The position numbers were made by a program, and so were the translations under genes. From Couchioplanes caeruleus (GTDB taxonomy: Bacteria; Actinomycetota; Actinomycetes; Mycobacteriales; Micromonosporaceae), in assembly GCF_003751945.1 (NCBI RefSeq), contig NZ_RJKL01000001.1, positions 8,202,501 to 8,266,500 on the forward strand: DNA of 64,000 nt. The letters are read 5' to 3'. The notes beneath the pieces were generated by a model. It saw only the letters and a program-made list of their open reading frames with translations, searched no databases and was not told the origin of the DNA. Shown piece after piece: positions 1 through 64,000 of this stretch; positions within the stretch are counted from its first letter, which is position 1, and the number at the start of each line of letters is the position of its first letter.

Positions 1-149
1 CGCCCGGCTCGCAGAATCCAGGGCGGTCGAGTCGGGGGTCTCGGTGTCCGTGAGGCCGAGTCGCCCTGGTGCCCGGGCTCATGCCTGCGTCCGCCGGGCG
101 TGGGCCGGCGGGCTGCCGGTGTGGGTTCGATCGGGATGCACCGGGCCTG

Positions 150-471
150 CGTACCAAGCCACGACCCCTCTCGGCCGCCGCATCAAGGCGGCGCACCTCG
201 TCGGTGGTGACATTCGGGTCGGCGCGACGCCGGGACACGGCGTCGGTCAGCCGTGCCGGTGCGTCTCCGCCGGCCTGGTCGAGGAACGCGGCGAGCAGCA
301 GGTCGGCGGACGCCGCCGCCGGATGCGCCGGGTCGGCGGCGACCTGAGCGATCAGAAGGGCGGTCATCGCCAGGTCCAGATCTGCTGGTCCGGCACCCGC
401 AGCACCCGGTGGGCGTCCAGGGCGTAGACGTCGGCCTCCCGCCCCGCGGCGAAGGGCTGCTGATCTTCCAT
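150..471 (-). pseudogene. Remnant of an aminoglycoside-phosphotransferase-family kinase gene (internal deletion plus frame change)
   Basis: Reading from an ATG at 471, the first codons give MEDQQPFAAGREADVYALDA and then HRVLRVP, which looks like the N-terminal glycine-rich start of APH/choline-kinase-like proteins. The frame then stops after IWTWR. In the next frame the sequence runs straight into PADLDLAMTALLIAQVAADP and a helical tail ending near RRLDAAAE, which resembles the C-terminal end of the same family. The roughly 150-160 middle codons, including the catalytic HxD loop, are absent. So the two ends of one gene appear to be joined out of frame by an internal deletion. The family assignment is from recalled family features. 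The right-hand limit near 150 is approximate, because the frame stays open to the window edge. Confidence 0.6.
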
Positions 472-594
472 ACGGCAATCATCGTGGAGAAGCAGTCCCG
501 AGATCCGCGGCCCTCCGTCGCAAGGTCATCTCATCGGCGGACGGTCAACAACACCTTCTCCCTCGACAGTCGGGATGTCGGATAAGTCGGGTGC

Positions 595-648
595 CGGGTG
601 GTGCGGCGGTCGGGGTCCCGGGTGGTGCGGCGGTCGGGGCGCCGGGTG
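595..648. repeat. 24-bp tandem repeat, about 2.2 copies
   Basis: Two adjacent 24-bp units both begin CGGGTGGTGCGGCGGTCGGG and differ only in the last few bases. A 6-bp partial third unit follows. The repeat lies downstream of the ABC permease gene, within a gene-free stretch of about 230 bp (472-701). Nothing else recognisable is seen in that stretch. Confidence 0.75.
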
Positions 649-701
649 AGGTGCCGCAGCCACCAGGGCCGCGGCACCGACGCGAGGCGCCGCGCCCGCG
701 G

Positions 702-1508
702 TCAGGACACCTCGCGTCGCAGCATCCGCACAGTGCCGAGCACCAGCGGCAAGCCCACCCAGAACGCGCAGGCCACGCCCAGCCGGCCCCACTGGCCGCC
801 GCTCATCGTCGCTTCGCTCAGCGGCAACGACGTGACGTTGACGTCGAGCCATTCGGCTGCCCGCGCCAGCCACTTGACCATCGCGCCGAGCACCGTCCAC
901 GCCGTCGGTATGGCGAAGTACAGCACGATGGCCACCGGGGAGTTCATCAGCAGCGCCCCGAACGCCGAACCCATCAGCACGAAGATGACCTGGTTGAGCA
1001 GCAGCCGGCCGATCTGCTCGGCGGTGATCTCCCAACTGCCGTCACCACCCGTACCGATGGCGACGAGGTTCGCCGCCACGGTCAGGACGGCCGCCGCGGC
1101 CGTCGCCGCCACCGCGATGAGCACCGCCGCGGCAAGCTTCGCCACAACGACGCGTCCGCGGGCCGGGGTCAGGGTGAACGTGCCGAGCGCCGTCCGCTGC
1201 GACCACTCGCTGGTCATGGACAGGATGCCGAGCACAGGCAGCAGCACGCTCGCCGGTATCAGGCCGAACGCGAGCAGTCCCCGATACGTCTGCTCGGCGT
1301 CCGGAGCCGCGGCGATCATGATCACGGCCGTGCCGGCCGCGGCCAGACCGATCGCGATCAGCAGCCACAACCCCGATCGGGTGTCGGCCAGCTTGCGCAG
1401 CTCCACCTGCGTGAGCCGGACCAAGGACACCCCTTCTCCCGTACGGCTAGCGGACGAGCCAGGCGCAACACCGGGCGCCGAGGTCGGTGCATTCTGGACG
1501 GCGGTCAT
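702..1508 (-). CDS. ABC-2 type transporter permease
   Basis: This 268-residue protein is predicted to be the membrane half of an ABC exporter. After a soluble N-terminus of about 45 residues there are six hydrophobic stretches, including LWLLIAIGLAAAGTAV, VLLPVLGIL, LIAVAATAAAAVLTVA and VLYFAIPTAWTVLGAMV. This matches the usual size and topology of ABC-2 permeases in actinobacteria. The start overlaps the stop of the upstream ATPase gene by 4 bp, so the two should be translationally coupled and form one transporter. The substrate cannot be read from sequence. A histidine kinase gene is divergent next to the pair, a common arrangement for exporters sensing envelope or drug stress; that role is inference. 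Confidence 0.88.
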   Translation of the reverse strand: MTAVQNAPTSAPGVAPGSSASRTGEGVSLVRLTQVELRKLADTRSGLWLLIAIGLAAAGTAVIMIAAAPDAEQTYRGLLAFGLIPASVLLPVLGILSMTSEWSQRTALGTFTLTPARGRVVVAKLAAAVLIAVAATAAAAVLTVAANLVAIGTGGDGSWEITAEQIGRLLLNQVIFVLMGSAFGALLMNSPVAIVLYFAIPTAWTVLGAMVKWLARAAEWLDVNVTSLPLSEATMSGGQWGRLGVACAFWVGLPLVLGTVRMLRREVS

Positions 1509-2404
1509 CGCGCGGCCTCCTTCGCCGACTCACCGGCGGTCAACGTCAGGAACAGGTTCTCGAGGCCACTGCTGCCGGCGGGACGCAGTTCCAGCAGTAC
1601 CAGCCCCGCGTCGGCGGCCGCACGGCCGACGGTCTCGGCATCCGCCTGCACCACGACGCCCCCGTCGGTCGTCGCGGCTCCGCTGAGCCCGGCACGCCGC
1701 AGCGCCACCCCCAGCGCTCCCGCGTCGAGCGCGCGCACCACCGTGCCGGACGACGCGAGCAGTTCCGCCTTGTCGCCCTGCGCCACGACACGGCCTCCGC
1801 CGATGACGACGAGCCGGTCCGCCACCGCCTCCACCTCGCGTAGCAGGTGCGAGGAAAGAAGCACGGTGCCTCCCCGGTCGGCGAAGTCGCGCAGTAGCCC
1901 GCGCATCCAGAAGATGCCCTCCGGGTCGAGACCGTTCGCCGGCTCGTCGAGGATGAGGATGCCCGGATCGCCGAGCAGCGCGTATGCCAGCCCGAGCCGC
2001 TGCCGCATGCCCAGGGAGTACGCCTTGACCCGCCGCTTGGCGGCAGCGCGGTTGAGGCCGACGCGTTCCAGGCTCTCGTCGACCCTCCGCGTGTCGACGC
2101 CCATGGTCAGCGCGGCCAGCGTCAGCACCTCGCGGCCGGTGCGTCCCGCATGCTGCGCCGAGGCGTCGAGCAGCACGCCGACGCGCCGACCGGGATTGCC
2201 CAGCCGCCGGTAGGGGACTCCATCCACGGTTGCCGAGCCGGACGTCGGTGGTGTGAGCCCGCAGATCATCCGCATCGTGGTGCTCTTGCCGGCACCGTTG
2301 GGTCCGAGGAAGCCGGTCACCGTGCCGGGCGTGCAGGTGAACGACACGTCATCGACGGCCGGGTGGGGCCCGTACCGTTTGCTCAGGTTCTCGACCGTGA
2401 TCAT
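1505..2404 (-). CDS. ABC transporter ATP-binding protein
   Basis: This 299-residue cytoplasmic ATPase partners the permease gene that overlaps its 3' end. Visible motifs are Walker A GPNGAGKST near residues 34-42, a signature loop SLGMRQR near 130-136, Walker B ILILDEP near 149-155, and the switch histidine in LLSSHLL. The roughly 100 residues after the nucleotide-binding domain form the accessory tail typical of the DrrA/CcmA-like export subfamily. The ATG start at 2404 faces the kinase gene across about 120 bp of shared promoter DNA. Export of a hydrophobic or antibiotic-like compound is possible but cannot be shown from sequence. Confidence 0.9.
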   Translation of the reverse strand: MITVENLSKRYGPHPAVDDVSFTCTPGTVTGFLGPNGAGKSTTMRMICGLTPPTSGSATVDGVPYRRLGNPGRRVGVLLDASAQHAGRTGREVLTLAALTMGVDTRRVDESLERVGLNRAAAKRRVKAYSLGMRQRLGLAYALLGDPGILILDEPANGLDPEGIFWMRGLLRDFADRGGTVLLSSHLLREVEAVADRLVVIGGGRVVAQGDKAELLASSGTVVRALDAGALGVALRRAGLSGAATTDGGVVVQADAETVGRAAADAGLVLLELRPAGSSGLENLFLTLTAGESAKEAAR

Positions 2405-2464
2405 GTGACTCAGCGTGCCGTGTCCGGCCGGCCCGTCGCGTCGGCCACTGGTCGGCTCCGGCGA

Positions 2465-2496
2465 ACCTTGGTCTACAACGCGCTTCGACCTTGGTC
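2465..2496. promoter_or_regulatory. Paired ACCTTGGTC direct repeats between divergent ABC and kinase genes
   Basis: ACCTTGGTC occurs at 2465-2473 and again at 2488-2496, exactly 23 bp apart, about two helical turns. The second copy sits in a small dyad, GACC-TT-GGTC. They lie between the divergently transcribed exporter pair and the histidine kinase, a plausible binding site for the nearby LuxR-type response regulator. This is an inference from position and symmetry only. Confidence 0.35.
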
Positions 2497-2526
2497 GGTA
2501 TCGCGGCCTGTGGCGGCGACTCTACG

Positions 2527-3798
2527 ATGGCCGGCATGGGAGAGCTCGCGCCGGTACGCCCGTACGGGCAGCCGGAATATCGATGGCTGCTCCCGGCCGT
2601 GCTGCGCGACGAGGCAGACGCGCCGCCCGGCCCGCGCTCGACACGCGACTGGCTCATCGACATCCTCTGTTTCATGCTGAGTCTCGGCTGGACGCTCCTG
2701 GCGACGGCCGACCTGCTCAGCCCGGTCCCGACGGTGCTCCCGCAGTGGAGCTCCAGCCCGGACTGGCTGATCGCGACGGACCTGACCATCGGCATCGCGT
2801 TCTCCGTGGCGCTGTGGTGGCGTCGGCGATGGCCGGTGCATCTCGGGATCGGCGTGCTGATCTTCGGGACCATGTCGATCACCATCACCGTCGTCGCCCT
2901 GATCAGCCTGTTCTCCGTGGCGGTGCACCGCCGCTTTGCGGTGAACGGCGTGGTGACCGTGGGTGCGATGCTGATGAACGCGGCGTTCTGCGTGATCCGG
3001 CCCGAGCACGGCACCCCGATCGTGGAGTCGCTGGCCTGGAGCCTGGCCATCGTGAGCATCGTGCAGCTCTGGGGCATGATCGTGCGGGCGCGACGGGAGC
3101 TCGTGGTGTCGCTGCGCGATCGCGTCGAGCGGGCCGAGGCCGAGCAGCAACTGCGCGTCGCCCAGGCCCGTGCACTCGAGCGCACCCGCATCGCCCGGGA
3201 GATGCACGACGTCCTCGCCCACCGCATCTCGCTACTCAGCCTGCACGCCGGTGCCCTGGAGATCCGCCCCGACGCGCCGCCCACCGAGGTCGCGAACGCC
3301 GCCGGCGTGATCCGCGCCAGCGCCCACCAGGCCCTACAGGACCTGCGCGAGGTCATCGGCGTGCTGCGTGAGCCTGCCGCGGAGGCCCTGCCGGAGCGTC
3401 CCCAGCCAACTCTGAGCGAGCTGCCCGCCCTCGCTGACGAGTCCCGCGCGGCCGGGGTGAAGGTGTGCCTGCTGCTGGGCGTCGACCGGCCCGAGGACAC
3501 GCCATCCGGCATAGGACGCACGGCATACCGGATCGTGCAAGAGGGATTGACGAACGCCCGCAAGCACGCCCCGGGCACGGTGGTCCGCGTGTCCGTCAGC
3601 GGCGCGGCAGGCGAGGGACTCACCGTCGACATCCGCAACCCGGCGCCGGTGGGCCGCCCGCCTTCGGTCATCCCGGGCACGGGCACCGGACTGATCGGTC
3701 TCACGGAGCGAGCCACCCTGGCAGGCGGCACTCTGACCCACGGCCACGATTCCCAGGGCGACTTCGTACTGGCGGCATGGCTACCGTGGCCGGACTGA
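2527..3798 (+). CDS. Sensor histidine kinase, NarL/DesK-type (HisKA_3)
   Basis: This membrane sensor kinase has 423 residues from the ATG at 2527; a second ATG follows at 2536. The N-terminal half has four to five hydrophobic segments between roughly residues 40 and 190 with little extracytoplasmic domain. It is followed by a coiled linker and the HisKA_3 dimerisation helix, with phospho-acceptor His in REMHDVLAHR near residue 227. The HATPase domain shows the N-box AYRIVQEGLTNARKHA and a glycine box GTGTGLIGL. The frame is also open to a TTG at 2491, but that lies inside a repeat that looks regulatory. Its partner is most likely the LuxR-type regulator at 4161, unusually 362 bp downstream. 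It may control the divergent ABC exporter. Confidence 0.88.
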   Translation: MAGMGELAPVRPYGQPEYRWLLPAVLRDEADAPPGPRSTRDWLIDILCFMLSLGWTLLATADLLSPVPTVLPQWSSSPDWLIATDLTIGIAFSVALWWRRRWPVHLGIGVLIFGTMSITITVVALISLFSVAVHRRFAVNGVVTVGAMLMNAAFCVIRPEHGTPIVESLAWSLAIVSIVQLWGMIVRARRELVVSLRDRVERAEAEQQLRVAQARALERTRIAREMHDVLAHRISLLSLHAGALEIRPDAPPTEVANAAGVIRASAHQALQDLREVIGVLREPAAEALPERPQPTLSELPALADESRAAGVKVCLLLGVDRPEDTPSGIGRTAYRIVQEGLTNARKHAPGTVVRVSVSGAAGEGLTVDIRNPAPVGRPPSVIPGTGTGLIGLTERATLAGGTLTHGHDSQGDFVLAAWLPWPD

Positions 3799-3939
3799 GC
3801 ACCACCGCGCCGAGAACGCGCGGCGCCGTGCCGGGCGTGCCGTGCTGCGATGCCCGAACCAGGTCATACGACGCCGGGGCGGATGCGGTGGCGCCGGATG
3901 TGGTTGGTCCGACGCCGGGCGTGGGTGGCGTCGTGTCGG

Positions 3940-4034
3940 GAGCGGTGGCGTGGCGCCCGGATGTGGGTGGCGGGTGTTAGGAGCGGTGGCGTGGCGCCCG
4001 GATGTGGGTGGCGGGTGTTAGGAGCGGTGGCGTG
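3940..4034. repeat. 41-bp tandem repeat, about 2.3 copies, in a 362-bp kinase-regulator gap
   Basis: Two identical 41-bp units (3940-3980 and 3981-4021) start GAGCGGTGGCGTGGCGCCCG and end in TGTTAG. A 13-bp third partial copy follows, and degenerate relatives occur just upstream from about 3880. The repeats occupy the gap between kinase stop (3798) and regulator start (4161). No gene is evident in this gap. In most paired systems these genes are adjacent or overlapping, so the spacer looks like later repeat growth. Confidence 0.85.
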
Positions 4035-4160
4035 ACGCCGAGTGGTGGCGCGGTGGGCGGGAGAGAAGGTGTGGTGCCAGGGATGGGAGATGCGGTGCTC
4101 GGGAATGACGTTTTCCGCCCTGGTGGCGGATTGGAGCTTGCCCGTGGGAGTGTTGCCGCG

Positions 4161-4865
4161 ATGCAGACGTCGGACGGAGCAGTGCCCGGCGCTGACAGCC
4201 TCCCCGAGTCCGCGCCGATCCGGGTTCTGATCGTCGACGACGACGCTTTAGTTCGTGCCGGGCTCACGATGATCTTGTCCGGGGCCGGTGACGTGCGGGT
4301 CGTGGGTGAGGCGGCGGATGGCTCGCAGGTGCCGCAGGCCGTGGCGGAGCACCGGCCGGATGTGGTGCTCATGGACATTCGGATGGCGCGGGTCGACGGG
4401 CTGGCGGCGACTGAGGCGTTGCGTTCGCGGGCCGGTGCTCCCGAGGTGATCGTGCTGACCACCTTCGATGCCGATGAGGACGTGCTTCGGGCATTGCGGG
4501 CTGGGGCCAGTGGCTTTCTGCTCAAGGACACCCCGCCGATCGACATTCTGCAGGCGGTTCGGCGGGTGGCCTGTGGTGAGGCCACGCTCTCGCCGACGGT
4601 TACCCGGCGGCTGATCGCCCACGTGGCTGCCCCGGACGGCAATGCCGGCCGTCATCGTGCGCGGCGGCTGCTGGAGACGTTGAGCGAGCGCGAACGCGAC
4701 GTGGCGCTGGCCGTCGGCCAGGGCCGGACCAACGCGGAGATCTCGGCCGAGCTGTTCATGAGCGTAGCGACGGTGAAGGCCCACGTGTCCCGCCTGCTGA
4801 CCAAGCTCGACCTCGACAACCGCGTCCAGATAGCCCTGCTCGTCCACGACGCCGGCCTGGTGTAG
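4161..4865 (+). CDS. LuxR/NarL-family response regulator
   Basis: This response regulator has 234 residues from the ATG at 4161, preceded by GGGAG ten bases upstream. The frame is open further upstream, but that part runs through the tandem repeat and gives low-complexity sequence. The receiver domain shows the acidic pocket VDDD, phospho-acceptor Asp in LMDIRM (about residue 72), Thr in VLTTFD and Lys in LLKD. The C-terminal LuxR helix-turn-helix is clear (LSERERDVALAVGQGRTNAE, then SVATVKAHVSRLLTKL). It should be phosphorylated by the upstream NarL-type kinase. Codon 30 is TTA (in DDALVR), a rare leucine codon in such genomes, raising the possibility of bldA-type tRNA control; that is inference. 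Confidence 0.9.
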   Translation: MQTSDGAVPGADSLPESAPIRVLIVDDDALVRAGLTMILSGAGDVRVVGEAADGSQVPQAVAEHRPDVVLMDIRMARVDGLAATEALRSRAGAPEVIVLTTFDADEDVLRALRAGASGFLLKDTPPIDILQAVRRVACGEATLSPTVTRRLIAHVAAPDGNAGRHRARRLLETLSERERDVALAVGQGRTNAEISAELFMSVATVKAHVSRLLTKLDLDNRVQIALLVHDAGLV

Positions 4866-4971
4866 GCGCTTCCGGCCGCAGCCGGCACGGGCGGGCTCGC
4901 CCCGGTAGGCAGGCGTGGTGAGTGTCGCGCTGACCGCGGGCGCAGGGGGCGCTCGGCTAGCGTGTCGTCGC

Positions 4972-5883
4972 GTGATCTCTGCTCTTTCCGGTTTCGCGCT
5001 CATCGGGGCCATCGTGCTGACCGGTTGGGGTGTCGGCCGGTGGGGTGCTCTGCCGGAGAACGCAGAGACGGTGCTCGGCCGACTGGTCTATTCCGTCTTG
5101 ACGCCGTGCCTTCTCTTCACCGTGGTGGCGGCCGCCGACCTCCGCGTCCTGCTCAGTGAACCCCTACTCGTCTCGGCCGCCGCGGCGCTCCTGTGTTTCG
5201 CGGCGTTCGCGGCGACCGCTCGCCGTCTTGACCGGGGCGCCAAGGTCGTGGGTGCGTTGGCCGCCGGTTACACGAACGCGAATTACATCGGCATTCCGGT
5301 CGCCACGTATGTGCTGGACGATGCCGCGCTGGTCGTGCCGATCGTGATGTGGCAGCTTCTCGTCGTCACGCCGGTCGCGCTCGCCCTGCTCGAGATCGCC
5401 GCTACGGGGCGGACGTCGGTGCGTGCCACCGTCACGGCGCCGCTGCGCAATCCGCTGATCGTCGCCGTCGTTCTGGGCCTGCTCGTCGGCGTGACCGGCC
5501 TGCGGATGCCGGCGTTGCTCGCCGCGCCGGTCGCCACGATCGGCTCGGCGGCGGTTCCCGTCGTGCTGATCGCGTTCGGGATGTCCCTGTCGGGCCGGCG
5601 GGTCCTCGAGCCCGGCACCGACCGCGTCGCCACCATCGTGGCCGTCGTCCTCAAGACGGTGGTGATGCCGGCCTTCGCCTTCGTCCTGGCCATCGCCCTG
5701 GGCCTGCCGGACGACGCGACCTACGCCGTGGTCGTGCTGGCGGCCCTGCCCACGGCTCAGAACATCTTTCTGTACGCGCAGCGCTTCCAGACCGGGCTGG
5801 TCTTGGCCCGCGACGCCATCTTCCTCTCCACGCTCGCCTCGGTGCCGGTGCTGCTCCTGGCAGCGATCCTTTTCACGAGGTGA
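4972..5883 (+). CDS. AEC-family (auxin efflux carrier-like) permease
   Basis: This 303-residue integral membrane protein has about ten hydrophobic segments in two halves joined by a more polar loop, as in the AEC family (PF03547). The N-terminal half carries the family-like stretch GYTNANYIGIPVATYVL, and the C-terminal half ends with VVVLAALPTAQNIFLYAQRF, the typical conserved 'P-A-N' region of bacterial members. The GTG at 4972 is preferred because the hydrophobic first helix starts there; an in-frame GTG at 4915 would add a non-hydrophobic leader. Bacterial AEC proteins export or exchange organic acids or amino-acid-like compounds, but the substrate here is unknown. Confidence 0.85.
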   Translation: MISALSGFALIGAIVLTGWGVGRWGALPENAETVLGRLVYSVLTPCLLFTVVAAADLRVLLSEPLLVSAAAALLCFAAFAATARRLDRGAKVVGALAAGYTNANYIGIPVATYVLDDAALVVPIVMWQLLVVTPVALALLEIAATGRTSVRATVTAPLRNPLIVAVVLGLLVGVTGLRMPALLAAPVATIGSAAVPVVLIAFGMSLSGRRVLEPGTDRVATIVAVVLKTVVMPAFAFVLAIALGLPDDATYAVVVLAALPTAQNIFLYAQRFQTGLVLARDAIFLSTLASVPVLLLAAILFTR

Positions 5884-5900
5884 GGGTGCCAGGAGGGCCG

Positions 5901-5990
5901 GCGTCATGGGTGAGGGCGCTGTGCCGGGTTGCGGGATGAGGCGGCGCGGCCAGAGGGGCGCGCGTCATGCAATGAGGGCGCTGTGACCGG
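5901..5990. repeat. Imperfect direct repeat downstream of the AEC gene
   Basis: The sequence GCGTCATGGGTGAGGGCGCT near 5901 is repeated about 61 bp later as GCGTCATGCAATGAGGGCGC (from about 5962). Each is followed by a similar TGTG(A)CCGGG. They lie in a 206-bp gene-free stretch between two genes that converge. No terminator hairpin is clearly resolved. Confidence 0.4.
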
Positions 5991-6089
5991 GGCGGCGGGA
6001 CGATGTGGGCGCACCCGGATGAGAGCGTCAGAACGCCCGCCGCGACCAGCAGCAGGCTCCGGCGATGTGCGCTGAGGGCACCGGGAAGA

Positions 6090-7280
6090 TCAGGCGGTCA
6101 CGGCGCCCGGCCACATCGGCTCGGTGGCGTGCTCCTCGGCCGCCCGTAGCACCCGCAGCACATTGCGGCCGGTCAGCTTCTCCAACTCCCTCGCCTCCCA
6201 CCCCCGCGAAGCAAGCTCGCCGAGCAACCGCGGATAGCCCGACACGTCCTCCAACCCCTCCGGCAGCCGATCGCATCCGTCGTAGTCGCCGCCGAGCCCG
6301 ACATGGTCGACCCCGGCCGCCTCCCGCAGATGCTCGACATGATCGGCCACCTGGCCGACGGTGGCCGAGGGCCGGGGATGGTCGGCCAGCCACGGCCGCA
6401 GCGCCGCCGGTGCTTCCGGTACGGCCGTGTCCGGGATCTCCTCGCCGGGCCGGGGCGCCCGGGGCCACGGTTCCGGATCCGGTGGCAAGCCCAGCCGCCG
6501 GCATTCCTCCTCCGCCGCCGCGCTCCACGCGCCGACCTCTGCGGAGACGAACGGCGGCACGAACGTCGCCATGCACACGCCGCCGTTGGCGCGGAGCCGG
6601 CGCAGCACCTCGTCGGGGACGTTGCGGCGATGGTCGGTGACAGCCCGGGCCGACGAGTGGCTGAAGATCACCGGTGCTGTCGCGACGTCCAGGGCCGCGT
6701 GCATCGTCGGCACCGCCACGTGCGACAGGTCCACGAGGACGCCGATGCGCTGCATCTCGGCGACGATCGCGCGGCCCTCGCCGGTCAGCCCGCCGTGGCG
6801 CACCGCCTCGGCGGCGGAGTCGGCCCAGCCGGTGTGGTGGTTGTGGGTCAGGGTCACGTACCGCACTCCGAGGCGGGCGAAGGTGCGCAGCACTCCCAGC
6901 GACGATGCCAGGCTGTGCCCGCCCTCGATGCCGAGGAGCGAGGCGATCCTGCCCGCTCCGACGGCCGACACCACGTCCACCGAGGTGTATGCGATCGCCA
7001 GATCCTGCGGGTACGCCGCGACGAGCCGGTACACCGCGTCGACCTGCTCCATCGTCGCCACCACCGCCTCCGGCTCGGGCAGGTTCGACGGTACGTACAC
7101 GGACCAGAACTGCCCGCCGACCCCGCCGGCGCGCAGCCGGGCGATGTCCGTGTGGAACTGCGGCCGGTCCGCGGCGAGACCGCCGACCCGGTAGCCTGCC
7201 CGGGCGCGCAGGGCCCACGGCAGGTCGTTGTGCCCGTCGATCACGGGCATGGCCGCCAGGACGGCGCCGACGTCGCTCAC
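6090..7280 (-). CDS. Membrane dipeptidase, peptidase family M19
   Basis: This predicted zinc dipeptidase (396 residues) hydrolyses the peptide bond of dipeptides, including D-containing ones. Metal ligands of family M19 are visible: HxD in VIDGHNDLPW (about 17 and 19), a bridging Glu in LLGIEGGHSL, His in VDLSHVA and FSHSSAR, and a late Asp in GGDYDG. The length is normal for the family. GTG at 7280 is chosen because GGAGGAG lies 9 bp upstream; a GTG at 7286 is also possible. The frame continues upstream without similarity. No signal peptide is evident, so it is likely cytoplasmic. Confidence 0.9.
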   Translation of the reverse strand: MSDVGAVLAAMPVIDGHNDLPWALRARAGYRVGGLAADRPQFHTDIARLRAGGVGGQFWSVYVPSNLPEPEAVVATMEQVDAVYRLVAAYPQDLAIAYTSVDVVSAVGAGRIASLLGIEGGHSLASSLGVLRTFARLGVRYVTLTHNHHTGWADSAAEAVRHGGLTGEGRAIVAEMQRIGVLVDLSHVAVPTMHAALDVATAPVIFSHSSARAVTDHRRNVPDEVLRRLRANGGVCMATFVPPFVSAEVGAWSAAAEEECRRLGLPPDPEPWPRAPRPGEEIPDTAVPEAPAALRPWLADHPRPSATVGQVADHVEHLREAAGVDHVGLGGDYDGCDRLPEGLEDVSGYPRLLGELASRGWEARELEKLTGRNVLRVLRAAEEHATEPMWPGAVTA

Positions 7281-7348
7281 GGGCACTCGCTCCTCCGTAC
7301 GGTCGATGATCGCGATCGAAGCATATGACCGCGGAAGGCCGCGGAAAT

Positions 7349-7377
7349 CCTCAAGTGCCGCCGTTCGGCTCGTTCGC
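7349..7377 (+). promoter_or_regulatory. CCTCAAGTG-CCGCCGT box upstream of secreted glycosidase gene
   Basis: The stretch CCTCAAGTGCCGCCGTTCGG continues into CTCGTTC. It closely matches, with a one-base gap, a box 1.85 kb further on (9198-9226) in front of the next gene. A conserved element before two consecutive genes on the same strand suggests a shared promoter class. The CTCAAGT half resembles the -35 part of flagellar/WhiG-type sigma promoters, but the -10 half here is poor. Confidence 0.35.
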
Positions 7378-7479
7378 AACCGGGCGGCACCGGACCGGGA
7401 CCGGTTCGTGCACCGCCCGCCCCGGATTGTCTCTCCCATGCCCGGCCGAGACGCGGCCGGACAACTCGGGGGAGAAGAA

Positions 7480-9084
7480 TTGCGTCGCTCGAAGTCGCTC
7501 AAGTCCGTGACCGCCCTGGCCGCCCTGTTCGCGGGCGCCGGCAGCGTCCTGGCCGCCGCCCCGGCCACCGCCGCCCCGGCCGTTGCTGACCTGGAGCTGA
7601 CCGCCACCGACGACACCTACGTGTCGAGCGGACGGCAGAACGCCGGCTTCGGCGCCGAGGGCAAGCTCTCCGTCGGTCGCCTCGAGCGCGACTCCAAGAT
7701 CGCGTTCCTGAAGTTCCTGGTCCCGGCCGGGGCGCAGGTCACCGGCGCCAAGCTGAAGCTGACCACGGTCGGGGGCGTCGGCGGCCGGCTGACCGTCAAC
7801 CGGGTCGCCGACACGACGTGGTCCGAGGCGAAGCTGACCGCCCGTACCGCGCCCGCGCTCGGCGCCGTCGCCGCTAAGGCGAAGCCCGTGGCCGACGCCA
7901 CCGAGGTGAGCTTCGACCTCGGCGCCGCGGTTTCCGGCCCCGGTGCGTACACGTTCGCGATCCAGTCGACCGGCGCCGTGACCCGCTTCCGTTCCAGCGA
8001 GGCCAAGGGCGGCCCGGTGCTGGCCGTCACGCTCGCCGCGCCGGCCGCTCCGGTCGCCCCGCCGGTCGAGCCGCCCGCCGACGCCACCGTCCCGCCGGTC
8101 GCCCCGGTCGAGGAGGACATGCCGCCGCCCGCGCCCGCGACCGGTGAGTGCGTGACCGACGCCAGGCTGGTGCCGTCGTGTGGGGTGTTGTGGGGTGCCG
8201 CCGCGGGTGGTTTCACCGACGCGCCGCGCGATGCCGCGCTCAAGGACTGGGAGAAGCTGTCCGGTCGCACCGCGAGTATCTTCCACGCCTACCACAAGGG
8301 TGACGAGCCGTTCCCGACCAAGTCCGAGATGGCCATGGCGCGTGACACCACCCGGCCGCGGGTGCTGCTGCTGAACTGGAAGATCGCCTACGGGTCGACC
8401 TGGGCCAAGGTCGCCCGAGGTGAGCAGGACGCCCGCATCGACCGGTTCGCCGCCCGGATCAAGGCCACCTTCCCGGAGAAGTTCTTCCTGGTGCTCAACC
8501 ACGAGCCGGAGAACGACGTGATCGCGCGTAAGGGGTCGGGCTGGGAGGCCAAGGACTTCGCCGCCATGTACCGCCACACCATCGTGCGGCTGCGGGCCAA
8601 GGGCGTGACGAACGCGATCAACGTGATGGCGTACATGGGTAACGAGAAGTGGATGGCGCAGTCCTGGTGGGCCGATCTGTACCCCGGTGACGACGTCGTG
8701 GACTGGATGGGTCTGGACTCCTACGTCAGCGCGGAGAAGGGCTACTACCACTACGGCATGTTCGCCGACCTGCTCGACCGTAAGCCCACCGGCGGTGGCC
8801 TCGGCTTCTACGACTGGGCGAGCAGCAAGCACCCGTCCAAGCCGTTGATGGTCGCCGAGTGGGGCGTCTACCACCGGGTCGGCAAGGTCACCGACAAGAC
8901 CGCGGGTTTCCGGAGCGTGCTGCCGGAGCTGGTCAAGCGTCCGAACATCAAGGCCATCGTCTACTTCGACACCAAGCACGACGACCAGGGCGACCGCGAC
9001 ATCAGCATCGACAGCACCAAGGCCAACCTCGCCGCGTTCCGCAAGCTGGCCGCCAACCCGATCTTCAACGTCAAGATCGGCTGA
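7480..9084 (+). CDS. Secreted DNRLRE-domain protein with GH26-like glycosidase domain
   Basis: Starting at a TTG preceded by GGGGGAG, the 534-residue product begins with a signal peptide (basic LRRSKSLKSV, a hydrophobic core, then ATAAPA). Next is a DNRLRE/CBM96-type beta-sandwich (about 30-190, TDDTYVSSGR...FLKFLV), a Pro/Val/Glu-rich linker (about 190-230), and a catalytic-looking TIM-barrel domain. In that domain VLNHEPEND carries a likely acid/base Glu and LMVAEWGVYH a likely nucleophile Glu, as in clan GH-A families such as GH26. It is probably secreted to act on a plant or microbial polysaccharide; the exact substrate is unknown. An upstream in-frame ATG at 7438 is less likely because it would add a non-signal leader. 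Confidence 0.8.
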   Translation: MRRSKSLKSVTALAALFAGAGSVLAAAPATAAPAVADLELTATDDTYVSSGRQNAGFGAEGKLSVGRLERDSKIAFLKFLVPAGAQVTGAKLKLTTVGGVGGRLTVNRVADTTWSEAKLTARTAPALGAVAAKAKPVADATEVSFDLGAAVSGPGAYTFAIQSTGAVTRFRSSEAKGGPVLAVTLAAPAAPVAPPVEPPADATVPPVAPVEEDMPPPAPATGECVTDARLVPSCGVLWGAAAGGFTDAPRDAALKDWEKLSGRTASIFHAYHKGDEPFPTKSEMAMARDTTRPRVLLLNWKIAYGSTWAKVARGEQDARIDRFAARIKATFPEKFFLVLNHEPENDVIARKGSGWEAKDFAAMYRHTIVRLRAKGVTNAINVMAYMGNEKWMAQSWWADLYPGDDVVDWMGLDSYVSAEKGYYHYGMFADLLDRKPTGGGLGFYDWASSKHPSKPLMVAEWGVYHRVGKVTDKTAGFRSVLPELVKRPNIKAIVYFDTKHDDQGDRDISIDSTKANLAAFRKLAANPIFNVKIG

Positions 9085-9098
9085 ACAGGCACCGCACC

Positions 9099-9131
9099 AC
9101 GGGCCGCCCGGCAGACTGCCGGGCGGCCCGT
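9099..9131 (+). terminator. Strong hairpin after the DNRLRE glycosidase gene
   Basis: A perfect 15-bp stem (ACGGGCCGCCCGGCA / TGCCGGGCGGCCCGT) closes on a GAC loop, starting 15 bp after the stop codon. It has no strong U tract, as is usual for actinobacterial terminators. Confidence 0.8.
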
Positions 9132-9197
9132 CGCGGCGTTTCGCCGGCAGCGCCGCCCGCGGAAATGGTCCCGTCCGCCCGGCCTGAGCTCCGATTC

Positions 9198-9226
9198 CCT
9201 CAAGTGCGCCGCCGTACGCCCGATCT
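9198..9226 (+). promoter_or_regulatory. Possible alternative-sigma promoter before the GGDEF-EAL gene
   Basis: CTCAAGT (9199-9205) is followed 13 bp later by CCCGATCT (9219-9226), resembling the spaced CTCAAGT / GCCGATA-like elements of FliA/WhiG-type promoters. The same box occurs upstream of the preceding gene. It lies 45-70 bp before the ATG at 9271. The assignment rests on recalled consensus and is tentative. Confidence 0.4.
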
Positions 9227-9270
9227 CAAGACTTCGTCAAGCCACCGACGACAGATGGGGAGGATGAGCG

Positions 9271-11991
9271 ATGGTCGGCAGCCGCCGCCCGGGAGTGCTC
9301 ACCGCACTCGTCGCGCTCCTCACCGCGGTCTTCGTCGGGTTCATGATCGTCGGCGGCCCCACGGGCGCCTTCGTCTCGGACGTCGGCACGGTGATCATTC
9401 TGGTCTTCGCCAGCAGCGCCTGCCTCGTCCGTGCCCGGGCCCGTCGCGGCCGCCTCCGGGCGGCCTGGGCCGGCATCGGCCTGGGTTCGGTGACGTACGC
9501 CTTCGGCGAGACCACCTGGACCTGGATCGAGACGGTACGCGGCGAGGCGGTTCCCTTCCCCGGCCTGCCCGACATCGGCTACCTCGGCTCGACGCCCGTC
9601 CTCGCGGCGGCGCTGTTCCTCGTCCCGACTCCCCGCAAGTCGGCGGCCAACCGGATCCGCGGCCTCGTGGACGTCGCGATGATGGCCTGCTCGCTGCTGC
9701 TGGTGTGCTGGATCCTCGTCCTCGACCCGTTGATCGGCGCGAGCGACGCCACCGCGCTGAGCCTCGGCGTCTCGCTCGGCTACCCGCTCAGCGGCGTGGT
9801 GCTGATCACCGTGGTGCTGCACATGTTCGCCGTGCTGCACCGCGACAGCCCGGACTCCGGCCCGCTGACCCTGGTCGGCGTGGCCATGCTGATCGTCGGT
9901 GGCTGCGACAGCGCCTACGCGTACGCCTCGTTGTCCAGCGAGTACACGTCCGGCGGCCTGATGGACGCGGGCTGGTTCCTCGGCTTCGCGGTGGTGTTCC
10001 TCGCCGCCCGGTACCCCGGCAAGACCGTGACCGCGGCCACGCCGGACGTCGCACCCGGCCAGGCGGAGCCGCGGGCGTTCGCCATGCTGGTCCCGTACGT
10101 GGCGGTGCTCGCCGCCCTGATCTGCTGCGCGCTCTCGTACGCGATGACCGGTGACGTCGATGCCTTCGTCGCGTGGGGCCGCTCGGTGCTGATCCTGCTG
10201 ATCGTCTGCCGTCAGGTGCTCACCCTCCTGGAGAACCGGCACCTCACCCGCCACCTGGAGGCGCGCGTCCTCGAGCGCACCGCCGAGCTGCAGGCGAGCG
10301 AGCAGCGGTTCCGCGCGATGGTGCAGCGCAGCTCCGAGTCGGTCGCGGTCGTCGACGCCGACTCGACCATCCGCTACCAGAGCGAATCCGTGGAGCGCAT
10401 CTTCGGCTGGCCGGCGCAGATGCTGCTCGGCCACCGGCTGGTCGAGATCGCCGGGCGCAAGTCGGGGCCGCGCATCGGCGCCGCCATCGAGTCGGTCATC
10501 GCCGGCCCGGAGCTGTTCACGGTCATCGAGGTGCCGATGCGTCACCAGGACGGCCGGGTCCGGCTCGCCGAGATGACCATCACCAACCTGCTCGACGATC
10601 CCGCGGTGAACGGCCTCGTGCTCAACACCCGCGACGTGCACGACGCCAAGGAGCTGCAGGACCGGCTCATGTACGAGGCGTACCACGACACGCTGACCGG
10701 GATGCCCAGCCGGGCCCTGTTCCGCGAGCGGCTGGTCGAGGCGATCGCCCGGTGCGACGGCCGGGACGAGGTCGCGATCCTCTTCCTCGACCTGGACGGC
10801 TTCAAGGAGGTCAACGACAGCCTCGGGCACGCCGCGGGCGACGCCCTGCTCGTGCAGGTGGCCGCGCGGCTGCGCGCCGCCGTCCGCGAGGAGGACACGG
10901 TGGCCCGCTTCGGCGGCGACGAGTTCGGCGTGATCGTCGAGTCGCTCGCCGCCCGGGCCGACGCGGAGGCGGTCGCCGGGCGTATCGCCGCGGCCCTGGA
11001 GGAGCCGTTCGAGGTCGGCGAGCGCGAGCTGCACGTCGCGGTCAGCATCGGGCTGGCCTGCGCCGCGGACGCCGACGACGTCGAGCAGTTGCAGCGCAAC
11101 GCCGACCTGGCCATGTACCGCGCGAAGTCCGGCGGTGGCGACCGGCTGGCCGCCTACGACCCCGCGATGCTCGCCGGCCTGGTCGAGCGCCTGGAGCTGG
11201 AGGCGGACCTGCGCGTCGCGCTCACCCGCGACGAGCTGGCGCTGCACTACCAGCCGACCGTCGACCTGCGCACCGGCGAGATCACCGGCTTCGAGGCGCT
11301 GGTCCGCTGGTACCACCCCACCCGTGGCATGGTCTCCCCGCTGGACTTCATCGGTACGGCGGAGGCGACCGGCCTGATCGTTCCCCTCGGCCGGTGGGTG
11401 CTCACGGAGGCCTGCCGGCAGGCGGTCGCCTGGGGCGCGGGCACCACCCGCCGGCTCAAGATGGCCGTCAACGTCTCGGTGCGCCAGTTCGAGCACGGCG
11501 ACCTCGCCGCGATGGTGGCGGAGGTGCTGGCCGAGACCGGCATGCCGGTCGACCAGCTCTGCCTGGAGATGACCGAGAGCGTGCTGCTCACCGACACCGA
11601 CGAGAACCTCGCCCAACTGCACCGGCTCAAGGATCTCGGCGTCACCCTGGCCATGGACGACTTCGGTACGGGCTACTCCTCGCTGGCGTACCTGCGCCGG
11701 TTCCCGATGGACACTCTCAAGATCGACCGCTCGTTCGTCGACCGGCTCGGCGGCGAGCACGAGGACGAGGCACTGGTCAGCACGATCGTGCGGCTGGGTC
11801 GTAGCCTCGGCATGACCACCGTGGCCGAGGGTATCGAGGACTCCGTGCAACTGGCCGTCCTCAAGGAGCTGCGGTGCGACTACGCGCAGGGCTACTACCT
11901 GTCGCGTCCGCTGCCCGCGGCGGAGGCCGGCCGGGTGCTGGAGGAGGGCCTCGCCACGGCGCTCGGCGAGCCGGTGGCGTCGCCGCGGTGA
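9271..11991 (+). CDS. Membrane PAS-GGDEF-EAL cyclic-di-GMP protein
   Basis: This 906-residue protein may both make and break cyclic di-GMP. About nine hydrophobic segments fill residues 1-310, followed by a short coiled region and a PAS domain (about 340-455, FRAMVQRSSESVAVVDADST). The GGDEF domain follows, with an intact RFGGDEF near 546-552 and an inhibitory RxxD site (REED) five residues before GGDEF. The EAL domain keeps EALVRW, NVSVRQF, EMTESV, DDFGTGYSS, KIDRSF, AEGIED and QGYYLSRP, so phosphodiesterase residues look complete. The start ATG follows GGGGAGG. Its last 97 bp overlap, on the opposite strand, the 3' end of the PucR gene. In actinomycetes such proteins tune development and motility. 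Confidence 0.92.
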   Translation: MVGSRRPGVLTALVALLTAVFVGFMIVGGPTGAFVSDVGTVIILVFASSACLVRARARRGRLRAAWAGIGLGSVTYAFGETTWTWIETVRGEAVPFPGLPDIGYLGSTPVLAAALFLVPTPRKSAANRIRGLVDVAMMACSLLLVCWILVLDPLIGASDATALSLGVSLGYPLSGVVLITVVLHMFAVLHRDSPDSGPLTLVGVAMLIVGGCDSAYAYASLSSEYTSGGLMDAGWFLGFAVVFLAARYPGKTVTAATPDVAPGQAEPRAFAMLVPYVAVLAALICCALSYAMTGDVDAFVAWGRSVLILLIVCRQVLTLLENRHLTRHLEARVLERTAELQASEQRFRAMVQRSSESVAVVDADSTIRYQSESVERIFGWPAQMLLGHRLVEIAGRKSGPRIGAAIESVIAGPELFTVIEVPMRHQDGRVRLAEMTITNLLDDPAVNGLVLNTRDVHDAKELQDRLMYEAYHDTLTGMPSRALFRERLVEAIARCDGRDEVAILFLDLDGFKEVNDSLGHAAGDALLVQVAARLRAAVREEDTVARFGGDEFGVIVESLAARADAEAVAGRIAAALEEPFEVGERELHVAVSIGLACAADADDVEQLQRNADLAMYRAKSGGGDRLAAYDPAMLAGLVERLELEADLRVALTRDELALHYQPTVDLRTGEITGFEALVRWYHPTRGMVSPLDFIGTAEATGLIVPLGRWVLTEACRQAVAWGAGTTRRLKMAVNVSVRQFEHGDLAAMVAEVLAETGMPVDQLCLEMTESVLLTDTDENLAQLHRLKDLGVTLAMDDFGTGYSSLAYLRRFPMDTLKIDRSFVDRLGGEHEDEALVSTIVRLGRSLGMTTVAEGIEDSVQLAVLKELRCDYAQGYYLSRPLPAAEAGRVLEEGLATALGEPVASPR

Positions 11992-13109
11992 CCACCGGCG
12001 AGCCGGTGCCGCAGCGCGAGCTGGAGCCGTAACCGGGCGTCCGGGTCGTCCAGGGTGGCGCCGAACGCCTGGCGGATCTTCCGCATCCGGTACCGGACCG
12101 TCTGCGGGTGGGCGTGCAACGCCGCGGCCGCCGCCACGACCTGGCCCTGCTCGCGCAGCCAGGCGTGCAGCGTCTCCAGCTCCGGCTCCCGCAGCTCCCC
12201 GGCGGCGGCCAGTTCCCGGGCGGCGAGCCGGTCCATGAGGCCGGGCTCCCAGCCGGTGACGAGCTCCAGCAGCCGGTCGTCGCAGCGGATGAGCCCGTCG
12301 CCGGGCAGGATCCGCAGGGCGCGGCGCGAGATCCGGTACGACAGCCGCGCCGAGGCGAGCGCCACCGCGGGCCCGAGCGCCGCCCGCCGCCCCGCGAGCA
12401 CCGCCGCCAGGTGCGCCAGCCGTCCGGCGGTCCCGGGAGAAGGCACGACCATGCGGGTGGCGTCGTCGATGACGGTGGCGATCACGCCGTTGCCCGCCGT
12501 GCGGGCGAGGTGCTCGGCATCCGTACCGTCGACGCTCACGACCGCGACGGTTCCCGGCAGCGGCCACCGCGCGGCGTCCGCGGCCGCCTGCAGAGCCGCG
12601 CCGCCCGGCGGGTCGGGCTGCACCAGCAGGGTGATCAGCCGGCGCCGCACGGTGTCCCAGTCGCGGGCGTTCTTCTCCTGCTCGTCGAGGTAGCCCTCGA
12701 CGGCCGCGCCCGCGAGCTCGTCGACGTAGCCGAACAGCGCCGAGGCCAGGGCGTACAGCGCGGCGGGCGGCAGGTCCTGCGTGACGAGGAAGGCCCAGAG
12801 GTCCCGGCCGCCGGCGGTGAGGATCGTGCGCAGCGCGTCGACCCGGTGGCCCTCGCGGAACTCCGTGCGGCCCAGCCGGGTGAACACCGCCCGGCTCGGC
12901 GTCAGGTCGGCCGACGGCGACGCCGCGGCCTCCACGAAGGCGTCCACCGCGGTCTCGACCCCGAGGACCAGGCCCCGGCCCTGCCCGCCGGTCAGCGACC
13001 GGCCCTGGGCGCTCATCACCGTTCGTATCGTGTCCAGCACGCGTTCGTGCAGCAGCGGCTTGAGCGCTCGCAGCCGCGCGGCGACGCCGTCGGGCAGGTC
13101 CTGGAACAT
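11895..13109 (-). CDS. PucR-family transcriptional regulator (CdaR/PucR-type C-terminal HTH)
   Basis: This 404-residue regulator has an N-terminal sensory region beginning LPDGVAARLRALKPLLHERV, a middle GGDEF-like/CdaR domain (about 170-310) and the characteristic C-terminal helix-turn-helix (LETLHAWLREQGQVVAAAAA, LHAHPQTVRYRMRKIRQAFG). The last ~35 residues, after LALRHRLAGG, are Ser/Ala/Arg-rich and read antisense to the end of the GGDEF-EAL gene, so the tail looks like frame run-on past the ancestral stop. It is divergent from the FAD dehydrogenase at 13194, with 84 bp between starts. PucR proteins often regulate adjacent catabolic genes, making that enzyme a likely target. Confidence 0.88.
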   Translation of the reverse strand: MFQDLPDGVAARLRALKPLLHERVLDTIRTVMSAQGRSLTGGQGRGLVLGVETAVDAFVEAAASPSADLTPSRAVFTRLGRTEFREGHRVDALRTILTAGGRDLWAFLVTQDLPPAALYALASALFGYVDELAGAAVEGYLDEQEKNARDWDTVRRRLITLLVQPDPPGGAALQAAADAARWPLPGTVAVVSVDGTDAEHLARTAGNGVIATVIDDATRMVVPSPGTAGRLAHLAAVLAGRRAALGPAVALASARLSYRISRRALRILPGDGLIRCDDRLLELVTGWEPGLMDRLAARELAAAGELREPELETLHAWLREQGQVVAAAAALHAHPQTVRYRMRKIRQAFGATLDDPDARLRLQLALRHRLAGGHRGDATGSPSAVARPSSSTRPASAAGSGRDR

Positions 13110-13193
13110 TTGTCACCTCGGTGATAAGAACGCCCCCGTTTTGTGCGCTCCAGACGCATCATCCTGCCATCCGCCGCTTCTAGCGTGGAGGGC

Positions 13194-14852
13194 ATGAACG
13201 CGGATGTGATCGTGGTGGGTGCGGGCCTGGCCGGGCTGGTCGCCACCGCCGAGCTGACCGACGCCGGCCGCCGGGTGCTGCTGCTGGACCAGGAGCCGGA
13301 GCAGAGCCTGGGCGGCCAGGCCTTCTGGTCCTTCGGCGGGCTGTTCCTCGTCGATTCCCCCGAGCAGCGGCGGATGGGCGTGCGCGACAGCGAGGACCTG
13401 GCCTGGCAGGACTGGCTCGGCAGCGCCGGCTTCGACCGTCCCGAGGACCACTGGCCCCGGCAGTGGGCGCGGGCGTACGTGAACTTCGCCGCCGGCGAGA
13501 AGCGGGCGTGGCTGCGCGCGATGGGCCACCGGCTCTTCCCGGTGGTGGGCTGGGCGGAACGCGGCGGTGCGGCCGCCGACGGCCACGGCAACTCGGTGCC
13601 GCGGTTCCACATCACCTGGGGGACCGGTCCGGGCGTGATCGAACCCTTCGAGCGACGGGTACGCGACGCCGCGGCGCGCGGCCTGGTCACCTTCGCCTTC
13701 CGGCACCGCGTCGACGCCCTGGTCACCACGGCCGGGGCGGTCACCGGCGTGCGCGGGCGCGTCCTGGAGCCCAGCGACGTCGCGCGCGGGCGCAGCAGCT
13801 CCCGCACCGAGACCGGCGACTTCGAGTACGCCGCCCAGGCGGTGATCGTCACCTCCGGCGGCATCGGCGGCGACCACGATCTCGTCCGTAAGGCCTGGCC
13901 GGCCCGGCTCGGCAGGGCGCCGCAGCGGATGGTCTCCGGCGTGCCGGCGCATGTGGACGGACGCATGCTCGCCATCACCGAGGCGGCGGGCGCCCAGATC
14001 ATCAACCCCGACCGGATGTGGCACTACACCGAGGGCCTGCGCAACTGGGACCCGATCTGGCCCGGGCACGGCATCCGCATCCTGCCGGGGCCGTCGTCGC
14101 TGTGGCTCGACGCGACGGGCCGGCGCCTGCCCGCGCCCCTGTTCCCGGGCTTCGACACGCTCGGCACGCTGAAGCATCTGATGGCGACCGGCCACGGCTA
14201 TAGCTGGTTCATCCTGACCCAGAAGATCATCGAGAAGGAGTTCGCGCTCTCCGGCTCCGAGCAGAATCCCGACCTCACCGGCCGCAGCATCCGTCAGGTG
14301 CTGGGCCGGATCCGCCCGGGCGCCACCCCGCCGGTCGAGGCGTTCAAGCAGCACGGCGAGGACTTCGTCGTCGCCCGCGACCTGCCCGATCTCGTCGAGG
14401 GCATGAACAAGCTGGCCGCGGCCGAGGGCGGCCCGGCGCTCGACCTCGAGGCCGTACGCCGCACCGTCGAGGCCCGCGACCGTGAGATCGCGAACCCGTT
14501 CAGCAAGGACGCCCAGGTGACCGCCATCCACGGCGCCCGCCGCTACCGTGGCGACCGGCTCATCCGGGTGGCGACGCCGCACCGCCTGCTCGATCCCGCG
14601 GCGGGCCCGCTGATCGCGGTCCGACTGAACATCCTCACCCGCAAGACCCTGGGCGGCCTGCACACCGACCTGGACGCCCGCGTCCTGCGAGCGGACGGCA
14701 ACCCGCTGCCCGGCGTGTACGCGGCGGGCGAGGCGGCCGGCTTCGGCGGCGGCGGAATGCACGGCTACAACTCGCTCGAGGGCACCTTCCTCGGTGGCTG
14801 TCTGTTCTCGGGTCGCACCGCCGGTCGCGCCGCCGCACAGGCGGTGAGCTAG
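13194..14852 (+). CDS. FAD-binding dehydrogenase (fumarate reductase/KstD-like flavoprotein)
   Basis: This 552-residue flavoprotein starts at an ATG with GTGGAG upstream. The N-terminus carries the dinucleotide motif [19 protein letters not shown], and the C-terminus the second FAD contact [20 protein letters not shown] followed by [17 protein letters not shown]. This architecture is shared by the FAD-binding dehydrogenase/3-ketosteroid-delta1-dehydrogenase-like superfamily. The substrate cannot be read. It is probably controlled by the divergent PucR regulator. Codons upstream of 13194 are in frame but do not extend the Rossmann fold. Confidence 0.85.
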
Positions 14853-15018
14853 GCCGGCATCTCTTCGCGCTCGTCGGCATCACGACCTGCACTTCGAGAC
14901 GGTGGACCGGTCGACCGGCCTCATCGCGTCCCCACCGACCACGCCCCGGCGATTCACGGCGGGTGGCGGCGATCCGTGCCACCATGGCACCGATAGTTCG
15001 GTTCAGGCGGGAGTGGCA

Positions 15019-16650
15019 ATGAGCGAACACGTTTCCGACAGCGCCGAGTGGCAGGCGGTGCAGGGTCATGCCGAGAAGATCGCGGGCGTGCACCTGCGCG
15101 AGCTGTTCGGCAGCGATCCGCGGCGCGGCGAGCGGCTCACCGCCCAGGTGGCCGATCTGTACGTCGACTACAGCAAGAACCTGGTCACCGACGAGGCGAT
15201 CGGCGCGCTGATCGCGCTGGCCGAGCGGGCCCGGCTGCGCGAGCGCACCGCGGCCATGTTCGCCGGCGAGCACATCAACGTGACCGAGGACCGCGCGGTG
15301 CTGCACACCGCCCTGCGGCTGCCGCGCGACGCCACCCTCGTCGTCGACGGCCAGGACGTCGTCCGCGACGTGCACGAGGTCCTCGACCGCATGGGCGCGT
15401 TCAGCGACAAGGTCCGCTCGGGCGAGTGGCGGGGCGCCACCGGCGAGCGGATCAGGACCGTCGTCAACATCGGCATCGGCGGTTCGGATCTCGGCCCGGT
15501 CATGGCGTACGAGGCACTCAAGGCGTATGCGGACCCCGGCATCGAGTGCCGCTTCGTGTCCAACATCGACCCCACCGACCTGCACCAGAAGACCCGCGAC
15601 CTGGATCCCGCGAGCACCCTGTTCGTCGTGGTCTCCAAGACCTTCGGCACCCAGGAGACGCTGACCAACGCCACCGAGGCCCGCAACTGGCTGCTGGCCG
15701 GGCTCGGCGGCGACCAGGCCGCGGTCGCCAAGCACTTCGTCGCGGTGAGCACCAACGCGCAGCGGGTAGCGGACTTCGGGATCGACACCGAGAACATGTT
15801 CGGCTTCTGGGACTGGGTCGGCGGGCGCTACTCGCTGCCCTCCGCGGTCGGCCTCTCGGTCATGATCGCCGTCGGCAAGGAGCAGTTCGCCGAGATGCTC
15901 GCCGGCTATCACGCCGTCGACCAGCACTTTCTCACCACGCCGCTGGAGCGCAACGTGCCGGCCCTGCTCGGCCTGCTCAACGTCTGGTACGACACGTTCC
16001 TCGGCGCGCAGTCGCACGCGGTGCTGCCCTACTCGCAGTATCTGCACCGGTTCGCGGCGTACCTGCAGCAGCTCACCATGGAGAGCAACGGCAAGCAGGT
16101 GCGGCTCGACGGTTCCGCCGCGGGCTACCAGACCGGCGAGGTGTTCTGGGGCGAGCCCGGCACCAACGGCCAGCACGCCTTCTACCAGCTCATTCACCAG
16201 GGCACCAAGCTCATCCCGGCCGACTTCATCGGCTTCAGCGTGCCCAATCACGACACCGGCGAGATGCACGACCTGTTCATGTCGAACTTCTTCGCCCAGA
16301 CCGGCGCGCTGGCGTTCGGGCGCACGGCGGAGCAGATCGAGGCCGAGGGCGTGGAGCCCGCGATCGTGCCGCACAAGGTGATGGCGGGCAATCACCCGAC
16401 GACCACCATCCTGGCCGAGAAGCTGACCCCGTCGACGCTGGGCCAGCTCATCGCGCTCTACGAGCACATCACCTTCACCCAGGGCGTCCTCTGGGAGGTC
16501 AACTCCTTCGACCAGTGGGGCGTCGAGCTCGGCAAGGTCATGGCCAACCAGCTCGCCCCGTTGCTGACTGCGGATGCGGCGCCCGAGGCCTCGAACGACT
16601 CGTCCACCGACACGCTGATCGCCCGGTACCGCTCGCAGCGCGGCCGCTGA
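15019..16650 (+). CDS. pgi: Glucose-6-phosphate isomerase
   Basis: This 543-residue cytoplasmic glycolytic enzyme interconverts glucose-6-phosphate and fructose-6-phosphate. It shows the phosphate-binding region [13 protein letters not shown] and SKTFGTQET, catalytic Glu in [13 protein letters not shown], His in [15 protein letters not shown], and the C-terminal PROSITE-type signature [15 protein letters not shown] with catalytic Lys. The start ATG follows AGGCGGGAG. Length and motif order match the long (540-550 aa) bacterial PGI form. It stands alone, with a promoter region of about 165 bp upstream and a hairpin terminator downstream. Confidence 0.97.
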
Positions 16651-16669
16651 CCACCACCACCGTCACCGC

Positions 16670-16699
16670 GGGCGGCCCTTTTCTGTCGGAGGGCCGCCC
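16670..16699 (+). terminator. Hairpin terminator after pgi
   Basis: A perfect 10-bp stem, GGGCGGCCCT / AGGGCCGCCC, closes on a 10-base loop beginning TTTCTG. It ends 13 bp before the GTG start of the next gene, so readthrough may still feed that gene. Confidence 0.75.
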
Positions 16700-16712
16700 T
16701 AGGCTGCATTCC

Positions 16713-17822
16713 GTGGACATCACGACCGAGCAGGCCCTGGCCCTGCGGATGCACAGCCTGCTGCTGACGCCCGAGGTCCGCCCCGGCACGGTGGCCGGCA
16801 TCGTCCAGTGGTTCGGCGCCATGCAGGCGCAGGACATGGCGAGCGGGCTGTGGTCGCTCGGCGCCCGCCTGCCCGGCGCGGGCGTCGGCGACGTCGAGGC
16901 GGCCCTCGAGCGCCGCGAGGCGATCCGCACCTGGCCGATGCGCGGCACCGTGCATCTCGTCCCGCCCGCCGACGCGCGCTGGATGCTCGACCTGATGGGC
17001 GTGCGCGCGCTGGCGGGCGCGGCGAAGCGCCGCGCCACCATCGGCCTGTCCGAGCGGGCGGCCGACCGCGGCGTCGAGCTGCTCGGCGAGGCCCTCGCCG
17101 GCGGCAAGCGGCTGACCCGCGCCGAGTGCCTGGCGGCCGTCGCCGCCGGGGGAGTCGAGCTCAGCGGTCAGATGGGCTACCACCTGCTCTGGTATGCGAG
17201 CCAGCGCGGCGTCACCTGCATCGCCCCGCACATCGGCAAGGAGCAGTCGTTCGTGCTGCTCGACGAGTGGGCGCCGAAGCCGAACCGGCCGTCCCGCGAG
17301 GAGGCCCTCGGGCTGATCGCGACCCGCTTCTTCCGCAGCCACGGCCCGGCCACGAGGGCGGACCTCGCCCGCTGGACCGGGCTCACCATGACGGACGTGC
17401 GCGCGGGCATCGCGGCGGCCGGCCCGGCGCTGGGCACGGTCGCGGTCGACGGCGTCGAGATGTTCGCCGATCCGGCCGTGCTGGACGCCGCGACCACCAC
17501 CCGAGACGACTGGGCGGCACTGCCCGGCTTCGACGAGTACATGCTGGGTTACCAGGACCGCACGATGATGGTCGACAAGCGTCACCTGGACGCCATCGTT
17601 CCGGGCGGCAACGGCATCTTCAAGTCCACCCTGGTCGAGCGGGGCCGGGTGGTGGCGACCTGGAAGCGCACGCTCGGCAAGAAGGCGGTCACTGTGGACG
17701 TCACACCGCTGACATCTTTCGCGCCGGCCGCGCGCGAGCGCGCGGAGGCCTGCCTCGAGCCGTATGCCCAGTTCGTGGGGCTGCCGCCGCGGGTCCGCTG
17801 GTTATCTGTTAACAACCCTTGA
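16713..17822 (+). CDS. Winged-helix DNA-binding protein, AlkZ/YcaQ-like (HTH_42 family)
   Basis: This 369-residue protein of the PF06224 family has the order LALRMHSLL, an N-terminal QxQ motif within FGAMQAQDM, WPMRGTVHLVP, and a C-terminal LPGFDEYMLGYQDR plus IVPGGNGIFKSTLV. In characterised relatives (AlkZ and YcaQ DNA glycosylases), the QxQ glutamines take part in removing alkylated or cross-linked bases, so a DNA repair or self-protection role is plausible. Many family members are uncharacterised, so the activity remains inference. The GTG start sits right after the pgi terminator. A TTA leucine codon is found five codons before the stop. Confidence 0.82.
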   Translation: MDITTEQALALRMHSLLLTPEVRPGTVAGIVQWFGAMQAQDMASGLWSLGARLPGAGVGDVEAALERREAIRTWPMRGTVHLVPPADARWMLDLMGVRALAGAAKRRATIGLSERAADRGVELLGEALAGGKRLTRAECLAAVAAGGVELSGQMGYHLLWYASQRGVTCIAPHIGKEQSFVLLDEWAPKPNRPSREEALGLIATRFFRSHGPATRADLARWTGLTMTDVRAGIAAAGPALGTVAVDGVEMFADPAVLDAATTTRDDWAALPGFDEYMLGYQDRTMMVDKRHLDAIVPGGNGIFKSTLVERGRVVATWKRTLGKKAVTVDVTPLTSFAPAARERAEACLEPYAQFVGLPPRVRWLSVNNP

Positions 17823-17888
17823 TATTTAAGTTCATAAACGTCAAGCTGTGGGGGACCTGCCTGGGTCATCGATCCGTCAGGAGCCGCC

Positions 17889-19223
17889 ATGAGAAGACGA
17901 CGTACCGTGTGCGCGCTGGTAGCCGGCGCCGCGATGACCCTGACGACGGCCGTGCTCGCGGCCCCCGACGGCATGGCCGCCGTCTCCGGCGGTGCCGTCC
18001 GGGCGGCCGCCGTGGCGTGTGCCGCGCCGGCCTGGGCCGAGGGCGCCACCTATGCGGCCGGCGCGCAGGTGACCTACGGGAGCCGCCTGTACTCGGCCCT
18101 GGTCGCCCACACCGCCCACGTCGGGGCCAACTGGAACCCGGCCTCGACACCCTCGCTGTGGCGCGACCTCGGCGTGTGCACCGGAGGCACGACGCCGCCG
18201 ACCACGCCGCCCACGCCACCGCCCACCACGCCCCCGACGACTCCGCCCACCTCGCCGCCGGGTGGCAGCACCTGTGCCGTCAAGTCGCGGCCCGCCGGCA
18301 AGGTCCTCGTCGGCTACTGGGAGAACTGGGACGGCGCCGCCAACGGCGTGCACCCGGGCATGGGCTGGATTCCGATCACCGACGGCCGGCTCAAGCAGCA
18401 CGGCTACAACGTCATCAACGCGGCCTTCCCGGTGATCCGCTCCGACGGCACGGTGCTGTGGGAGAACGGGATGGACGTCGGCGTGAAAGTCTCCACCCCG
18501 GCGGAGATGTGCCAGGCCAAGGCGAACGGCGCGACGCTGCTGATGTCGATCGGCGGCGCGGCGGCCGGAATCGACCTGAGCTCCGGCGCCGTCGCCGACC
18601 GGTTCGTGGCGACCATCGTGCCGATCCTGCAGCAATACCACTTCGACGGCATCGACATCGACATCGAGACCGGCCTGACCGGCAGCGGCAGTATCACCAC
18701 CCTGTCCACCTCGCAGGCCAACCTGATCCGGATCATCGACGGAGTGCTCGCCCGGATGCCGTCGAACTTCGGCCTCACGATGGCCCCGGAGACGGCGTAC
18801 GTGACGGGCGGCAGCGTCACCTACGGGTCCATCTGGGGCTCCTACCTGCCGATCATCAAGAAGTACGCGGACAACGGCCGCCTCTGGTGGCTGAACATGC
18901 AGTACTACAACGGCAGCATGTACGGCTGCTCGGGCGACTCGTACCCGGCCGGCACGGTGCAGGGCTTCGTCGCTCAGACCCGGTGCCTCGACGGCGGCCT
19001 CACCGTCCAGGGCACCACGATCCGCGTCCCGTACGACAGGCAGGTCCCCGGCCTGCCCGCCCAGCCGGGAGCGGGCGGCGGCTACATGGAGCCGGCCCTG
19101 GTGTCGCAGTCCTGGAACGGCGTCGGCGGTAGCCTCAAGGGCCTGATGACCTGGTCGGCCAACTGGGACGGCTCCCGCGGCTGGACCTTCGGCGACAACG
19201 TGAAGTCGCTGCAGGGTCGCTGA
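17889..19223 (+). CDS. Secreted GH18 chitinase with chitin-binding domain
   Basis: This 444-residue extracellular chitinase has a signal peptide (MRRRRTVCALVAGAAMTLTT, cleavage likely after residues 30-42) and a CBM5/12-type domain (about 45-96, WAEGATYAAGAQVTYGSRLY ... LWRDLG). A Thr/Pro linker follows (98-125), then a GH18 barrel with the catalytic DxxDxDxE in FDGIDIDIE. Other GH18 features are LMSIGG, the product-site MQYYN and LMTWSANWD. The ATG is preceded by AGGAG. The 66-bp upstream region is notably AT-rich (TATTTAAGTTCATAAACG) and is the likely promoter. A strong hairpin follows the gene, so it is monocistronic. Confidence 0.94.
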   Translation: MRRRRTVCALVAGAAMTLTTAVLAAPDGMAAVSGGAVRAAAVACAAPAWAEGATYAAGAQVTYGSRLYSALVAHTAHVGANWNPASTPSLWRDLGVCTGGTTPPTTPPTPPPTTPPTTPPTSPPGGSTCAVKSRPAGKVLVGYWENWDGAANGVHPGMGWIPITDGRLKQHGYNVINAAFPVIRSDGTVLWENGMDVGVKVSTPAEMCQAKANGATLLMSIGGAAAGIDLSSGAVADRFVATIVPILQQYHFDGIDIDIETGLTGSGSITTLSTSQANLIRIIDGVLARMPSNFGLTMAPETAYVTGGSVTYGSIWGSYLPIIKKYADNGRLWWLNMQYYNGSMYGCSGDSYPAGTVQGFVAQTRCLDGGLTVQGTTIRVPYDRQVPGLPAQPGAGGGYMEPALVSQSWNGVGGSLKGLMTWSANWDGSRGWTFGDNVKSLQGR

Positions 19224-19234
19224 TCCACGGCACG

Positions 19235-19276
19235 GCACGGCCCGCCCCGCTCCGCCCGGAGTGGGGCCGGCCGTGC
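19235..19276 (+). terminator. Large imperfect hairpin after the chitinase gene
   Basis: GCACGGCC and GGCCGTGC form the outer arms, GCCCC/GGGGC and CTCC/GGAG the inner arms, with two single mismatches and a GCCC loop. The stem spans about 19 positions per side. Confidence 0.75.
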
Positions 19277-19306
19277 TGCTGTGACCGGCACCCCGTTGGC
19301 GAAGAT

Positions 19307-19337
19307 CTTTGACTATGAAATAATTGCTATGTCAAAG
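19307..19337 (+). promoter_or_regulatory. AT-rich inverted repeat (operator/promoter) before the LLM monooxygenase
   Basis: Perfect 7-bp arms CTTTGAC and GTCAAAG flank a 17-base AT-rich centre (TATGAAATAATTGCTAT). This is an abrupt drop in GC content and contains a TTGACT -35-like hexamer. It lies about 60 bp before the start codon and fits a repressor-controlled promoter, for instance one bound by a MarR- or TetR-type regulator. No such regulator gene is adjacent. Confidence 0.5.
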
Positions 19338-19393
19338 AGGTTGTGCGGGGCAGTCCGGGGCCGAGGGTCCCGACCGAGAGTCCGGGAGCGGGC

Positions 19394-20485
19394 ATGCAGT
19401 TCGGGATCTTCACCGTCGGCGACGTCACGCCCGACCCCACGAACGGGCGGACGCCGACCGAGCACGAGCGGATCAAGGCGATGGTCACGATCGCCCGCAA
19501 GGCTGAGGAGGTCGGCCTCGACGTCTTCGCCACCGGCGAGCACCACAACGAGCCCTTCGTGCCGTCCTCGCCGACCACCCTGCTCGGCTACATCGCCGCG
19601 CAGACGTCCACGCTGCTGCTCAGCACGTCCACCACGCTGATCACGACCAACGACCCGGTCAAGATCGCCGAGGACTATGCGATGCTGCAGCACCTCTCCG
19701 GCGGCCGGGTCGACCTGATGATGGGCCGCGGCAACACCGGGCCGGTCTATCCCTGGTTCGGCAAGGACATCCGGGCCGGCATCCCGCTCGCCGTCGAGAA
19801 CTATGCACTGCTCCATCGCCTCTGGCGCGAGCACGTCGTCGACTGGAAGGGCAAGTTCCGCACGCCGCTGCAGTCGTTCACCTCGACGCCGCGCCCGCTC
19901 GACGGCATCCCGCCGTTCGTCTGGCACGGCTCGATCCGCAGTCCCGAGATCGCCGAGCAGGCCGCCTACTACGGCGACGGCTTCTTCGCCAACCACATCT
20001 TCTGGCCGGCGTCGCACACCCAGCGGATGGTCGCGCTCTACCGCGAGCGCTTCGCCCACCACGGCCACGGCGATCCCGACCAGGCCATCGTCGGTCTCGG
20101 CGGGCAGGTGTTCATGCGGCGCAACAGCCAGGACGCGGTGCGGGAGTTCCGACCGTACTTCGACAACGCCCCGGTCTACGGTCACGGCCCGTCGCTGGAG
20201 GACTTCACGCGGGAGACGCCGCTGACCGTGGGCAGCCCCCAGCAGGTCATCGACCGTACGCTCGGCTTCCGCGACTACGTCGGCGACTACCAGCGCCAGT
20301 TGTTCCTGATGGACCACGCCGGGCTGCCCCTGAAGACCGTCCTGGAGCAGCTCGATCTGCTCGGCGAGGAGGTCGTGCCGGTGCTGCGCAAGGAGTTCGC
20401 CGCGCTCAAGCCGGCGCACGTGCCCGAGGCCCCGACCCACGCGTCTCTGCTGGCCGAGGCCGCAAGCAAGGAGGCCGTGGCATGA
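19394..20485 (+). CDS. CE1758-type LLM-class FMN-dependent monooxygenase
   Basis: This 363-residue luciferase-like monooxygenase starts at an ATG after GGGAGCGGGC. Family features include FGIFTVGDVTPDP, the flavin-pocket stretch DVFATGEHHNEPFVPSSP, LLLSTSTTLI and GRVDLMMGRGNTGPVYPWFG. Relatives of this kind (CE1758 group) are nearly always paired with a dedicated FMN reductase of the CE1759 group, and such a gene follows here. The substrate is unknown. The gene ends ATGA-overlapping a 22-codon minigene and lies behind an AT-rich palindromic promoter region. Confidence 0.88.
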   Translation: MQFGIFTVGDVTPDPTNGRTPTEHERIKAMVTIARKAEEVGLDVFATGEHHNEPFVPSSPTTLLGYIAAQTSTLLLSTSTTLITTNDPVKIAEDYAMLQHLSGGRVDLMMGRGNTGPVYPWFGKDIRAGIPLAVENYALLHRLWREHVVDWKGKFRTPLQSFTSTPRPLDGIPPFVWHGSIRSPEIAEQAAYYGDGFFANHIFWPASHTQRMVALYRERFAHHGHGDPDQAIVGLGGQVFMRRNSQDAVREFRPYFDNAPVYGHGPSLEDFTRETPLTVGSPQQVIDRTLGFRDYVGDYQRQLFLMDHAGLPLKTVLEQLDLLGEEVVPVLRKEFAALKPAHVPEAPTHASLLAEAASKEAVA

Positions 20486-20550
20486 CGTCGCGCACCCTTG
20501 CCGTCATTGCTGGGCTGAGCCGCAATGCCACCGAGGAGGCTGCCGCATGA
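20482..20550 (+). pseudogene. 22-codon duplicated junction: reductase start fused to monooxygenase tail
   Basis: The ATG at 20482 overlaps the monooxygenase stop and opens a 22-codon frame that begins MTSRTLAVIAGLS, almost the same as the real reductase start MTSRTLVVVTAGLS. It ends EEAAA, like the monooxygenase end KEAVA. The 65-bp segment therefore looks like a tandem duplication spanning the gene junction. Its stop overlaps the reductase ATG, so translational coupling is kept. It is too short to have an obvious function. Confidence 0.65.
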
Positions 20551-21158
20551 CGTCGCGGACTCTTGTCGTCGTCACGGCGGGGTTGAGCAAGCCGTCGTCC
20601 ACCCGCCTGCTCGCGGACCGGCTGTCCGCGGCGGCGGTGGACCACGCCGCCCGCGCCGGCGTGGACCTGCGGGTACGGGTCGTCGAGCTGCGCGACCTGG
20701 CCCACGATCTCATGAACCACATGCTGACCGGCTTCCCGCCGGCCGCCCTGCGCGAGGTCCTGGACGCGGTGGCGGAGGCGGACGGCCTGATCGCCGTGAC
20801 GCCGGTCTTCCACGCGTCGTACAGCGGCCTGTTCAAGTCGTTCTTCGACGTGCTCGACAAGGATGTCCTGGTCGGCAAGCCCGTGCTGATCGCCGCGACG
20901 GGCGGCACGGCCCGCCATTCGCTGGCCCTCGAGCACGCGGTGCGGCCGATGTTCGCGTTCCTGCGGGCGGCGACCGTCCCCACGGCGGTCTTCGCGGCCC
21001 CGCAGGACTGGGGCGGCGACGAGGCCGAGGGCCAGTTGCGCCAGCGCGCCGACCAGGCGGCGGCCGAGCTCGCCACCGAGATCGGCCGGCGGGAGACGGC
21101 GCGGCCCGCGGATCCGTTCGCGCTGACCACCTCGTTCGAGGAGCTGCTCGCAGGGTAG
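20547..21158 (+). CDS. CE1759-type NAD(P)H-dependent FMN reductase
   Basis: This 203-residue flavodoxin-fold reductase likely supplies reduced FMN to the monooxygenase upstream. The N-terminus VVVTAGLSKPSSTRLLADRL is the phosphate loop, and TPVFHASYSGLFKSFFDVLD is the typical flavin-binding segment of NADPH-dependent FMN reductases; GGTARHSL follows. Size and pairing match the CE1759 family that partners CE1758-type LLM enzymes. The ATG overlaps the stop of the duplicated minigene and has GAGGAGG upstream in that minigene. Confidence 0.88.
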   Translation: MTSRTLVVVTAGLSKPSSTRLLADRLSAAAVDHAARAGVDLRVRVVELRDLAHDLMNHMLTGFPPAALREVLDAVAEADGLIAVTPVFHASYSGLFKSFFDVLDKDVLVGKPVLIAATGGTARHSLALEHAVRPMFAFLRAATVPTAVFAAPQDWGGDEAEGQLRQRADQAAAELATEIGRRETARPADPFALTTSFEELLAG

Positions 21159-21183
21159 AAAGGGCGGGACGACAGGGGGAACC

Positions 21184-21753
21184 ATGGCGGAGATCGTGCT
21201 CGTCCGGCACGGGCAGACCGAGTGGAGCGCGGCTCGCAGGCACACCTCGTACACGGACCTCGACCTCACCCCGGTGGGGGAGCAGGAGGCCCGCCGCGCG
21301 GGGGAGCGGCTGAAGGGACGCGAGTTCGCGGCGGTGATCTCCAGCCCGCGCCGCCGGGCGGCACGCACCGCCGAGCTCGCCGGGCTGGCCGTCACCGAGA
21401 CGACCGAGGACCTGGCCGAGTGGCACTACGGCGACTACGAGGGCATCACGAGCGCGACCATCCGCGAGACCCGTCCCTCGTGGTCGCTCTGGACCGACGG
21501 CTGCCCCGGCGGCGAGTCGCCGTCCGAGGTGGGCGAGCGTCTCGACCGGGTGCTGGACCGGGCGCGGGACCACCTCGACCGGGGCGACGTGGCGTTGATC
21601 GCGCACGGGCACTGCCTGCGGGTGGCGGGCGCGCGGTGGATCGGCCTGCCGCCCAGCGGCGGCGGCCTGCTCCGTCTCGATACGGCGACGCTCTCGGCGC
21701 TCGCCTTCGAGCACGGCAACCCGGTCATCGGCTTCTGGAACGCCGCCGCCTGA
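21184..21753 (+). CDS. Histidine phosphatase family protein (phosphoglycerate-mutase-like)
   Basis: This 189-residue cytoplasmic phosphatase has the catalytic RHG near the start (LVRHGQTEW, His about residue 9), SSPRRRAARTAE with the second arginine, LAEWHYGDYEG with the proton-donor Glu, and the second histidine in LIAHGHCLR. These are the four hallmark pieces of the branch-1 superfamily. The family includes phosphoglycerate mutases, broad acid phosphatases and cobalamin-pathway enzymes, so the substrate is undecided. The ATG follows AGGGGGAACC. The gene converges on the AraC regulator gene with only 9 bp between stops. Confidence 0.9.
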   Translation: MAEIVLVRHGQTEWSAARRHTSYTDLDLTPVGEQEARRAGERLKGREFAAVISSPRRRAARTAELAGLAVTETTEDLAEWHYGDYEGITSATIRETRPSWSLWTDGCPGGESPSEVGERLDRVLDRARDHLDRGDVALIAHGHCLRVAGARWIGLPPSGGGLLRLDTATLSALAFEHGNPVIGFWNAAA

Positions 21754-21762
21754 GCCGGTCGC

Positions 21763-22713
21763 TCAGCAGGTCTGAGCGCCGGCGTCGGTTCGCCGGTATT
21801 CCTGCGGGCTCAAGCCCCGGACGCGCTTGAATGCGGTACTGAGCGCGAAGGCGCTGCCGTAACCGACCTGCCGTGCGACGGCGGCCACGGTGGTGTCCGG
21901 CTCGCGCAGGAGGTCCGCGGCGAGGTCCATGCGCCAGTCCGTCAGGTACTTCATCGGCGACTCCCCGATCAGGGAGGTGAACCGGCGGGCGAAGGCCGCC
22001 CGGGACGTGCCGACCTTGGCGGCGAGATTCATGATGGTCCACTGGTACGCCGGGTCGGCGTGCATCAGGCGCAGCGCCGGGCCCACGACCGGGTCGTGCT
22101 GCGCCCGGTACCAGCCCGGCGTCGCGGTCGCGGCGTCGGCGAGCCACGAGCGCAGCACGGACACGAGGAGCAGGTCCAGCAGCCGGTCGAGGACGACCTC
22201 CTGACCCGGCTCGGTCCTGCCGATCTCGGTCCCGAGCAGGGTGACGAGCGGCGCCTCCGCCGGGCCGGCGGGGCGGACGAGCAGCGGGGGCAGGACGCGC
22301 AGCAGACGCCGGCTGACCTCGCTGTGCATCTCGTACGTACCGCTCAGCATGACGGCCGCGCCATCGGCGCTGTCGCCCCAGGTCCGCACGCCGAGGCTCA
22401 TGTCCTCCGCCATGGCCTCGCCACGCACGGTGGTGCACTGCTGTCCCGGGTGGATGACGATCTGCACGGGCGTGTCCGGAGCGTCGGCGATCGTGTACGG
22501 GTCCGGCCCGCGGACGATGGCCACGTCGCCCGGGTGCAGCCGGACCGGGTGGTCGCCGTCGGGGACGATCCACGCCGTGCCGCGGACCATGGTCACCAGC
22601 GAGAGCGGGGCCCGGTCCTCGATCCGCAGGCACCACGGCGGGTCGAGGATCGAACGGAGCAGGAAGGCCCCACGGGCGCGCGGCTGATCCAGCAGTCCGG
22701 CGAGGGCGTCCAC
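21763..22713 (-). CDS. AraC-family transcriptional regulator with cupin sensor
   Basis: This 316-residue regulator has an N-terminal cupin-type ligand domain (about 20-170, PDGDHPVRLHPGDVAIVRGP) and a C-terminal double helix-turn-helix with MNLAAKVGTSRAAFARRFTS and the AraC signature VAAVARQVGYGSAFALSTAF. Its gene lies 30 bp downstream of the NmrA-type reductase gene on the same strand. The two are probably co-transcribed, and the reductase gene is the obvious candidate target. The inducer is unknown. Confidence 0.9.
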   Translation of the reverse strand: MDALAGLLDQPRARGAFLLRSILDPPWCLRIEDRAPLSLVTMVRGTAWIVPDGDHPVRLHPGDVAIVRGPDPYTIADAPDTPVQIVIHPGQQCTTVRGEAMAEDMSLGVRTWGDSADGAAVMLSGTYEMHSEVSRRLLRVLPPLLVRPAGPAEAPLVTLLGTEIGRTEPGQEVVLDRLLDLLLVSVLRSWLADAATATPGWYRAQHDPVVGPALRLMHADPAYQWTIMNLAAKVGTSRAAFARRFTSLIGESPMKYLTDWRMDLAADLLREPDTTVAAVARQVGYGSAFALSTAFKRVRGLSPQEYRRTDAGAQTC

Positions 22714-22743
22714 GGCAGCGAGTGTAGAGGTCGGGTGAGGCCG

Positions 22744-23580
22744 TCAGCCCCAGACGCCGGTGGCCGAGGTCGCGCGGGCGTACCCGGCGAAGTCCTTCGG
22801 CTGCCGGCCCAGGGCCCGCTGGACGCCGTCGGCGAGGCCGGCGTTGCGTCCGTCGAGGATGGTGTCGAACAGCTCGGCGAACTGCGCCGGCTGACCGTAC
22901 TCGCGCAGCATGTCCGCGAACTGCTCGCGGGTGAGCCGGGTGTAGCGGATCTCCCGGCCGGTGACCGCGGAGAGCTCCTGGGCGACGTCGGCGAAGGTCA
23001 GCAGGCGGGGCCCGGTCAGCTCGTAGACTTCACCGGCGTGGCCGTCCTCGGTGAGAGCCGCGACCGCGACGTCGGCGATGTCGTCGGCGTCCACGAACGG
23101 CTCGCCGGCGTCGCCGACCGGCAGCGCGATCTCGCCGGCCAGGACGGGCTCGAGGAAGAAGCTCTCGCTGAAGTTCTGGTGGAACCAGCTACACCGGACG
23201 ATCGTCCAGGCGGCACCGGCGGCCTCCACCACTTTCTCGGCGGCGCGGGCGGCCTCCTCGCCGCGGCCCGAGAGCAGCACCAGGCGCTCGACGCCCGCGG
23301 CCACCGCGAGCTCGCTGAGACCGGCGACGGCGTCCACCGCGCCGGGGAAGCCGAGGTCCGGGTAGTAGGAGATGTAGACGCCGCCGACCCCGTCGAGGGC
23401 TGCCGGCCACGTGGTCCGGTCCTCCCAGTCGAAGGGGGGCTGCGCGGAGCGCGACCCGACGCGCACCTCGCGACCCGCGTCCACGAGGCGCCGCACCACG
23501 CGGCTGCCGGTCTTGCCGGTGCCGCCGATGACGAGGATGGGCTCGAGCCGGCCGGAGGCGGTGGGAGAAGTATCGGTCAT
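22744..23580 (-). CDS. NmrA-like NAD(P)-binding oxidoreductase
   Basis: This 278-residue atypical short-chain dehydrogenase starts with the Rossmann motif ILVIGGTGKTGSRVVRRL. The middle has LVLLSGRGEEAA and TIVRCSWFHQNFSESFF, the region where classical SDRs carry the YxxxK pair, which is not evident here. That absence is typical of NmrA/quinone-reductase-2-like proteins, which act as NAD(P)H:quinone reductases or redox sensors. The ATG at 23580 is chosen because upstream in-frame codons lack similarity to the fold. It is co-directional with the AraC gene downstream. Confidence 0.85.
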   Translation of the reverse strand: MTDTSPTASGRLEPILVIGGTGKTGSRVVRRLVDAGREVRVGSRSAQPPFDWEDRTTWPAALDGVGGVYISYYPDLGFPGAVDAVAGLSELAVAAGVERLVLLSGRGEEAARAAEKVVEAAGAAWTIVRCSWFHQNFSESFFLEPVLAGEIALPVGDAGEPFVDADDIADVAVAALTEDGHAGEVYELTGPRLLTFADVAQELSAVTGREIRYTRLTREQFADMLREYGQPAQFAELFDTILDGRNAGLADGVQRALGRQPKDFAGYARATSATGVWG

Positions 23581-23647
23581 GACCCCAGTCAAGCCGGACG
23601 ATCGAAGACGAACCATAGCTGGAAGGCTCATGGGCATGTGCGAGCGT

Positions 23648-24721
23648 CTACGGCATGACGGTCACCTCGGCCAGGGCCGCGGGGATGCCGCCTCTCGCCA
23701 GGGCGCGGCGTTGGCGTGTCGCGCCGGTGCCCTCGTCGCGCACGCGGTCCAGTTCGGCCGCGACGAGCCTCGCGTCGCCGAGGCGGCGCAGCGCCGGCTG
23801 CACCGCCGTCACCAGGTCCGCGACCACGTCCCAGGCCGGGCGGGCCGTGCCGGCGTGCAGGTCGAGCAGCGTGCCGTCCATTCCCGAGTGGGCCGCGTTC
23901 CAGTGCGCGGCCGTCACGAGATGGTCCGGGACCGGAAGTCCGCCGCCGTCCACCAGGCAGGTCGCCACCAGCGAGCGGACCAGCGCCGCCAGCAGCACGG
24001 TGTCGGCGGGTGCCGGGCACACGTCGGCCACCCGGATCTCCACCGTGGGGTAGGCCACCGACGGGCGGGCGTACCAGAGCACCATGCTGTCGTCGAGCAT
24101 CGCGCCGGACGAGACCAGCAGGGCCACGGTGCGGTCGTAGTCCGCGGCCGAGGCGAAGGCCGGGACGGGTCCGAGCGCCGGCCAGCGGGCGAGCTGCAGC
24201 GAGCGCCAGCTAGCGTGGCCGGTGTCGGCGCCCGCGTAGAGCGGGGAATTGACGGTCAGCGCCTGCAGCACCGGCAGCCAGGGCCGCAGCCGAGTGCAGA
24301 CGCGCACGGCCGTCTCCCGGTCCGGCACGCCGACATGGACGTGGCAGCCGCACACGGCCGCGTCGTACGCGATCGGGCCGTAGTGCCGGGCGATCGCGTG
24401 GAACCGGCGGTCGTCGGTCGGCTCGCGCACCGGCTCGGCGACCGGAATGGCGCCGATCGCCACGAGGTGGGCGCCCGCCGCCGTGGCCGCCGTGGCCGCG
24501 GCCCGGCGCAGATCGGTGAGCCGACCGGCCAGCTCCGGCAGTTCCGTGCAGACTGGGGTGACCATCTCGATCATGCTGTGCCGGAACTCCAGCCGGCTCT
24601 GCGCGCGCACGGCGTCGGGCAGCGCGGCGAGGACCTTCTCCACCACGGGCGCGTTCTCGCCGGTGTCCGGGTCGAGGAGCAGGAACTCCTCCTCGACGCC
24701 GAGGGTGGGCCCGCCGGTCAC
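23648..24721 (-). CDS. YbdK-type carboxylate-amine ligase (glutamate-cysteine ligase 2 family)
   Basis: This 357-residue ATP-grasp-like ligase begins TLGVEEEFLLLDPDTGE, the metal/ATP-binding Glu cluster of the GCS2 family. It continues with SRLEFRHSMIEMVTPVCTEL, CGCHVHVGVPDRE, TVNSPLYAGADTG and WYARPSVAYPTVEIRVADVC, all hallmark blocks of YbdK-type proteins (about 360-380 residues). Weak glutamate-cysteine ligase activity is known for E. coli YbdK; in actinomycetes the physiological product is unclear. The GTG start overlaps the stop of the methyltransferase gene by 4 bp, indicating translational coupling. Confidence 0.88.
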   Translation of the reverse strand: MTGGPTLGVEEEFLLLDPDTGENAPVVEKVLAALPDAVRAQSRLEFRHSMIEMVTPVCTELPELAGRLTDLRRAAATAATAAGAHLVAIGAIPVAEPVREPTDDRRFHAIARHYGPIAYDAAVCGCHVHVGVPDRETAVRVCTRLRPWLPVLQALTVNSPLYAGADTGHASWRSLQLARWPALGPVPAFASAADYDRTVALLVSSGAMLDDSMVLWYARPSVAYPTVEIRVADVCPAPADTVLLAALVRSLVATCLVDGGGLPVPDHLVTAAHWNAAHSGMDGTLLDLHAGTARPAWDVVADLVTAVQPALRRLGDARLVAAELDRVRDEGTGATRQRRALARGGIPAALAEVTVMP

Positions 24722-25656
24722 GGGCGGGTGGCGGTGAGGACCACGACGGCGATGCGCTCGGCGTGCGCGTACGCCTCGCCGTCGAGCTCTTCGCCGTAGA
24801 CGTCCGGATCCGCCTCGCGGTAGGTCCAGCTCAGCCCGGTCTCCTTGAGGCGCGCCGCGGCCGCTTCCCGCAGCGGGTCCTGGCCGGCGACGATGCCCGT
24901 GCCGCTGAACAGCACGAGGGAGCCGCCCGGGGCCAGCCGGTCGGCGGCCGCGTCGAGGATCGCGAGCGACAGCTCGTGACCCTCCGGGCCGCCGCCGTCG
25001 CGGTAGGCGCGACCGGCCGGATCGATCATGAACGGGGGATTGGAGACGATCAGGTCGAAGTCGCCGTCGACGCCGGAGAGCAGGTCGCTGTGGCACGGGC
25101 GTACTCCGGGCGTGCCGGCGAGCGCCACGTTGACCTCGGTGAAGCTCAGCGCGTCGGGGTTGATGTCGACGGCGAGGACCTCGGCGTCGCAGGCACGCTT
25201 GGCCACCGTGATCGCGCCCGCGCCGGTGCCGCACCCGATGTCCACCGCCCGGCGTACGGGCCGGTCGCGGCCGGCGAGGTGCGCGGCGGCGGCGTCCGCC
25301 ATCCGGTAGGTGTCCGGGCCGAAGAAGACCGAGTCCGCGGCGGTGGTCGGGAAGGCCGAGTGCACGTACAGCTCACCGTCGTACGTGGAGAATCGCACGC
25401 GGCTGCGTACCAGGTCGCCATCGCGTGCCCACACTCCGGCGGCGTCCATCAGGGCGGCGATCCCGGCGGGCAGCACCTCGGGTGGGGCCGGGCGGCTCCA
25501 GCCGAAGATGTCGCGCAGGTCGCGGGCCAGCGCGTTCTCGGGGCGGCTGTTGACCCGGGCGTGTGTCGCGGGGGTGACGGTGGTGAAGGAGTACCCGAGG
25601 TCTTTGAGGGCGGTGCCCAGCTCGCGGAGGGCGGCTCCGGCAGTCGTCGTGATCAT
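24718..25656 (-). CDS. Class I SAM-dependent methyltransferase (HemK/RlmG-like, NPPF motif)
   Basis: This 312-residue protein has an N-terminal domain (about 1-125) and a C-terminal methyltransferase fold. Motif I is VDIGCGTGAGAI, the acidic end of strand 2 is AVDINPDAL, and the catalytic NPPF (in LIVSNPPFMID) marks N-methyltransferases acting on amide or exocyclic nitrogens. Fusions of this type resemble the RlmG/PrmC-like 'methyltransferase small' group, so an rRNA, protein glutamine or small-molecule substrate is possible. ATG at 25656 is preferred over upstream starts. It is translationally coupled to the YbdK-type ligase. Confidence 0.85.
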   Translation of the reverse strand: MITTTAGAALRELGTALKDLGYSFTTVTPATHARVNSRPENALARDLRDIFGWSRPAPPEVLPAGIAALMDAAGVWARDGDLVRSRVRFSTYDGELYVHSAFPTTAADSVFFGPDTYRMADAAAAHLAGRDRPVRRAVDIGCGTGAGAITVAKRACDAEVLAVDINPDALSFTEVNVALAGTPGVRPCHSDLLSGVDGDFDLIVSNPPFMIDPAGRAYRDGGGPEGHELSLAILDAAADRLAPGGSLVLFSGTGIVAGQDPLREAAAARLKETGLSWTYREADPDVYGEELDGEAYAHAERIAVVVLTATRP

Positions 25657-25781
25657 GGCCCGCTGTGTGCCCCGCCCGGCGGTGGATATTCCCTCCTGCG
25701 GGTGCCGGGTACGGAGAATTGTCATCGGACGCACAGGTGCGGCACAAGAACAGTTCAGGCGCGGGGTGAAGGCTGTCCGTC

Positions 25782-26228
25782 ATGCGTGTGCAACTGAACC
25801 GCAGCGACCGGAACGAGGCCTTCATGCCGAACTCGACGACCGTGCCCGTCCCCGGCCTCGACCGGCAGCGGAGCGACGCCGTCGTGGTCGTGCTGGGCCA
25901 CTCGGGGCGCGTCGCCGCGCTTGCCGCGCAGTTGCCCGCGGGCTGGTCGGTGCGGTTCGCCGCCTCCGCTTGCGCCGTGCGGCCCGGCGAGATCGTCCTG
26001 ATCAGCGGTGCCCGGGAGGACGTCGTGCGCGACGCGAGGGCGGTGCTGTCCGGGCGTACCCGGATCGTCGCCCTGGTCGACGAGGACGCCGGGGCGGATC
26101 TGGTGACCGCCGTGCTGACGGCCGGAGCGGACGCCTGCGTCCGCGGCGGGCAGCCGGCGATCCTGGCGAGCCACCTGGTGGCGTGCCGCCGCCGGCAGCT
26201 CGCGGACCGCTGGCTCAACGTGCCGTGA
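25782..26228 (+). CDS. Small receiver-like hypothetical protein
   Basis: This 148-residue protein is not confidently assigned. It alternates strand-like hydrophobic runs (AVVVVLG, IVLISGA, RIVALVDE) with helices and ends AGADACVRGGQPAILASHLV, similar in layout to a response-regulator receiver domain. The acidic pocket and phospho-acceptor Asp are missing, so it would be a pseudo-receiver. No DNA-binding domain follows. The first ATG (25782) has GAAGG upstream; an ATG at 25824 is an alternative that removes 14 residues. It is divergent from the methyltransferase gene. Confidence 0.55.
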   Translation: MRVQLNRSDRNEAFMPNSTTVPVPGLDRQRSDAVVVVLGHSGRVAALAAQLPAGWSVRFAASACAVRPGEIVLISGAREDVVRDARAVLSGRTRIVALVDEDAGADLVTAVLTAGADACVRGGQPAILASHLVACRRRQLADRWLNVP

Positions 26229-26394
26229 GATTTTGCTCTGCTGTGGTGCAAAACACCGAGGGCGTTGACCAGCAACAAGGCGACGGAGAGTGACCTGGGA
26301 TACCTGCGTAATTTGCCGAGGTAGGCAGCGATCCGGAAGCTGGTGAGCGGAAGCGATGAGGCTTTCGCCATCACTTTCCGTAAGGAGACGGACG

Positions 26395-26640
26395 ATGCCT
26401 TTCACGAACACGATCCGCGACGCCCGCGTCGCCCTGTCGCACCGGCGCACCCAGCGGCGGGCCTACCGGCAGTTGAGCGCCGAGCTTGCGGCCTTCCGGA
26501 CGCCCGCCGAGCGCGCCGAGCTCGACCTCATCCTCGGCCGGCACGATGAGACGGAGACCGCGGAGATCCGCGCGATCCTCAACCGGCAGGACTACGAACG
26601 TCAGCGCGCGCGGATGGCCGTGGGCGGGTACCGCGGCTGA
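26395..26640 (+). CDS. Small charged hypothetical protein
   Basis: This 81-residue Arg/Glu-rich helical protein starts at an ATG with TAAGGAG eight bases upstream. It contains RRTQRRAYRQLSAELAAFRT and RAELDLILGRHD, then RAILNRQDYERQRARMA. It has no signal peptide or membrane segment. Similar short RNA-polymerase-independent proteins are common in actinomycetes but their role is unknown. It is followed 13 bp later by a strong bidirectional hairpin. Confidence 0.7.
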   Translation: MPFTNTIRDARVALSHRRTQRRAYRQLSAELAAFRTPAERAELDLILGRHDETETAEIRAILNRQDYERQRARMAVGGYRG

Positions 26641-26652
26641 CGACTCCATCCT

Positions 26653-26700
26653 GGACACGACAGAGGCCCCGGCGACGTTGCCGGGGCCTCTGTCGTGTCC
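26653..26700. terminator. Bidirectional 21-bp hairpin terminator
   Basis: A perfect 21-bp stem begins GGACACGACAGAGGCCCCGG, with a 6-base loop GACGTT. It lies between the convergent small-protein gene (ending 26640) and the TerC gene (ending 26708), so it can stop transcription from both sides. Confidence 0.9.
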
Positions 26701-26707
26701 GAGGGGA

Positions 26708-27715
26708 TCAGTGCTCCGCGCGGTCCTCCCGTGGCGCGCGGGCCCGCAGGCTGCCGGCGTGGGCCCGCGCGTCCGGGTCCCGGCGGGTCTTCGCCAGGCT
26801 GGCTACCGTCGTGATCACCAGGACCACCAGGATGACGACGAGCGAGACCGGGGTGCTGATCTGCGGCGCGTCCTTCCACACGTCCTCGTGCAGCCAGTGC
26901 AGCACCAGCTTGGCGCCGATGAAGGCGAGGATCAGCGACAGGCCCGTCGACAGGTAGACGAGCCGGTCCAGCAGGCCCTTGACCAGGAAGAACAATGCCC
27001 TCAGGCCGAGCAGCGCGAACGCGTTGGCGACGAAGACGATGTATGCCTCCTCGGTCACCCCGAAGACGGCGGGAATCGAGTCCAGTGCGAAGAGCAGGTC
27101 CGTGCTGCCGATGGCGATGAGCGTGATGAACAGCGGCGTCGCCATCCGGCGCCCGTCGATCCGGGTGAACAGCTTGCCCCCGGCGTACTCGTCGGTGACC
27201 GGGAACAGCCGCCTGCTCGCCTTCACCAGGGCGTTGTCCTCGACGCTGGGATCCTCGTCGCGGTGGCGGAAGAGCTGGACCGCGGTGTAGATCAGCAGCA
27301 GGCCGAAGATCAGGAACATGAAGCTGAAGAGCGACAGCAGCGTCGCGCCGAGGGCGATGAAGACGACCCGCAGCGCCAGCGCGATGATGATGCCGAAGGT
27401 GAGCACCTCCTGCTGGTACTTCTCCGGTACCGCGAAGGTGCTCATGATGATCACGAAGACGAAGAGGTTGTCGACCGACAGGCTCTTCTCGACGATGTAG
27501 CCGGCGAAGTACTCGGTGCCGTAGCTCCATCCCGCGACCTGGGCGAAGACGACGCCGAAGAGGAGCGCGACGGCAATGTAGAAGATCGACCAGACGCCTG
27601 CCTCACGGAACCCCACGGCGTGCGGGCGCAGCACGCCGAGGGTCAGGTCGAGGGCGAGCAGGGCGACGATGAGCGCAATGGTCAGCGTCCAGCCGAGCGC
27701 GGTGACCTCCAGCAT
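26708..27715 (-). CDS. TerC-family integral membrane protein
   Basis: This 335-residue membrane protein has eight to nine hydrophobic helices and the TerC/Alx signature sites: an intramembrane acidic motif in KSLSVDNLFVFVIIM and a second in LLFALDSIPAVFGVT, plus FVANAFALLGLRALFFLV. Family members export Mn2+ or support tellurite resistance and protein translocation-linked metal loading; manganese handling is the best-supported general role. The ATG at 27715 follows GGAGG ten bases upstream; a start at 27739 would add eight residues but lacks a good ribosome site. No manganese riboswitch is visible in the 57 bp ahead of the ORF. Confidence 0.9.
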   Translation of the reverse strand: MLEVTALGWTLTIALIVALLALDLTLGVLRPHAVGFREAGVWSIFYIAVALLFGVVFAQVAGWSYGTEYFAGYIVEKSLSVDNLFVFVIIMSTFAVPEKYQQEVLTFGIIIALALRVVFIALGATLLSLFSFMFLIFGLLLIYTAVQLFRHRDEDPSVEDNALVKASRRLFPVTDEYAGGKLFTRIDGRRMATPLFITLIAIGSTDLLFALDSIPAVFGVTEEAYIVFVANAFALLGLRALFFLVKGLLDRLVYLSTGLSLILAFIGAKLVLHWLHEDVWKDAPQISTPVSLVVILVVLVITTVASLAKTRRDPDARAHAGSLRARAPREDRAEH

Positions 27716-27796
27716 CGGCGAGCAACCTCCAGGTGTCATGGGGATTCACCCAGAATCCCTGCCTACGCTGGGAAAATCCTGAAAACAGCGGCGCCG

Positions 27797-28567
27797 TCAG
27801 GCCGTCTGGAAGGAGCGCTTGGCCAGCCCCATCCAGAATCCGTCGATGGGTTGGGCGGGGGTCTGCCCGGGGTCGCCGGAGGCGCCCAGCGTCAGGAACA
27901 TCGGGGCGAAGTGCTCGATCGTCGGGTGCGCGTACGGCATGCCCGGCGCCCGGGAGCGGAAGTCGGCCAGCTCGTCGACCGCGCCACGGGCCAGGGTCTC
28001 CCCGGCCCAGGCGTCGAACTCGCGCGACCAGCCGGGCGCGGGCGCGTCCGTGCGGAAGTCGCGCAGGAACGGCAGGCCGTGCGTGGTGAAGCCGGAGCCC
28101 ACGATCAGCACGCCCTCATCGCGCAGCGGGGCGAGCCGGCCGCCCAGCTCCAGCAGGCGCTCGGGTTCCAGGGTCGGCAGCGACATCTGCAGCACCGGGA
28201 TGTCGGCGTCCGGGTACATGACGCTCAGCGGCACATACGCGCCGTGGTCGAGGCCGCGGGAGGTGCGGGCCACGTGCTCGTTGTCGGGCATGAGCTTCTC
28301 GACGCGCGCGGCCAGCTCGGGCGCGCCCGGCGCCGGATACCGCGCCTCGTAGTAGCGCGGCGCGAAGCCGCCGAAGTCGTACACCAGCGGCGCGGGCCCG
28401 GTGGCGCCGAGCATGAGGGGAGCGGATTCCCAGTGCGCCGAGGCCATGAGGATCGCCGTGGGGCGGGGCAGGCCGGCGGCGAGCTCGCGCAACTGCGAAA
28501 CCCAGACCGGGTCGTCGACCAGGGGCGGGGCGCCGTGGCTGAGGAAGAGCGCGGGCATGGTGCTCAT
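27797..28567 (-). CDS. Class III extradiol ring-cleavage dioxygenase (LigB/DODA family)
   Basis: This 256-residue cytoplasmic metal-dependent dioxygenase begins with the family's metal motif in ALFLSHGAPPL. Further features are ASAHWESAPLML, VPLSVMYPDADIPVLQMSL, GSGFTTHGLPFL and a late AHPTIEHFAPMFLTLGA. This matches the 4,5-DOPA-dioxygenase-like LigB group (about 260 aa; E. coli YgiD is a relative), which opens catechol-type rings or acts on aromatic amines. The ATG has GGAGG five bases upstream. A readable promoter and a perfect 14-bp palindrome precede it, so it is probably induced by an aromatic or oxidative signal. Confidence 0.88.
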   Translation of the reverse strand: MSTMPALFLSHGAPPLVDDPVWVSQLRELAAGLPRPTAILMASAHWESAPLMLGATGPAPLVYDFGGFAPRYYEARYPAPGAPELAARVEKLMPDNEHVARTSRGLDHGAYVPLSVMYPDADIPVLQMSLPTLEPERLLELGGRLAPLRDEGVLIVGSGFTTHGLPFLRDFRTDAPAPGWSREFDAWAGETLARGAVDELADFRSRAPGMPYAHPTIEHFAPMFLTLGASGDPGQTPAQPIDGFWMGLAKRSFQTA

Positions 28568-28577
28568 GGCGACCTCC

Positions 28578-28630
28578 GTTGAAGCTTCAACTGATATCAC
28601 CACGGTACGGCCATTTACTTGAGCTGTCAA
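28578..28630 (-). promoter_or_regulatory. Promoter plus 14-bp palindromic operator for the LigB-type dioxygenase
   Basis: On the minus strand TTGACA (28625-28630) and TACCGT (28602-28607) are spaced by exactly 17 bp. Downstream of the -10 lies the perfect palindrome GTTGAAGCTTCAAC (28578-28591), directly before the ribosome site. Such TTGAAGCTTCAA sites are typical of MarR-type repressor operators. The -35 overlaps the stop codon of the upstream DUF1501 gene. Confidence 0.55.
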
Positions 28631-29835
28631 CTAAACGTGAGGCGCCCCGTCCAGCCGCCCAGGATCGGTTCGGGATCCGCGCCCAGCACGTCGGCGAGCA
28701 GCATGGCGTACACGTCGCGGAAGTCGGTGGTGTGGCGCAGGTCCCCGTCGTCGAGGTCCGTGAGGCTCGGCGGGTCGCCGTGCAGGCCTCCCGGGATGCC
28801 GGCTCCCAGCAGCAGGACCGGGGAGGCCGTGCCGTGGTCGGTGCCGTCCGACGCGTTGGCCCGCACCCGCCGGCCGAACTCCGAGTAGACGGCCACCACC
28901 ACCTCGCGACCCGCCATCCGCTCCACGAAGGCGGCGAGCGGCCCGTCCAGGCTCGCGAGAATCGCCTCCTGGGCGCCCTTCTCGTCGGCGTGCACGTCGA
29001 AGCCGCCGAGCGAGACGGAGTAGACCCGGGTGGCCGCTCCGGCCTCGATGCACCGGGTCACCAGGGCGAGCTGCCGGTCCAGCGCGGGGGCCTGGCCGCC
29101 GGTGGCGGTGGCCGGCTCCTCGTCCGGCTCCTCGTCCTCCTCCGGCGCGGTCCCGGCGACGAGGTCGCGCACGCGGACCAGGTCGGCGAAGCACGCGGCG
29201 GCGCGGGCCCGCTCCGGCGACTCGCCGGCCGACGGGGTGCCCAGGCCGGTGAGGATGTCGCTCGTCACGCCGGCGGGCAGGTCGAGGGTCCCGCCGGGCA
29301 CGGTGGCCCCCGCGCTGCGCGCTCCCGCCAGCAGCGGAGGCAGCACCGGCTCGAAGGACACCGCCAGCCGAGGGTCCCTGCCGGCGGTGTCCAGCCAGCG
29401 GCCGAGCCAGCCGGTCGTGCCGGGACGCTCCGGGCTCGCGGTCTGCCAGATGTCCATGGACCGGAAGTGGCTACGGTCGGGCTTCGGGTAGCCCACGCCC
29501 TGCACGATCGCGAGGCGCCCGTCGCCGTAGAGGCGGTGCAGGCCCTTCAGCGCCGGGTTCAGGGCCAGGCCGTCGTCCAGGGGCAGGACCTGGTCCGCCG
29601 GGTAGGCCATCGACGGCCGGTTGGCGGCGTAGGCGGGGTCCGCGTACGGGATCACGGTGTTCAGGCCGTCGTTGCCGCCGTAGAGCGTGACCAGCACCAG
29701 GATGCGGCCGTTCGGCTCCTCGCTGCGGAAGCCGAGGATGTCCGGCAGGGCGTACGCCGTGGCTCCGGCGGCCAGGGCGCCGGCCGCGACCACGCCGCCC
29801 GCGGTCAGGAGCCGGCGCCGGGTGATGGTGTCCAT
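28627..29835 (-). CDS. DUF1501 domain-containing secreted protein (Tat signal)
   Basis: This 402-residue protein starts MDTITRRRLLTAGGVVAAGA, a twin-arginine signal. The mature part shows LVTLYGGNDGLNTVIPY and YGDGRLAIVQGVGYPKPDRS, and later SEFGRRVRANASDGTDHGTA and LLLGAGIPGGLHG. These are the conserved blocks of DUF1501 proteins, distant relatives of the alkaline-phosphatase/sulfatase fold. An acidic linker (EEDEEPDEEP) is inserted near 225. It lies 12 bp after a DUF1800 gene, the usual partner. The function of the pair is not established; they are often found together in secreted or surface systems. Confidence 0.9.
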   Translation of the reverse strand: MDTITRRRLLTAGGVVAAGALAAGATAYALPDILGFRSEEPNGRILVLVTLYGGNDGLNTVIPYADPAYAANRPSMAYPADQVLPLDDGLALNPALKGLHRLYGDGRLAIVQGVGYPKPDRSHFRSMDIWQTASPERPGTTGWLGRWLDTAGRDPRLAVSFEPVLPPLLAGARSAGATVPGGTLDLPAGVTSDILTGLGTPSAGESPERARAAACFADLVRVRDLVAGTAPEEDEEPDEEPATATGGQAPALDRQLALVTRCIEAGAATRVYSVSLGGFDVHADEKGAQEAILASLDGPLAAFVERMAGREVVVAVYSEFGRRVRANASDGTDHGTASPVLLLGAGIPGGLHGDPPSLTDLDDGDLRHTTDFRDVYAMLLADVLGADPEPILGGWTGRLTFS

Positions 29836-29847
29836 GTCGTTTCCTCC

Positions 29848-31098
29848 TCAGTGGACGGCGTACTCGGGGCTGGCCAGGCCCAGGGTCAGCAGCAGGCGGG
29901 GATCGCCGGCCGCCCCGGCGAGCACGGCGCGGGTCCGCGCCGTCCACTCGTCGACGACGAGGATCCGGGCCAGCGCGTCGGGGCGGTCCGCGCGGGCCGT
30001 GTCGCCGAGCGTGCCGACGGCCTCGGGCGCGAGCGCGGCCAGCGCCCGCCCGGACGCGAGCCGGGCCTGGGCCGACGAGGTGGTCAGCCAGGCCGTGCCG
30101 GCCGGCCAGCCGCCGACGCTGGGCGGACGGAACGGGACCTGGCCCAGGGCGCGCAGCCCCGCGAGGATCCGGGACCGGCCGCGCTCCGGATCGATGCCGA
30201 GCTGGCGGGCGGCCCCGACCATCCACTCCACCGGTTGCTTCACCAGCCGGCCGCGGCAGCCCGCGAACGCGGGGTCGCCCACCAGGGCGCGCAGCATGGC
30301 GACCGTGGAGCCGCCCTGCGCCACCAGCCGGGCGGTCGTGGCCGCGTCCGGTGGGGTGTCGGCGCCGTACCGCGCCCAGAGGCGGCCGGCGAGGAACGGC
30401 CGGTGGGCGGGGTGGGACACGAGCAGGTCGGCGTACGCGTCGGCGTCGAACGTGCCGGTGCGGCCGAGCAGGGTGACGGGCGCGGGGTCGTGACGCCGTG
30501 CGGAGAAGGTCGCAGTCCCGCCCGTCCGGTCCGCCCGCCAGCCGGTGAGCACCCGGGCGCCCGCCTTCACGTCGGCCTCGGTGTAGCCGGCGCCGACGCC
30601 GAGCGTGAACAGCTCCATCAGCTCGCGCGCGAGGTTCTCGTTGGGCGCCTTGCGGGTGTTGCGCTGGGCGTCGAGCCAGATGATCAGGGCGGGGTCGCGC
30701 AGCATCGCCCGGACCAGCGCTCCGGTGCCGCCCGCGCCGTAGCGCCGCAGCGTCGCCTGCTGGCCCAGCATCAGCTCGGCCGAGCGCACCTTGCGGACCG
30801 AGGTCGCCCAGTGCCCGTGCCAGAAGAAGGTGAGCTTCTCCGCGGCGCCGGGCTCGGTGACCATCCGGGTGATCCACCATCCGGTGGCCTCGGTGGCGTC
30901 CCGCCGGGCGTCGGCGCGGCCTTCCCTGCCGGGCCGGAAGGCGCCCACCTCGGGAAGGGACGCCGGGTGGCCGACGGGGGCCAGAACCTTGTCGAGCGTC
31001 GCCGGCACGCCGGCCCGCAGTGCCGCCTCGACCTCGGCGGCGGTGGGCCCGAACGTCAACCGGCGGAGCAGGTGGGAAACCGTGCTGCGGTCCGTCAT
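29848..31098 (-). CDS. DUF1800 domain-containing protein
   Basis: This 416-residue protein has the DUF1800 start SHLLRRLTFGPTAAEVEAAL and the blocks LTFFWHGHWATSV, LIIWLDAQRNTRKAPNENLA, RELMELFTLGVGAGYTEADV and PPSVGGWPAGTAWL. No classical signal peptide is visible, so export, if any, may depend on the Tat-signal partner encoded 12 bp downstream. DUF1800/DUF1501 pairs are widely conserved and usually co-transcribed, but the biochemical role is unknown. The ATG at 31098 opens a gene-free region of 324 bp. Confidence 0.9.
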   Translation of the reverse strand: MTDRSTVSHLLRRLTFGPTAAEVEAALRAGVPATLDKVLAPVGHPASLPEVGAFRPGREGRADARRDATEATGWWITRMVTEPGAAEKLTFFWHGHWATSVRKVRSAELMLGQQATLRRYGAGGTGALVRAMLRDPALIIWLDAQRNTRKAPNENLARELMELFTLGVGAGYTEADVKAGARVLTGWRADRTGGTATFSARRHDPAPVTLLGRTGTFDADAYADLLVSHPAHRPFLAGRLWARYGADTPPDAATTARLVAQGGSTVAMLRALVGDPAFAGCRGRLVKQPVEWMVGAARQLGIDPERGRSRILAGLRALGQVPFRPPSVGGWPAGTAWLTTSSAQARLASGRALAALAPEAVGTLGDTARADRPDALARILVVDEWTARTRAVLAGAAGDPRLLLTLGLASPEYAVH

Positions 31099-31422
31099 GC
31101 CTCGACGCTAGGCGTGGCATGTCAGAAGCGGGTAAGGGCGATGTTCGGTGCGGGTGCGGGACCCCGGCGCTGCGACCCTGCCGCAGGCGTCCACTGTGGG
31201 TCCGAGCGCCACCGCAGGTCAGGTCCATGCCCGTCGATGCATTCCAGGTTTGCCCACTGAGGACATTGCGCCCGGAGGCCGGGCGCTGGCAAGCTACGCG
31301 GAGTCGTGCATTCGCCGCTCACCGTGACGGTCTGCGGTCGATGCGCACGGCCAGTACCCGTACTCCCGTGACCGGCGGTCACCGCGACCGGCGGTCATTC
31401 CGTCATGCGCTAGGGGAATCCC
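31099..31422. other. 324-bp intergenic region between divergent DUF1800 and GPP34 genes
   Basis: No gene is supported here. A 12-bp direct repeat GACCGGCGGTCA occurs at 31370-31381 and 31386-31397, close to the GTG of the GPP34 gene, and could be regulatory. Otherwise nothing recognisable is seen. Confidence 0.4.
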
Positions 31423-32070
31423 GTGCCGTCATCGCAGCTTCCGCTCGCCGATGACCTGTACCTCGCCGCCCATGACTCGGCGCGCGGCCGCTCCCTGCTC
31501 ACCGAGGCCACCCTCGGCCTCGGCCTCGCCGCCGCCCTGCTTGCCGAGCTCGTCCTGTGGCGGCGCCTCGACCTGCGCGACAACCACATCATCGTGATCG
31601 ACGACGAACCCACCCCGGACCCGGCCACCGCCGCGGTCCTCGGCCAGCTCCTGCGCGAACCCGGCCACCGCCGGATTCGCGACTGGATCTCGTTCCTCGC
31701 CACCGGGGTCGCCACCGACCTGGTCGAGCGCCGCCTCGCCCGGGCCGGGCTGGTGCACCGCAAGGAGAAGCGCGGGCTGCTCGGCACCAAGGTCCGCTTC
31801 GTCCCGTCCGACTCCTCGACCGCCGGCTGGCCCGGCACCCGGATCCGCATCGCCGCGACCCGCGGCGAGCTCCTGGACACCTCGGACCTCGTGCTCACCG
31901 GGCTGGTGCTGGCCACCGGCCTCGACCAGCACGTGCTGGTCACGCTCGAACCCGGCGAGCGCGACCACCTGTTCGACCAGCTCCGCCGGCGCCTGCCGGC
32001 GATGTTGCAGCACATCGTCGGCCACGCAGAGGCCGCCGTGGGCGACGCCGTGATGGCCCGCCGGGCCTGA
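31423..32070 (+). CDS. GPP34 (GOLPH3/VPS74-like) family protein
   Basis: This 215-residue helical protein has features of the GPP34 family: LADDLYLAAHD, TLGLGLAAALLAELVLWRRL, DWISFLATGVATDLVERRLA, then a beta-hairpin-like region HRKEKRGLLGTKVRFVPSD and a C-terminal helix pair. Eukaryotic relatives bind phosphatidylinositol-4-phosphate at the Golgi. Actinobacterial copies are numerous and thought to associate with membranes, but their roles are largely unknown. The GTG start is preceded by AGGGGAA. It sits 33 bp before the amino-acid permease gene and may be co-transcribed with it. Confidence 0.85.
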   Translation: MPSSQLPLADDLYLAAHDSARGRSLLTEATLGLGLAAALLAELVLWRRLDLRDNHIIVIDDEPTPDPATAAVLGQLLREPGHRRIRDWISFLATGVATDLVERRLARAGLVHRKEKRGLLGTKVRFVPSDSSTAGWPGTRIRIAATRGELLDTSDLVLTGLVLATGLDQHVLVTLEPGERDHLFDQLRRRLPAMLQHIVGHAEAAVGDAVMARRA

Positions 32071-32103
32071 ACACCCCCTCCCCTCCACCCCCTTGGAGTC
32101 CCC

Positions 32104-33591
32104 GTGTCCGCAACCACCACCCCGGCCGGAACCAGTCAGTTGTCGACCGCTCTCGCCCGCGACCGCCTGGGCGTCGCCGCTGTCGTCTTCTTCGTCATGT
32201 CGGCCGCCGCGCCGCTCACCGTGGTCGCCGGGGTCGTACCGACCGGGCTCGCGGTCACCGGGCTCACCGCGATCTCCATCGCGTTCCTGGCGGTCGCCGT
32301 GGTGCTGGCCGTCTTCGCCGTCGGCTACGTCGCCATGGCCCGGCACATCGCGAACGCGGGGGCGTTCTACGCGTACATCGCGCAGGGGCTCGGCCGCCCG
32401 CTGGGCGTCGGCGCCGCGTGGGTCGCGCTGGTGGCCTACAACAGCTTCCAGCTCGCCTCGTACGGCGGCTTCGGTGCGATCGCCGCCCCGCTGTTCGCCG
32501 ACTGGTTCGGCGTCGAGATCCAGTGGTGGGTGATCGCGCTGGCCGCCTGGGCGCTGGTCGCGGTCCTGGGCGTGCGCGACGTCGCGGTCAACGGCAGGGT
32601 CCTGGCCACCCTGCTCGTCGCCGAGATCGTGCTCGTGGTCGTCTTCAGCTTCGCCGACCTGCTCGCGCCCACCTTCGAGGCGTCGGCGGCCCCGCTGGAC
32701 GCGGGCAGCCTGGCCGGTGCGGGCGCCGGCGCGCTGCTGGTCATGGCCGTCACGGGCTTCGTCGGATTCGAACAGTCCGTGGTCTTCAGCGAGGAGTCGC
32801 GCGACCCGCGCCGGACCGTGCCCCGGGCCACCTACATCGCCGTCGCGATGATCGCGGTCCTCTACGCCTTCTCCGCCTGGGCGATGATCTCCGCCGCCGG
32901 TGGGCAGGCCGTCGAGCGCGCCGGCGCCGAGGGCCCGGAACTGTTCTTCAACCTCGCCTCCGCCCGGCTCGGCGACTCCGCCCTGCATCTGGGTCACGCG
33001 CTGTTCCTGACGTCGCTGATCGCGGCGATGATCTCTTTCCACAACATCATCGCCCGGTACACCTTCTCGCTCGGGCGCGAGGGGGTGCTGCCGCGGGCGT
33101 TCGGGCGCACGGTGCCCGGCACGGGCGCGCCCAAGAACGGGTCGCTGGCCCAGTCGGCGCTCGGCCTGGTCGCGATCCTCGGGTACGCGATCATGGGCTG
33201 GGACCCGCTGGTCCAGCTCTTCTTCTGGGGCGGCACCACGGGCGGCATCGGCGTGCTGCTGCTCATCACCATCACCTCGGTCGCGGTGATCGGCTACTTC
33301 GCCCGCCATCCCTGCGGCGAGGACGGCTGGCACCGCCTCGGCGCCCCGGCGATCGGCGCGGTGCTGCTGCTGGTGATGTCGTACCTGGCCGTGACGAACA
33401 TCGAGGTGCTCTTCGGCGTCGCGCCCGGCTCGACGCCGACCTGGGTGGTGCCGCTCGCGTACGGGATCCTGATGCTCGCGGGCGTGCTCTGGGCCCTGAT
33501 CCTGCGCCGCACCCGGGCGCGCGTCTACGCCGGCATCGGCCTCGGCGCGCGCAGCGCCTCCACCTTCTCGTTCACGGAGGCCACCCGATGA
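32104..33591 (+). CDS. APC-family amino acid permease
   Basis: This 495-residue integral membrane transporter has about twelve hydrophobic helices. The first contains FFVMSAAAPLTVVAGVVPTG, and helix 6 has AVTGFVGFEQSVVFSEESRD followed by RTVPRATYIAVA, the conserved consensus region of APC-superfamily amino-acid transporters. Later RYTFSLGREGVLPRAFGR is the typical cytoplasmic loop. Substrate is not predictable. The stop overlaps the ATG of the acetyltransferase gene by 4 bp (ATGA). The region may be one unit with the GPP34 gene upstream. Confidence 0.92.
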   Translation: MSATTTPAGTSQLSTALARDRLGVAAVVFFVMSAAAPLTVVAGVVPTGLAVTGLTAISIAFLAVAVVLAVFAVGYVAMARHIANAGAFYAYIAQGLGRPLGVGAAWVALVAYNSFQLASYGGFGAIAAPLFADWFGVEIQWWVIALAAWALVAVLGVRDVAVNGRVLATLLVAEIVLVVVFSFADLLAPTFEASAAPLDAGSLAGAGAGALLVMAVTGFVGFEQSVVFSEESRDPRRTVPRATYIAVAMIAVLYAFSAWAMISAAGGQAVERAGAEGPELFFNLASARLGDSALHLGHALFLTSLIAAMISFHNIIARYTFSLGREGVLPRAFGRTVPGTGAPKNGSLAQSALGLVAILGYAIMGWDPLVQLFFWGGTTGGIGVLLLITITSVAVIGYFARHPCGEDGWHRLGAPAIGAVLLLVMSYLAVTNIEVLFGVAPGSTPTWVVPLAYGILMLAGVLWALILRRTRARVYAGIGLGARSASTFSFTEATR

Positions 33592-34172
33592 CGGCGCCGA
33601 TCCGCCCCGCCACCGCCGCGGAGATCCCGGCCGTCGGCCGCCTCATCGCGCGCGCCTTCGACCACCTCCCGCAGAATCGCTCGCTGGTCCCGGACGACGG
33701 CGTGCGCCTCGCGGTCATGGCGGCCTTCTTCACGCTGCTGTCCGGATCGGCTCGCGAGGCCGGCGCGGTCGATGTGATCGAGGACGCGTCGGGCAGCCTG
33801 GTCGCGACGGCGGTGTGGTTCGACCGCACCCGTGACCTGCCCGAGATTCCCGACTACGAACAGCGGCTTCGCGCGGTCGCGGGCCGCTGGCTGCCCCACT
33901 TCGCGGCGCTCGACGAGCTGTTCGAGAAGCACCATCCGCAGGAACCGCACTGGCACCTCGCCTTCCTCGCGGTCGACCGGACCCATCAGGGGGCCGGGCT
34001 GGGCAGCGCGCTGATGCAGCACACCCACGACCGCCTGGAGGCGCCGGCGTACCTGGAGGCGACCAACGACGACAACGTCCGCCTCTACCGCCGCCACGGC
34101 TACGCCGACATGTCCCCGTTCGACATCCACCTGCCCGACGGCACGCCCTTCTTCCGCATGTGGCGACCCTGA
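33588..34172 (+). CDS. GNAT-family N-acetyltransferase
   Basis: This 194-residue acetyltransferase starts at the ATG overlapping the permease stop. It has IRPATAAEIPAVGRLIARAF at the start, the acetyl-CoA binding motif A region LAFLAVDRTHQGAGLGSALM, and a late YLEATNDDNVRLYRRHGYAD typical of GNATs that modify small amines. Coupling with an amino-acid permease suggests the imported compound, or a product of it, could be the acceptor; that is inference. A hairpin terminator follows 8 bp later. Confidence 0.9.
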   Translation: MTAPIRPATAAEIPAVGRLIARAFDHLPQNRSLVPDDGVRLAVMAAFFTLLSGSAREAGAVDVIEDASGSLVATAVWFDRTRDLPEIPDYEQRLRAVAGRWLPHFAALDELFEKHHPQEPHWHLAFLAVDRTHQGAGLGSALMQHTHDRLEAPAYLEATNDDNVRLYRRHGYADMSPFDIHLPDGTPFFRMWRP

Positions 34173-34180
34173 AAGGTCTC

Positions 34181-34206
34181 GGAGAGGGCGTGGGAACGCC
34201 CTCCCC
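34181..34206. terminator. Hairpin between convergent GNAT and GntR genes
   Basis: The core stem is GAGGGCGT / ACGCCCTC with a 4-base loop, extendable by three pairs with one mismatch. It lies between the acetyltransferase stop (34172) and GntR stop (34210), and can act in both directions. Confidence 0.7.
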
Positions 34207-34209
34207 CGC

Positions 34210-34974
34210 TCAGCCCGCGGAAAGGTTGAGCTCGAAGCTGTAGCGGCTCGCGCGGTAGACGTGGGAGCCGTACTCCAGCGCCCGGCCGCCCGCGTCCCAG
34301 GCCGTACGGGTCATGGTCAGCAGGGACGCGCCGCGCTTCTCGGCGAGGATGCGGGCCTCGGCGGCGCCGGCGGTGCGGGCGCCGATCACCTGGGTAGCGA
34401 CGCGGGGCTGATAGCCGGCCCGGCGCAGCAGTTCGTAGAGGCCGTGCGCGGCGAGGTCGTCCGCCTCCAGGCGGATGAGGTCGAGCGGGATGGCGTTGTG
34501 CATCAGGGCGAGCGGTTCGCCGCCGGCGTAGCGCAGCCGCTCGATCCAGGTGACCTCGGTGCCGGCGGGCAGCTCGAGGGCGGCGGCCACCTCCGCCGGG
34601 GCCGGGATCACCTCGAGCCGCAGCACCTCGGTGTGCGGCTTGCGGTCGGCGCTGACCAGGTCGTCGTAGAGGCTGGAGAGCTCGACCGGCCGCCGGACCT
34701 TCGGGTGCACCACCTGGGTGCCCACGCCGCGCTTGCGCACGAGCATGCCGCGCTCCACGAGGTACTGGATCGCGCGGCGGGTCGTGGGGCGGGAGACGCC
34801 GAGGCGCTCGGCCAGGTCGACCTCGTTCTCGATGCGGGCGCCGACGCCGATCTCGCCGGCCTCGATGAGCTCCTGCAGCCGGCTGGCGACCTGGAAGTAC
34901 AGGGGCACCGGGCTGCTCCGGTCCAGCTCGACCGGGCGTACCGGACCGCGCGACGCGGAGCGGTCACGTGGCAC
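34210..34974 (-). CDS. GntR/HutC-family repressor, probable regulator of the inositol operon
   Basis: This 254-residue regulator has an N-terminal winged helix (about 20-90: VPLYFQVASRLQELIEAGEI, RLGVSRPTTRRAIQYLVERG) and a C-terminal UTRA ligand domain (about 105-250, ending ASRYSFELNLSAG). Its GTG start follows AGGAGG. It is divergent from iolC across 223 bp that contains a TTTGTC-AG-GACAAA palindrome. Position and family strongly suggest it represses the iol genes until inositol or an intermediate binds. It might also autoregulate through the same site. Confidence 0.88.
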   Translation of the reverse strand: MPRDRSASRGPVRPVELDRSSPVPLYFQVASRLQELIEAGEIGVGARIENEVDLAERLGVSRPTTRRAIQYLVERGMLVRKRGVGTQVVHPKVRRPVELSSLYDDLVSADRKPHTEVLRLEVIPAPAEVAAALELPAGTEVTWIERLRYAGGEPLALMHNAIPLDLIRLEADDLAAHGLYELLRRAGYQPRVATQVIGARTAGAAEARILAEKRGASLLTMTRTAWDAGGRALEYGSHVYRASRYSFELNLSAG

Positions 34975-34995
34975 GGACCCTCCTCACCATGTGAG

Positions 34996-35041
34996 TTTGT
35001 CAGGACAAAGTATTGACGTGGAAGCCCTCACGTTATTACAT
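34996..35041 (+). promoter_or_regulatory. Operator TTTGTC-AG-GACAAA and candidate iol promoter
   Basis: The palindrome TTTGTCAGGACAAA (34996-35009) has perfect 6-bp arms and lies 22 bp upstream of the GntR start. Next to it TTGACG (35013-35018) with a 17-bp spacer to TTACAT (35036-35041) forms a candidate promoter reading toward iolC. The remaining ~155 bp to the iolC ATG would be a long leader. A shared site for repression in both directions is likely. The -10 choice is uncertain (TATTAC overlaps it). Confidence 0.55.
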
Positions 35042-35197
35042 CGAATCCGGCCGTGGCACCCCCTCCCGCACGTGAAGAGCCCGGCCACACACCTTCTCCT
35101 CGCGCCGTAATCCGCACGGCATCCCGGGCGCCGCATCGTGCCCGGAGACCCCGCTATCGCCGGCCACACGTTCCGACCGCTTTCCCAAGGGGGACGC

Positions 35198-36151
35198 ATG
35201 CCCGCAGACGAGGTACTGACGATGGGACGTATCGGCGTCGACCTGTATCCACAACAGGTCGGTGTCTCGCTGCGTGACGTCCGTACGTTCGAGAAGTTCC
35301 TCGGTGGCAGCCCGACCAACGTCGCGGTCGCCGCGGCCCGCTACGGTCGTCGCAGCGCGGTCATCACCCGCACCGGGGACGATCCGTTCGGCGCGTACAT
35401 CCACGAGGCCCTGCGGTCCTTCGGGGTCGACGACCGCTACGTGAGCGCGGTGCCGGGGCTGCCCACGCCGGTCACCTTCTGCGAGATCTTCCCGCCCGAC
35501 GACTTCCCGCTGTACTTCTACCGCTATCCCAAGGCGCCCGACCTGGAGATCGACGAGTCCTCGCTGGACCTTGCGGCGATCCGCGCCGCTGAGATCTTCT
35601 GGGTGACCGGCACCGGCCTGTGCCAGGAGCCGTCGCGGACGGCGACGCTCACCGCGCTGCACGCCCGCGACCGCGCCGGCATCACCGTGCTCGACCTGGA
35701 CTACCGGCCGATGTTCTGGGAGTCGCGTGAGCAGGCGCGACGCTGGCTGCAGGAGGCCCTTCCGTACGTCAGCGTCGCCGTCGGCAACCTCGACGAGAGC
35801 GCCACGGCGGTGGGGGTCCGCGAGCCGCGTAAGGCCGCCGACGCCCTGCATGACCTCGGCGTCGAGCTCGCCGTCGTGAAGCGGGGCCCGGACGGCGTGG
35901 TCGCGTCCCGCAACGGCGAGGAGGTCCACGCGGCGCCGATTCCCGTCGAGGTGGTCAACGGGCTGGGCGCCGGGGACGCCTTCGGCGGCGCGCTGTGCCA
36001 CGGGCTGCTGTCCGGCTGGGACCTGCCGCGCATCCTGCGCTTCTGCAACGCCGCGGGCGCCCTCGTCGCCTCGCGGCTGGCCTGTGCCGACGCCATGCCC
36101 ACCGAGGCCGAGGTCGGCGAGCTGCTGAGCACCGGAGCCGGCCGTGACTGA
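35198..36151 (+). CDS. iolC: 5-dehydro-2-deoxygluconokinase
   Basis: This 317-residue PfkB-family kinase phosphorylates 2-deoxy-5-keto-gluconate in inositol catabolism. It has the two PfkB signatures: FLGGSPTNVAVAAARYGRRS near residues 34-53, and VNGLGAGDAFGGALCHGLL with the catalytic Asp near 255-272. TMGRIGVDLYPQQVGVSLRD at the start is typical of IolC. The ATG is preceded by AAGGGGG. It is the first gene of the operon, and its 3' end overlaps the next GTG by 8 bp. Confidence 0.93.
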   Translation: MPADEVLTMGRIGVDLYPQQVGVSLRDVRTFEKFLGGSPTNVAVAAARYGRRSAVITRTGDDPFGAYIHEALRSFGVDDRYVSAVPGLPTPVTFCEIFPPDDFPLYFYRYPKAPDLEIDESSLDLAAIRAAEIFWVTGTGLCQEPSRTATLTALHARDRAGITVLDLDYRPMFWESREQARRWLQEALPYVSVAVGNLDESATAVGVREPRKAADALHDLGVELAVVKRGPDGVVASRNGEEVHAAPIPVEVVNGLGAGDAFGGALCHGLLSGWDLPRILRFCNAAGALVASRLACADAMPTEAEVGELLSTGAGRD

Positions 36152-37013
36152 CCTCCACGAGATCGTCGCCGCCCGCGTCGACCGCCCGTACGCGATCGCC
36201 TCGGCCGCGAAACGGCGCCGCCGGCCCCCGTCCTGGCGCGGTGAGCACGGCCGCCTGATGGTCATCGCCGCGGACCATCCCGCCCGGGGCGCGCTGCGCG
36301 CCGGCGCCGACGCGCTCGCCATGGGCAACCGGGGTGACCTGCTCCGGCGGCTGTGCACCGCACTGGAGCGCCCCGGCGTCAACGGTGTGCTCGGCACCCC
36401 GGACATCCTCGAGGACCTGCTGCTGCTGGGCGCCCTCGACCACAAGGTGGTCATCGGGTCGATGAACCGCGGCGGGCTGGCCGGGACCAGCTTCGAGATC
36501 GACGACCGGTTCACCGCGTACGACGCGGAGAGCATCGCCGCCTGCGGGTTCGAGGGCGGCAAGATGCTGCTGCGCATCGACCCCTCCGACGCCGGGACGG
36601 CGACCACGCTGGAGGGCTGCGCGCGGGCGGTGGGCGATCTCGCAGGACGCAAGCTCATGGCGATGGTCGAGCCGTTCATCTCGCACCGCTACGACGGGCG
36701 GGTCCGCAACGACCTCACCCCGGACGCGATGATCCGGGCCATGACCGTGGCCGCCGGGCTCGGCACGACCTCGGCGTACACCTGGCTGAAGGTGCCGGTC
36801 GTCGACGACATGGAGCGGGTGATGGCGGCGACCACCCTGCCCGCGCTGATCCTCGGCGGCGAGGTGACGGCCGACGTCGGTGCCGCGTACTCCCGGTGGG
36901 GCAAGGCCCTGGCCCTACCCACCGTGCAGGGACTGGTGATCGGGCGCAGCCTGCTCTATCCACCCGGCGGCGACGTGGCCGGCGCGGTGGACCGGGCGGT
37001 GAGCCTGCTATGA
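36144..37013 (+). CDS. Cgl0159-family (beta/alpha)8-barrel aldolase-like protein
   Basis: This 289-residue barrel protein resembles a DhnA/DeoC-type class I aldolase. Visible are MVIAADHPARGALRAG, LIDAT-like segments and a likely Schiff-base lysine in YTWLKVPVV, followed by LILGGEV and LVIGRSLLYP. Proteins of this group are fixed members of actinobacterial inositol clusters. They probably take the place of IolJ, cleaving 6-phospho-2-deoxy-5-keto-gluconate to dihydroxyacetone phosphate and malonate semialdehyde. This assignment is from context and family, not proven. It overlaps iolC and is overlapped by iolB. Confidence 0.78.
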   Translation: MTDLHEIVAARVDRPYAIASAAKRRRRPPSWRGEHGRLMVIAADHPARGALRAGADALAMGNRGDLLRRLCTALERPGVNGVLGTPDILEDLLLLGALDHKVVIGSMNRGGLAGTSFEIDDRFTAYDAESIAACGFEGGKMLLRIDPSDAGTATTLEGCARAVGDLAGRKLMAMVEPFISHRYDGRVRNDLTPDAMIRAMTVAAGLGTTSAYTWLKVPVVDDMERVMAATTLPALILGGEVTADVGAAYSRWGKALALPTVQGLVIGRSLLYPPGGDVAGAVDRAVSLL

Positions 37014-37888
37014 GCCACCTGCTGCGCCGCGGCGAGGCCGGAAGCAAGCCGTTCGATCTGATCATCACGCCGGAGAGCGCGGGCTGGGGGTTCAGCGGCC
37101 TGCGGGTACTCGACCTGACGATCGGGCAGCGGGTCAGCTTCACCACCGGCGACCACGAGACCCTGGTGCTGCCGCTCGCCGGCGGCTGCGACGTCACCTG
37201 CGACGACGAGCGGATCACGCTGACCGGACGGCGGTCGGTCTTCTCCCGCGTCACCGACTTCGCGTACGTCCCGGCGGGCTCCACGCTCACCATCCGGGCG
37301 GGCAACGGCGGCCGGTTCGCGCTGCCCTCGGCGCGGACCACCCGGCGGCTGCCGTTCCGCTACGGCGCCGCCGAGGACGTGCCCGTCGAGCTGCGCGGCG
37401 CCGGGCAGTCCAGCCGGCAGGTCAACAACTTCTGCACGCCCGAGTCGTTCGAGGCGGACCGGCTCATCGCCGTCGAGGTGCTGACGCCGGGCGGCAACTG
37501 GTCGTCGTACCCGCCCCACAAGCACGACGATCCAGGCGTGGGTGAAACCGCCCTCGAGGAGATCTACTACTTCGAGGTCGCCGGTTCGCCCTCGGGCGCG
37601 CCCGGGTCGGCCTACCAGCGCGTGTACGGCAACCCGGGCCGCGACATCGACGTCTGCGCCGAGGTGCGCAGCGGCGACGCGGTGCTGATCCCGTACGGCT
37701 GGCACGGCCCCTCGATGGCCGCGCCCGGCTACGACCTCTACTACCTCAACGTCATGGCCGGGCCGGGGGAGCGCCGGTGGCTCTTCTCCGACGATCCGGC
37801 GCACGCCTGGGTCCGGGGCGCGTGGGGCCACCAGCAGACGGACCCCCGGCTCCCGCTGACCTCCACCACGGAGAGGAGACGACCGTGA
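37010..37888 (+). CDS. iolB: 5-deoxy-glucuronate isomerase
   Basis: This 292-residue bicupin isomerase converts 5-deoxy-glucuronate to 2-deoxy-5-keto-gluconate. Metal-binding features of the cupin fold are visible in SSYPPHKHDD and LEEIYYFEVAG, with the second cupin's LIPYGWHGP. Length and the start (HLLRRGEAGSKPFDLIITPE) fit IolB. Its ATG overlaps the upstream stop (ATGA), and its own 3' end overlaps the iolD GTG by 4 bp, so it is embedded in a coupled operon. Confidence 0.94.
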   Translation: MSHLLRRGEAGSKPFDLIITPESAGWGFSGLRVLDLTIGQRVSFTTGDHETLVLPLAGGCDVTCDDERITLTGRRSVFSRVTDFAYVPAGSTLTIRAGNGGRFALPSARTTRRLPFRYGAAEDVPVELRGAGQSSRQVNNFCTPESFEADRLIAVEVLTPGGNWSSYPPHKHDDPGVGETALEEIYYFEVAGSPSGAPGSAYQRVYGNPGRDIDVCAEVRSGDAVLIPYGWHGPSMAAPGYDLYYLNVMAGPGERRWLFSDDPAHAWVRGAWGHQQTDPRLPLTSTTERRRP

Positions 37889-39738
37889 GGCTCACCGTCG
37901 CCCAGGCCGTCGTGCGGTTCCTGGCCAGCCAGTGGACCGAGCGCGACGGCGTCGAGCAGCGCGCGGTCGCGGGCATGTTCGGCATCTTCGGGCACGGCAA
38001 CGTCGCCGGCATCGGGCAGGCCCTGCTGCAGGCGCAGCGCACCGGCGACGCGGACCTGCCGTACCACCTCGCCCGTAACGAGCAGGCCATGGTGCACGCC
38101 GCGGTCGGTTACGCCCGGATGCGCAACCGCCTGTCCGCGATGGCCTGCACCGCGTCGATCGGGCCCGGCTCGACCAACATGCTGACCGGCGCCGCGCTGG
38201 CCACCGTCAACCGCATCCCGGTCCTGCTGTTGCCCAGCGACGTCTTCGCCACCCGGGCCGCCGCACCGGTGTTGCAGGAGCTGGAGGATCCGCGCTCGTA
38301 CGACGTGTCGGTCAACGACGCGTTCCGCCCGCTGTCGCGCTTCTTCGACCGGATCTGGCGCCCGGAGCAGCTCCCGTCGGCGCTGCTCGCCGCGATGCGG
38401 GTGCTGTGCGACCCGGCCGAGACCGGCGCGGTCACCCTGTGCCTGCCGCAGGACGTGCAGGCCGAGGCGTACGACTTCCCGGACGCCCTGTTCGCCCGGC
38501 GCGTCTGGCACGTGGCCCGCCCGGTGCCGGAGCCGGCCGCGCTGGCGCGCGCGGCCGAGGTGATCCGGGCCGCCGAGCGCCCGCTGATCGTCGCCGGCGG
38601 GGGAGTGGTCTACGCCGAGGCGTCGGCCGAGCTCGACGCCTTCGCCCGGGCCACCGGCATCCCGGTCGCCGACACCCACGCCGGCAAGGGGGCGCTGAGC
38701 TGGGACCATCCGAACTCCGTCGGCGGCGTCGGCTCGACCGGCACCCCGGTCGCCAACACGCTGGCCCGCGAGGCCGACGTGGTCATCGGCGTCGGCACCC
38801 GCTACAGCGACTTTACGACGGCGTCGCGGACCGCGTTCGCGCATCCGGACGTGCGGTTCGTGAACCTCAACGTCGCCGCCTTCGACGCCCACAAGGAGTC
38901 GGCCACCGCGCTCGTGGCCGACGCCCGCGAGGGGCTCGCCGCCCTGACCGAGGCGCTCGGCGGCACTCGGTTCGATCGGGACTTCGCCGCGGACGTGGCC
39001 GCGTGGCAGGCCCGCGTCGAGCGGGCGTACCACCTCGGGCATGGGCCGCGGCCGGCGCAGAGCGAGGTGATCGGCGCGGTCAACGAGGCCTGCGGCGAGC
39101 GCGACGTCGTGGTCCAGGCGGCCGGCAGCATGCCCGGGGACCTGCAACTGCTGTGGCGTGCCCGGGACCCGAAGCAGTACCACGTCGAGTACGGCTACTC
39201 CTGCATGGGCTTCGAGATCGCCGGCGCCCTCGGGATCAAGATGGCCGATCCGAGCCGCGAGGTGTATGCGCTGGTCGGCGACGGCTCGTACCTGATGATG
39301 GCGCAGGAGATCGTCACCGCGGTGGCCGAGGGCGTCAAGCTCGTCGTGGTGCTGGTGCAGAACCACGGCTTCGCGTCGATCGGCGCGTTGTCGGAGTCGC
39401 TCGGTTCGCAGCGCTTCGGCACCAGCTACCGCTACCGCGGCGCCGACGACGACTACGACGGCGGCCTGCTGCCCGTCGACCTCGCGGCCAACGCCGAGAG
39501 CCTGGGCGCCGCGGTGATCCGCTGCCGCACGATCGCCGACCTCACCGAGGGGCTCAAGCGGGCCCGCGAGGCCGACCGGCTCACCGTCGTGCACATCGAG
39601 ACCGATCCGCTGTCGCCGGTGCCGTCCTCGGAGTCGTGGTGGGACGTCCCCGTCGCCGAGGTCTCCACCTTGGACAGCACGCGCACCGCACGGGCCGCCT
39701 ACGAGACCGCCAAGCGCGGCCAGCGCCCGTACCTCTAG
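37885..39738 (+). CDS. iolD: 3D-(3,5/4)-trihydroxycyclohexane-1,2-dione acylhydrolase
   Basis: This 617-residue ThDP-dependent enzyme opens the cyclohexane ring to 5-deoxy-glucuronate. The N-terminal domain has the activating Glu in HLARNEQAMVHAAVGYARM; the ThDP/Mg motif is GDGSYLMMAQEIVTA in the C-terminal domain, with LVQNHGFASIG after it. The overall three-domain layout equals acetolactate-synthase-type enzymes. The GTG start has GGAGAGGAG upstream and overlaps iolB by 4 bp. The length matches IolD. Confidence 0.95.
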   Translation: MRLTVAQAVVRFLASQWTERDGVEQRAVAGMFGIFGHGNVAGIGQALLQAQRTGDADLPYHLARNEQAMVHAAVGYARMRNRLSAMACTASIGPGSTNMLTGAALATVNRIPVLLLPSDVFATRAAAPVLQELEDPRSYDVSVNDAFRPLSRFFDRIWRPEQLPSALLAAMRVLCDPAETGAVTLCLPQDVQAEAYDFPDALFARRVWHVARPVPEPAALARAAEVIRAAERPLIVAGGGVVYAEASAELDAFARATGIPVADTHAGKGALSWDHPNSVGGVGSTGTPVANTLAREADVVIGVGTRYSDFTTASRTAFAHPDVRFVNLNVAAFDAHKESATALVADAREGLAALTEALGGTRFDRDFAADVAAWQARVERAYHLGHGPRPAQSEVIGAVNEACGERDVVVQAAGSMPGDLQLLWRARDPKQYHVEYGYSCMGFEIAGALGIKMADPSREVYALVGDGSYLMMAQEIVTAVAEGVKLVVVLVQNHGFASIGALSESLGSQRFGTSYRYRGADDDYDGGLLPVDLAANAESLGAAVIRCRTIADLTEGLKRAREADRLTVVHIETDPLSPVPSSESWWDVPVAEVSTLDSTRTARAAYETAKRGQRPYL

Positions 39739-39752
39739 AAGGGACCTGCGAG

Positions 39753-41249
<1,497 letters not shown>

Positions 41250-41260
41250 AGGACGGTGCC

Positions 41261-42184
41261 ATGACCACCTCGATCCGCCGCCTGCGGCTCGGTAGCTGCC
41301 CCGACTCGTGGGGCGTCTGGTTCGCCGACGACCCGCGGCAGACGCCCTGGCAGCGGTTCCTCGACGAGCTGTCCGGGGCCGGCTACCGCTGGCTGGAGCT
41401 GGGCCCGTACGGATATCTGCCGACCGACCCGGCACGGCTGCGCGACGAGCTCGCCAAGCGCGACCTGTCCTGTGCCGGCGGCACGGTCGCCGGCGTCGGC
41501 GGCCCGCACAAGGACTTCGCCGACGTGGTCGCCGAGACCCGCAAGGTGGCGGAGCTGACCCGCGCCCTGGGCGCGGAGAACCTGATCTTCGTCCCCGTGC
41601 CCGGCTACCGCGACGACGCGACCGGCGCCTACCACGAGCCCGCCGAGCTGAGCCCGGAGCGCTGGCGCGCCCTGGTGGACAACAGCAACACCCTCGGCCG
41701 GATCCTCGCCGAGGAGTACGGCCTCGCGATGCGGTTCCATCCGCACGCCGACTACCACGTGGAGACCCAGGAGCAGACCGAGCGGTTCCTCGCCGACACG
41801 GATCCGCGGTGGGTGTCGCTGTGTCTTGACACCGGCCACCTCGCCTACCGGGGAGCGGACGTGCCGGCGCTCGTCCGCAAGCATCCGGACCGCATCGGCT
41901 ATGTCCACATCAAACAGATGGACCGGGCCGTCGCCGACCGCGCGGCCCGGGAGGACCTGCCGTTCGGCCAGGCCGTCGCGCAGGGCGCCAGCGTCGAGCC
42001 GCCGGCCGGTGCGCCCGACGTCCCGTCCGTGCTGACGGCGCTCGGGGAACTCGACGCTGACCTCTTCGTGGTCGTCGAGCAGGACATGTATCCCGTCGAC
42101 TTCGACGTGCCCCTGCCGATCGCCACCCGTACCCGTGCCTATCTGAACTCCATGTCCACCTTCGAGGAAGAGGCGAACCGATGA
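41261..42184 (+). CDS. iolE: IolE-like TIM-barrel dehydratase (2-keto-myo-inositol dehydratase)
   Basis: This 307-residue xylose-isomerase-like TIM-barrel protein begins LRLGSCPDSWGVWFADDPRQ, followed by GYRWLELGPYGYLPTDP. Metal site candidates are in MRFHPHADYHVETQEQ, LCLDTGHLAYRG and YVHIKQMD, with the late Glu in VVVEQDMYP. This pattern and the position between iolA and the transport genes fit inosose dehydratase, the step following IolG. A second TIM-barrel gene at 46123 could in principle exchange roles. The start ATG has AAGGACGG upstream; the stop overlaps the lipoprotein ATG. Confidence 0.78.
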   Translation: MTTSIRRLRLGSCPDSWGVWFADDPRQTPWQRFLDELSGAGYRWLELGPYGYLPTDPARLRDELAKRDLSCAGGTVAGVGGPHKDFADVVAETRKVAELTRALGAENLIFVPVPGYRDDATGAYHEPAELSPERWRALVDNSNTLGRILAEEYGLAMRFHPHADYHVETQEQTERFLADTDPRWVSLCLDTGHLAYRGADVPALVRKHPDRIGYVHIKQMDRAVADRAAREDLPFGQAVAQGASVEPPAGAPDVPSVLTALGELDADLFVVVEQDMYPVDFDVPLPIATRTRAYLNSMSTFEEEANR

Positions 42185-43161
42185 GAACGCGCCGAATGGT
42201 CGCGCTGGTGGCAGTGGTGACCCTCGGGGTCACCGCGTGCAGCGGCGGCGGCCGGGAACAGACCGACGACACGACGGGCGGCGGTGGCAACGCACCGGGC
42301 AGCTCCGGCTACACGATCGCGTTCGTCACCCACGAGACGCCGGGCGACACCTTCTGGGACAAGATCAAGGCCGGCGCCACCCAGGCGGCCAAGGACCAGG
42401 GCGTCACCCTGAAGTACTCCAACGATCCGGCCGCCGACAAGCAGGCCGTGCTCATCCAGAACGCGGTCGATTCCAAGGTCAACGGGATCGCCACCACGCT
42501 GGTGACGCCGAACGCCCTGGCCGGGGCCGTGAAGGCGGCCACCGACGCGAAGATCCCGGTGGTCGGCCTGAACTCCGGTATCGACCAGTACCAGCAGCTC
42601 GGCGCGCTGATGTACTTCGGATCCGACGAGACAATCGCCGGACAGAGCGCGGGCCGGCGCCTCGCCGAGGCCGGCGCCAAGCACCCGCTCTGTGTCATCC
42701 ACCAGGCCGGCTCGGTGGCCCTCGAGGCCCGCTGCGCCGGCGTCAAGAGCGCCGTGCCGGGCACGGAGAACATTCAGGTCAACGGCGCCGACGACTCCTC
42801 CGTCGTGTCCACCCTGCAGGCGAAGCTGTCGCAGGACAAGTCGATCGACTCCATCGTGACCCTGGGCGCGCAGATCGCGCAGGACACCCTCAAGGCGAAG
42901 GACGCCTCCGGCAGCGCCGCCAAACTCGTCACCTTCGACCTCAACGCCGAGATCGCTCAGAGCATCCAGGATGGCAAGATCGAGTTCTCCATCGACCAGC
43001 AGCCCTATGTCCAGGGCTACATGGCCGTGACCTCGCTGTATCTCTATCTGAAGAACGGCAACGACATCGGCGGCGGTAAGCCCGTGCTCACCGGCCCGTC
43101 CTTCGTCGACAAGGACAACATCGCCACCATCCTGCCCTTCACGAAGAACAACACGCGCTGA
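42181..43161 (+). CDS. Sugar ABC transporter substrate-binding lipoprotein (ribose/inositol type)
   Basis: This 326-residue lipoprotein has MRTRRMVALVAVVTLGVTAC as its signal with lipobox VTAC, then a Gly/Ser/Thr-rich tether to about residue 40. A periplasmic-binding-protein type 1 domain follows (YTIAFVTHETPGDTFWDKIK, LNSGIDQYQQLGAL, QDGKIEFSIDQQPYVQGYMA), similar to ribose/inositol receptors. It most likely binds myo-inositol, given the surrounding genes. It begins ATGA-overlapping iolE. A hairpin follows before the permease gene, which may allow a higher level of this protein. Confidence 0.9.
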   Translation: MRTRRMVALVAVVTLGVTACSGGGREQTDDTTGGGGNAPGSSGYTIAFVTHETPGDTFWDKIKAGATQAAKDQGVTLKYSNDPAADKQAVLIQNAVDSKVNGIATTLVTPNALAGAVKAATDAKIPVVGLNSGIDQYQQLGALMYFGSDETIAGQSAGRRLAEAGAKHPLCVIHQAGSVALEARCAGVKSAVPGTENIQVNGADDSSVVSTLQAKLSQDKSIDSIVTLGAQIAQDTLKAKDASGSAAKLVTFDLNAEIAQSIQDGKIEFSIDQQPYVQGYMAVTSLYLYLKNGNDIGGGKPVLTGPSFVDKDNIATILPFTKNNTR

Positions 43162-43166
43162 CCCTC

Positions 43167-43200
43167 CTCCGCGGGGGTCGCCGCGGCGGCCTCCGCGGAG
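43167..43200 (+). terminator. Attenuator-like hairpin between binding-protein and permease genes
   Basis: Perfect 8-bp arms CTCCGCGG / CCGCGGAG flank an 18-base GC-rich loop in the 60-bp gap after the lipoprotein stop. In such operons, a hairpin here usually trims downstream transcription or stabilises the upstream mRNA. Confidence 0.55.
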
Positions 43201-43221
43201 AAATCGAACGGAGTCCCCTCC

Positions 43222-44286
43222 ATGAGCCACAGCGTGCAGACGGCGCCACCACCCGTCTCGGTGCCGTCTCGAATAACCCGGAGCCTCTCCCAGCGGCTGC
43301 TCGGCCGTCCCGAGGTGGGCGCCCTGGTCGCCGCCGTACTCATCTTCATCTTCTTCCTCGCCATGGCGCCGGCCTTCCGGTCCGCCGAGTCCTTCTTCAC
43401 CGTGCTCTACCAGTCCTCGACGATCGGCATCGTCGCCGTCGGCGTCGGCATGCTCATGATCGGCGGCGAGTTCGACCTCTCCGCGGGCGTCATCACCACC
43501 ACCGCGGGCCTGGTCAACTCCATGTTCTGCTGGTACTTCGGGGTCAATCTGTGGGTCGGCGCGCTGCTCTCGCTGTCCTTCTGCCTGCTCGTCGGCTTCC
43601 TCAACGGCTACCTGGTGATGAAGACCGGCATTCCGAGCTTCCTCATCACGCTGGGCACCTTCTTCGTGCTGCAGGGCGCCAATCTCGGCCTCACCAAGCT
43701 CGTCACCGGATCGGTCTCGAGCCCCGACATCAGCCAGATCGACGGTTTCGGGTCGCTGAACAAGATCTTCGCGTCCAGCTTCAAGATCGGCCCGGTCACC
43801 GTCTGGATCACCGTGATCTGGTGGGCCCTCTTCGTCGCGCTCGCCGCCTGGATCCTGCAGCGGACCCGCATCGGCAACTGGTTCTTCGCCGTCGGCGGCG
43901 CCCCGGACAGCGCCCGCGCGGTCGGCGTGCCGGTGGTGAAGACGAAGATCGGCCTGTTCATGACGGTGTCGTTCCTCGGCTGGTTCGTCGGCATGCACAC
44001 GCTCTACCGGTTCAACACCCTGCAGGCCGGCAACGGCGTCGGCAACGAGTTCCTCTACATCATCGCCGCGGTCGTCGGCGGCACGCTGCTCACCGGCGGC
44101 TTCGGCAACGCGATCGGCGTCGCCGTCGGCGCCTTCATCTTCGGCATGACCAGCCTCGGCATCGTCTACGCCGGGTGGGACCCCAACTGGTTCCGGGCCT
44201 TCCTCGGCGTCATGCTCCTGCTCGCCGTCCTCGTCAACCTCTACATCAAGCGCATGTCGACCTCCGGAAGGTGGGCTGAGTCATGA
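43222..44286 (+). CDS. Sugar ABC transporter permease (RbsC type)
   Basis: This 354-residue membrane protein has eight to ten hydrophobic helices. The region GIVAVGVGMLMIGGEFDLSA is a signature of the ribose/inositol BPD_transp_2 family, and ITLGTFFVLQGANLGLTKLV and AVVGGTLLTGGFGNAIGVAV further support it. It forms the channel with the upstream lipoprotein and the ATPase immediately downstream (ATGA overlap). The start ATG follows GGAGTCCCCTCC. Confidence 0.92.
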   Translation: MSHSVQTAPPPVSVPSRITRSLSQRLLGRPEVGALVAAVLIFIFFLAMAPAFRSAESFFTVLYQSSTIGIVAVGVGMLMIGGEFDLSAGVITTTAGLVNSMFCWYFGVNLWVGALLSLSFCLLVGFLNGYLVMKTGIPSFLITLGTFFVLQGANLGLTKLVTGSVSSPDISQIDGFGSLNKIFASSFKIGPVTVWITVIWWALFVALAAWILQRTRIGNWFFAVGGAPDSARAVGVPVVKTKIGLFMTVSFLGWFVGMHTLYRFNTLQAGNGVGNEFLYIIAAVVGGTLLTGGFGNAIGVAVGAFIFGMTSLGIVYAGWDPNWFRAFLGVMLLLAVLVNLYIKRMSTSGRWAES

Positions 44287-45098
44287 CCGACACCCTCGCG
44301 CACCACGCCGACAGCGGACTGCAGAAGGGCGAGCCGCTCATCGAGATGGACGGCGTCGGCAAGTCGTACGGTGCGATCCGCGCGCTCCGCGGCATCGGCC
44401 TGCGGGTCAACGCCGGCGAGGTCACCTGCGTGCTGGGCGACAACGGTGCGGGCAAGTCCACCCTGATCAAGATCATGTCGGGCCTGCACCCGCACAACGA
44501 GGGCACGCTGCGGGTCGACGGCCGAGAGCTGACCTTCTCGTCCCCGCGGGAGGCCCTCGACCACGGCATCGCGACCGTCTACCAGGACCTCGCCGTGGTC
44601 CCGCTCATGGAGGTCTGGCGCAACTTCTTCCTCGGCTCCGAGATCAGCTCAGGCCGGTTCCCCCTGGCCGGGCTCAAGATCCGCGACATGAGGCGGATCG
44701 CCGACGAGGAACTGCGCAAGATGGGCATCGTCGTCAAGGACATCGACCAACCGATCGGCACTCTCTCCGGCGGCCAGCGGCAGTGCGTCGCCATCGCCCG
44801 CGCGGTCTACTTCGGCGCCCGCGTCCTGATCCTCGACGAGCCGACGGCCGCGCTGGGCGTCAAGCAGTCCGGGATCGTGCTCAAGTACGTCGCCGCCGCC
44901 CGCGACGCCGGGCTGGGGGTCGTGTTCATCACCCACAACCCGCACCACGCGTACCTGGTCGGGGACCACTTCGTCATCCTCAAGCTCGGCGCCACCGTCC
45001 TCGACAAGACCCGCAAGGAGGTCGGCCTCGACGAGCTGACCGCCCAGATGGCGGGCGGCGACGAACTGGCCGAGCTCTCCCACGAACTCGGCCGTTGA
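44283..45098 (+). CDS. Sugar ABC transporter ATP-binding protein, single-domain
   Basis: This 271-residue ATPase has Walker A LGDNGAGKST near residues 57-66, Q-loop VYQDLAVVPL, signature LSGGQRQ, Walker B VLILDEPTAALG and switch VFITHNPHH. Ribose-type importers normally use one ~500-residue protein with two fused domains (RbsA); here only one domain is present, so the importer must use a homodimer. No second ATPase gene occurs in the operon. The ATG overlaps the permease stop. Confidence 0.92.
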   Translation: MTDTLAHHADSGLQKGEPLIEMDGVGKSYGAIRALRGIGLRVNAGEVTCVLGDNGAGKSTLIKIMSGLHPHNEGTLRVDGRELTFSSPREALDHGIATVYQDLAVVPLMEVWRNFFLGSEISSGRFPLAGLKIRDMRRIADEELRKMGIVVKDIDQPIGTLSGGQRQCVAIARAVYFGARVLILDEPTAALGVKQSGIVLKYVAAARDAGLGVVFITHNPHHAYLVGDHFVILKLGATVLDKTRKEVGLDELTAQMAGGDELAELSHELGR

Positions 45099-45112
45099 AA
45101 GGACCCGTGCGC

Positions 45113-46126
45113 ATGCTCAGAATCGGAGTCATCGGCACCGGCATGATCGGCCAGGACCACATCCGGCGCATGACCAGCGTCCTGGCGGGCGTCGAGGTCA
45201 CCGCCGTCACGGACGTGGACGTGGAGACCGCCAAGAGGGTCGCCGACGCCCTGCCGGGCGCGGTCGTGCACGGTAGCGGCGAGGACCTGATCGCCGACCC
45301 CGGCGTCGACGCGGTAGTCGTCTGCTCGTGGGGACCGACCCACGAGCAGTACGTGCTCGCCTGTATCGCGGCAGGCAAACAGGTGTTCTGCGAAAAGCCG
45401 CTCGCCACCACCGAGGAGGCCTGCCGGCGCATCGTCGAGGCCGAGGTCGGTCACGGCCGCCGGTTGGTCCAGGTCGGATACATGCGACGGTACGACGCCG
45501 CGTACCGCGCGCTGAAGGCGGTCGTCGACAGCGGCCGGATCGGTGCGCCGTTGATGATGCACTGCGCCCACCGCAACCCGGGCGTGCCCTCGTACTACGA
45601 GAAGGAGAGCGCTATCACGGACACGGCGGTGCACGAGATCGACATGGTGCGCTGGATGTTCGGCGAGGAGATCGTGGCGGTGCGCGTGCTCGTACCCCGC
45701 AAGAGCCGCAACGGCGGCGACCTGCAGGACCCGCTGCTCTTCCTGCTCGAGCTGGCCGGCGGGGCGATCGTCGACGTCGAGATCTCCGTCAACATCCGCT
45801 ACGGCTACGACATCCGCGGGGAGGTCGTCGGCGAGGACGGCACCGCGGCGCTCGGCGAACCGAGCCCGGTCATGGTGCGCGGCGGCGGCCGGCTCGCCAT
45901 GCCGGTGCCGGCGGACTGGCGGGAACGGTTCATCCGCGCCTACGACGTGGAACTGCAGGAATGGATCGACTCGATCGCCGCGGGCGGGCCACCGGTGGGC
46001 CCGAGCGCCTGGGACGGCTACGCCGCGGCGGTGGTCTCGGACGCGGGCGTCGCGGCCCTGCGCGGCGGGGACCGGGTCGGCGTGACGCTGATGCCGCGCC
46101 CGGCCCTGTACGAGGTGGCTCCGTGA
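45113..46126 (+). CDS. iolG: Inositol 2-dehydrogenase-type oxidoreductase (Gfo/Idh/MocA family)
   Basis: This 337-residue NAD-dependent dehydrogenase has the Rossmann motif IGVIGTGMIGQDHIRR, the EKPL motif in FCEKPLATT with the catalytic Lys, and a late AVHEIDMVRWMFG containing conserved Asp and His. The family includes IolG, which oxidises myo-inositol to 2-keto-myo-inositol, the first catabolic step, absent otherwise from this operon. The ATG follows AAAGGA. It overlaps the downstream GTG by 4 bp. Oxidation of another inositol isomer cannot be excluded. Confidence 0.87.
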   Translation: MLRIGVIGTGMIGQDHIRRMTSVLAGVEVTAVTDVDVETAKRVADALPGAVVHGSGEDLIADPGVDAVVVCSWGPTHEQYVLACIAAGKQVFCEKPLATTEEACRRIVEAEVGHGRRLVQVGYMRRYDAAYRALKAVVDSGRIGAPLMMHCAHRNPGVPSYYEKESAITDTAVHEIDMVRWMFGEEIVAVRVLVPRKSRNGGDLQDPLLFLLELAGGAIVDVEISVNIRYGYDIRGEVVGEDGTAALGEPSPVMVRGGGRLAMPVPADWRERFIRAYDVELQEWIDSIAAGGPPVGPSAWDGYAAAVVSDAGVAALRGGDRVGVTLMPRPALYEVAP

Positions 46127-46983
46127 AGATCGCACTCGACCCGTACATGCTGCGTACGGTGCCCCTGCTCGACCTGCCGCGCCGCGTCGCGGAGCTCGGC
46201 TACCGGCACATCGAACTGTCCCCCCGGGACGACTTCCTGCCGTTCTTCCTCCACCCCCGCGCCGACCGGGCGACGATTACGGCGTTCAAGCGGGAACTCG
46301 CCGCGGCCGACGTGGAGATCGCGTCGGTCCTGCCGCTGTACAGATGGTCGGGCCCGGACGAGGGCGAGCGGCAGGCGGCGGTGCGCTATTGGAAGCGGGC
46401 CATCGAAATCACCGTGGATCTCGGCGTCACCGTGATGAACTCCGAGTTCAACGGCCGCCCGGCGGCCGCAGAGGCGAGCGAGGCCCAGTTCTGGCGCTCC
46501 CTGGAGGAGCTCCTCCCGATCTTCGAGCGCGAGGGCGTCCGGCTGGTCCTGGAACCCCACCCCGACGACTTCGTCGAGGACGGCGTCGCCGGGGTGAACC
46601 TGGTCCGCGGCATCGACTCGGACCTGGTGTCGTTCCTCTACTGCGCCCCGCACACCTTCCACCAGGGCGGCGACCTCGCGGCCGTGATGCGCCACGCCGG
46701 GCCGCTGCTGACCCAGGTGCACCTCGCGGACTCGTTCGACCACCGCGGGTCGTCCGGCCTGCGGTACATCGTGAACCCGCCCGGATCGACGGCCAGGGTG
46801 CACCAGCATCTCGACATCGGACAGGGCGAGGTGGACTGGGACCTGTTCTTCCGGACGCTGTGCGAGGTCGGCTTCGACGGGATCGCCACCGTGTGCGTGT
46901 TCGCCTGGGAGGAGCGGGCCGACGACAGTTGCCGGCACAATCTCGCGCAGATCCACCAGTACCTGCGGAAGCACGCCTTCTGA
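46123..46983 (+). CDS. Sugar phosphate isomerase/epimerase (IolH/IolE-like TIM barrel)
   Basis: This 286-residue xylose-isomerase-like TIM-barrel protein begins VKIALDPYMLRTVPLLDLPR. Possible metal residues lie in VMNSEFNGRP, RLVLEPHPDDFVED, FLYCAPHTFHQGGD and VHLADSFDH. It closes the iol operon, overlapping iolG by 4 bp. Actinobacterial clusters often carry one or two such barrels beside IolE (IolH-like). An isomerase for inosose or its epimer is plausible. The stop lies 8 bp from the convergent hydrolase gene, with no terminator hairpin seen. Confidence 0.8.
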   Translation: MKIALDPYMLRTVPLLDLPRRVAELGYRHIELSPRDDFLPFFLHPRADRATITAFKRELAAADVEIASVLPLYRWSGPDEGERQAAVRYWKRAIEITVDLGVTVMNSEFNGRPAAAEASEAQFWRSLEELLPIFEREGVRLVLEPHPDDFVEDGVAGVNLVRGIDSDLVSFLYCAPHTFHQGGDLAAVMRHAGPLLTQVHLADSFDHRGSSGLRYIVNPPGSTARVHQHLDIGQGEVDWDLFFRTLCEVGFDGIATVCVFAWEERADDSCRHNLAQIHQYLRKHAF

Positions 46984-46991
46984 ACCTTGCT

Positions 46992-48110
46992 CTAAGGCAG
47001 CTTGTCGACCTTGGTGTCGACGCCGGCGATCCGGCGGGCGCCGGTGAGGACGGGCATGCCGCCCTTGTCGTCCTTGAGAGCCAGCCGGTAGTAGGCCGTG
47101 AGGTAGGTGGCCGCGAAGTTCTGCTGCTGCGCGGCGGTCGGCCGGTTCGGCGTCTGCGGGCAACCCGTGTCGTCCTTGTCGACCGAACCCGGTCCCGTGG
47201 TCCAGGCGGTGTTGAAGAAGTTGTGGTTGGCACGGGCGACCCGGACGAAGAACGCCGGCAGCTTGGTCCTACCCCGGGCATTGTCGAAGAACTCCCGATC
47301 GCCCTCCCGCCAGCATTCGGACGAGACGACCGCGAACGAGGTCCTGCTGACGATCGACTCATCGTCCGGGCTCCGGCCGCCGGCGGAGGCGAGAGTCACC
47401 ACGCCACGGATCCGGACACCGGCGGGAACCTTGCCGCGATTGTCGTCACCGGCGGTGACCATGACGGCCTGGGCGCCGACCGAGTGCCCCATCAGACCCA
47501 CCCGGGTCATGTCCACCCGGCCCCGGAAGTCGACGTCGGCCTGCCTGCCGGTGACCGCTTCGGTGAACTTCCCGGCAAGCGGGCCGGACCCGGAGGAGGT
47601 CAGCTTCTGCCACATGCCGAGGTGCTGGTTGATGAGCTTCGCGCGCTGCTCGGCGACTCCCATGAAATGGTTGATGCCGTTCGCGCTGAGCGAGACGACC
47701 ACGAACCCGTCCTGCGCCAGCGCCCTGCCGAGATAGTCGTAGCCGTGGTAGCTGGGGTATGGCTTCACACCTTTCGGGCACGGCCAGCCCGAGGGGCCGT
47801 CGTCCGGGACGTAACAGGCATTGTTCTGACCGTGCAGCAGCACGATCAGGGGAATCTTCTCCTTCGCGAGCCGGCGGGGATAGTGGACGACGGCCTTCAT
47901 CTCCGAATAGCCCGGCCAGTCCGGCCTATCGGTGAAAGCCTTGTCGCCGAGGTGGTACTCGGCCACGGCGACGGCCGCGAGTGCGTTCCCCGAGCCCTTC
48001 CCGGTGGCCGCGCCCGCGGTCAGGAATCGGTTCATCATCAGGCTGCTTGCGGCCACGGCCGCGATCGACAAGACAGCAACACCGATGCGTACGCGTCGGC
48101 TACGAGCCAT
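46992..48110 (-). CDS. Secreted or membrane-anchored alpha/beta hydrolase
   Basis: This 372-residue protein starts at an ATG with GGAGGACC upstream. The basic N-terminus and hydrophobic segment RIGVAVLSIAAVAASSLMMN form a signal or anchor. The hydrolase part has LIVLLHGQNNACY with the oxyanion region, the nucleophile elbow VGLMGHSVGAQAVMV, and a candidate late catalytic His in ARANHNFFNTAW. The family resembles chlorophyllase/PET-hydrolase-like enzymes; substrate unknown. It converges on the inositol operon with 8 bp between stop codons. Confidence 0.82.
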   Translation of the reverse strand: MARSRRVRIGVAVLSIAAVAASSLMMNRFLTAGAATGKGSGNALAAVAVAEYHLGDKAFTDRPDWPGYSEMKAVVHYPRRLAKEKIPLIVLLHGQNNACYVPDDGPSGWPCPKGVKPYPSYHGYDYLGRALAQDGFVVVSLSANGINHFMGVAEQRAKLINQHLGMWQKLTSSGSGPLAGKFTEAVTGRQADVDFRGRVDMTRVGLMGHSVGAQAVMVTAGDDNRGKVPAGVRIRGVVTLASAGGRSPDDESIVSRTSFAVVSSECWREGDREFFDNARGRTKLPAFFVRVARANHNFFNTAWTTGPGSVDKDDTGCPQTPNRPTAAQQQNFAATYLTAYYRLALKDDKGGMPVLTGARRIAGVDTKVDKLP

Positions 48111-48206
48111 GAAGGTCCTCCGGCGGTCGGATCGTTCGATGTGCCAACGACCGTAGGAGCGCATTGTCAGGATCCCGTGAGCATTCTTCGTACCGGACTT
48201 CCGGCG

Positions 48207-48929
48207 TCAGCTCCCGGTGGCCGCACCGACGCGGTGCAGCTCTGCCTCGCTGCCGACGGCGGTCCGATGCTCGGGATGGTTCACGTACTCGTGGACGACC
48301 CGGATGAGGTATTCCGGGTCGACATCGGCGGGCAGGGTCCTGCGGCCGCCGCCCAATCCGCGGCGGCGCACCAGGTCGGGCCGGTGGTAGGAGGCGGCGA
48401 GACCGTGGCCGACCGCGGCGAGGGGAAGAGCGGGGTCGAAGGCGTCCCAGGGGATGAAGTGCGAGCCCAGGGCCTGGCGGTTGAGGACGCCGTCGGGTCG
48501 CAGGCGCAGACCGTGCCGGCCGGCGGCCACGTGCCATTGGACGGCGACGAGGAGCACCCACGTCGCGCCCAGGGCGGCATCGACAGGCCACAAGTACTCA
48601 CGGCTGATGACGTCGGCGACCTTGTCGCCGACGAGGGGCCCGCCCAGGAGGGTGAAGGCCGCGGCCTGGAAGACAGGCGGCGCGGAGGGCGGAGCGACGA
48701 AGGCCCGCTCACGCCGCGACACGACAAGGGCGGCGGGGCGGTGGCGCGAGGCGCGCGTGTAAAGGGCGACCGCCACGCCGGTCAGCGCCAGCGTGGTGGC
48801 GGCCGCGGGCAGCCAGATCTGCACCCGGTCTGTCTCCGTGGCAATTCCGAGCGCTACGGCAAGCACGAGGACGCCGATCATCACCAGCCGTCGTCGGCGG
48901 ATGATCGCTGCGAAATCCCTGGTCAGCAC
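48207..48929 (-). CDS. Hypothetical membrane protein
   Basis: This 240-residue protein has two hydrophobic helices near the N-terminus (LVMIGVLVLAVALGIA, WLPAAATTLALTGVAVALY) and a later one (ALGATWVLLVAVQWHV), followed by a soluble part LRLRPDGVLNRQALGSHFIP WDAF. The tail HEYVNHPEHRTAVGSEAEL resembles proteins of actinomycete membrane-sensor type with a PH-like segment, but I do not recognise a named family. It is co-directional with the hydrolase gene, 96 bp downstream of it. Confidence 0.65.
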   Translation of the reverse strand: MLTRDFAAIIRRRRLVMIGVLVLAVALGIATETDRVQIWLPAAATTLALTGVAVALYTRASRHRPAALVVSRRERAFVAPPSAPPVFQAAAFTLLGGPLVGDKVADVISREYLWPVDAALGATWVLLVAVQWHVAAGRHGLRLRPDGVLNRQALGSHFIPWDAFDPALPLAAVGHGLAASYHRPDLVRRRGLGGGRRTLPADVDPEYLIRVVHEYVNHPEHRTAVGSEAELHRVGAATGS

Positions 48930-49091
48930 CGCTGCATGCTACGGGGGTGTGCCGCCGCCGCAGCATGGGGTCGCCTCGGCCTCCTGCTTCCTTGACTGCT
49001 CGGTGCCGCGCCTTCCGCTTTGCGGTCTTCCGCTACCGTCCGCTTTCCGCTCTCCCGCTTCCCTGGGCTGCCTGTTTCCCTGGGCGACCGC

Positions 49092-50045
49092 CTAGGCGAC
49101 TCGGGTCTTGAACATCGCGCGGTAGGCCTGGGGCGTGGTGCTGAGCCGTTGTCCGAAGTGATGACGCAGGGTGGCGGCGCTGCCGAAGCCGGCGTGCACG
49201 GCGATCGCGTCGATGCCGAGGGGGGATTCCTCCAGGAGACGGCGGGCGAGCAGCACGCGCTGGTTCGTGAGCCAGTCGTGCGGGGTGGCCCCCGTCTCGG
49301 CCCGGAACTTACGGGCGAAGGTCCGCGGGGCCATGTGTGCCTGCGCCGCCATGGTGTCCACCGTGTGCGGGCGGTCGAGGCTTGCCATCACCGCGGCCAG
49401 CACCGGTTGCAGGGTGTCGCACTGGACCGGCTGTAGCGGTGTCTCGATGAACTGGGCCTGGCCACCGTCGCGGTGCGGCGGCACGACCATGCGCCGGGCG
49501 ATCTGCGTGGCCACCGCCGAACCCTGTTCCTCCCGGATGAGGTGCAGCCCGCAGTCGACGGCCGCGGCGGTGCCGGCGCTGGTGAGGATCGTGCCGTCGG
49601 CGACGTAAAGGACGTTGGGATCGACCTTCGCGGTCGGGAAATGCGCGGCGAGGCGGTCGGTGTGTCGCCAGTGCGTGGTGCAGCGGCGCCCGTCGAGCAG
49701 GCCCGCGAAGCCCAGCGCGAATGCGCCTGTGCACACGCTCATCACCCACGCGCCCCGGGCGTGTGCACGGCGCAACACCTCGAGGACCTCCTCCGGAGGC
49801 CCCTCCTCGGTGTCGTTGGGAATGACTGCGACCAGGTCGGCGTCGTCGGCCGGCTCCAGGTCGTGCGTCGGAGTGATCGAGAAACCCGCATGGGTCCGTA
49901 CGGGACGCCCGCCCACGCTGCACACCGAGAAGTCGTAGGCAGGAAGGCCCTCGTCCGTCCGGTCGTAGCCGAACAGCTCGCACAGCACCCCGAGCTCGAA
50001 GACGGCGACCGGAGGGAGGGCGAGAACGGCAACCTTGCGCAACAT
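49092..50045 (-). CDS. GlxA-type AraC-family transcriptional regulator
   Basis: This 317-residue regulator has an N-terminal DJ-1/PfpI domain (KVAVLALPPVAVFELGVLCE, SVCTGAFALGFAGLLDGRRC with the nucleophile-site cysteine) and a C-terminal AraC HTH pair (VDTMAAQAHMAPRTFARKFR, IAVHAGFGSAATLRHHFGQR). This is the GlxA architecture. In such regulators the DJ-1 domain senses small amides or redox signals. ATG at 50045 is chosen by domain start; a further in-frame extension to 50102 is possible but lacks similarity. The target is unknown; the neighbours are not obvious. Confidence 0.9.
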   Translation of the reverse strand: MLRKVAVLALPPVAVFELGVLCELFGYDRTDEGLPAYDFSVCSVGGRPVRTHAGFSITPTHDLEPADDADLVAVIPNDTEEGPPEEVLEVLRRAHARGAWVMSVCTGAFALGFAGLLDGRRCTTHWRHTDRLAAHFPTAKVDPNVLYVADGTILTSAGTAAAVDCGLHLIREEQGSAVATQIARRMVVPPHRDGGQAQFIETPLQPVQCDTLQPVLAAVMASLDRPHTVDTMAAQAHMAPRTFARKFRAETGATPHDWLTNQRVLLARRLLEESPLGIDAIAVHAGFGSAATLRHHFGQRLSTTPQAYRAMFKTRVA

Positions 50046-50192
50046 GCCGCCAGCGTACCCGGAGGTTGGCAGGATCTTAAAGATGTATGGCATTACTGCC
50101 ACTGTCTGCGGGGCTACCGCCGCGACAGACTGGGACCGTAAGCAACCCGGTGCGCACCGGCTTCAGAACCGCCGGACAAGGGTGTGACTGTC

Positions 50193-50321
50193 ATGGGACT
50201 CGGAATCCTGCTCCTCTTCCTGTTCATCGCGCTGGCCACGGCTATGGACCTGATTGCCGACTCGCGCGACAGCGCCGACTGGAAGCCCACCACCGATGGC
50301 CTCCGGGCCGGACGCTATTGA
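50193..50321 (+). CDS. 42-residue single-pass membrane protein
   Basis: The short frame encodes MGLGILLLFLFIALATAMDL followed by a polar tail ending RAGRY. It is one transmembrane helix with a short acidic and basic tail. AAGGG lies nine bases before the ATG. Small single-helix proteins with such a tail (DSRDSADWKPTTDGL) recur in actinomycetes, by memory, but have no assigned function. Confidence 0.55.
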   Translation: MGLGILLLFLFIALATAMDLIADSRDSADWKPTTDGLRAGRY

Positions 50322-50327
50322 ACTAGC

Positions 50328-50416
50328 GCACTGAGTCGGCTGGGCCAGGGCACTTGGGTCGGCTGGACCAGGGCACTTGGGTCGGCTGGGCCAGGGCACT
50401 GAGTCGGCGCGGTCCG
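50328..50416. repeat. 23-bp tandem repeat at the edge of the accessory region
   Basis: Four degenerate units with core CTTGGGTCGGCTGG(A/G)CCAG (unit 22-23 bp), each beginning GCAC, run from 50328 to about 50416. They mark the start of a stretch without complete genes to about 50648. The sequence 50417-50648 contains no gene I can support. Confidence 0.8.
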
Positions 50417-50648
50417 CGTCGGCTCCTTGCCCGGCCGCTGCCGACCAGCACCCAGATCGAGGGCCGGCGCCGGCTCCCGGCGGTCGGGCGCCGTTGATGC
50501 GCCAGCACCTGCGGCACGCGACGCCGGCGAGTCATCGAGGGGACCACCTGGAGCACCTGTTCGTCCATCAGTGGCCCCGCTCGGAGACGGAGCGAGGCGG
50601 CGAGCTGGATCGCTGCCGACCGGTGCTCGGCCAAGAGGACAGTTCGCC

Positions 50649-51615
50649 ATGATTCGCGATGCTGCAGAGCGTCAGGCGTGGCGCCACTCCACGCCGAAAT
50701 TCGCGGTGCAGGTCGCGGATCGGTTCCATCTGTGCAGAACCTCGCCGAGGCCGTCGAGCGGTGCGTCGCCCGACACAAGGACTGCTTGCGGGAACCCGTC
50801 ACCGCACCGGCTGGCGATCTGCCCGCTGGGACTGAGGTGCCGGAACCCAGCGGGGTGATGGCGCGGCGCCGCCGCGAACACCACAAACTCGTTCATGACC
50901 TGCTCGCTGAAGGTGCCGGGATTCGGCAGATCGCTCGGCACCTGGGCTCGGGACGGCACACCGTCCAGCGCTACGCCCACGCCGCTACCTGGCAAGAGAT
51001 GCCCGTCGGGCAGAAACCACGCCCGCGCAGCCTCGACCCGTTCAAGGTCACCTTCTCCGGCGCATCAACGATGCCTGCCTCAAAGCCACCGTCCTGCACC
51101 GCGAGGTCTCCGCCCAGAGCTTCACCGGCGGGTACGGCATCGTCCGCGCTTTCGTCGAGCACCACCGCACCCGCCCGGATCCGAGCGCGGTGGTCAAACC
51201 GCCGTCGGTCCGCGAGGTGACCGGCTGGATCTGCCGCCACCCCGATCACCTCGTCGAGCGGGACACCGTCCGGCTCCGAGCCCTGGCCGACCGCTGCCCA
51301 GAACTGGCCACCGCAACTGGCCTCGTGCGCTCGTTCGCCGACATGCTGACCAACCTGCACGGCAACCCACTCGGCACCTGGATCGCCACCGCTCAGCAGG
51401 CAGCACCGCCCGGCCTCACGGGATTCGCTACCGGCCTGACCAACGACCTCGACGCCGTCGCCGCCGGCCTGACCCTGCCCCACAGCTCCGGTCCTGTCGA
51501 GGGCAACGTCGACCGCATCAAGAGGATCAAGCGTCAGATGTACGGGCGCGCGGGCTTCGACCTGCTCCGCAAGCGGGTGCTGCTGACGACTTCGGCCCGT
51601 ACCCAAGAGGGCTGA
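50649..51615 (+). pseudogene. ISL3-family transposase remnant with two frameshifts
   Basis: Three successive frames together read as one ISL3-type transposase. Frame A (50649-50732) ends AVQVADRFHL. A one-base loss in the Trp codon then shifts to frame B (QNLAEAVERCVARHKDCLRE, to about 51046, LDPFK). A second one-base shift leads to frame C (HLLRRINDACLKATVLHREV through SSGPVEGNVDRIKRIKRQMY, stop 51615). The N-terminal third typical of ISL3 transposases (zinc-finger and first catalytic part) is absent. The gene cannot make a working protein. No flanking inverted repeats were found. Family by recalled motif style. Confidence 0.75.
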
Positions 51616-51670
51616 CCCAGCCAGGGCTGGTCGACGACGCGCACGGAGCTTGCTGAGGCCGCCGAATGTC

Positions 51671-52354
51671 ATGATGCATGCCGTGACGGACGACGATCTT
51701 TGGTATGCGATGCCGACCCTCGTAGGCGGCCGGACTCGGCTTGAGCCATTGGCGGTGGAACACGCCCAGGGCTACCTGACGGCCGTCGGGACGCCCGACG
51801 AAGCGGCCGAGATTTTCCGCTGGCAAAGCCCTGCAGGAGGCGCGTTAGCGCAACCAGTCACGTCGGATGACGCGCGCCGGCACATCACCACTGCCCTGGC
51901 GGCACGTGCCCGCGCCGAACGCCTGCCCTACGCCCAGATCGACTCCGCGACAGGGCAGTTCATCGGCACGACATCCTTCGCCGACCCGGATCCCGTCCTG
52001 CGCACCGTGACGATCGGTTACACGTGGCTAGGACAACGATGGTGGGGCAGCGGTGCGAACGCGGAAGCGAAACTGCTGATGATGACGTTCGCCTTCGAGA
52101 CCCTGCACGCGGTGCGCGTGGTCTTGGTCACCGACATTCGCAACCAGCGGGCTCAGAACGCCATCGAACGCCTCGGCGCAGTGCGGGAAGGCGTACTACG
52201 AAAGCACCGCCGTCGCTCTGACGGATCGTGGCGCGACACCGTGATCTATTCGATCCTGGACGATGACTGGACTGAGGTGAAGCGCGGCCTCGAAGCGCGA
52301 CTCGAACGAGCCTCCGACCAACAAGGGTGTAGTCGCCGCCACGGGGATCGCTGA
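51671..52354 (+). CDS. GNAT-family acetyltransferase (RimJ/RimL-like)
   Basis: This protein of about 227 residues starts at one of the ATGs at 51671/51674 (a GTG at 51683 also fits). It carries the RimJ/RimL pattern RTRLEPLAVEHAQGYL near the start, then TIGYTWLGQRWWGSGANAEA and AKLLMMTFAFETL, with LVTDIRNQRAQNAIERLGAV REG at the end, the acetyl-CoA and acceptor-loop blocks. Such enzymes acetylate protein N-termini or small molecules. A TTA codon is in frame (GGALAQ), unlike the core genes in this window, which supports recent acquisition. Confidence 0.82.
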   Translation: MMHAVTDDDLWYAMPTLVGGRTRLEPLAVEHAQGYLTAVGTPDEAAEIFRWQSPAGGALAQPVTSDDARRHITTALAARARAERLPYAQIDSATGQFIGTTSFADPDPVLRTVTIGYTWLGQRWWGSGANAEAKLLMMTFAFETLHAVRVVLVTDIRNQRAQNAIERLGAVREGVLRKHRRRSDGSWRDTVIYSILDDDWTEVKRGLEARLERASDQQGCSRRHGDR

Positions 52355-52401
52355 CCCACCACACTTCCTGTGCCAGAACCTGGTTCTGGTAGCCACGCGT
52401 C

Positions 52402-52605
52402 TTACATGCACGGCACTGCGGCGTCCACGGCGTCGGCGACGGACTCCAGAAGCTGTGCGGTGCTGTTCCACACTGGTTCGTAGTGGTTCTCCTCGCCGCT
52501 GCAGTAGCCGACACCACCTCTGAGCGGGCCGTCTCGTAGGTCTACGTAGAGGTAGCCGCCGCAGTGGTCGTCGGCGATCGTGAGGAAGAGGTCGAGGTAC
52601 GGCAT
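52402..52605 (-). pseudogene. C-terminal fragment of a SUKH/SMI1-KNR4-type protein
   Basis: The 67-residue frame starts MPYLDLFLTIADDHCGGYLY and contains VDLRDGPLRGGVGYC and VWNSTAQLLESVADAVD. This resembles the end of SUKH-type immunity proteins (typically 150-200 residues), in which the GGYLYVD-like strand and the following NS-helix are conserved. The N-terminal two thirds are missing, and the DNA upstream holds a transposase fragment, so the gene is probably truncated. It may still start at the ATG at 52605. Confidence 0.5.
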
Positions 52606-52786
52606 CGATGACTCCCCTGCGAGGCCGTCGGATGCCGTGCTCTCGCATGTTCAGGCGCGTGGGCAGACAGCCACCGCACGATGCGCGCCCAGGAGGGCTC
52701 CACGCTTGCTACCACGGTCGCATTCTGCGACACGGTGCAGCCACCGCGTGACCGAACGCCGCATCCTCCGCCGCCCACGACCGACC

Positions 52787-52924
52787 GGGTCCGCGCCGGT
52801 GAGGTCCTCCCTTCCAGAGCGCGCAGGTGCGAGGGTCCACCACGGCGCGCGCCACGTCCAGCAGCCCGGCGGCCCGCTGCTCGGCGAGTAGCGCCTCGTG
52901 CAACCGCTGCCAGGCGCCGGCTTC
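52787..52924 (-). pseudogene. Fragment of an IS5-type transposase
   Basis: The frame reads GAWQRLHEALLAEQRAAGLL, DVARAVVDPRTC and ALWKGGPH. This matches the typical IS5-group block (AG-WQRLH--LL-E-RAAGLLD-ARAVVDSSH-RALKGG) that includes the first catalytic Asp. Only about 46 codons are preserved, and the conserved SSH and the continuation are disturbed. It lies in a 640-bp stretch (52606-53247) without any intact gene. Confidence 0.6.
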
Positions 52925-53247
52925 TGGCTTTGGTGTCGTCCGCTCGAGCGGGGCTGGCTTTGGTGGCTCCCACTTGAGCCTGTTCCTTAACCTGGCAGCA
53001 TCGCTGGGGCTTGGTTCGAGCCGCGTTCGATCGAGGTTTGCCGCAGTGGTGAGCACAGCCTACGAGCGCGGCGGGTGCTGGGCTTCGAACAGCTGTGACG
53101 GGCGACTCGGGATGCAGACACCGGCCCTGCACGAGTGTGGTGCCTGGCGGGCCGGGTCCGGCCATTGAATGCGACCCGGCGTGACTGTGGTGTGAGGTGA
53201 TCCATTTCGCTCTTGCGGGGCGGCATCGCCGCCGGTTGGCTCGGGGC

Positions 53248-53979
53248 ATGGCGCTTATTGCGTACGACGAAGCCGACGCCGCCGCGTTCGAGCAGACCCG
53301 TCATCTGCGGGAGGAAGATTTAGCTACCTGGCGCGCGGCGATCGGCCGCTACTTCGACCCCCAGCCGGGGATGCGTCTGCTCGACGTGGGATGTGGCACC
53401 GGCAGTTGGACACGGGCGTTCCGCATCTGGTGGCCGGAACTCGACGTCGTGGCGGTGGAGCCCTCTGCGGCGATGCGCGAGCGCGCGGTGATCCAGCCGG
53501 TCTTGCCGGGTGCCGCCGACGACATCCCCGCTGCGGACGCGAGCCTCGACGGGATTTGGATCTCCACCGTTATCCATCACATTGCCGACCTGCAGGCGGC
53601 GGCTAGGGAGATCCGGCGGGTGCTGAAACCGGGCGCCCCGGTACTGATCCGATCTGCGTTCGCCGGCCAGCACGAGGCCATCAGCCTGTTCCGCTGGTTC
53701 CCGGAAGCCGTCGAGGTGCTCGAAAGCTATCCGAGCATTGCCGGTGTCGAGGCTGCGTTCGCCACCGCCGGTTTCACCACCGCGGGCTGTGAATCCGTTC
53801 CACAGGTCTCTGCCGCCTCGGTGGCCGAGGCCGCCGCCGGGCTCCGGCGCGAGGCACACACTCCGCTGCAGCTGATCAGCGACGAGGCGTACGCGGCAGG
53901 CGTCGCCAGGTTGAACGAGGCCGCCCGTACGCAGTCTGGCGCGGTCGTGGACGCCCTCGATCTGCTGGTGCTGCGGTGA
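53248..53979 (+). CDS. Class I SAM-dependent methyltransferase (Methyltransf_11/25 type)
   Basis: This 243-residue enzyme has SAM motif I MRLLDVGCGTGSWTRAF (about 39-55), motif II VVAVEPSAAM, and a late IHHIADLQAAAREIRRVLKP, typical of methyltransferases acting on small or lipid-like substrates. The ATG at 53248 is better than 53197 because the family match begins at YDEADAAAFEQTRHLREEDL. There is a TTA codon in EEDLATW. It lies between transposon remnants and may have been carried by one of them. Substrate unknown. Confidence 0.85.
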   Translation: MALIAYDEADAAAFEQTRHLREEDLATWRAAIGRYFDPQPGMRLLDVGCGTGSWTRAFRIWWPELDVVAVEPSAAMRERAVIQPVLPGAADDIPAADASLDGIWISTVIHHIADLQAAAREIRRVLKPGAPVLIRSAFAGQHEAISLFRWFPEAVEVLESYPSIAGVEAAFATAGFTTAGCESVPQVSAASVAEAAAGLRREAHTPLQLISDEAYAAGVARLNEAARTQSGAVVDALDLLVLR

Positions 53980-55341
53980 GCCGCACCCGGCTGGCAGTGG
54001 TCACTGGCGCTGGCCGAGGGCTGGGAGCCGCATCCCCTGATATCGAAGTTCGTTGTAGTGGTCGTGACAGATGAGGTCTTGGGGTCCGGTGTCCTGTCGG
54101 GGTTCCGGGATGAGTTGTACCGCTGCTTGACCGCCGGGGCGGATGCGTTGTTCGAGCTGACCGACGCGGTGTTGTGCGCGGACGGACCGGTCAAGTCGTT
54201 GGTCGATCTGACGTTGACGGCCGAGCACCGGCGCGGACACGGGCGCCTTGTATGACGCGCTCAACCAGGGCCGAATCGATCTGAGGCGGCTGCTGCGGGC
54301 GTTGACGACGCTGCCTCTACCGCGCTTCGCCGACGGCCGGATCGTCCTCGCGGTCGACGTGTCACCGTGGCTGCGCTCCGACGCCGCGTGCAGCCCGGAC
54401 CGGCTGTTCTGCCACGTGTACGGGCGCGCCAAGAGCGCCGCGCAGTTCATCCCCGGCTGGCCATACTCGTTCGTGGTGGCTCTGGAACCCGGGCGCACCT
54501 CGTGGACAGCGATGCCGGACGTGCTACGTCTCGGCCCCGCCGACGACGCCACGGCGGTCACCGCGAGCCAGTTACGCGACGTGATCGACCGGCTGATCGC
54601 CTGCGGCCAGCAGCAAACCGGCGACCCGCACATCCTGATCGTCTGCGATGCCGGCCACGACGTGACCCGCCTGGCCTGGGTCCTGCGCGATCTGCCGGTC
54701 GAGGTGACCGGGCGCATCCGCGCCGACCGGGTCCTGCGGGTACCGGCCCCGCCGTACGAGTACCACCCGTACGGCGGTCGCCCGCCGAAACACGGCGGCG
54801 AGTTCGACCTGAAGGACCCCGGCTCCTGGCCCGAGCCAGCCGTGACGACAGTCAACGAGACGGCCAGCTACGGAAAAGCCGACACCAGAGCCTGGAACCG
54901 GCTTCACCCGAGATTGACCCACCGCGCCGCCTGGCTCGATCACGAGGGCAAGCTCCCAGTCGTCGAGGGCACCCTGATCCGGCTTCAAGTCGAGTACCTG
55001 CCCGGTGACCGCGACGCGCAACCGTTGTGGCTGTGGTGGTCCGGCACCGGCGCCGATCCACCGGATGTGGACCGGATCTGGCAGGCATACCTACGACGCT
55101 TCGATCTGGAGCACACGTTCCGCCTGTTCAAGCAGACCCTCGGCTGGACCAGGCCGAAGCTACGCAACCCGCGGGCAGCCGACCGCTGGACCTGGATCAT
55201 GATCGCCGCCCACACCCAACTACGGCTCGCCCGGCCCCTTGCCATCGATCTACGCCGCCCATGGGAACAACCGTCACCGCCCGACCGGCTCACCCCGGCC
55301 CGGGTCCGGCGCGGGTTTCGGAGCCTCCGCCCGACATCGGC

Positions 55342-55378
55342 GAGGCTGTCGCACAACGTTCGATCTTGGGCTGTCAAG
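55342..55378 (+). repeat. Left terminal inverted repeat of the IS1182-like element
   Basis: The 37-bp end reads GAGGCTGTCGCACAACGTTC and continues GATCTTGGGCTGTCAAG. It pairs with the right end except for one base (G here, A in the reverse complement of the right end). Confidence 0.88.
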
Positions 55379-55409
55379 GCGTGTCGGAGCAGGGCCTTCA
55401 TGGCCATAG

Positions 55410-56966
55410 ATGGTCGACTATGGGGTGAGGTTCAACTTCATCTCTTGCGATCGTGAGCGCGTTCTCTCGCTCCCGCCCGATGTCCGGCAGTGGTTACCAC
55501 CGCAGCACCTGTGCGGGAAGGTGCTCGCGGCGGTGCAGAAACTGGATTTGTCGGCGTTCCTGGCCGGATACCGTGCCGATGGACAGGGCCACGCAGCGTA
55601 TCCACCGGATGTGGTGCTGTCGTTGGTGTTGTACTGCTACAGCAAGGGCATCCGTTCGTCACGGCGGATTGAGGCTGCCTGCCTCGACGATGTGGGCTGC
55701 CGGATCATCGCGGCCAACCAGCAAATCGACCATGCCACGATCGCGCGGTTTCTGCGTCGGCATCGCCACCGCCTGGAGTCGCTGTTTCTTCAGGTGCTGG
55801 CGTTGTGCGGCCGGCGAGGAATGGTGGACCTGTCCGCGGTCGCGGTGGACGGCTCGCCGATGCACGCCAACGCTGCCCGCTCGTCGAACCGCACGCTGCA
55901 GCAGTTGGAAGCCGTTGTCGCTGACGGCGAGGCGCGTATCGCCCGATCAATGACGGGCCTGGCGCCGGATACGACGACGGCGTCGGCCCAGCCCGCAGGC
56001 TTGCGGCGAGTAGGTCGCAACGAACTGTCGTGGGGACCATTGGCACGCCTCGGTGACCGGATCGCACGGGCCCGCACAGCTCGGGACAACTTGTATGAGC
56101 GGGCGTTGCCGTCGTCGGGCGAGATCCAGCTCAAGGTCGAGGCCGCCGAACGCATGGTGGCCCGAGCCGAGCAACGGCTGGCCGCGGTCACCGCCGCTCA
56201 CACGACAACGCTGCAGGCCTACGCCCGTCGGACACGGCAGGACCAGGCCGTAGGACGCCAACGCGCCAACGGGCGCCCACCGGTGGCGTTGCACGCCAAA
56301 GCCTCAGTGCTACGCCAGCGGGAACGGCTCGCCAGGGCACAAGCAGGGCTGCAGAACATCCGCAATCCCCACCCGACGCCTTCGCCGAGGACCCGCGCCT
56401 CGCTCACCGATCCCCAGTCACGGCTCATGCTCGGTAAACGCGGCGGCTACGTGCAGGGCTACAACGTGCAGATCGCCTCCACCCGCAACCAACTGCTGCT
56501 CACCATCGAATTGCAGGACAACCCCTCGGACATGACCGCCTTGGTCCCGGTCGTGAAACGAACCCAGCACAACTGCGCCGCCGCAGGCATAGACGGCCAG
56601 GTGGCAGCATGGTTAGCCGACAGCGGGTACGCCAGCGCCGCCAACTTCGCAGCACTAAACGATCTTCCGCTGTTTGTATCGGTCACCCAGGAATACCGCC
56701 AGACACACAGCCCGCACCCACCGCAGCCCGCCAGCGTCCCTGCCGGTCAGCGCGACATGGCCGCCCGCCTGGCCACCCCCGCCGGCCGCGAGCTCTACGC
56801 CCGCCGCAGCGCCCTGGTCGAGCCCGGCTTCGCGCAACTCTTCCAACGCTTCGGACGCCATCTGCACTACCGCGGCGCGACCAGCGTCGACGCCGAGATC
56901 AAGCTGCTCGGCGCCGTGCACAACCTGAACAAGCTCTTCCGCCACGACGCGAAACGTCCGTCTTGA
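55410..56966 (+). CDS. IS1182-family transposase
   Basis: This 518-residue transposase has the IS1182 N-terminal block RVLSLPPDVRQWLPPQHLCG, KLDLSAFLAGYRADGQGHAA and YPPDVVLSLVLYCYSKGIRS SRRIEAACLDDVG, and a central region AVAVDGSPMHANAARSSNRT with a catalytic Asp candidate. Later are KRGGYVQGYNVQIASTRNQ, WLADSGYASAANFAAL and GRELYARRSALVEPGFAQLF, with the final Glu candidate. The frame is intact and ends inside the right inverted repeat. It contains a TTA codon (AWLADSG). Likely functional. Confidence 0.92.
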   Translation: MVDYGVRFNFISCDRERVLSLPPDVRQWLPPQHLCGKVLAAVQKLDLSAFLAGYRADGQGHAAYPPDVVLSLVLYCYSKGIRSSRRIEAACLDDVGCRIIAANQQIDHATIARFLRRHRHRLESLFLQVLALCGRRGMVDLSAVAVDGSPMHANAARSSNRTLQQLEAVVADGEARIARSMTGLAPDTTTASAQPAGLRRVGRNELSWGPLARLGDRIARARTARDNLYERALPSSGEIQLKVEAAERMVARAEQRLAAVTAAHTTTLQAYARRTRQDQAVGRQRANGRPPVALHAKASVLRQRERLARAQAGLQNIRNPHPTPSPRTRASLTDPQSRLMLGKRGGYVQGYNVQIASTRNQLLLTIELQDNPSDMTALVPVVKRTQHNCAAAGIDGQVAAWLADSGYASAANFAALNDLPLFVSVTQEYRQTHSPHPPQPASVPAGQRDMAARLATPAGRELYARRSALVEPGFAQLFQRFGRHLHYRGATSVDAEIKLLGAVHNLNKLFRHDAKRPS

Positions 56967-56998
56967 CAGTCCAAGATCGAACGTTGTGCGACAGCCTC
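56962..56998 (-). repeat. Right terminal inverted repeat of the IS1182-like element
   Basis: The reverse complement begins GAGGCTGTCGCACAACGTTC and matches the left end at 36 of 37 positions. It contains the transposase stop codon at its inner edge. Confidence 0.88.
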
Positions 56999-57154
56999 CG
57001 GCTCTACCAGCCGCAGCACCGAAACCCTCCCGCCCTGGCCCCGGACGGCCTCCGGGATCGAAAAACCACAGCCGCGCGACCCGCTACGACGTGGGCAAAA
57101 CCGTCAAACGCGAAACCTCACTGGGCGGCCCACCCCGCCGCAAGCCCAAGGCCA

Positions 57155-57192
57155 GAGGTTAAAGAACAGACTTGAGCTTGCCGTTTAACCTC
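57155..57192. terminator. 9-bp inverted repeat at the end of the interrupted transposase gene
   Basis: GAGGTTAAA (57155-57163, containing the TAA stop) and TTTAACCTC (57184-57192) are perfect arms with a 20-base loop. It could be a terminator or a transposon end structure. Confidence 0.4.
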
Positions 57193-57309
57193 CAGATCCA
57201 GCCCAGCGCCACCGGGTGAGTAGGGCCAACGCGCTGCTGGTTACCTGGCGGCTGGGCCACGTGCCCGGAGGCTGAGCCGTGACAGCGTCATCGTCCCGGC
57301 GCTCCACCG

Positions 57310-57849
57310 TCAGGGCTGGTTGCCGGCCGAGTTGGTCGCTGTGGCATGGATGACCGCCTCGACACGGGACTTCTGCCGCGGCATTGTGCGGCGGCGCCTT
57401 GGTCCTGTCCGGGCCCACCGGACGATAGCGACGGCAACTACCAGACAGACGGCCACCGCAGCGACCAGGATCAGCGGCTGGTGCAGCACCATTTGCGGAA
57501 CGGCGCGTTGCGGCACTGCCACCGCGCCGATGAAGGCACCCACCAGCCCGAAGTAGGACCCCGCCATCATGCGACCGTGCACACGTCCATGGCCCGTGTA
57601 TCCCGCCCACAGCCCGACGGACAAGGTCACAAAGGTGAACACCGAAAGCCCATGAATCCAGCTCAGATGTCCTGGCCGTAGCTCACGGATGGCGAAAGAA
57701 CTCAACACCGTCCAGTACATCGCGCATGTCCACACCATTCCTGCTCGGCGGTGCAGGGAATCACCCTTGACCGCGCGGCGAAGGTTGTAGGCACCCAGTA
57801 GCAGGGCCAGCGAGGCCCCGAAGGCATGCGCAGCGATAAGCGGAGACAC
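57310..57849 (-). CDS. DUF2306-type integral membrane protein
   Basis: This 179-residue protein has four to five membrane helices (IAAHAFGASLALLLGAYNLR, the LHRRAGMVW loop, IHGLSVFTFVTLSVGLWAGY, GSYFGLVGAFIGAVAVP, LILVAAVAVCLVVAVAIV). The pattern, including His residues in AAHAFGA, GDSLHRRAG and RVHGRMM, fits the DUF2306 membrane family; function unknown. The start is a GTG at 57849 without a strong ribosome site. It ends in a low-complexity basic tail. Confidence 0.72.
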   Translation of the reverse strand: MSPLIAAHAFGASLALLLGAYNLRRAVKGDSLHRRAGMVWTCAMYWTVLSSFAIRELRPGHLSWIHGLSVFTFVTLSVGLWAGYTGHGRVHGRMMAGSYFGLVGAFIGAVAVPQRAVPQMVLHQPLILVAAVAVCLVVAVAIVRWARTGPRRRRTMPRQKSRVEAVIHATATNSAGNQP

Positions 57850-58236
57850 GCTTCACCATCGGTCAACCCCGGCCGGACATGAGAACACGGCTGTGCCGCG
57901 CGCCCTCATTGATCTGCCCGGCCCGTCATGCCACGTCCGATGCCTATCGACAGTCGTTGTCGCGGTCATGGCGGACCAGGCGGATGCGATCGATGTGCTG
58001 GCGGCATTCCGGGAACAGTTCTAGGGGTGCCGGTAACGAACGTGTCACCAGCCGGCAAATAGTTGATCTTGGCGAGTTGGCGGATAACAAACAACCCGCG
58101 AGTTCCCTGCAGTAGCACGGTCCCCGGCGACGTCCTGGCCAGGGGCTTTCTCTCTCAGGTCCCTCGATCGAGCAAGCCGACGTAACTTCAGGATTCCTGA
58201 GCCGTTGTCGTTATCAGCGCCGGTATTCCGACTCTG
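57850..58236. other. Gene-free stretch with a transposase N-terminal fragment
   Basis: No intact gene is supported. On the plus strand, 57968-58024 reads MADQADAIDVLAAFREQF and a stop. This resembles the first residues of NF041680-type transposases (compare VLSGFRDELY in the copy starting at 54058), so it is probably a leftover of a related element. GATCTTGG (58065-58072) has an inverted copy at 61380-61387 flanking the recombinase trio. The rest holds nothing recognisable. Confidence 0.4.
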
Positions 58237-59340
58237 GTGAAGGCGAGGTGGCTCGGGTTGGCCCTGGCGGTGGTGCGGGACCTGCGTCAGGCACGGCGAC
58301 CCGCGACAGCCGACGAGATCGCGGCTTTCGAGACCGACGTGCTGGCCGGGTTCGTGCTGGCCCGGTCCGCGGCCGGGCTGTCCGACGACACGATCCGCGG
58401 CGATGTCGGCCATCTCGACCAGGTGCGTACCTGGTTCGGTCGTCCGCTGTGGGAGATGGAACCGGCCGACGCCGATGCCTACTTCGGCAAGGTGCTACGT
58501 GACGCGGCGAAGGGCACGCGGCTCGGGCGGGCGCAGGCGCTCAGAACGTACTTCCTGTTCCTGGAGCTGCGGCACAAGGTCGAGATTCACGAGCTGACCG
58601 GCCGGGTGGTCGAGTGCCCGATCGACGAGATGAACCGGCCCCGCGGTGCCGGCAAGGCCAGGCTGCGGATCCCGCCGTCGGCCGAGCAGGTCGAGCAGCT
58701 GCTGTTCGCCGGGTGGCGGGCCGAGCTGGCCACCTGCCGTAAGTTCGCGCCGACCGCGCGGAACTACACCGCGGCGCGGCTGATGGCCGAGGTCGGGCTG
58801 CGGGTCAACGAGCTGCGCAGCCTCGATCTGGCCGACGTGAAGTGGGACCTGGGTCGGTTCGGCAAGCTGCACGTGCGCAAGGGCAAAGGTGCCCGGGGCT
58901 CCGGCCCGCGGGAACGGATGGTCCCGCTGATCAACAACGCCGGAGCGACGCTGCGCTGGTTCATCGAGGACGTGTGGGGCCACTTCGACGACGACCACAC
59001 CCGGCCCGGCGCCCCACTGTTTCCCTCCGAACGCCGGTGCGCTGACGGCAGCGCCGCCCGCGTCGGTGACGACGCGGTGCGCACCTCGCTCGCCGTGGCC
59101 GCGCGCATCCACCTACCGGAGTGGCCCGAGGCGCTGACGCCTCACGTGTTGCGGCACTACTGCGCCAGCCAGCTGTATGCCGGCGGGATGGACCTGATCG
59201 CGATCCAGGAGGTCCTCGGACATGCCTGGATCGCCACCACCTTGCATTACGTCCATGTCCACCGCACCCATGTGGAGGACGCCTGGGTGGCCGGGCAGCA
59301 ACGGGCGGCCGAACGGCTGAAGGGACTGGTGACGCCGTGA
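58237..59340 (+). CDS. Tyrosine-type site-specific recombinase/integrase
   Basis: This 367-residue recombinase has an N-terminal SAM-like DNA-binding domain (GLSDDTIRGDVGHLDQVRTW) and the catalytic domain with the first Arg in AEVGLRVNELRSLDLAD, the Lys-containing hairpin VRKGKGARGSGPRERMVPL, HxxR in LTPHVLRHYCASQLY, His in EVLGHAWIATTLHYVHVH, and Tyr in LHYVH. The set R-K-HxxR-H-Y is complete. GTG start. The stop overlaps the GTG of the HTH gene by 4 bp, so it belongs to a coupled three-gene cassette. Confidence 0.92.
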   Translation: MKARWLGLALAVVRDLRQARRPATADEIAAFETDVLAGFVLARSAAGLSDDTIRGDVGHLDQVRTWFGRPLWEMEPADADAYFGKVLRDAAKGTRLGRAQALRTYFLFLELRHKVEIHELTGRVVECPIDEMNRPRGAGKARLRIPPSAEQVEQLLFAGWRAELATCRKFAPTARNYTAARLMAEVGLRVNELRSLDLADVKWDLGRFGKLHVRKGKGARGSGPRERMVPLINNAGATLRWFIEDVWGHFDDDHTRPGAPLFPSERRCADGSAARVGDDAVRTSLAVAARIHLPEWPEALTPHVLRHYCASQLYAGGMDLIAIQEVLGHAWIATTLHYVHVHRTHVEDAWVAGQQRAAERLKGLVTP

Positions 59341-59660
59341 AATGGAACCTGCGGCTGGCAGCCGCTCAACGCGGCATATGGAAGGCCAGCGAACTGCAGC
59401 GCATGCTCGCCGAACGAGGCCTGAGCATCTCCGCCGGGAAGATGTCCGGACTGTGGTCCGGGCAGCCGGCCAGCATCAAGCTCGACGACCTCGACGTAAT
59501 CTGCGCCGTCCTCGGTTGCGGCGTGGCCGATGTGCTTATCCCGGAGCCGGACAAGGTCACCCGGCCCGTGGTGGAGCAGGCAACGCAGCAGGCCGCGGTC
59601 GGGGCCACGATCGTGGTGGCGCCGCGGCGCCGGGACGGACGCTCACTGCCACCGGCATGA
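59337..59660 (+). CDS. Small Cro/C1-type helix-turn-helix protein
   Basis: This 107-residue DNA-binding protein has an XRE/Cro-like HTH (WKASELQRMLAERGLSISAG, KMSGLWSG, LDDLDVICAVLGCGVADVLI) in the first 75 residues and a basic tail. It is coupled on both sides (GTGA overlap with the recombinase, ATGA overlap with the CxxC protein). By position it could be a directionality or control factor of the cassette; no direct evidence. Confidence 0.82.
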   Translation: MKWNLRLAAAQRGIWKASELQRMLAERGLSISAGKMSGLWSGQPASIKLDDLDVICAVLGCGVADVLIPEPDKVTRPVVEQATQQAAVGATIVVAPRRRDGRSLPPA

Positions 59661-61321
59661 GCCCGGCCGGGCGCCGGACCGCCGACATGATCGGGCCGCG
59701 GGGCTGCATCGACTGCCTGGCCTGGGGTCGGCTCGGTGGCCGGCGGTGCATCGCCTGCTCGGTCTTCCGCCACGACAACCCCGACCGGGACCGATGCGCC
59801 GGCTGCGATCGCGTCCTGGCGATCAAGAACGGCTACTGCCGGATGTGCTGGCATCAGGCTGTCCTTGACGGCAACGCCGCTGGTCGCCGCCGCGGCACCG
59901 ACGCCGCCTACCTGCACGGCCAGCTCGAGTTGGCGCCGATCCGCCACCACCAGCTGTTCTTCGACCGAATGAAGTACCGGCGGGCCAGCGGCCCGGTCCA
60001 CACCCGCGACCGACGGGGCCGGCCCCGCAAGACGGCACCACCACCGGCCGGGCCGCCGCACGTCGCGTGGATCCAGCCACCGCTGTTCACCATCGGCCGG
60101 GACTACACCCGCATCATCGACAGCACGGCCTACCCCGCCGGCCCGCCGGGACCGTGGTTGGCCTGGGCCCGACATCTGGCCCGCCTCCGCAGCGAGGCCC
60201 GCGGTTGGCACCCGGCTCTGCTCACCGGCGTCGATCGGATTCTGACCATCCTGCTGTCCGACCACATCCCCGGCGACACGATCACGATCACCCAGATCCA
60301 TACGCTCTGCAAGCGGCTCGGCGTCGGCGCCGAACGCGTCTGCGAGGTCCTCTCCGACATGGACCTGCTCGTCGACGACAGGCAGCCCGGCTTCGACGTC
60401 TGGCTCCAGCGTAAGCTCACCGGCCTCACCCCGGGCATCCGCAGCGCCGTCGAGGCCTGGCTGCGCACCCTGCACGACGGCGGCCCCCGCAGCCGCGCCC
60501 GCCACCCGGCCACCGTCTGGAACTACCTCAACAAGGCACTGCCCAGCCTGCACGCATGGTCGAACCGGTACGCACACCTGCGCGAGGTCACCCGTGACGA
60601 CATCATCGCCGAACTCGACGCACGGAACGGGGTGCAGCGGGAGAACCTGCTGGTCGCGCTGCGGTCGCTGTTCCGCCACTGCACCAAGACCCGGACGATC
60701 TTCCGCAACGCGACCATCCGGATCAAGGTCGGCCAACGCGTCTACGGCGTTTTCCAGCCGCTGCATCCCGACGACGTCGACCAGGCCGTCACCGCCGCGA
60801 CCACCCCCGCGGCCCGGCTCGTGCTCGCCCTGGCCGCAGTGCACGCCGCACGCACCAGCCAGATCCGCGTCCTCCGCCTCGACGACGTCGACCTCGGCAA
60901 CCGGCGCATCATCATCGCCGGCCGGATCCGGCCTATGGACGACCTCACCCACCAACTCCTGCGCCAATGGCTGGAACAGCGGCAGCACCGCTGGCCAGCC
61001 ACCACCAACCCCTACCTGCTGATCAACCAGCAGACCGCGACCGAGACCGGCCCAGTCAGCACCTTCTGGACCAAAAAAGCGCTACGCGGCCACGCCGCAA
61101 CCCTGGAGGGCCTGCGCCGCGACCGGCAACTCGAAGAAGCCCTCACCCACGGCGGCGACCCGCTGCATCTGGCCGCGGTCTTCGGCATCGACGCCAAGAC
61201 CGCAATCCGCTACGCCACCACCGCCCGCCGACTCCTGGAATCCGCCGCCGAGCACCACGACACCGGTGGTTCACCACGAACCCAAGGGCGGAAACCATCC
61301 AATAGGCCTGAAAACCCTTAG
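59657..61321 (+). CDS. Four-CxxC zinc-ribbon protein with degenerate tyrosine-recombinase-like C-terminus
   Basis: This 554-residue protein has four CxxC pairs in its first 64 residues (C17/20, C31/34, C47/50, C61/64), probably two zinc ribbons. A basic linker, then a helical region from about 170 (ALLTGVDRILTILLSDHIPG) and a C-terminal domain resembling a tyrosine recombinase follow: LALAAVHAARTSQIRVLRLD DVDL with a possible first Arg, HLAAVFGIDAKTAIRYATTA with a possible Tyr. A standard HxxR box is not seen (the place reads LEGLRRDRQ), so catalytic activity is doubtful. It may be a partner subunit of the recombinase encoded upstream. I do not know a characterised member. Confidence 0.7.
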   Translation: MSPAGRRTADMIGPRGCIDCLAWGRLGGRRCIACSVFRHDNPDRDRCAGCDRVLAIKNGYCRMCWHQAVLDGNAAGRRRGTDAAYLHGQLELAPIRHHQLFFDRMKYRRASGPVHTRDRRGRPRKTAPPPAGPPHVAWIQPPLFTIGRDYTRIIDSTAYPAGPPGPWLAWARHLARLRSEARGWHPALLTGVDRILTILLSDHIPGDTITITQIHTLCKRLGVGAERVCEVLSDMDLLVDDRQPGFDVWLQRKLTGLTPGIRSAVEAWLRTLHDGGPRSRARHPATVWNYLNKALPSLHAWSNRYAHLREVTRDDIIAELDARNGVQRENLLVALRSLFRHCTKTRTIFRNATIRIKVGQRVYGVFQPLHPDDVDQAVTAATTPAARLVLALAAVHAARTSQIRVLRLDDVDLGNRRIIIAGRIRPMDDLTHQLLRQWLEQRQHRWPATTNPYLLINQQTATETGPVSTFWTKKALRGHAATLEGLRRDRQLEEALTHGGDPLHLAAVFGIDAKTAIRYATTARRLLESAAEHHDTGGSPRTQGRKPSNRPENP

Positions 61322-61462
61322 ATCCTGCTGAAGAAAGTTCAATCTGGCTGAACCCAACGGGCTGGCACCTCACGCTAGACCAAGATCGATTCCGTGCGCT
61401 CAGACTCAGCCCACCCCTCTCGTCGACGGGACGACCCGCGGCCTGGTATTCAAGACGCCGTG

Positions 61463-62116
61463 ATGGACCGGGAACTGCTCGACAAAATCGATGCCACGCC
61501 GTGGATCGCCGACCTGCTCACCCTTTTCGACTTCGAGGTCGCCCGGGCCGCCGACGGACCGATCGAGCCGGTAACCCTGCCCGGCGGCCAGCCTCTGGAG
61601 ACGATCGCCGGCGACGGCACCGGCGGATCCTTTCTGCTTGTCGGTGCGGGTGCCGTGCGGCCGGTGCTCTACGTCGGCTCGGAGGGCGAGGGCGGCCTGG
61701 TCGCCACGAATCTGCGGGACGCACTGGCCCTCGTCGTCGGCGTCTCCAGCCTGCACGACGCCACCACGTTCTCCGTCGACGAGGACGACGGCAGGGCCCT
61801 GCGCGACTTTCTCGCCCGCACCGACGACGAGATCCGCGAGGACCGGCCGGAGCTCGACGACGACCGTGATCGCCTGCGCGAGGCTCTCGGACTGCCACCG
61901 GTCGATGACGTACTCCTGCGGTCGTTGCAGGCCGCGGCCGCGGACATCACCTACCGGCCGATCAACGAGCAAGGCGACCGGTTCCGGCCGATGCTGGCTT
62001 GGCTGGAAGACGCCGAGGAAGCGGAGCGCCCGGTGGTCCTGGCGTCTCTAAGTCCTCCTGCGCCCCCGGCGGTTCGCCCGGATGAGCCGATGCCGGGGCA
62101 GCTTGGCTTGTTCTGA
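61463..62116 (+). CDS. SUKH-like hypothetical protein
   Basis: This 217-residue soluble protein has a mixed alpha/beta start LLDKIDATPWIADLLTLFDF, GGQPLETIAGDGTGGSFLLV, VRPVLYVGSEGEGGLVATNL RDALALVVG. This pattern is like the SUKH/SMI1-KNR4 superfamily, many members of which are immunity proteins of toxin systems. No toxin gene is visible next to it. The C-terminal part has an acidic helical segment (REDRPELDDDRDRLREAL). The ATG at 61463 follows GCCGTG; a GTG start three bases earlier is possible. Confidence 0.5.
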   Translation: MDRELLDKIDATPWIADLLTLFDFEVARAADGPIEPVTLPGGQPLETIAGDGTGGSFLLVGAGAVRPVLYVGSEGEGGLVATNLRDALALVVGVSSLHDATTFSVDEDDGRALRDFLARTDDEIREDRPELDDDRDRLREALGLPPVDDVLLRSLQAAAADITYRPINEQGDRFRPMLAWLEDAEEAERPVVLASLSPPAPPAVRPDEPMPGQLGLF

Positions 62117-62188
62117 CCCAGCCAGGCCCGCGGTCACGCCTCCCCGAAACCAGTGCCAAGTCGTTGAGCGCTATGACAACGTCGGTGA

Positions 62189-62653
62189 ATGATCAACGCT
62201 GAGGGCCTGGTCGGCAGACGCCTGCTGAAGGTGACGACATCCTGGCACCACTACCAGGAGACCAAGCCCTCTCTCCTGCACATGTGGCTGCACCTGGACG
62301 GCCTCGGCCCCGTCCGGTTCCACACGCCGAACGACGGATTGTCTATGGAGATCGACCAGCCTCACGGCCCTTACGACATGGACGAATACGGCCACACCAC
62401 AGTCGAGGACGATCCGCCGGACTTCCCCATGACCCGGTTCGTCAGCCAACGGATTCTCTCCACCCGGGAGATCCGCTACCGCGGCGAGAACCTCGACTTC
62501 GCCATCGGCATCACACTGCAGTTCACGAGCGGAAGCATCCGCGTCCTCAACCTCGCGGACGAAATCGTCCTGGCCTACGACCAGCACTTGGGTCCGGTCG
62601 AGACCCATCTTCATGAGGCAATGACACCCGCACACCCGGACGCCTCACTGTGA
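62189..62653 (+). CDS. Hypothetical protein
   Basis: This 154-residue soluble protein has no family I recognise. It contains TTSWHHYQETKPSLLHMWLH LDGLGPVRF, EIDQPHGPYDMDEYGHTTVE and RYRGENLDFAIGITLQFTSG, suggesting a beta-rich fold. It lies between the SUKH-like gene and the ArsR/SulP pair. It could be cargo of the neighbouring mobile cassette. Confidence 0.6.
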   Translation: MINAEGLVGRRLLKVTTSWHHYQETKPSLLHMWLHLDGLGPVRFHTPNDGLSMEIDQPHGPYDMDEYGHTTVEDDPPDFPMTRFVSQRILSTREIRYRGENLDFAIGITLQFTSGSIRVLNLADEIVLAYDQHLGPVETHLHEAMTPAHPDASL

Positions 62654-62941
62654 GTTAGAGACGAACCCACGGATCGATCCCACCAAGCACGTCATTCGAT
62701 CCTCGGGTTCCCGCTGAAGTCCCTTCAGTTTCCCCGAACCCACGGAGGTCCAGGGCCGCCGGTAGCTTCCAGCGCAAAAACAACGCTAATCAGTTGATGT
62801 AGGGCTCCTGCCCCCGCTGGGCTCCTGGTCGGCATGTGTCATCGGCTGCCATGAGAGTCGCCACATCCAAGACTTGAAGACTTTTGCAACTGATAAAGTC
62901 GACATCTGGCCTGGTGGCGGGCGTGATGGGGTGGTGATGGC
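62654..62941. promoter_or_regulatory. Intergenic region with operator-like repeat before arsR-type gene
   Basis: GACTTT (62879-62884) and AAAGTC (62895-62900) are perfect 6-bp arms around TGCAACTGAT in an AT-rich stretch 40 bp before the ArsR start, a likely binding site. Upstream, CTGAAG-TCC-CTTCAG forms a small hairpin, and GAACCCACGGA occurs twice. Nothing else is seen in this 288-bp stretch. Confidence 0.45.
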
Positions 62942-63280
62942 GTGTCGGTGCCGTTGTATCAGGCGAAGGCGGAGTTGTTCCGCACGTTGGGCCATCCTGT
63001 GCGGATTCGGGTGCTGGAGTTGTTGCAGGACGGCCCGAAGCCGGTGCGTGATCTGCTGCTGGAGATCGAGGTGGAGGCGTCGAACCTGTCGCAGCAGCTG
63101 GCGGTATTACGCCGGGCGGGGCTGGTGGAGTCCAGCCGTGAGGGCGCATCGGTGATGTATGCGTTGAGCACGCCGGACGTGGCGGACTTGTTGGCCGCCG
63201 GCCGTCGCATCCTCGGGTCGGTGTTGGCCGACCGGGGCGGGTTGTTGGTGCAGATGCAGGCCGACGGACGTGAACGGTGA
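62942..63280 (+). CDS. ArsR-family winged-helix repressor
   Basis: This 112-residue regulator has KAELFRTLGHPVRIRVLELL and SNLSQQLAVLRRAGLVESSR EGASVMYAL, the canonical ArsR-type winged helix. The classic ELCVCDL metal motif is not present (there is RDLLLEIEVEASNL), so the signal may not be arsenic or cadmium; a thiol or sulphur signal would suit the SulP partner. Its GTG start and ATGA-type overlap with the SulP gene suggest one operon. A TTA codon occurs in QLAVLRR. Confidence 0.88.
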   Translation: MSVPLYQAKAELFRTLGHPVRIRVLELLQDGPKPVRDLLLEIEVEASNLSQQLAVLRRAGLVESSREGASVMYALSTPDVADLLAAGRRILGSVLADRGGLLVQMQADGRER

Positions 63281-64000
63281 GCGCTGCCGCCGCCCGCGTC
63301 GCTGCGGTACGGCTGGGTGGGCTGTTACCGCAGCGTGCGGACTGGGTGGCGGTACGCCGTAGCCCACGCCGGGACCTGGTGGCCGGGTTGACGGTGGCGG
63401 TGGTGGCTTTGCCGCTGGCGCTGGCGTTCGGGTTACCTCCGGCCTCGGCGCCCAGGCGGGGCTGGTCACCGCCGCGATCGCCGGCGCGGTCGCGGCGATC
63501 TTCGGCGGGTCGAACCTGCAGGTGTCCGGGCCGACCGGGGCGATGACCGTGGTGCTGGTGCCGGTGATCGCCAAGTTCGGCGCGAGCGGGGTGCTGATGG
63601 TCGGCGTCATGGCCGGGATCGTTCTGATCGGCTTGGCGCTGGCCCGCCTCGGCCGTTACGTGCGCTATCTGCCGACCCCGGTGATCGAGGGCTTCACCGC
63701 CGGCATCGCCGTGGTGATCGCCCTGCAGCAGGTGCCGGCCGCGCTCGGGGTCACCGGCGCGCACGGTGAGAAGGTGTGGGCGGTGGCCGCCGACGCCGCC
63801 GCCCGGTTCGCCGCCGATCCGCATCCTGCCCCGATCGCGGTCGCGCTGGGTGTGGCCGCGGTGATGCTGCTCGGCGCCCGGTGGCGCCCGGGCCTGCCGT
63901 TTTCCCTGATCGCGGTGGCGGCCGCCACGGGTCTCGCCCAGCTGGCGCCCCTGTCGCTAGGCCGCATCGGCGCTTTGCCGGTCGGGTTGCCCACCCCGTC
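63277..64000 (+). pseudogene. SulP-family anion transporter, one-base frameshift, cut by the window end
   Basis: The first frame starts GTG at 63277 and reads RRDLVAGLTVAVVALPLALA FGLPPASAPRRGW, then loses similarity. The neighbouring frame continues GLGAQAGLVTAAIAGAVAAI FGGSNLQVSGPTGAMTVVLV and VIEGFTAGIAVVIALQQVPA, typical SulP transmembrane parts, to the end of the window. One G less in GCGTTCGGGTTACC (expected GGGG) near 63430 accounts for the change. If it is not a sequencing error, the gene is broken. SulP proteins carry sulphate, bicarbonate or other anions. Confidence 0.82.

Follow-up and report, generated by a model that had tools for sequence, protein, structure and literature searches.

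Tn554 inserts without duplicating its target; TnpI and TnpS/TnpT are resolution modules of Tn3-family transposons; and IS4321 and IS5075, of the IS1111/IS110 family, target the terminal inverted repeats of Tn21-type (Tn3-family) transposons, inserting in the repeat by means of a DEDD recombinase with a bridge RNA. In Tn554-like elements, as the cited sections describe them, the long recombinase has 611 to 828 amino acids and a potential catalytic motif, TnpC is the third gene in many, and Tn554 is reported to use one site (PMC3414803). The strand-biased circularizing integrative elements (SEs), found in Gammaproteobacteria, encode a recombinase together with a recombinase-fold protein, Tfp, that lacks RHRY, and use a few sites; the same partial account gives GinC as lacking the catalytic tyrosine (PMC10214605). 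GInts, in the portion of their description used here, carry ginABCD, in which three genes are of integrase type, have cargo of 2.5 kb or more and are flanked by imperfect direct repeats (PMC5385486).

The locus described here lies in a 64,000-nucleotide stretch of Couchioplanes caeruleus DNA (contig NZ_RJKL01000001.1, positions 8,202,501 to 8,266,500), referred to below as the window. Taken as a whole, it is best explained as an autonomous tyrosine-recombinase transposon with sequence-specific target choice, a reading to which we assign a probability of about 0.82. Its features, in window coordinates, are as follows.

58024..58061, + strand: second Tn3-family transposon to the left of the element, terminal repeat (paired copies in L130)
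58085..62750, + strand: entire element (4,666 bp), left spacer through right end
58085..58089, + strand: left 5-bp spacer TAACA (left-end comparison)
58090..58105, + strand: left terminal arm AACAACCCGCGAGTTC (pattern match)
58237..59340, + strand: gene A, tyrosine recombinase, 367 aa, GTG start (ORF, Pfam, alignment)
59337..59660, + strand: gene B, HTH_26 (Cro/C1-type) protein, 107 aa, GTG start (Pfam)
59657..61321, + strand: gene C, CxxC-rich pseudo-recombinase, 554 aa, ATG start (ORF, profiles)
59705..59848, + strand: two CxxC-x10-CxxC units, C residues 17-64 (translation, alignment)
60761..61213, + strand: degenerate catalytic domain, C residues 369-519 (profiles; motifs aligned by hand)
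61394..62116, + strand: extra gene 1, at most 240 aa, with an uncertain start (an ATG lies at 61463)
62189..62653, + strand: extra gene 2, 154 aa, after extra gene 1
62736..62750, + strand: right terminal arm GAACCCACGGAGGTC (pattern match)
62751..62752, + strand: 2 bp of DNA that predates the insertion, separating element from target repeat (left-flank homologues)
62753..62790, + strand: target, a 38-bp terminal inverted repeat of a Tn3-family transposon (homologue starts, paired copies)

The preliminary description had given the extent as 58237-61321, which covers the core trio and falls short by 152 bp on the left and by 1,429 bp on the right, where the two extra genes and the right end lie. 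The limits were set by relatives: the right end corresponds to ends proven by empty sites, and the left arm is common to relatives. Empty sites in S. zaomyceticus and NBC_01201/NBC_01213 place the end that matches the right terminal arm of the window, and the right end of the G044 copy was located by motif only. The arms at the two ends form an imperfect inverted pair, reading AACAACCCG or GACATCCCG... on the left and ...CCACGGAGGTC on the right. The Streptomyces left spacer is a constant TGTGC at 11/11 junctions with a recognised arm; NBC_00842, the arm of which was not recognised, was left out of this count. A right end near 61365, an inverted-repeat look-alike, was the first guess and was discarded once the right end of a relative matched the window at 62652-62755 and homology with G043 began at 62753.

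As first described, the three core genes overlap by 4 bp at both junctions (GTGA and ATGA). The first had been called a complete tyrosine recombinase, and A matches PF00589 (E 2.2e-21) with its catalytic residues kept: R189, K217, H303, R306, H329 and Y338 are each retained in >99% of a 119-row alignment. The small HTH protein proposed as the second gene matches PF13443 (HTH_26; E 3.2e-11), and two proteins, P0160 and P0209, combine the Pfam domains of A and B in one chain. Neither extra gene 1, which is absent from the G036 copy, nor extra gene 2 had a family match; PADLOC gave zero matches for A, B, C and both extra genes, as did Rfam at the gathering threshold within the window.

Relatives are found across many actinobacterial genera, both on plasmids and on chromosomes. 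Among 16 annotated plasmid copies chosen from 105 records for a gene-order check, the HTH gene was annotated ahead of C in 16/16 and the integrase in 14/16; in L060 and L083 the A-like DNA carries no gene annotation, and L061 has an incomplete C. Because this gene order recurs among these copies, the arrangement of the trio is not due to chance. A genomic survey covered 20 places, each with one match covering at least 400 residues of C, of which 19 were examined and one had no locus; the A-B-C order recurred, with B upstream of C in 17/19 places and A in 16/19. The feared outcome, that C would stand alone at fixed positions, was not the rule, since only 2/19 places lacked both A and B. Distances for A and C correlate (r 0.887 over 19 loci, with 0/2000 permutations as high; 3/22 loci were dropped as A or C was too short), which indicates, at the level of sequence, that A and C are co-inherited. 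C was found neither in phage records nor in viral contigs, the latter search being limited by peptide patterns. On plasmid pNOCA01, the element relative is at 24-28 kb, and a pair of one short and one long recombinase is located separately, at 110-113 kb.

Near-identical copies are present at different sites in Nocardia farcinica pNF1/pNF2 (99.85%), Streptomyces NBC_00984 (99.6%), NBC_01201 (two copies, 99.97%) and G024 (100% over 3,284 bp). Four empty sites (pNF1, pNF2, S. zaomyceticus and NBC_01213) show zero bases gained or lost at the junction; that of NBC_01213 corresponds to the left flank of NBC_01201 copy a joined to the right flank of copy b. The proposed comparison of empty with filled sites thus defined the ends in relatives, and with near-identical copies elsewhere, precise empty sites and defined ends, the suggestion of a self-mobilising element holds at the level of the family. 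For the window copy itself, no clean empty site was found, and G043 has the right flank with a different left neighbour. The NBC_00984 pair had suggested that 1 bp of target is duplicated, a reading discarded once other junctions disagreed and the empty sites fitted zero duplication. At the level of sequence, insertion is precise, without target duplication, and occurs at multiple sites.

Gene C has the four CxxC pairs originally reported, with cysteines at 17/20, 31/34, 47/50 and 61/64; C61/C64 are kept in 142/142 rows and C47/C50 in 128/129 rows with a letter. The suspected recombinase-like character of its second half is supported by a match to the phrog_1 integrase profile (E 8.2e-14). The match of C to PF00589 is weak (E 1.9e-4; 21.7 bits, under the curated 27.1), and at E up to 0.01, 27/79 members of the C family match PF00589 and 10/79 match PF02899; C also matches the Gp33 chain 5vfz (E 4.5e-4). 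Comparing the profiles of C and A gave no significant match, possibly owing to the shallow alignment of A. An arginine and a tyrosine without an HxxR box had been noted, and R399, R487 and Y519 are indeed present, the box reads E484-x-x-R487, and FGI stands where LGH is expected. In the 119 close rows, the HxxR position reads ExxR in 114 and DxxR in 5, and the LGH histidine is replaced by L, I, M or V; in addition, one mobile lineage lacks the C tyrosine. Since both histidines are missing, and the tyrosine also in that lineage, C is probably a non-catalytic partner.

The cassette had been said to lie among transposon debris, and Tn3-family terminal repeats are found at 58024 and 62753. Paired copies of the former in L130 have a 5-bp duplication, GTTCT, and a Tn3 transposase. 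At the window target, 13/15 other copies in the genus begin no more than 1 bp from 62753, paired copies of the repeat enclose DDE_Tnp_Tn3 in L125 and L127, and left-flank homologues (G006 and the own genome) match to query 243, past the insertion point at 240. Exact 5-bp duplications surround the Tn3 copies in L127, L138 and L140 and are absent in L125 and L126. Copies of the window/Streptomyces clade usually have their right end 2 bp outside a repeated sequence, which for three targets, that of the window among them, is a Tn3-family terminal repeat, as judged by paired repeats and a Tn3 transposase. Counting only rows that lack the element and begin near the junction, further targets gave 8/10 within 2 bp and 7/10 and 4/5 within 1 bp, and four more gave 3/3, 10/12, 12/15 and 15/19 within 3 bp. 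At the NBC_00984 plasmid 2 target, 13 more listed rows begin >70 bp further in; at the plasmid 1 target, only 14/39 rows begin at the exact base, 8 also match the element right end, 5 begin a few bases early and 12 further in; and at the G036 target, 0/2 other copies begin at the exact base. A downstream partner repeat accompanies 2/15 insertions, both NBC_01201 copies, and a wider search added none. The Nocardia and G024 copies are not at Tn3 repeats, and an own-genome fragment at 255.9 kb has no element end near the repeats there. These alignments show, at the level of sequence, a target rule for the window/Streptomyces clade, in which the right end is placed 2 bp outside a terminal repeat, probably of Tn3 type.

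Its position at Tn3 ends and its tyrosine recombinase could also suggest that the cassette is a resolution module of Tn3-family transposons and not an element of its own; however, we regard this as highly improbable, since the cassette lies outside the terminal repeat and is absent from the ends of the paired Tn3 copies in L125, L127, L138 and L140, since empty sites are precise, those of S. zaomyceticus and NBC_01213 lying beside intact target repeats (putative Tn3 ends), and since other clades occupy non-Tn3 sites. A second alternative concerns the reader of the target. Flanks show a preference for G at +3 (12/14) and +4 (11/14) on the right and for C at -4 (12/17) on the left, and the Tn3 repeats here start with GG; hairpins with a folding z < -2 occur at the insertion point in 2/15 right flanks and 0/17 left flanks. 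The element could be mobile as described above, with its target picked by core-site recognition by A (a weak CNNN|NNGG preference), C being structural or regulatory. We consider this plausible, if somewhat doubtful: GG motifs must, by simple reasoning, far outnumber transposon ends in GC-rich genomes, yet insertions are at ends. A and C are inseparable as candidate readers because both differ between clades with different targets.

For an autonomous transposon of this kind, we infer that A would cut and rejoin DNA at core sites of both ends. Insertion duplicates no target bases; the 5 bp at the A-proximal end travel with the element, and the bases of the target remain at the other end, a placement expected of a circular form that carries the left spacer and is inserted with strand bias, both of which are presumed. 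Target choice would be sequence specific, directed to the Tn3-type repeat edge in the window/Streptomyces clade and to other sites in other clades; B and C would act as partners in assembling the synapse, with C probably recognising the target in a putative DNA-targeting role. It is an even chance that these elements represent a class of Actinomycetota transposon that seeks out the ends of other mobile DNA, in which C reads the target and docks a single catalytic partner in fixed orientation. The targets would differ by clade: the terminal repeats of Tn3 transposons in one, oriT-like DNA linked to a relaxase in Nocardia and a methyltransferase-like gene in another. In contrast to the one site or few sites reported for Tn554 and SEs, close relatives of the element reach many different places by a single rule that points to the outer edge of a transposon, and other clades follow rules of their own. 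Whether a distinct, probably non-catalytic subunit chooses the target thus becomes open to direct test. The element would also serve as a natural insertion system, the ends of which are exact and free of duplication, and it would account for a common actinobacterial gene trio annotated as integrase, regulator and hypothetical protein. No description of it was found in searches of an open-licence full-text library; subscription papers were mostly outside this scope, and one may be in print.

That the element is a divergent member of the Tn554-like, SE, RIT or GInt group, adding nothing in mechanism, seems to us unlikely. In its favour, the plan is the same (a normal and a large recombinase-like protein with a small protein), target duplication is absent and a short spacer lies between inverted arms. 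However, the full catalytic set is found in one recombinase only, and the residues missing in C already argue against membership; no similarity was detected between C and an actinobacterial TnpB of Tn554-like type (that of L010; BLASTP E 0.34, profile probability 0.2%, one representative pair); the spacer polarity is opposite to that reported for SEs; and Tn554-like pairs, recognised by layout and size, are separate from the element in NBC_00984 plasmid 1 and pNOCA01.

Zero target duplication at the four empty sites is a likeness to Tn554, and the actinobacterial TnpB-like protein also has N-terminal Cys/His knuckles, judged by eye; TnpB has catalytic residues, whereas C lacks HxxR and the LGH histidine. 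Between A and a TnpA-like protein, the match is confined to 51 residues surrounding the catalytic motifs (E 8e-5, one representative pair). Tn554, likewise a small tyrosine-recombinase transposon, pairs a normal with a large recombinase-like protein, but in the sections cited it has no HTH gene between its recombinases, where the element has B (PMC3414803). SEs resemble the element in their operon of recombinase and recombinase-like protein, short spacer between inverted arms and biased spacer placement; they differ, as far as the cited part goes, in the order intA-tfp-intB-srap, with two catalytic recombinases and Srap against one recombinase, an HTH protein and the degenerate C, and in a circle spacer at the intA-distal end against an A-proximal one (PMC10214605). 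The SE spacer has 6 bp and is inherited by one end with strand bias, and SE circles are described as arising with no empty donor site left behind (PMC10214605); the element has a constant 5 bp on the left and target bases on the right. RIT elements and GInts share the possession of several recombinase-type genes, and GInts also have a small helix-loop-helix protein (PMC5385486); by description, however, RIT elements have three adjacent overlapping recombinase genes (PMC3414803, in part), unlike a set with an HTH protein and a degenerate C, and GInts have other gene content, with no duplication at the four empty sites of the element. The gamma-mobile-trio cut-offs of NCBIfam were not reached (A against GmtY, 15.4 bits of 340; against GmtZ, 11.5 of 600), and no Gmt match was listed for B and C at E up to 1. 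IS4321 and IS5075 share Tn3-family terminal repeats as the target, but the element uses a tyrosine recombinase and lies 2 bp outside the repeat; A belongs to PF00589, and Pfam gave no IS110-type match for A, B or C at E up to 1. The nearest described systems are the Tn554, SE, RIT and GInt elements, from each of which the element departs in at least one defining feature.

The element (58085-62750, + strand, 4,666 bp) appears from sequence comparison to belong to a family of tyrosine-recombinase transposons that is widespread, and to a clade whose members appear to insert at the outer edges of Tn3-type transposons. The predicted makeup of the family is a single catalytic subunit with an HTH protein and a degenerate CxxC-rich protein as its partners, and in the literature that we searched, the family was not found described. 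The three genes are as follows.

58237-59340, + strand: A, complete tyrosine recombinase (367 aa; PF00589, E 2.2e-21)
59337-59660, + strand: B, Cro/C1-type HTH protein (107 aa)
59657-61321, + strand: C, two CxxC-x10-CxxC units and an integrase-like C-terminal half (554 aa)

The A/B and B/C junctions are 4-bp overlaps in the window sequence, and domains of A and B are fused in single proteins elsewhere (P0160 and P0209). In an alignment of 119 rows, residues R189, K217, H303, R306, H329 and Y338 of A were each conserved at more than 99%. The C-terminal half of C is similar to integrases in both the core-binding and the catalytic domain (phrog_1, E 8.2e-14); PF00589 was matched by 27 of 79 C homologues and PF02899 by 10 of 79 (E up to 0.01), and among solved structures, 5vfz is the closest relative by sequence (E 4.5e-4). 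The fold of C is putatively of the recombinase type.

Hand alignment of the motif region showed that, relative to recombinases, C has ExxR in place of HxxR and FG[L/I] in place of LGH, while R399, R487 and Y519 are retained. Among 119 close rows, R399 was present in 118, residue 484 was E in 114 and D in 5, and both R487 and Y519 were invariant. At the 21 further loci with letters at this position, Y519 was found in 18; the others have W (the relative G024), F (the relative G023) and S (a decayed copy). The two G024 copies with W at position 519 occupy two chromosomal sites and match each other at 100% over 3,284 bp, which points to a lineage that moved without this tyrosine; it follows that C probably does not act as a nucleophile. 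In G023, a lone C-like protein (L070, 7248-5719, minus strand) retains the CxxC pairs and has Phe for the C-terminal Tyr; no A or B match was found in 13 kb around its gene, and the protein is possibly domesticated.

With C as the tblastn query, matches were obtained in 105 plasmid records out of 72,556 (82 from Streptomyces) and, counting the own genome, in 24 of 150 genomes of relatives. A search with alignment across the phylum matched 30 of 296 sampled genomes, again with the own genome included, although many of these matches are weak and partial and may represent generic recombinases. No phage record was matched, and a scan of viral contigs restricted to peptide patterns of C gave no match. 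Protein searches, in which 8,000 candidates each were scored, gave at least 1,059 relatives for C and at least 1,951 for A. In the genomes of the 150 relatives, there were 20 places where a single match to C covered at least 400 residues; of the 19 examined, 17 have B upstream and 16 have A there, and in G023 and G035, neither A nor B was found within the stretch examined. The distances of A and C are correlated (r 0.887 for 19 of 22 loci; 0 of 2000 permutations as high). Besides the intact copy, the own genome carries a divergent A, B and C set at 7.06 Mb, B with a broken C at 4.59 Mb (no A within 12 kb) and an element fragment at 0.26 Mb.

Mobility, the ends and the target are each supported by comparison of related copies. 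In Nocardia farcinica IFM 10152, two plasmids share a 3,357-bp unit that is located differently in each, Streptomyces NBC_00984 has copies that are 99.6% identical at different places on two plasmids, one NBC_01201 plasmid has two inverted copies that are 99.97% identical, and G024 has two copies on its chromosome. Empty sites were found for the insertion on pNF1 (three Nocardia plasmids), for that on pNF2 (one plasmid) and for the NBC_00044 insertion (S. zaomyceticus NBC_00278); in NBC_01213, the left flank of NBC_01201 copy a runs directly into the right flank of copy b, suggesting that the two inverted copies probably exchanged flanks. At the junctions of all four empty-site cases, zero bases were gained or lost. 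The right end of the window element, ...CCCTTCAGTTTCCCCGAACCCACGGAGGTC, stops at 62750 and resembles the Streptomyces ends fixed by empty sites, and its left arm starts at 58090, directly after the 5-bp spacer TAACA.

Elements with both ends measured span 3.3 to 4.7 kb, and there is also a 2.9-kb G026 copy. This derivative (L068, 5844-8743, and L129) keeps both ends, has a Tn3 repeat at its right edge and encodes A residues 1-78 followed closely by C residues 404-545, an internal deletion; it might move in trans. Gene content between C and the right end varies among copies: in the window, there are two genes with no family match, one of them absent from the P. ferrugineus copy (G036/L006), and elsewhere the product is a GNAT acetyltransferase, a HEAT-repeat protein or a protein like pRiA4b ORF-3.

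The 5-bp spacer next to the left arm reads TGTGC in all 11 Streptomyces junctions where the arm was recognised (12 copies were taken; NBC_00842, with its arm not recognised, is uncounted). The two Nocardia copies have AGTTA as this spacer and the two G024 copies AGTAC; the window has TAACA and G026 has CTACG, and these last two differ although the first 21 arm bases agree except for one. The bases adjoining the right arm are those of the empty site. This pattern is what would be left if a circular form carried the left spacer and inserted with a bias, giving a constant left spacer and target bases at the right; we infer the circle itself, and likewise activity and the roles of B and C.

Counting from the right end of the element, G was found at +3 in 12 of 14 cases and at +4 in 11 of 14. 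The right flank in the window is a 38-bp terminal repeat (62753-62790). The joined flanks of the window were searched against 60 genomes of the genus, and among the matches listed outside the own genome that start no more than 15 bp from the junction, 13 of 15 start within 1 bp of +3; by eye, the DNA to their left is unrelated to the window. In two cases, a copy of the left-flank sequence continues to match for 3 bp beyond the insertion point, and the other left-flank matches stop short of it. At two loci, L125 and L127, the same repeat forms inverted pairs around a frame of about 1,030 codons with a DDE_Tnp_Tn3 match (E 5.9e-125 and 1.9e-126); an exact 5-bp duplication at the paired repeats is present in L127 and absent from L125. 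At 58024-58061 and 62753-62790, one Tn3-family transposon end has landed inside another, and the element sits there; the far end of neither transposon was found in the stretches read. Two long open frames at 54248-56966 are transposase-like by eye.

Similar targets were seen in related copies. Among the matches listed, 8 of 10 copies of the G026 target start at +1 to +3, and 7 of 10 near-junction matches to the NBC_00984 plasmid 2 target start within 1 bp of +3, with 13 more starting over 70 bp further in. Both sequences occur as paired repeats with a Tn3 transposase, at L140 (duplication GAAGC, E 8e-119) and at L138 (11 kb apart, duplication CTGGT, E 5e-135). Six further targets were judged by start position alone, within 3 bp unless stated: again among the matches listed, agreement was found in 4 of 5 for NBC_01201 (within 1 bp), 3 of 3 for S. 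virginiae, 10 of 12 for NBC_00842, 12 of 15 for S. zaomyceticus (leaving out two filled and three empty copies of the same plasmid type), 15 of 19 for S. europaeiscabiei and 14 of 39 for NBC_00984 plasmid 1, where 8 matches also cover the right end of the element, 5 start a few bases early and 12 lie further in. Further records number 78 (NBC_00984 plasmid 2/NBC_01201), 19 (S. zaomyceticus), 2 (S. europaeiscabiei) and 1 (NBC_00984 plasmid 1). Because 12 of the 15 S. zaomyceticus matches stop at query 61, the shared piece is about 38 bp. Neither of the two copies of the P. ferrugineus target follows the rule exactly, the starts lying 4 and 7 bp early.

The two NBC_01201 copies adjoin a single 28.4-kb segment, one at each outward end, and the ends of this segment form an inverted repeat (28 of 38 bp matching); the inverted copies and this segment (L081) could move or invert as a unit. 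In NBC_01276, a DUF4158 gene and a Tn3-family transposase occur close to a relative of the segment, and no partner repeat was found near it.

Both Nocardia targets have GTGAGCAAGATATCCCAAAACCCCGGGGTTTTGG in common, starting at +3, and relaxase genes of the MobA/VirD2 type (PF03432) are close to both. This shared stretch has the look of an origin of transfer, and its complement presumably resembles a MOBP nic site. The insertions on pNF1 (L012/L135) and pNF2 (L011) lie within conserved palindrome-bearing sequence near the relaxase genes, perhaps oriT. The two G024 copies (L062 and L063) occupy the same position in two homologous reading frames; the encoded products share 56% identity over 270 residues and look like DNA methyltransferases. 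Since Tn3 repeats, Nocardia sites and G024 frames differ, target specificity is real but depends on the clade.

The choice of target is shared with IS4321 and IS5075, which are IS110-type elements targeting Tn21-type repeats. Sections of Van Houdt et al. 2012 (PMC3414803) give the long recombinase of actinobacterial Tn554-like elements as 611 to 828 aa and include pNOCA01 among the plasmids tabled. On this plasmid, a short and a long recombinase frame (419 and 805 aa) form a pair at 110-113 kb that we take to be that Tn554-like element, and a relative of the window element lies separately at 24-28 kb. No similarity was found between C and the one actinobacterial Tn554-like TnpB protein compared (L010, 14422-16683). 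By eye, this TnpB has three Cys/His knuckles within the N-terminal 170 residues, so it is possible that C and TnpB share a plan of zinc knuckles and recombinase. No such group is named in the passages of Smyshlyaev et al. (PMC8138268) that we consulted. GInts, as described in parts of PMC5385486, have three integrase-type genes, as do RITs, whereas the family described here has one recombinase with the full catalytic set. For SE elements, biased spacers are likewise reported (PMC10214605), with the spacer of the circle placed at the intA-distal end; here, it would lie at the A-proximal end.
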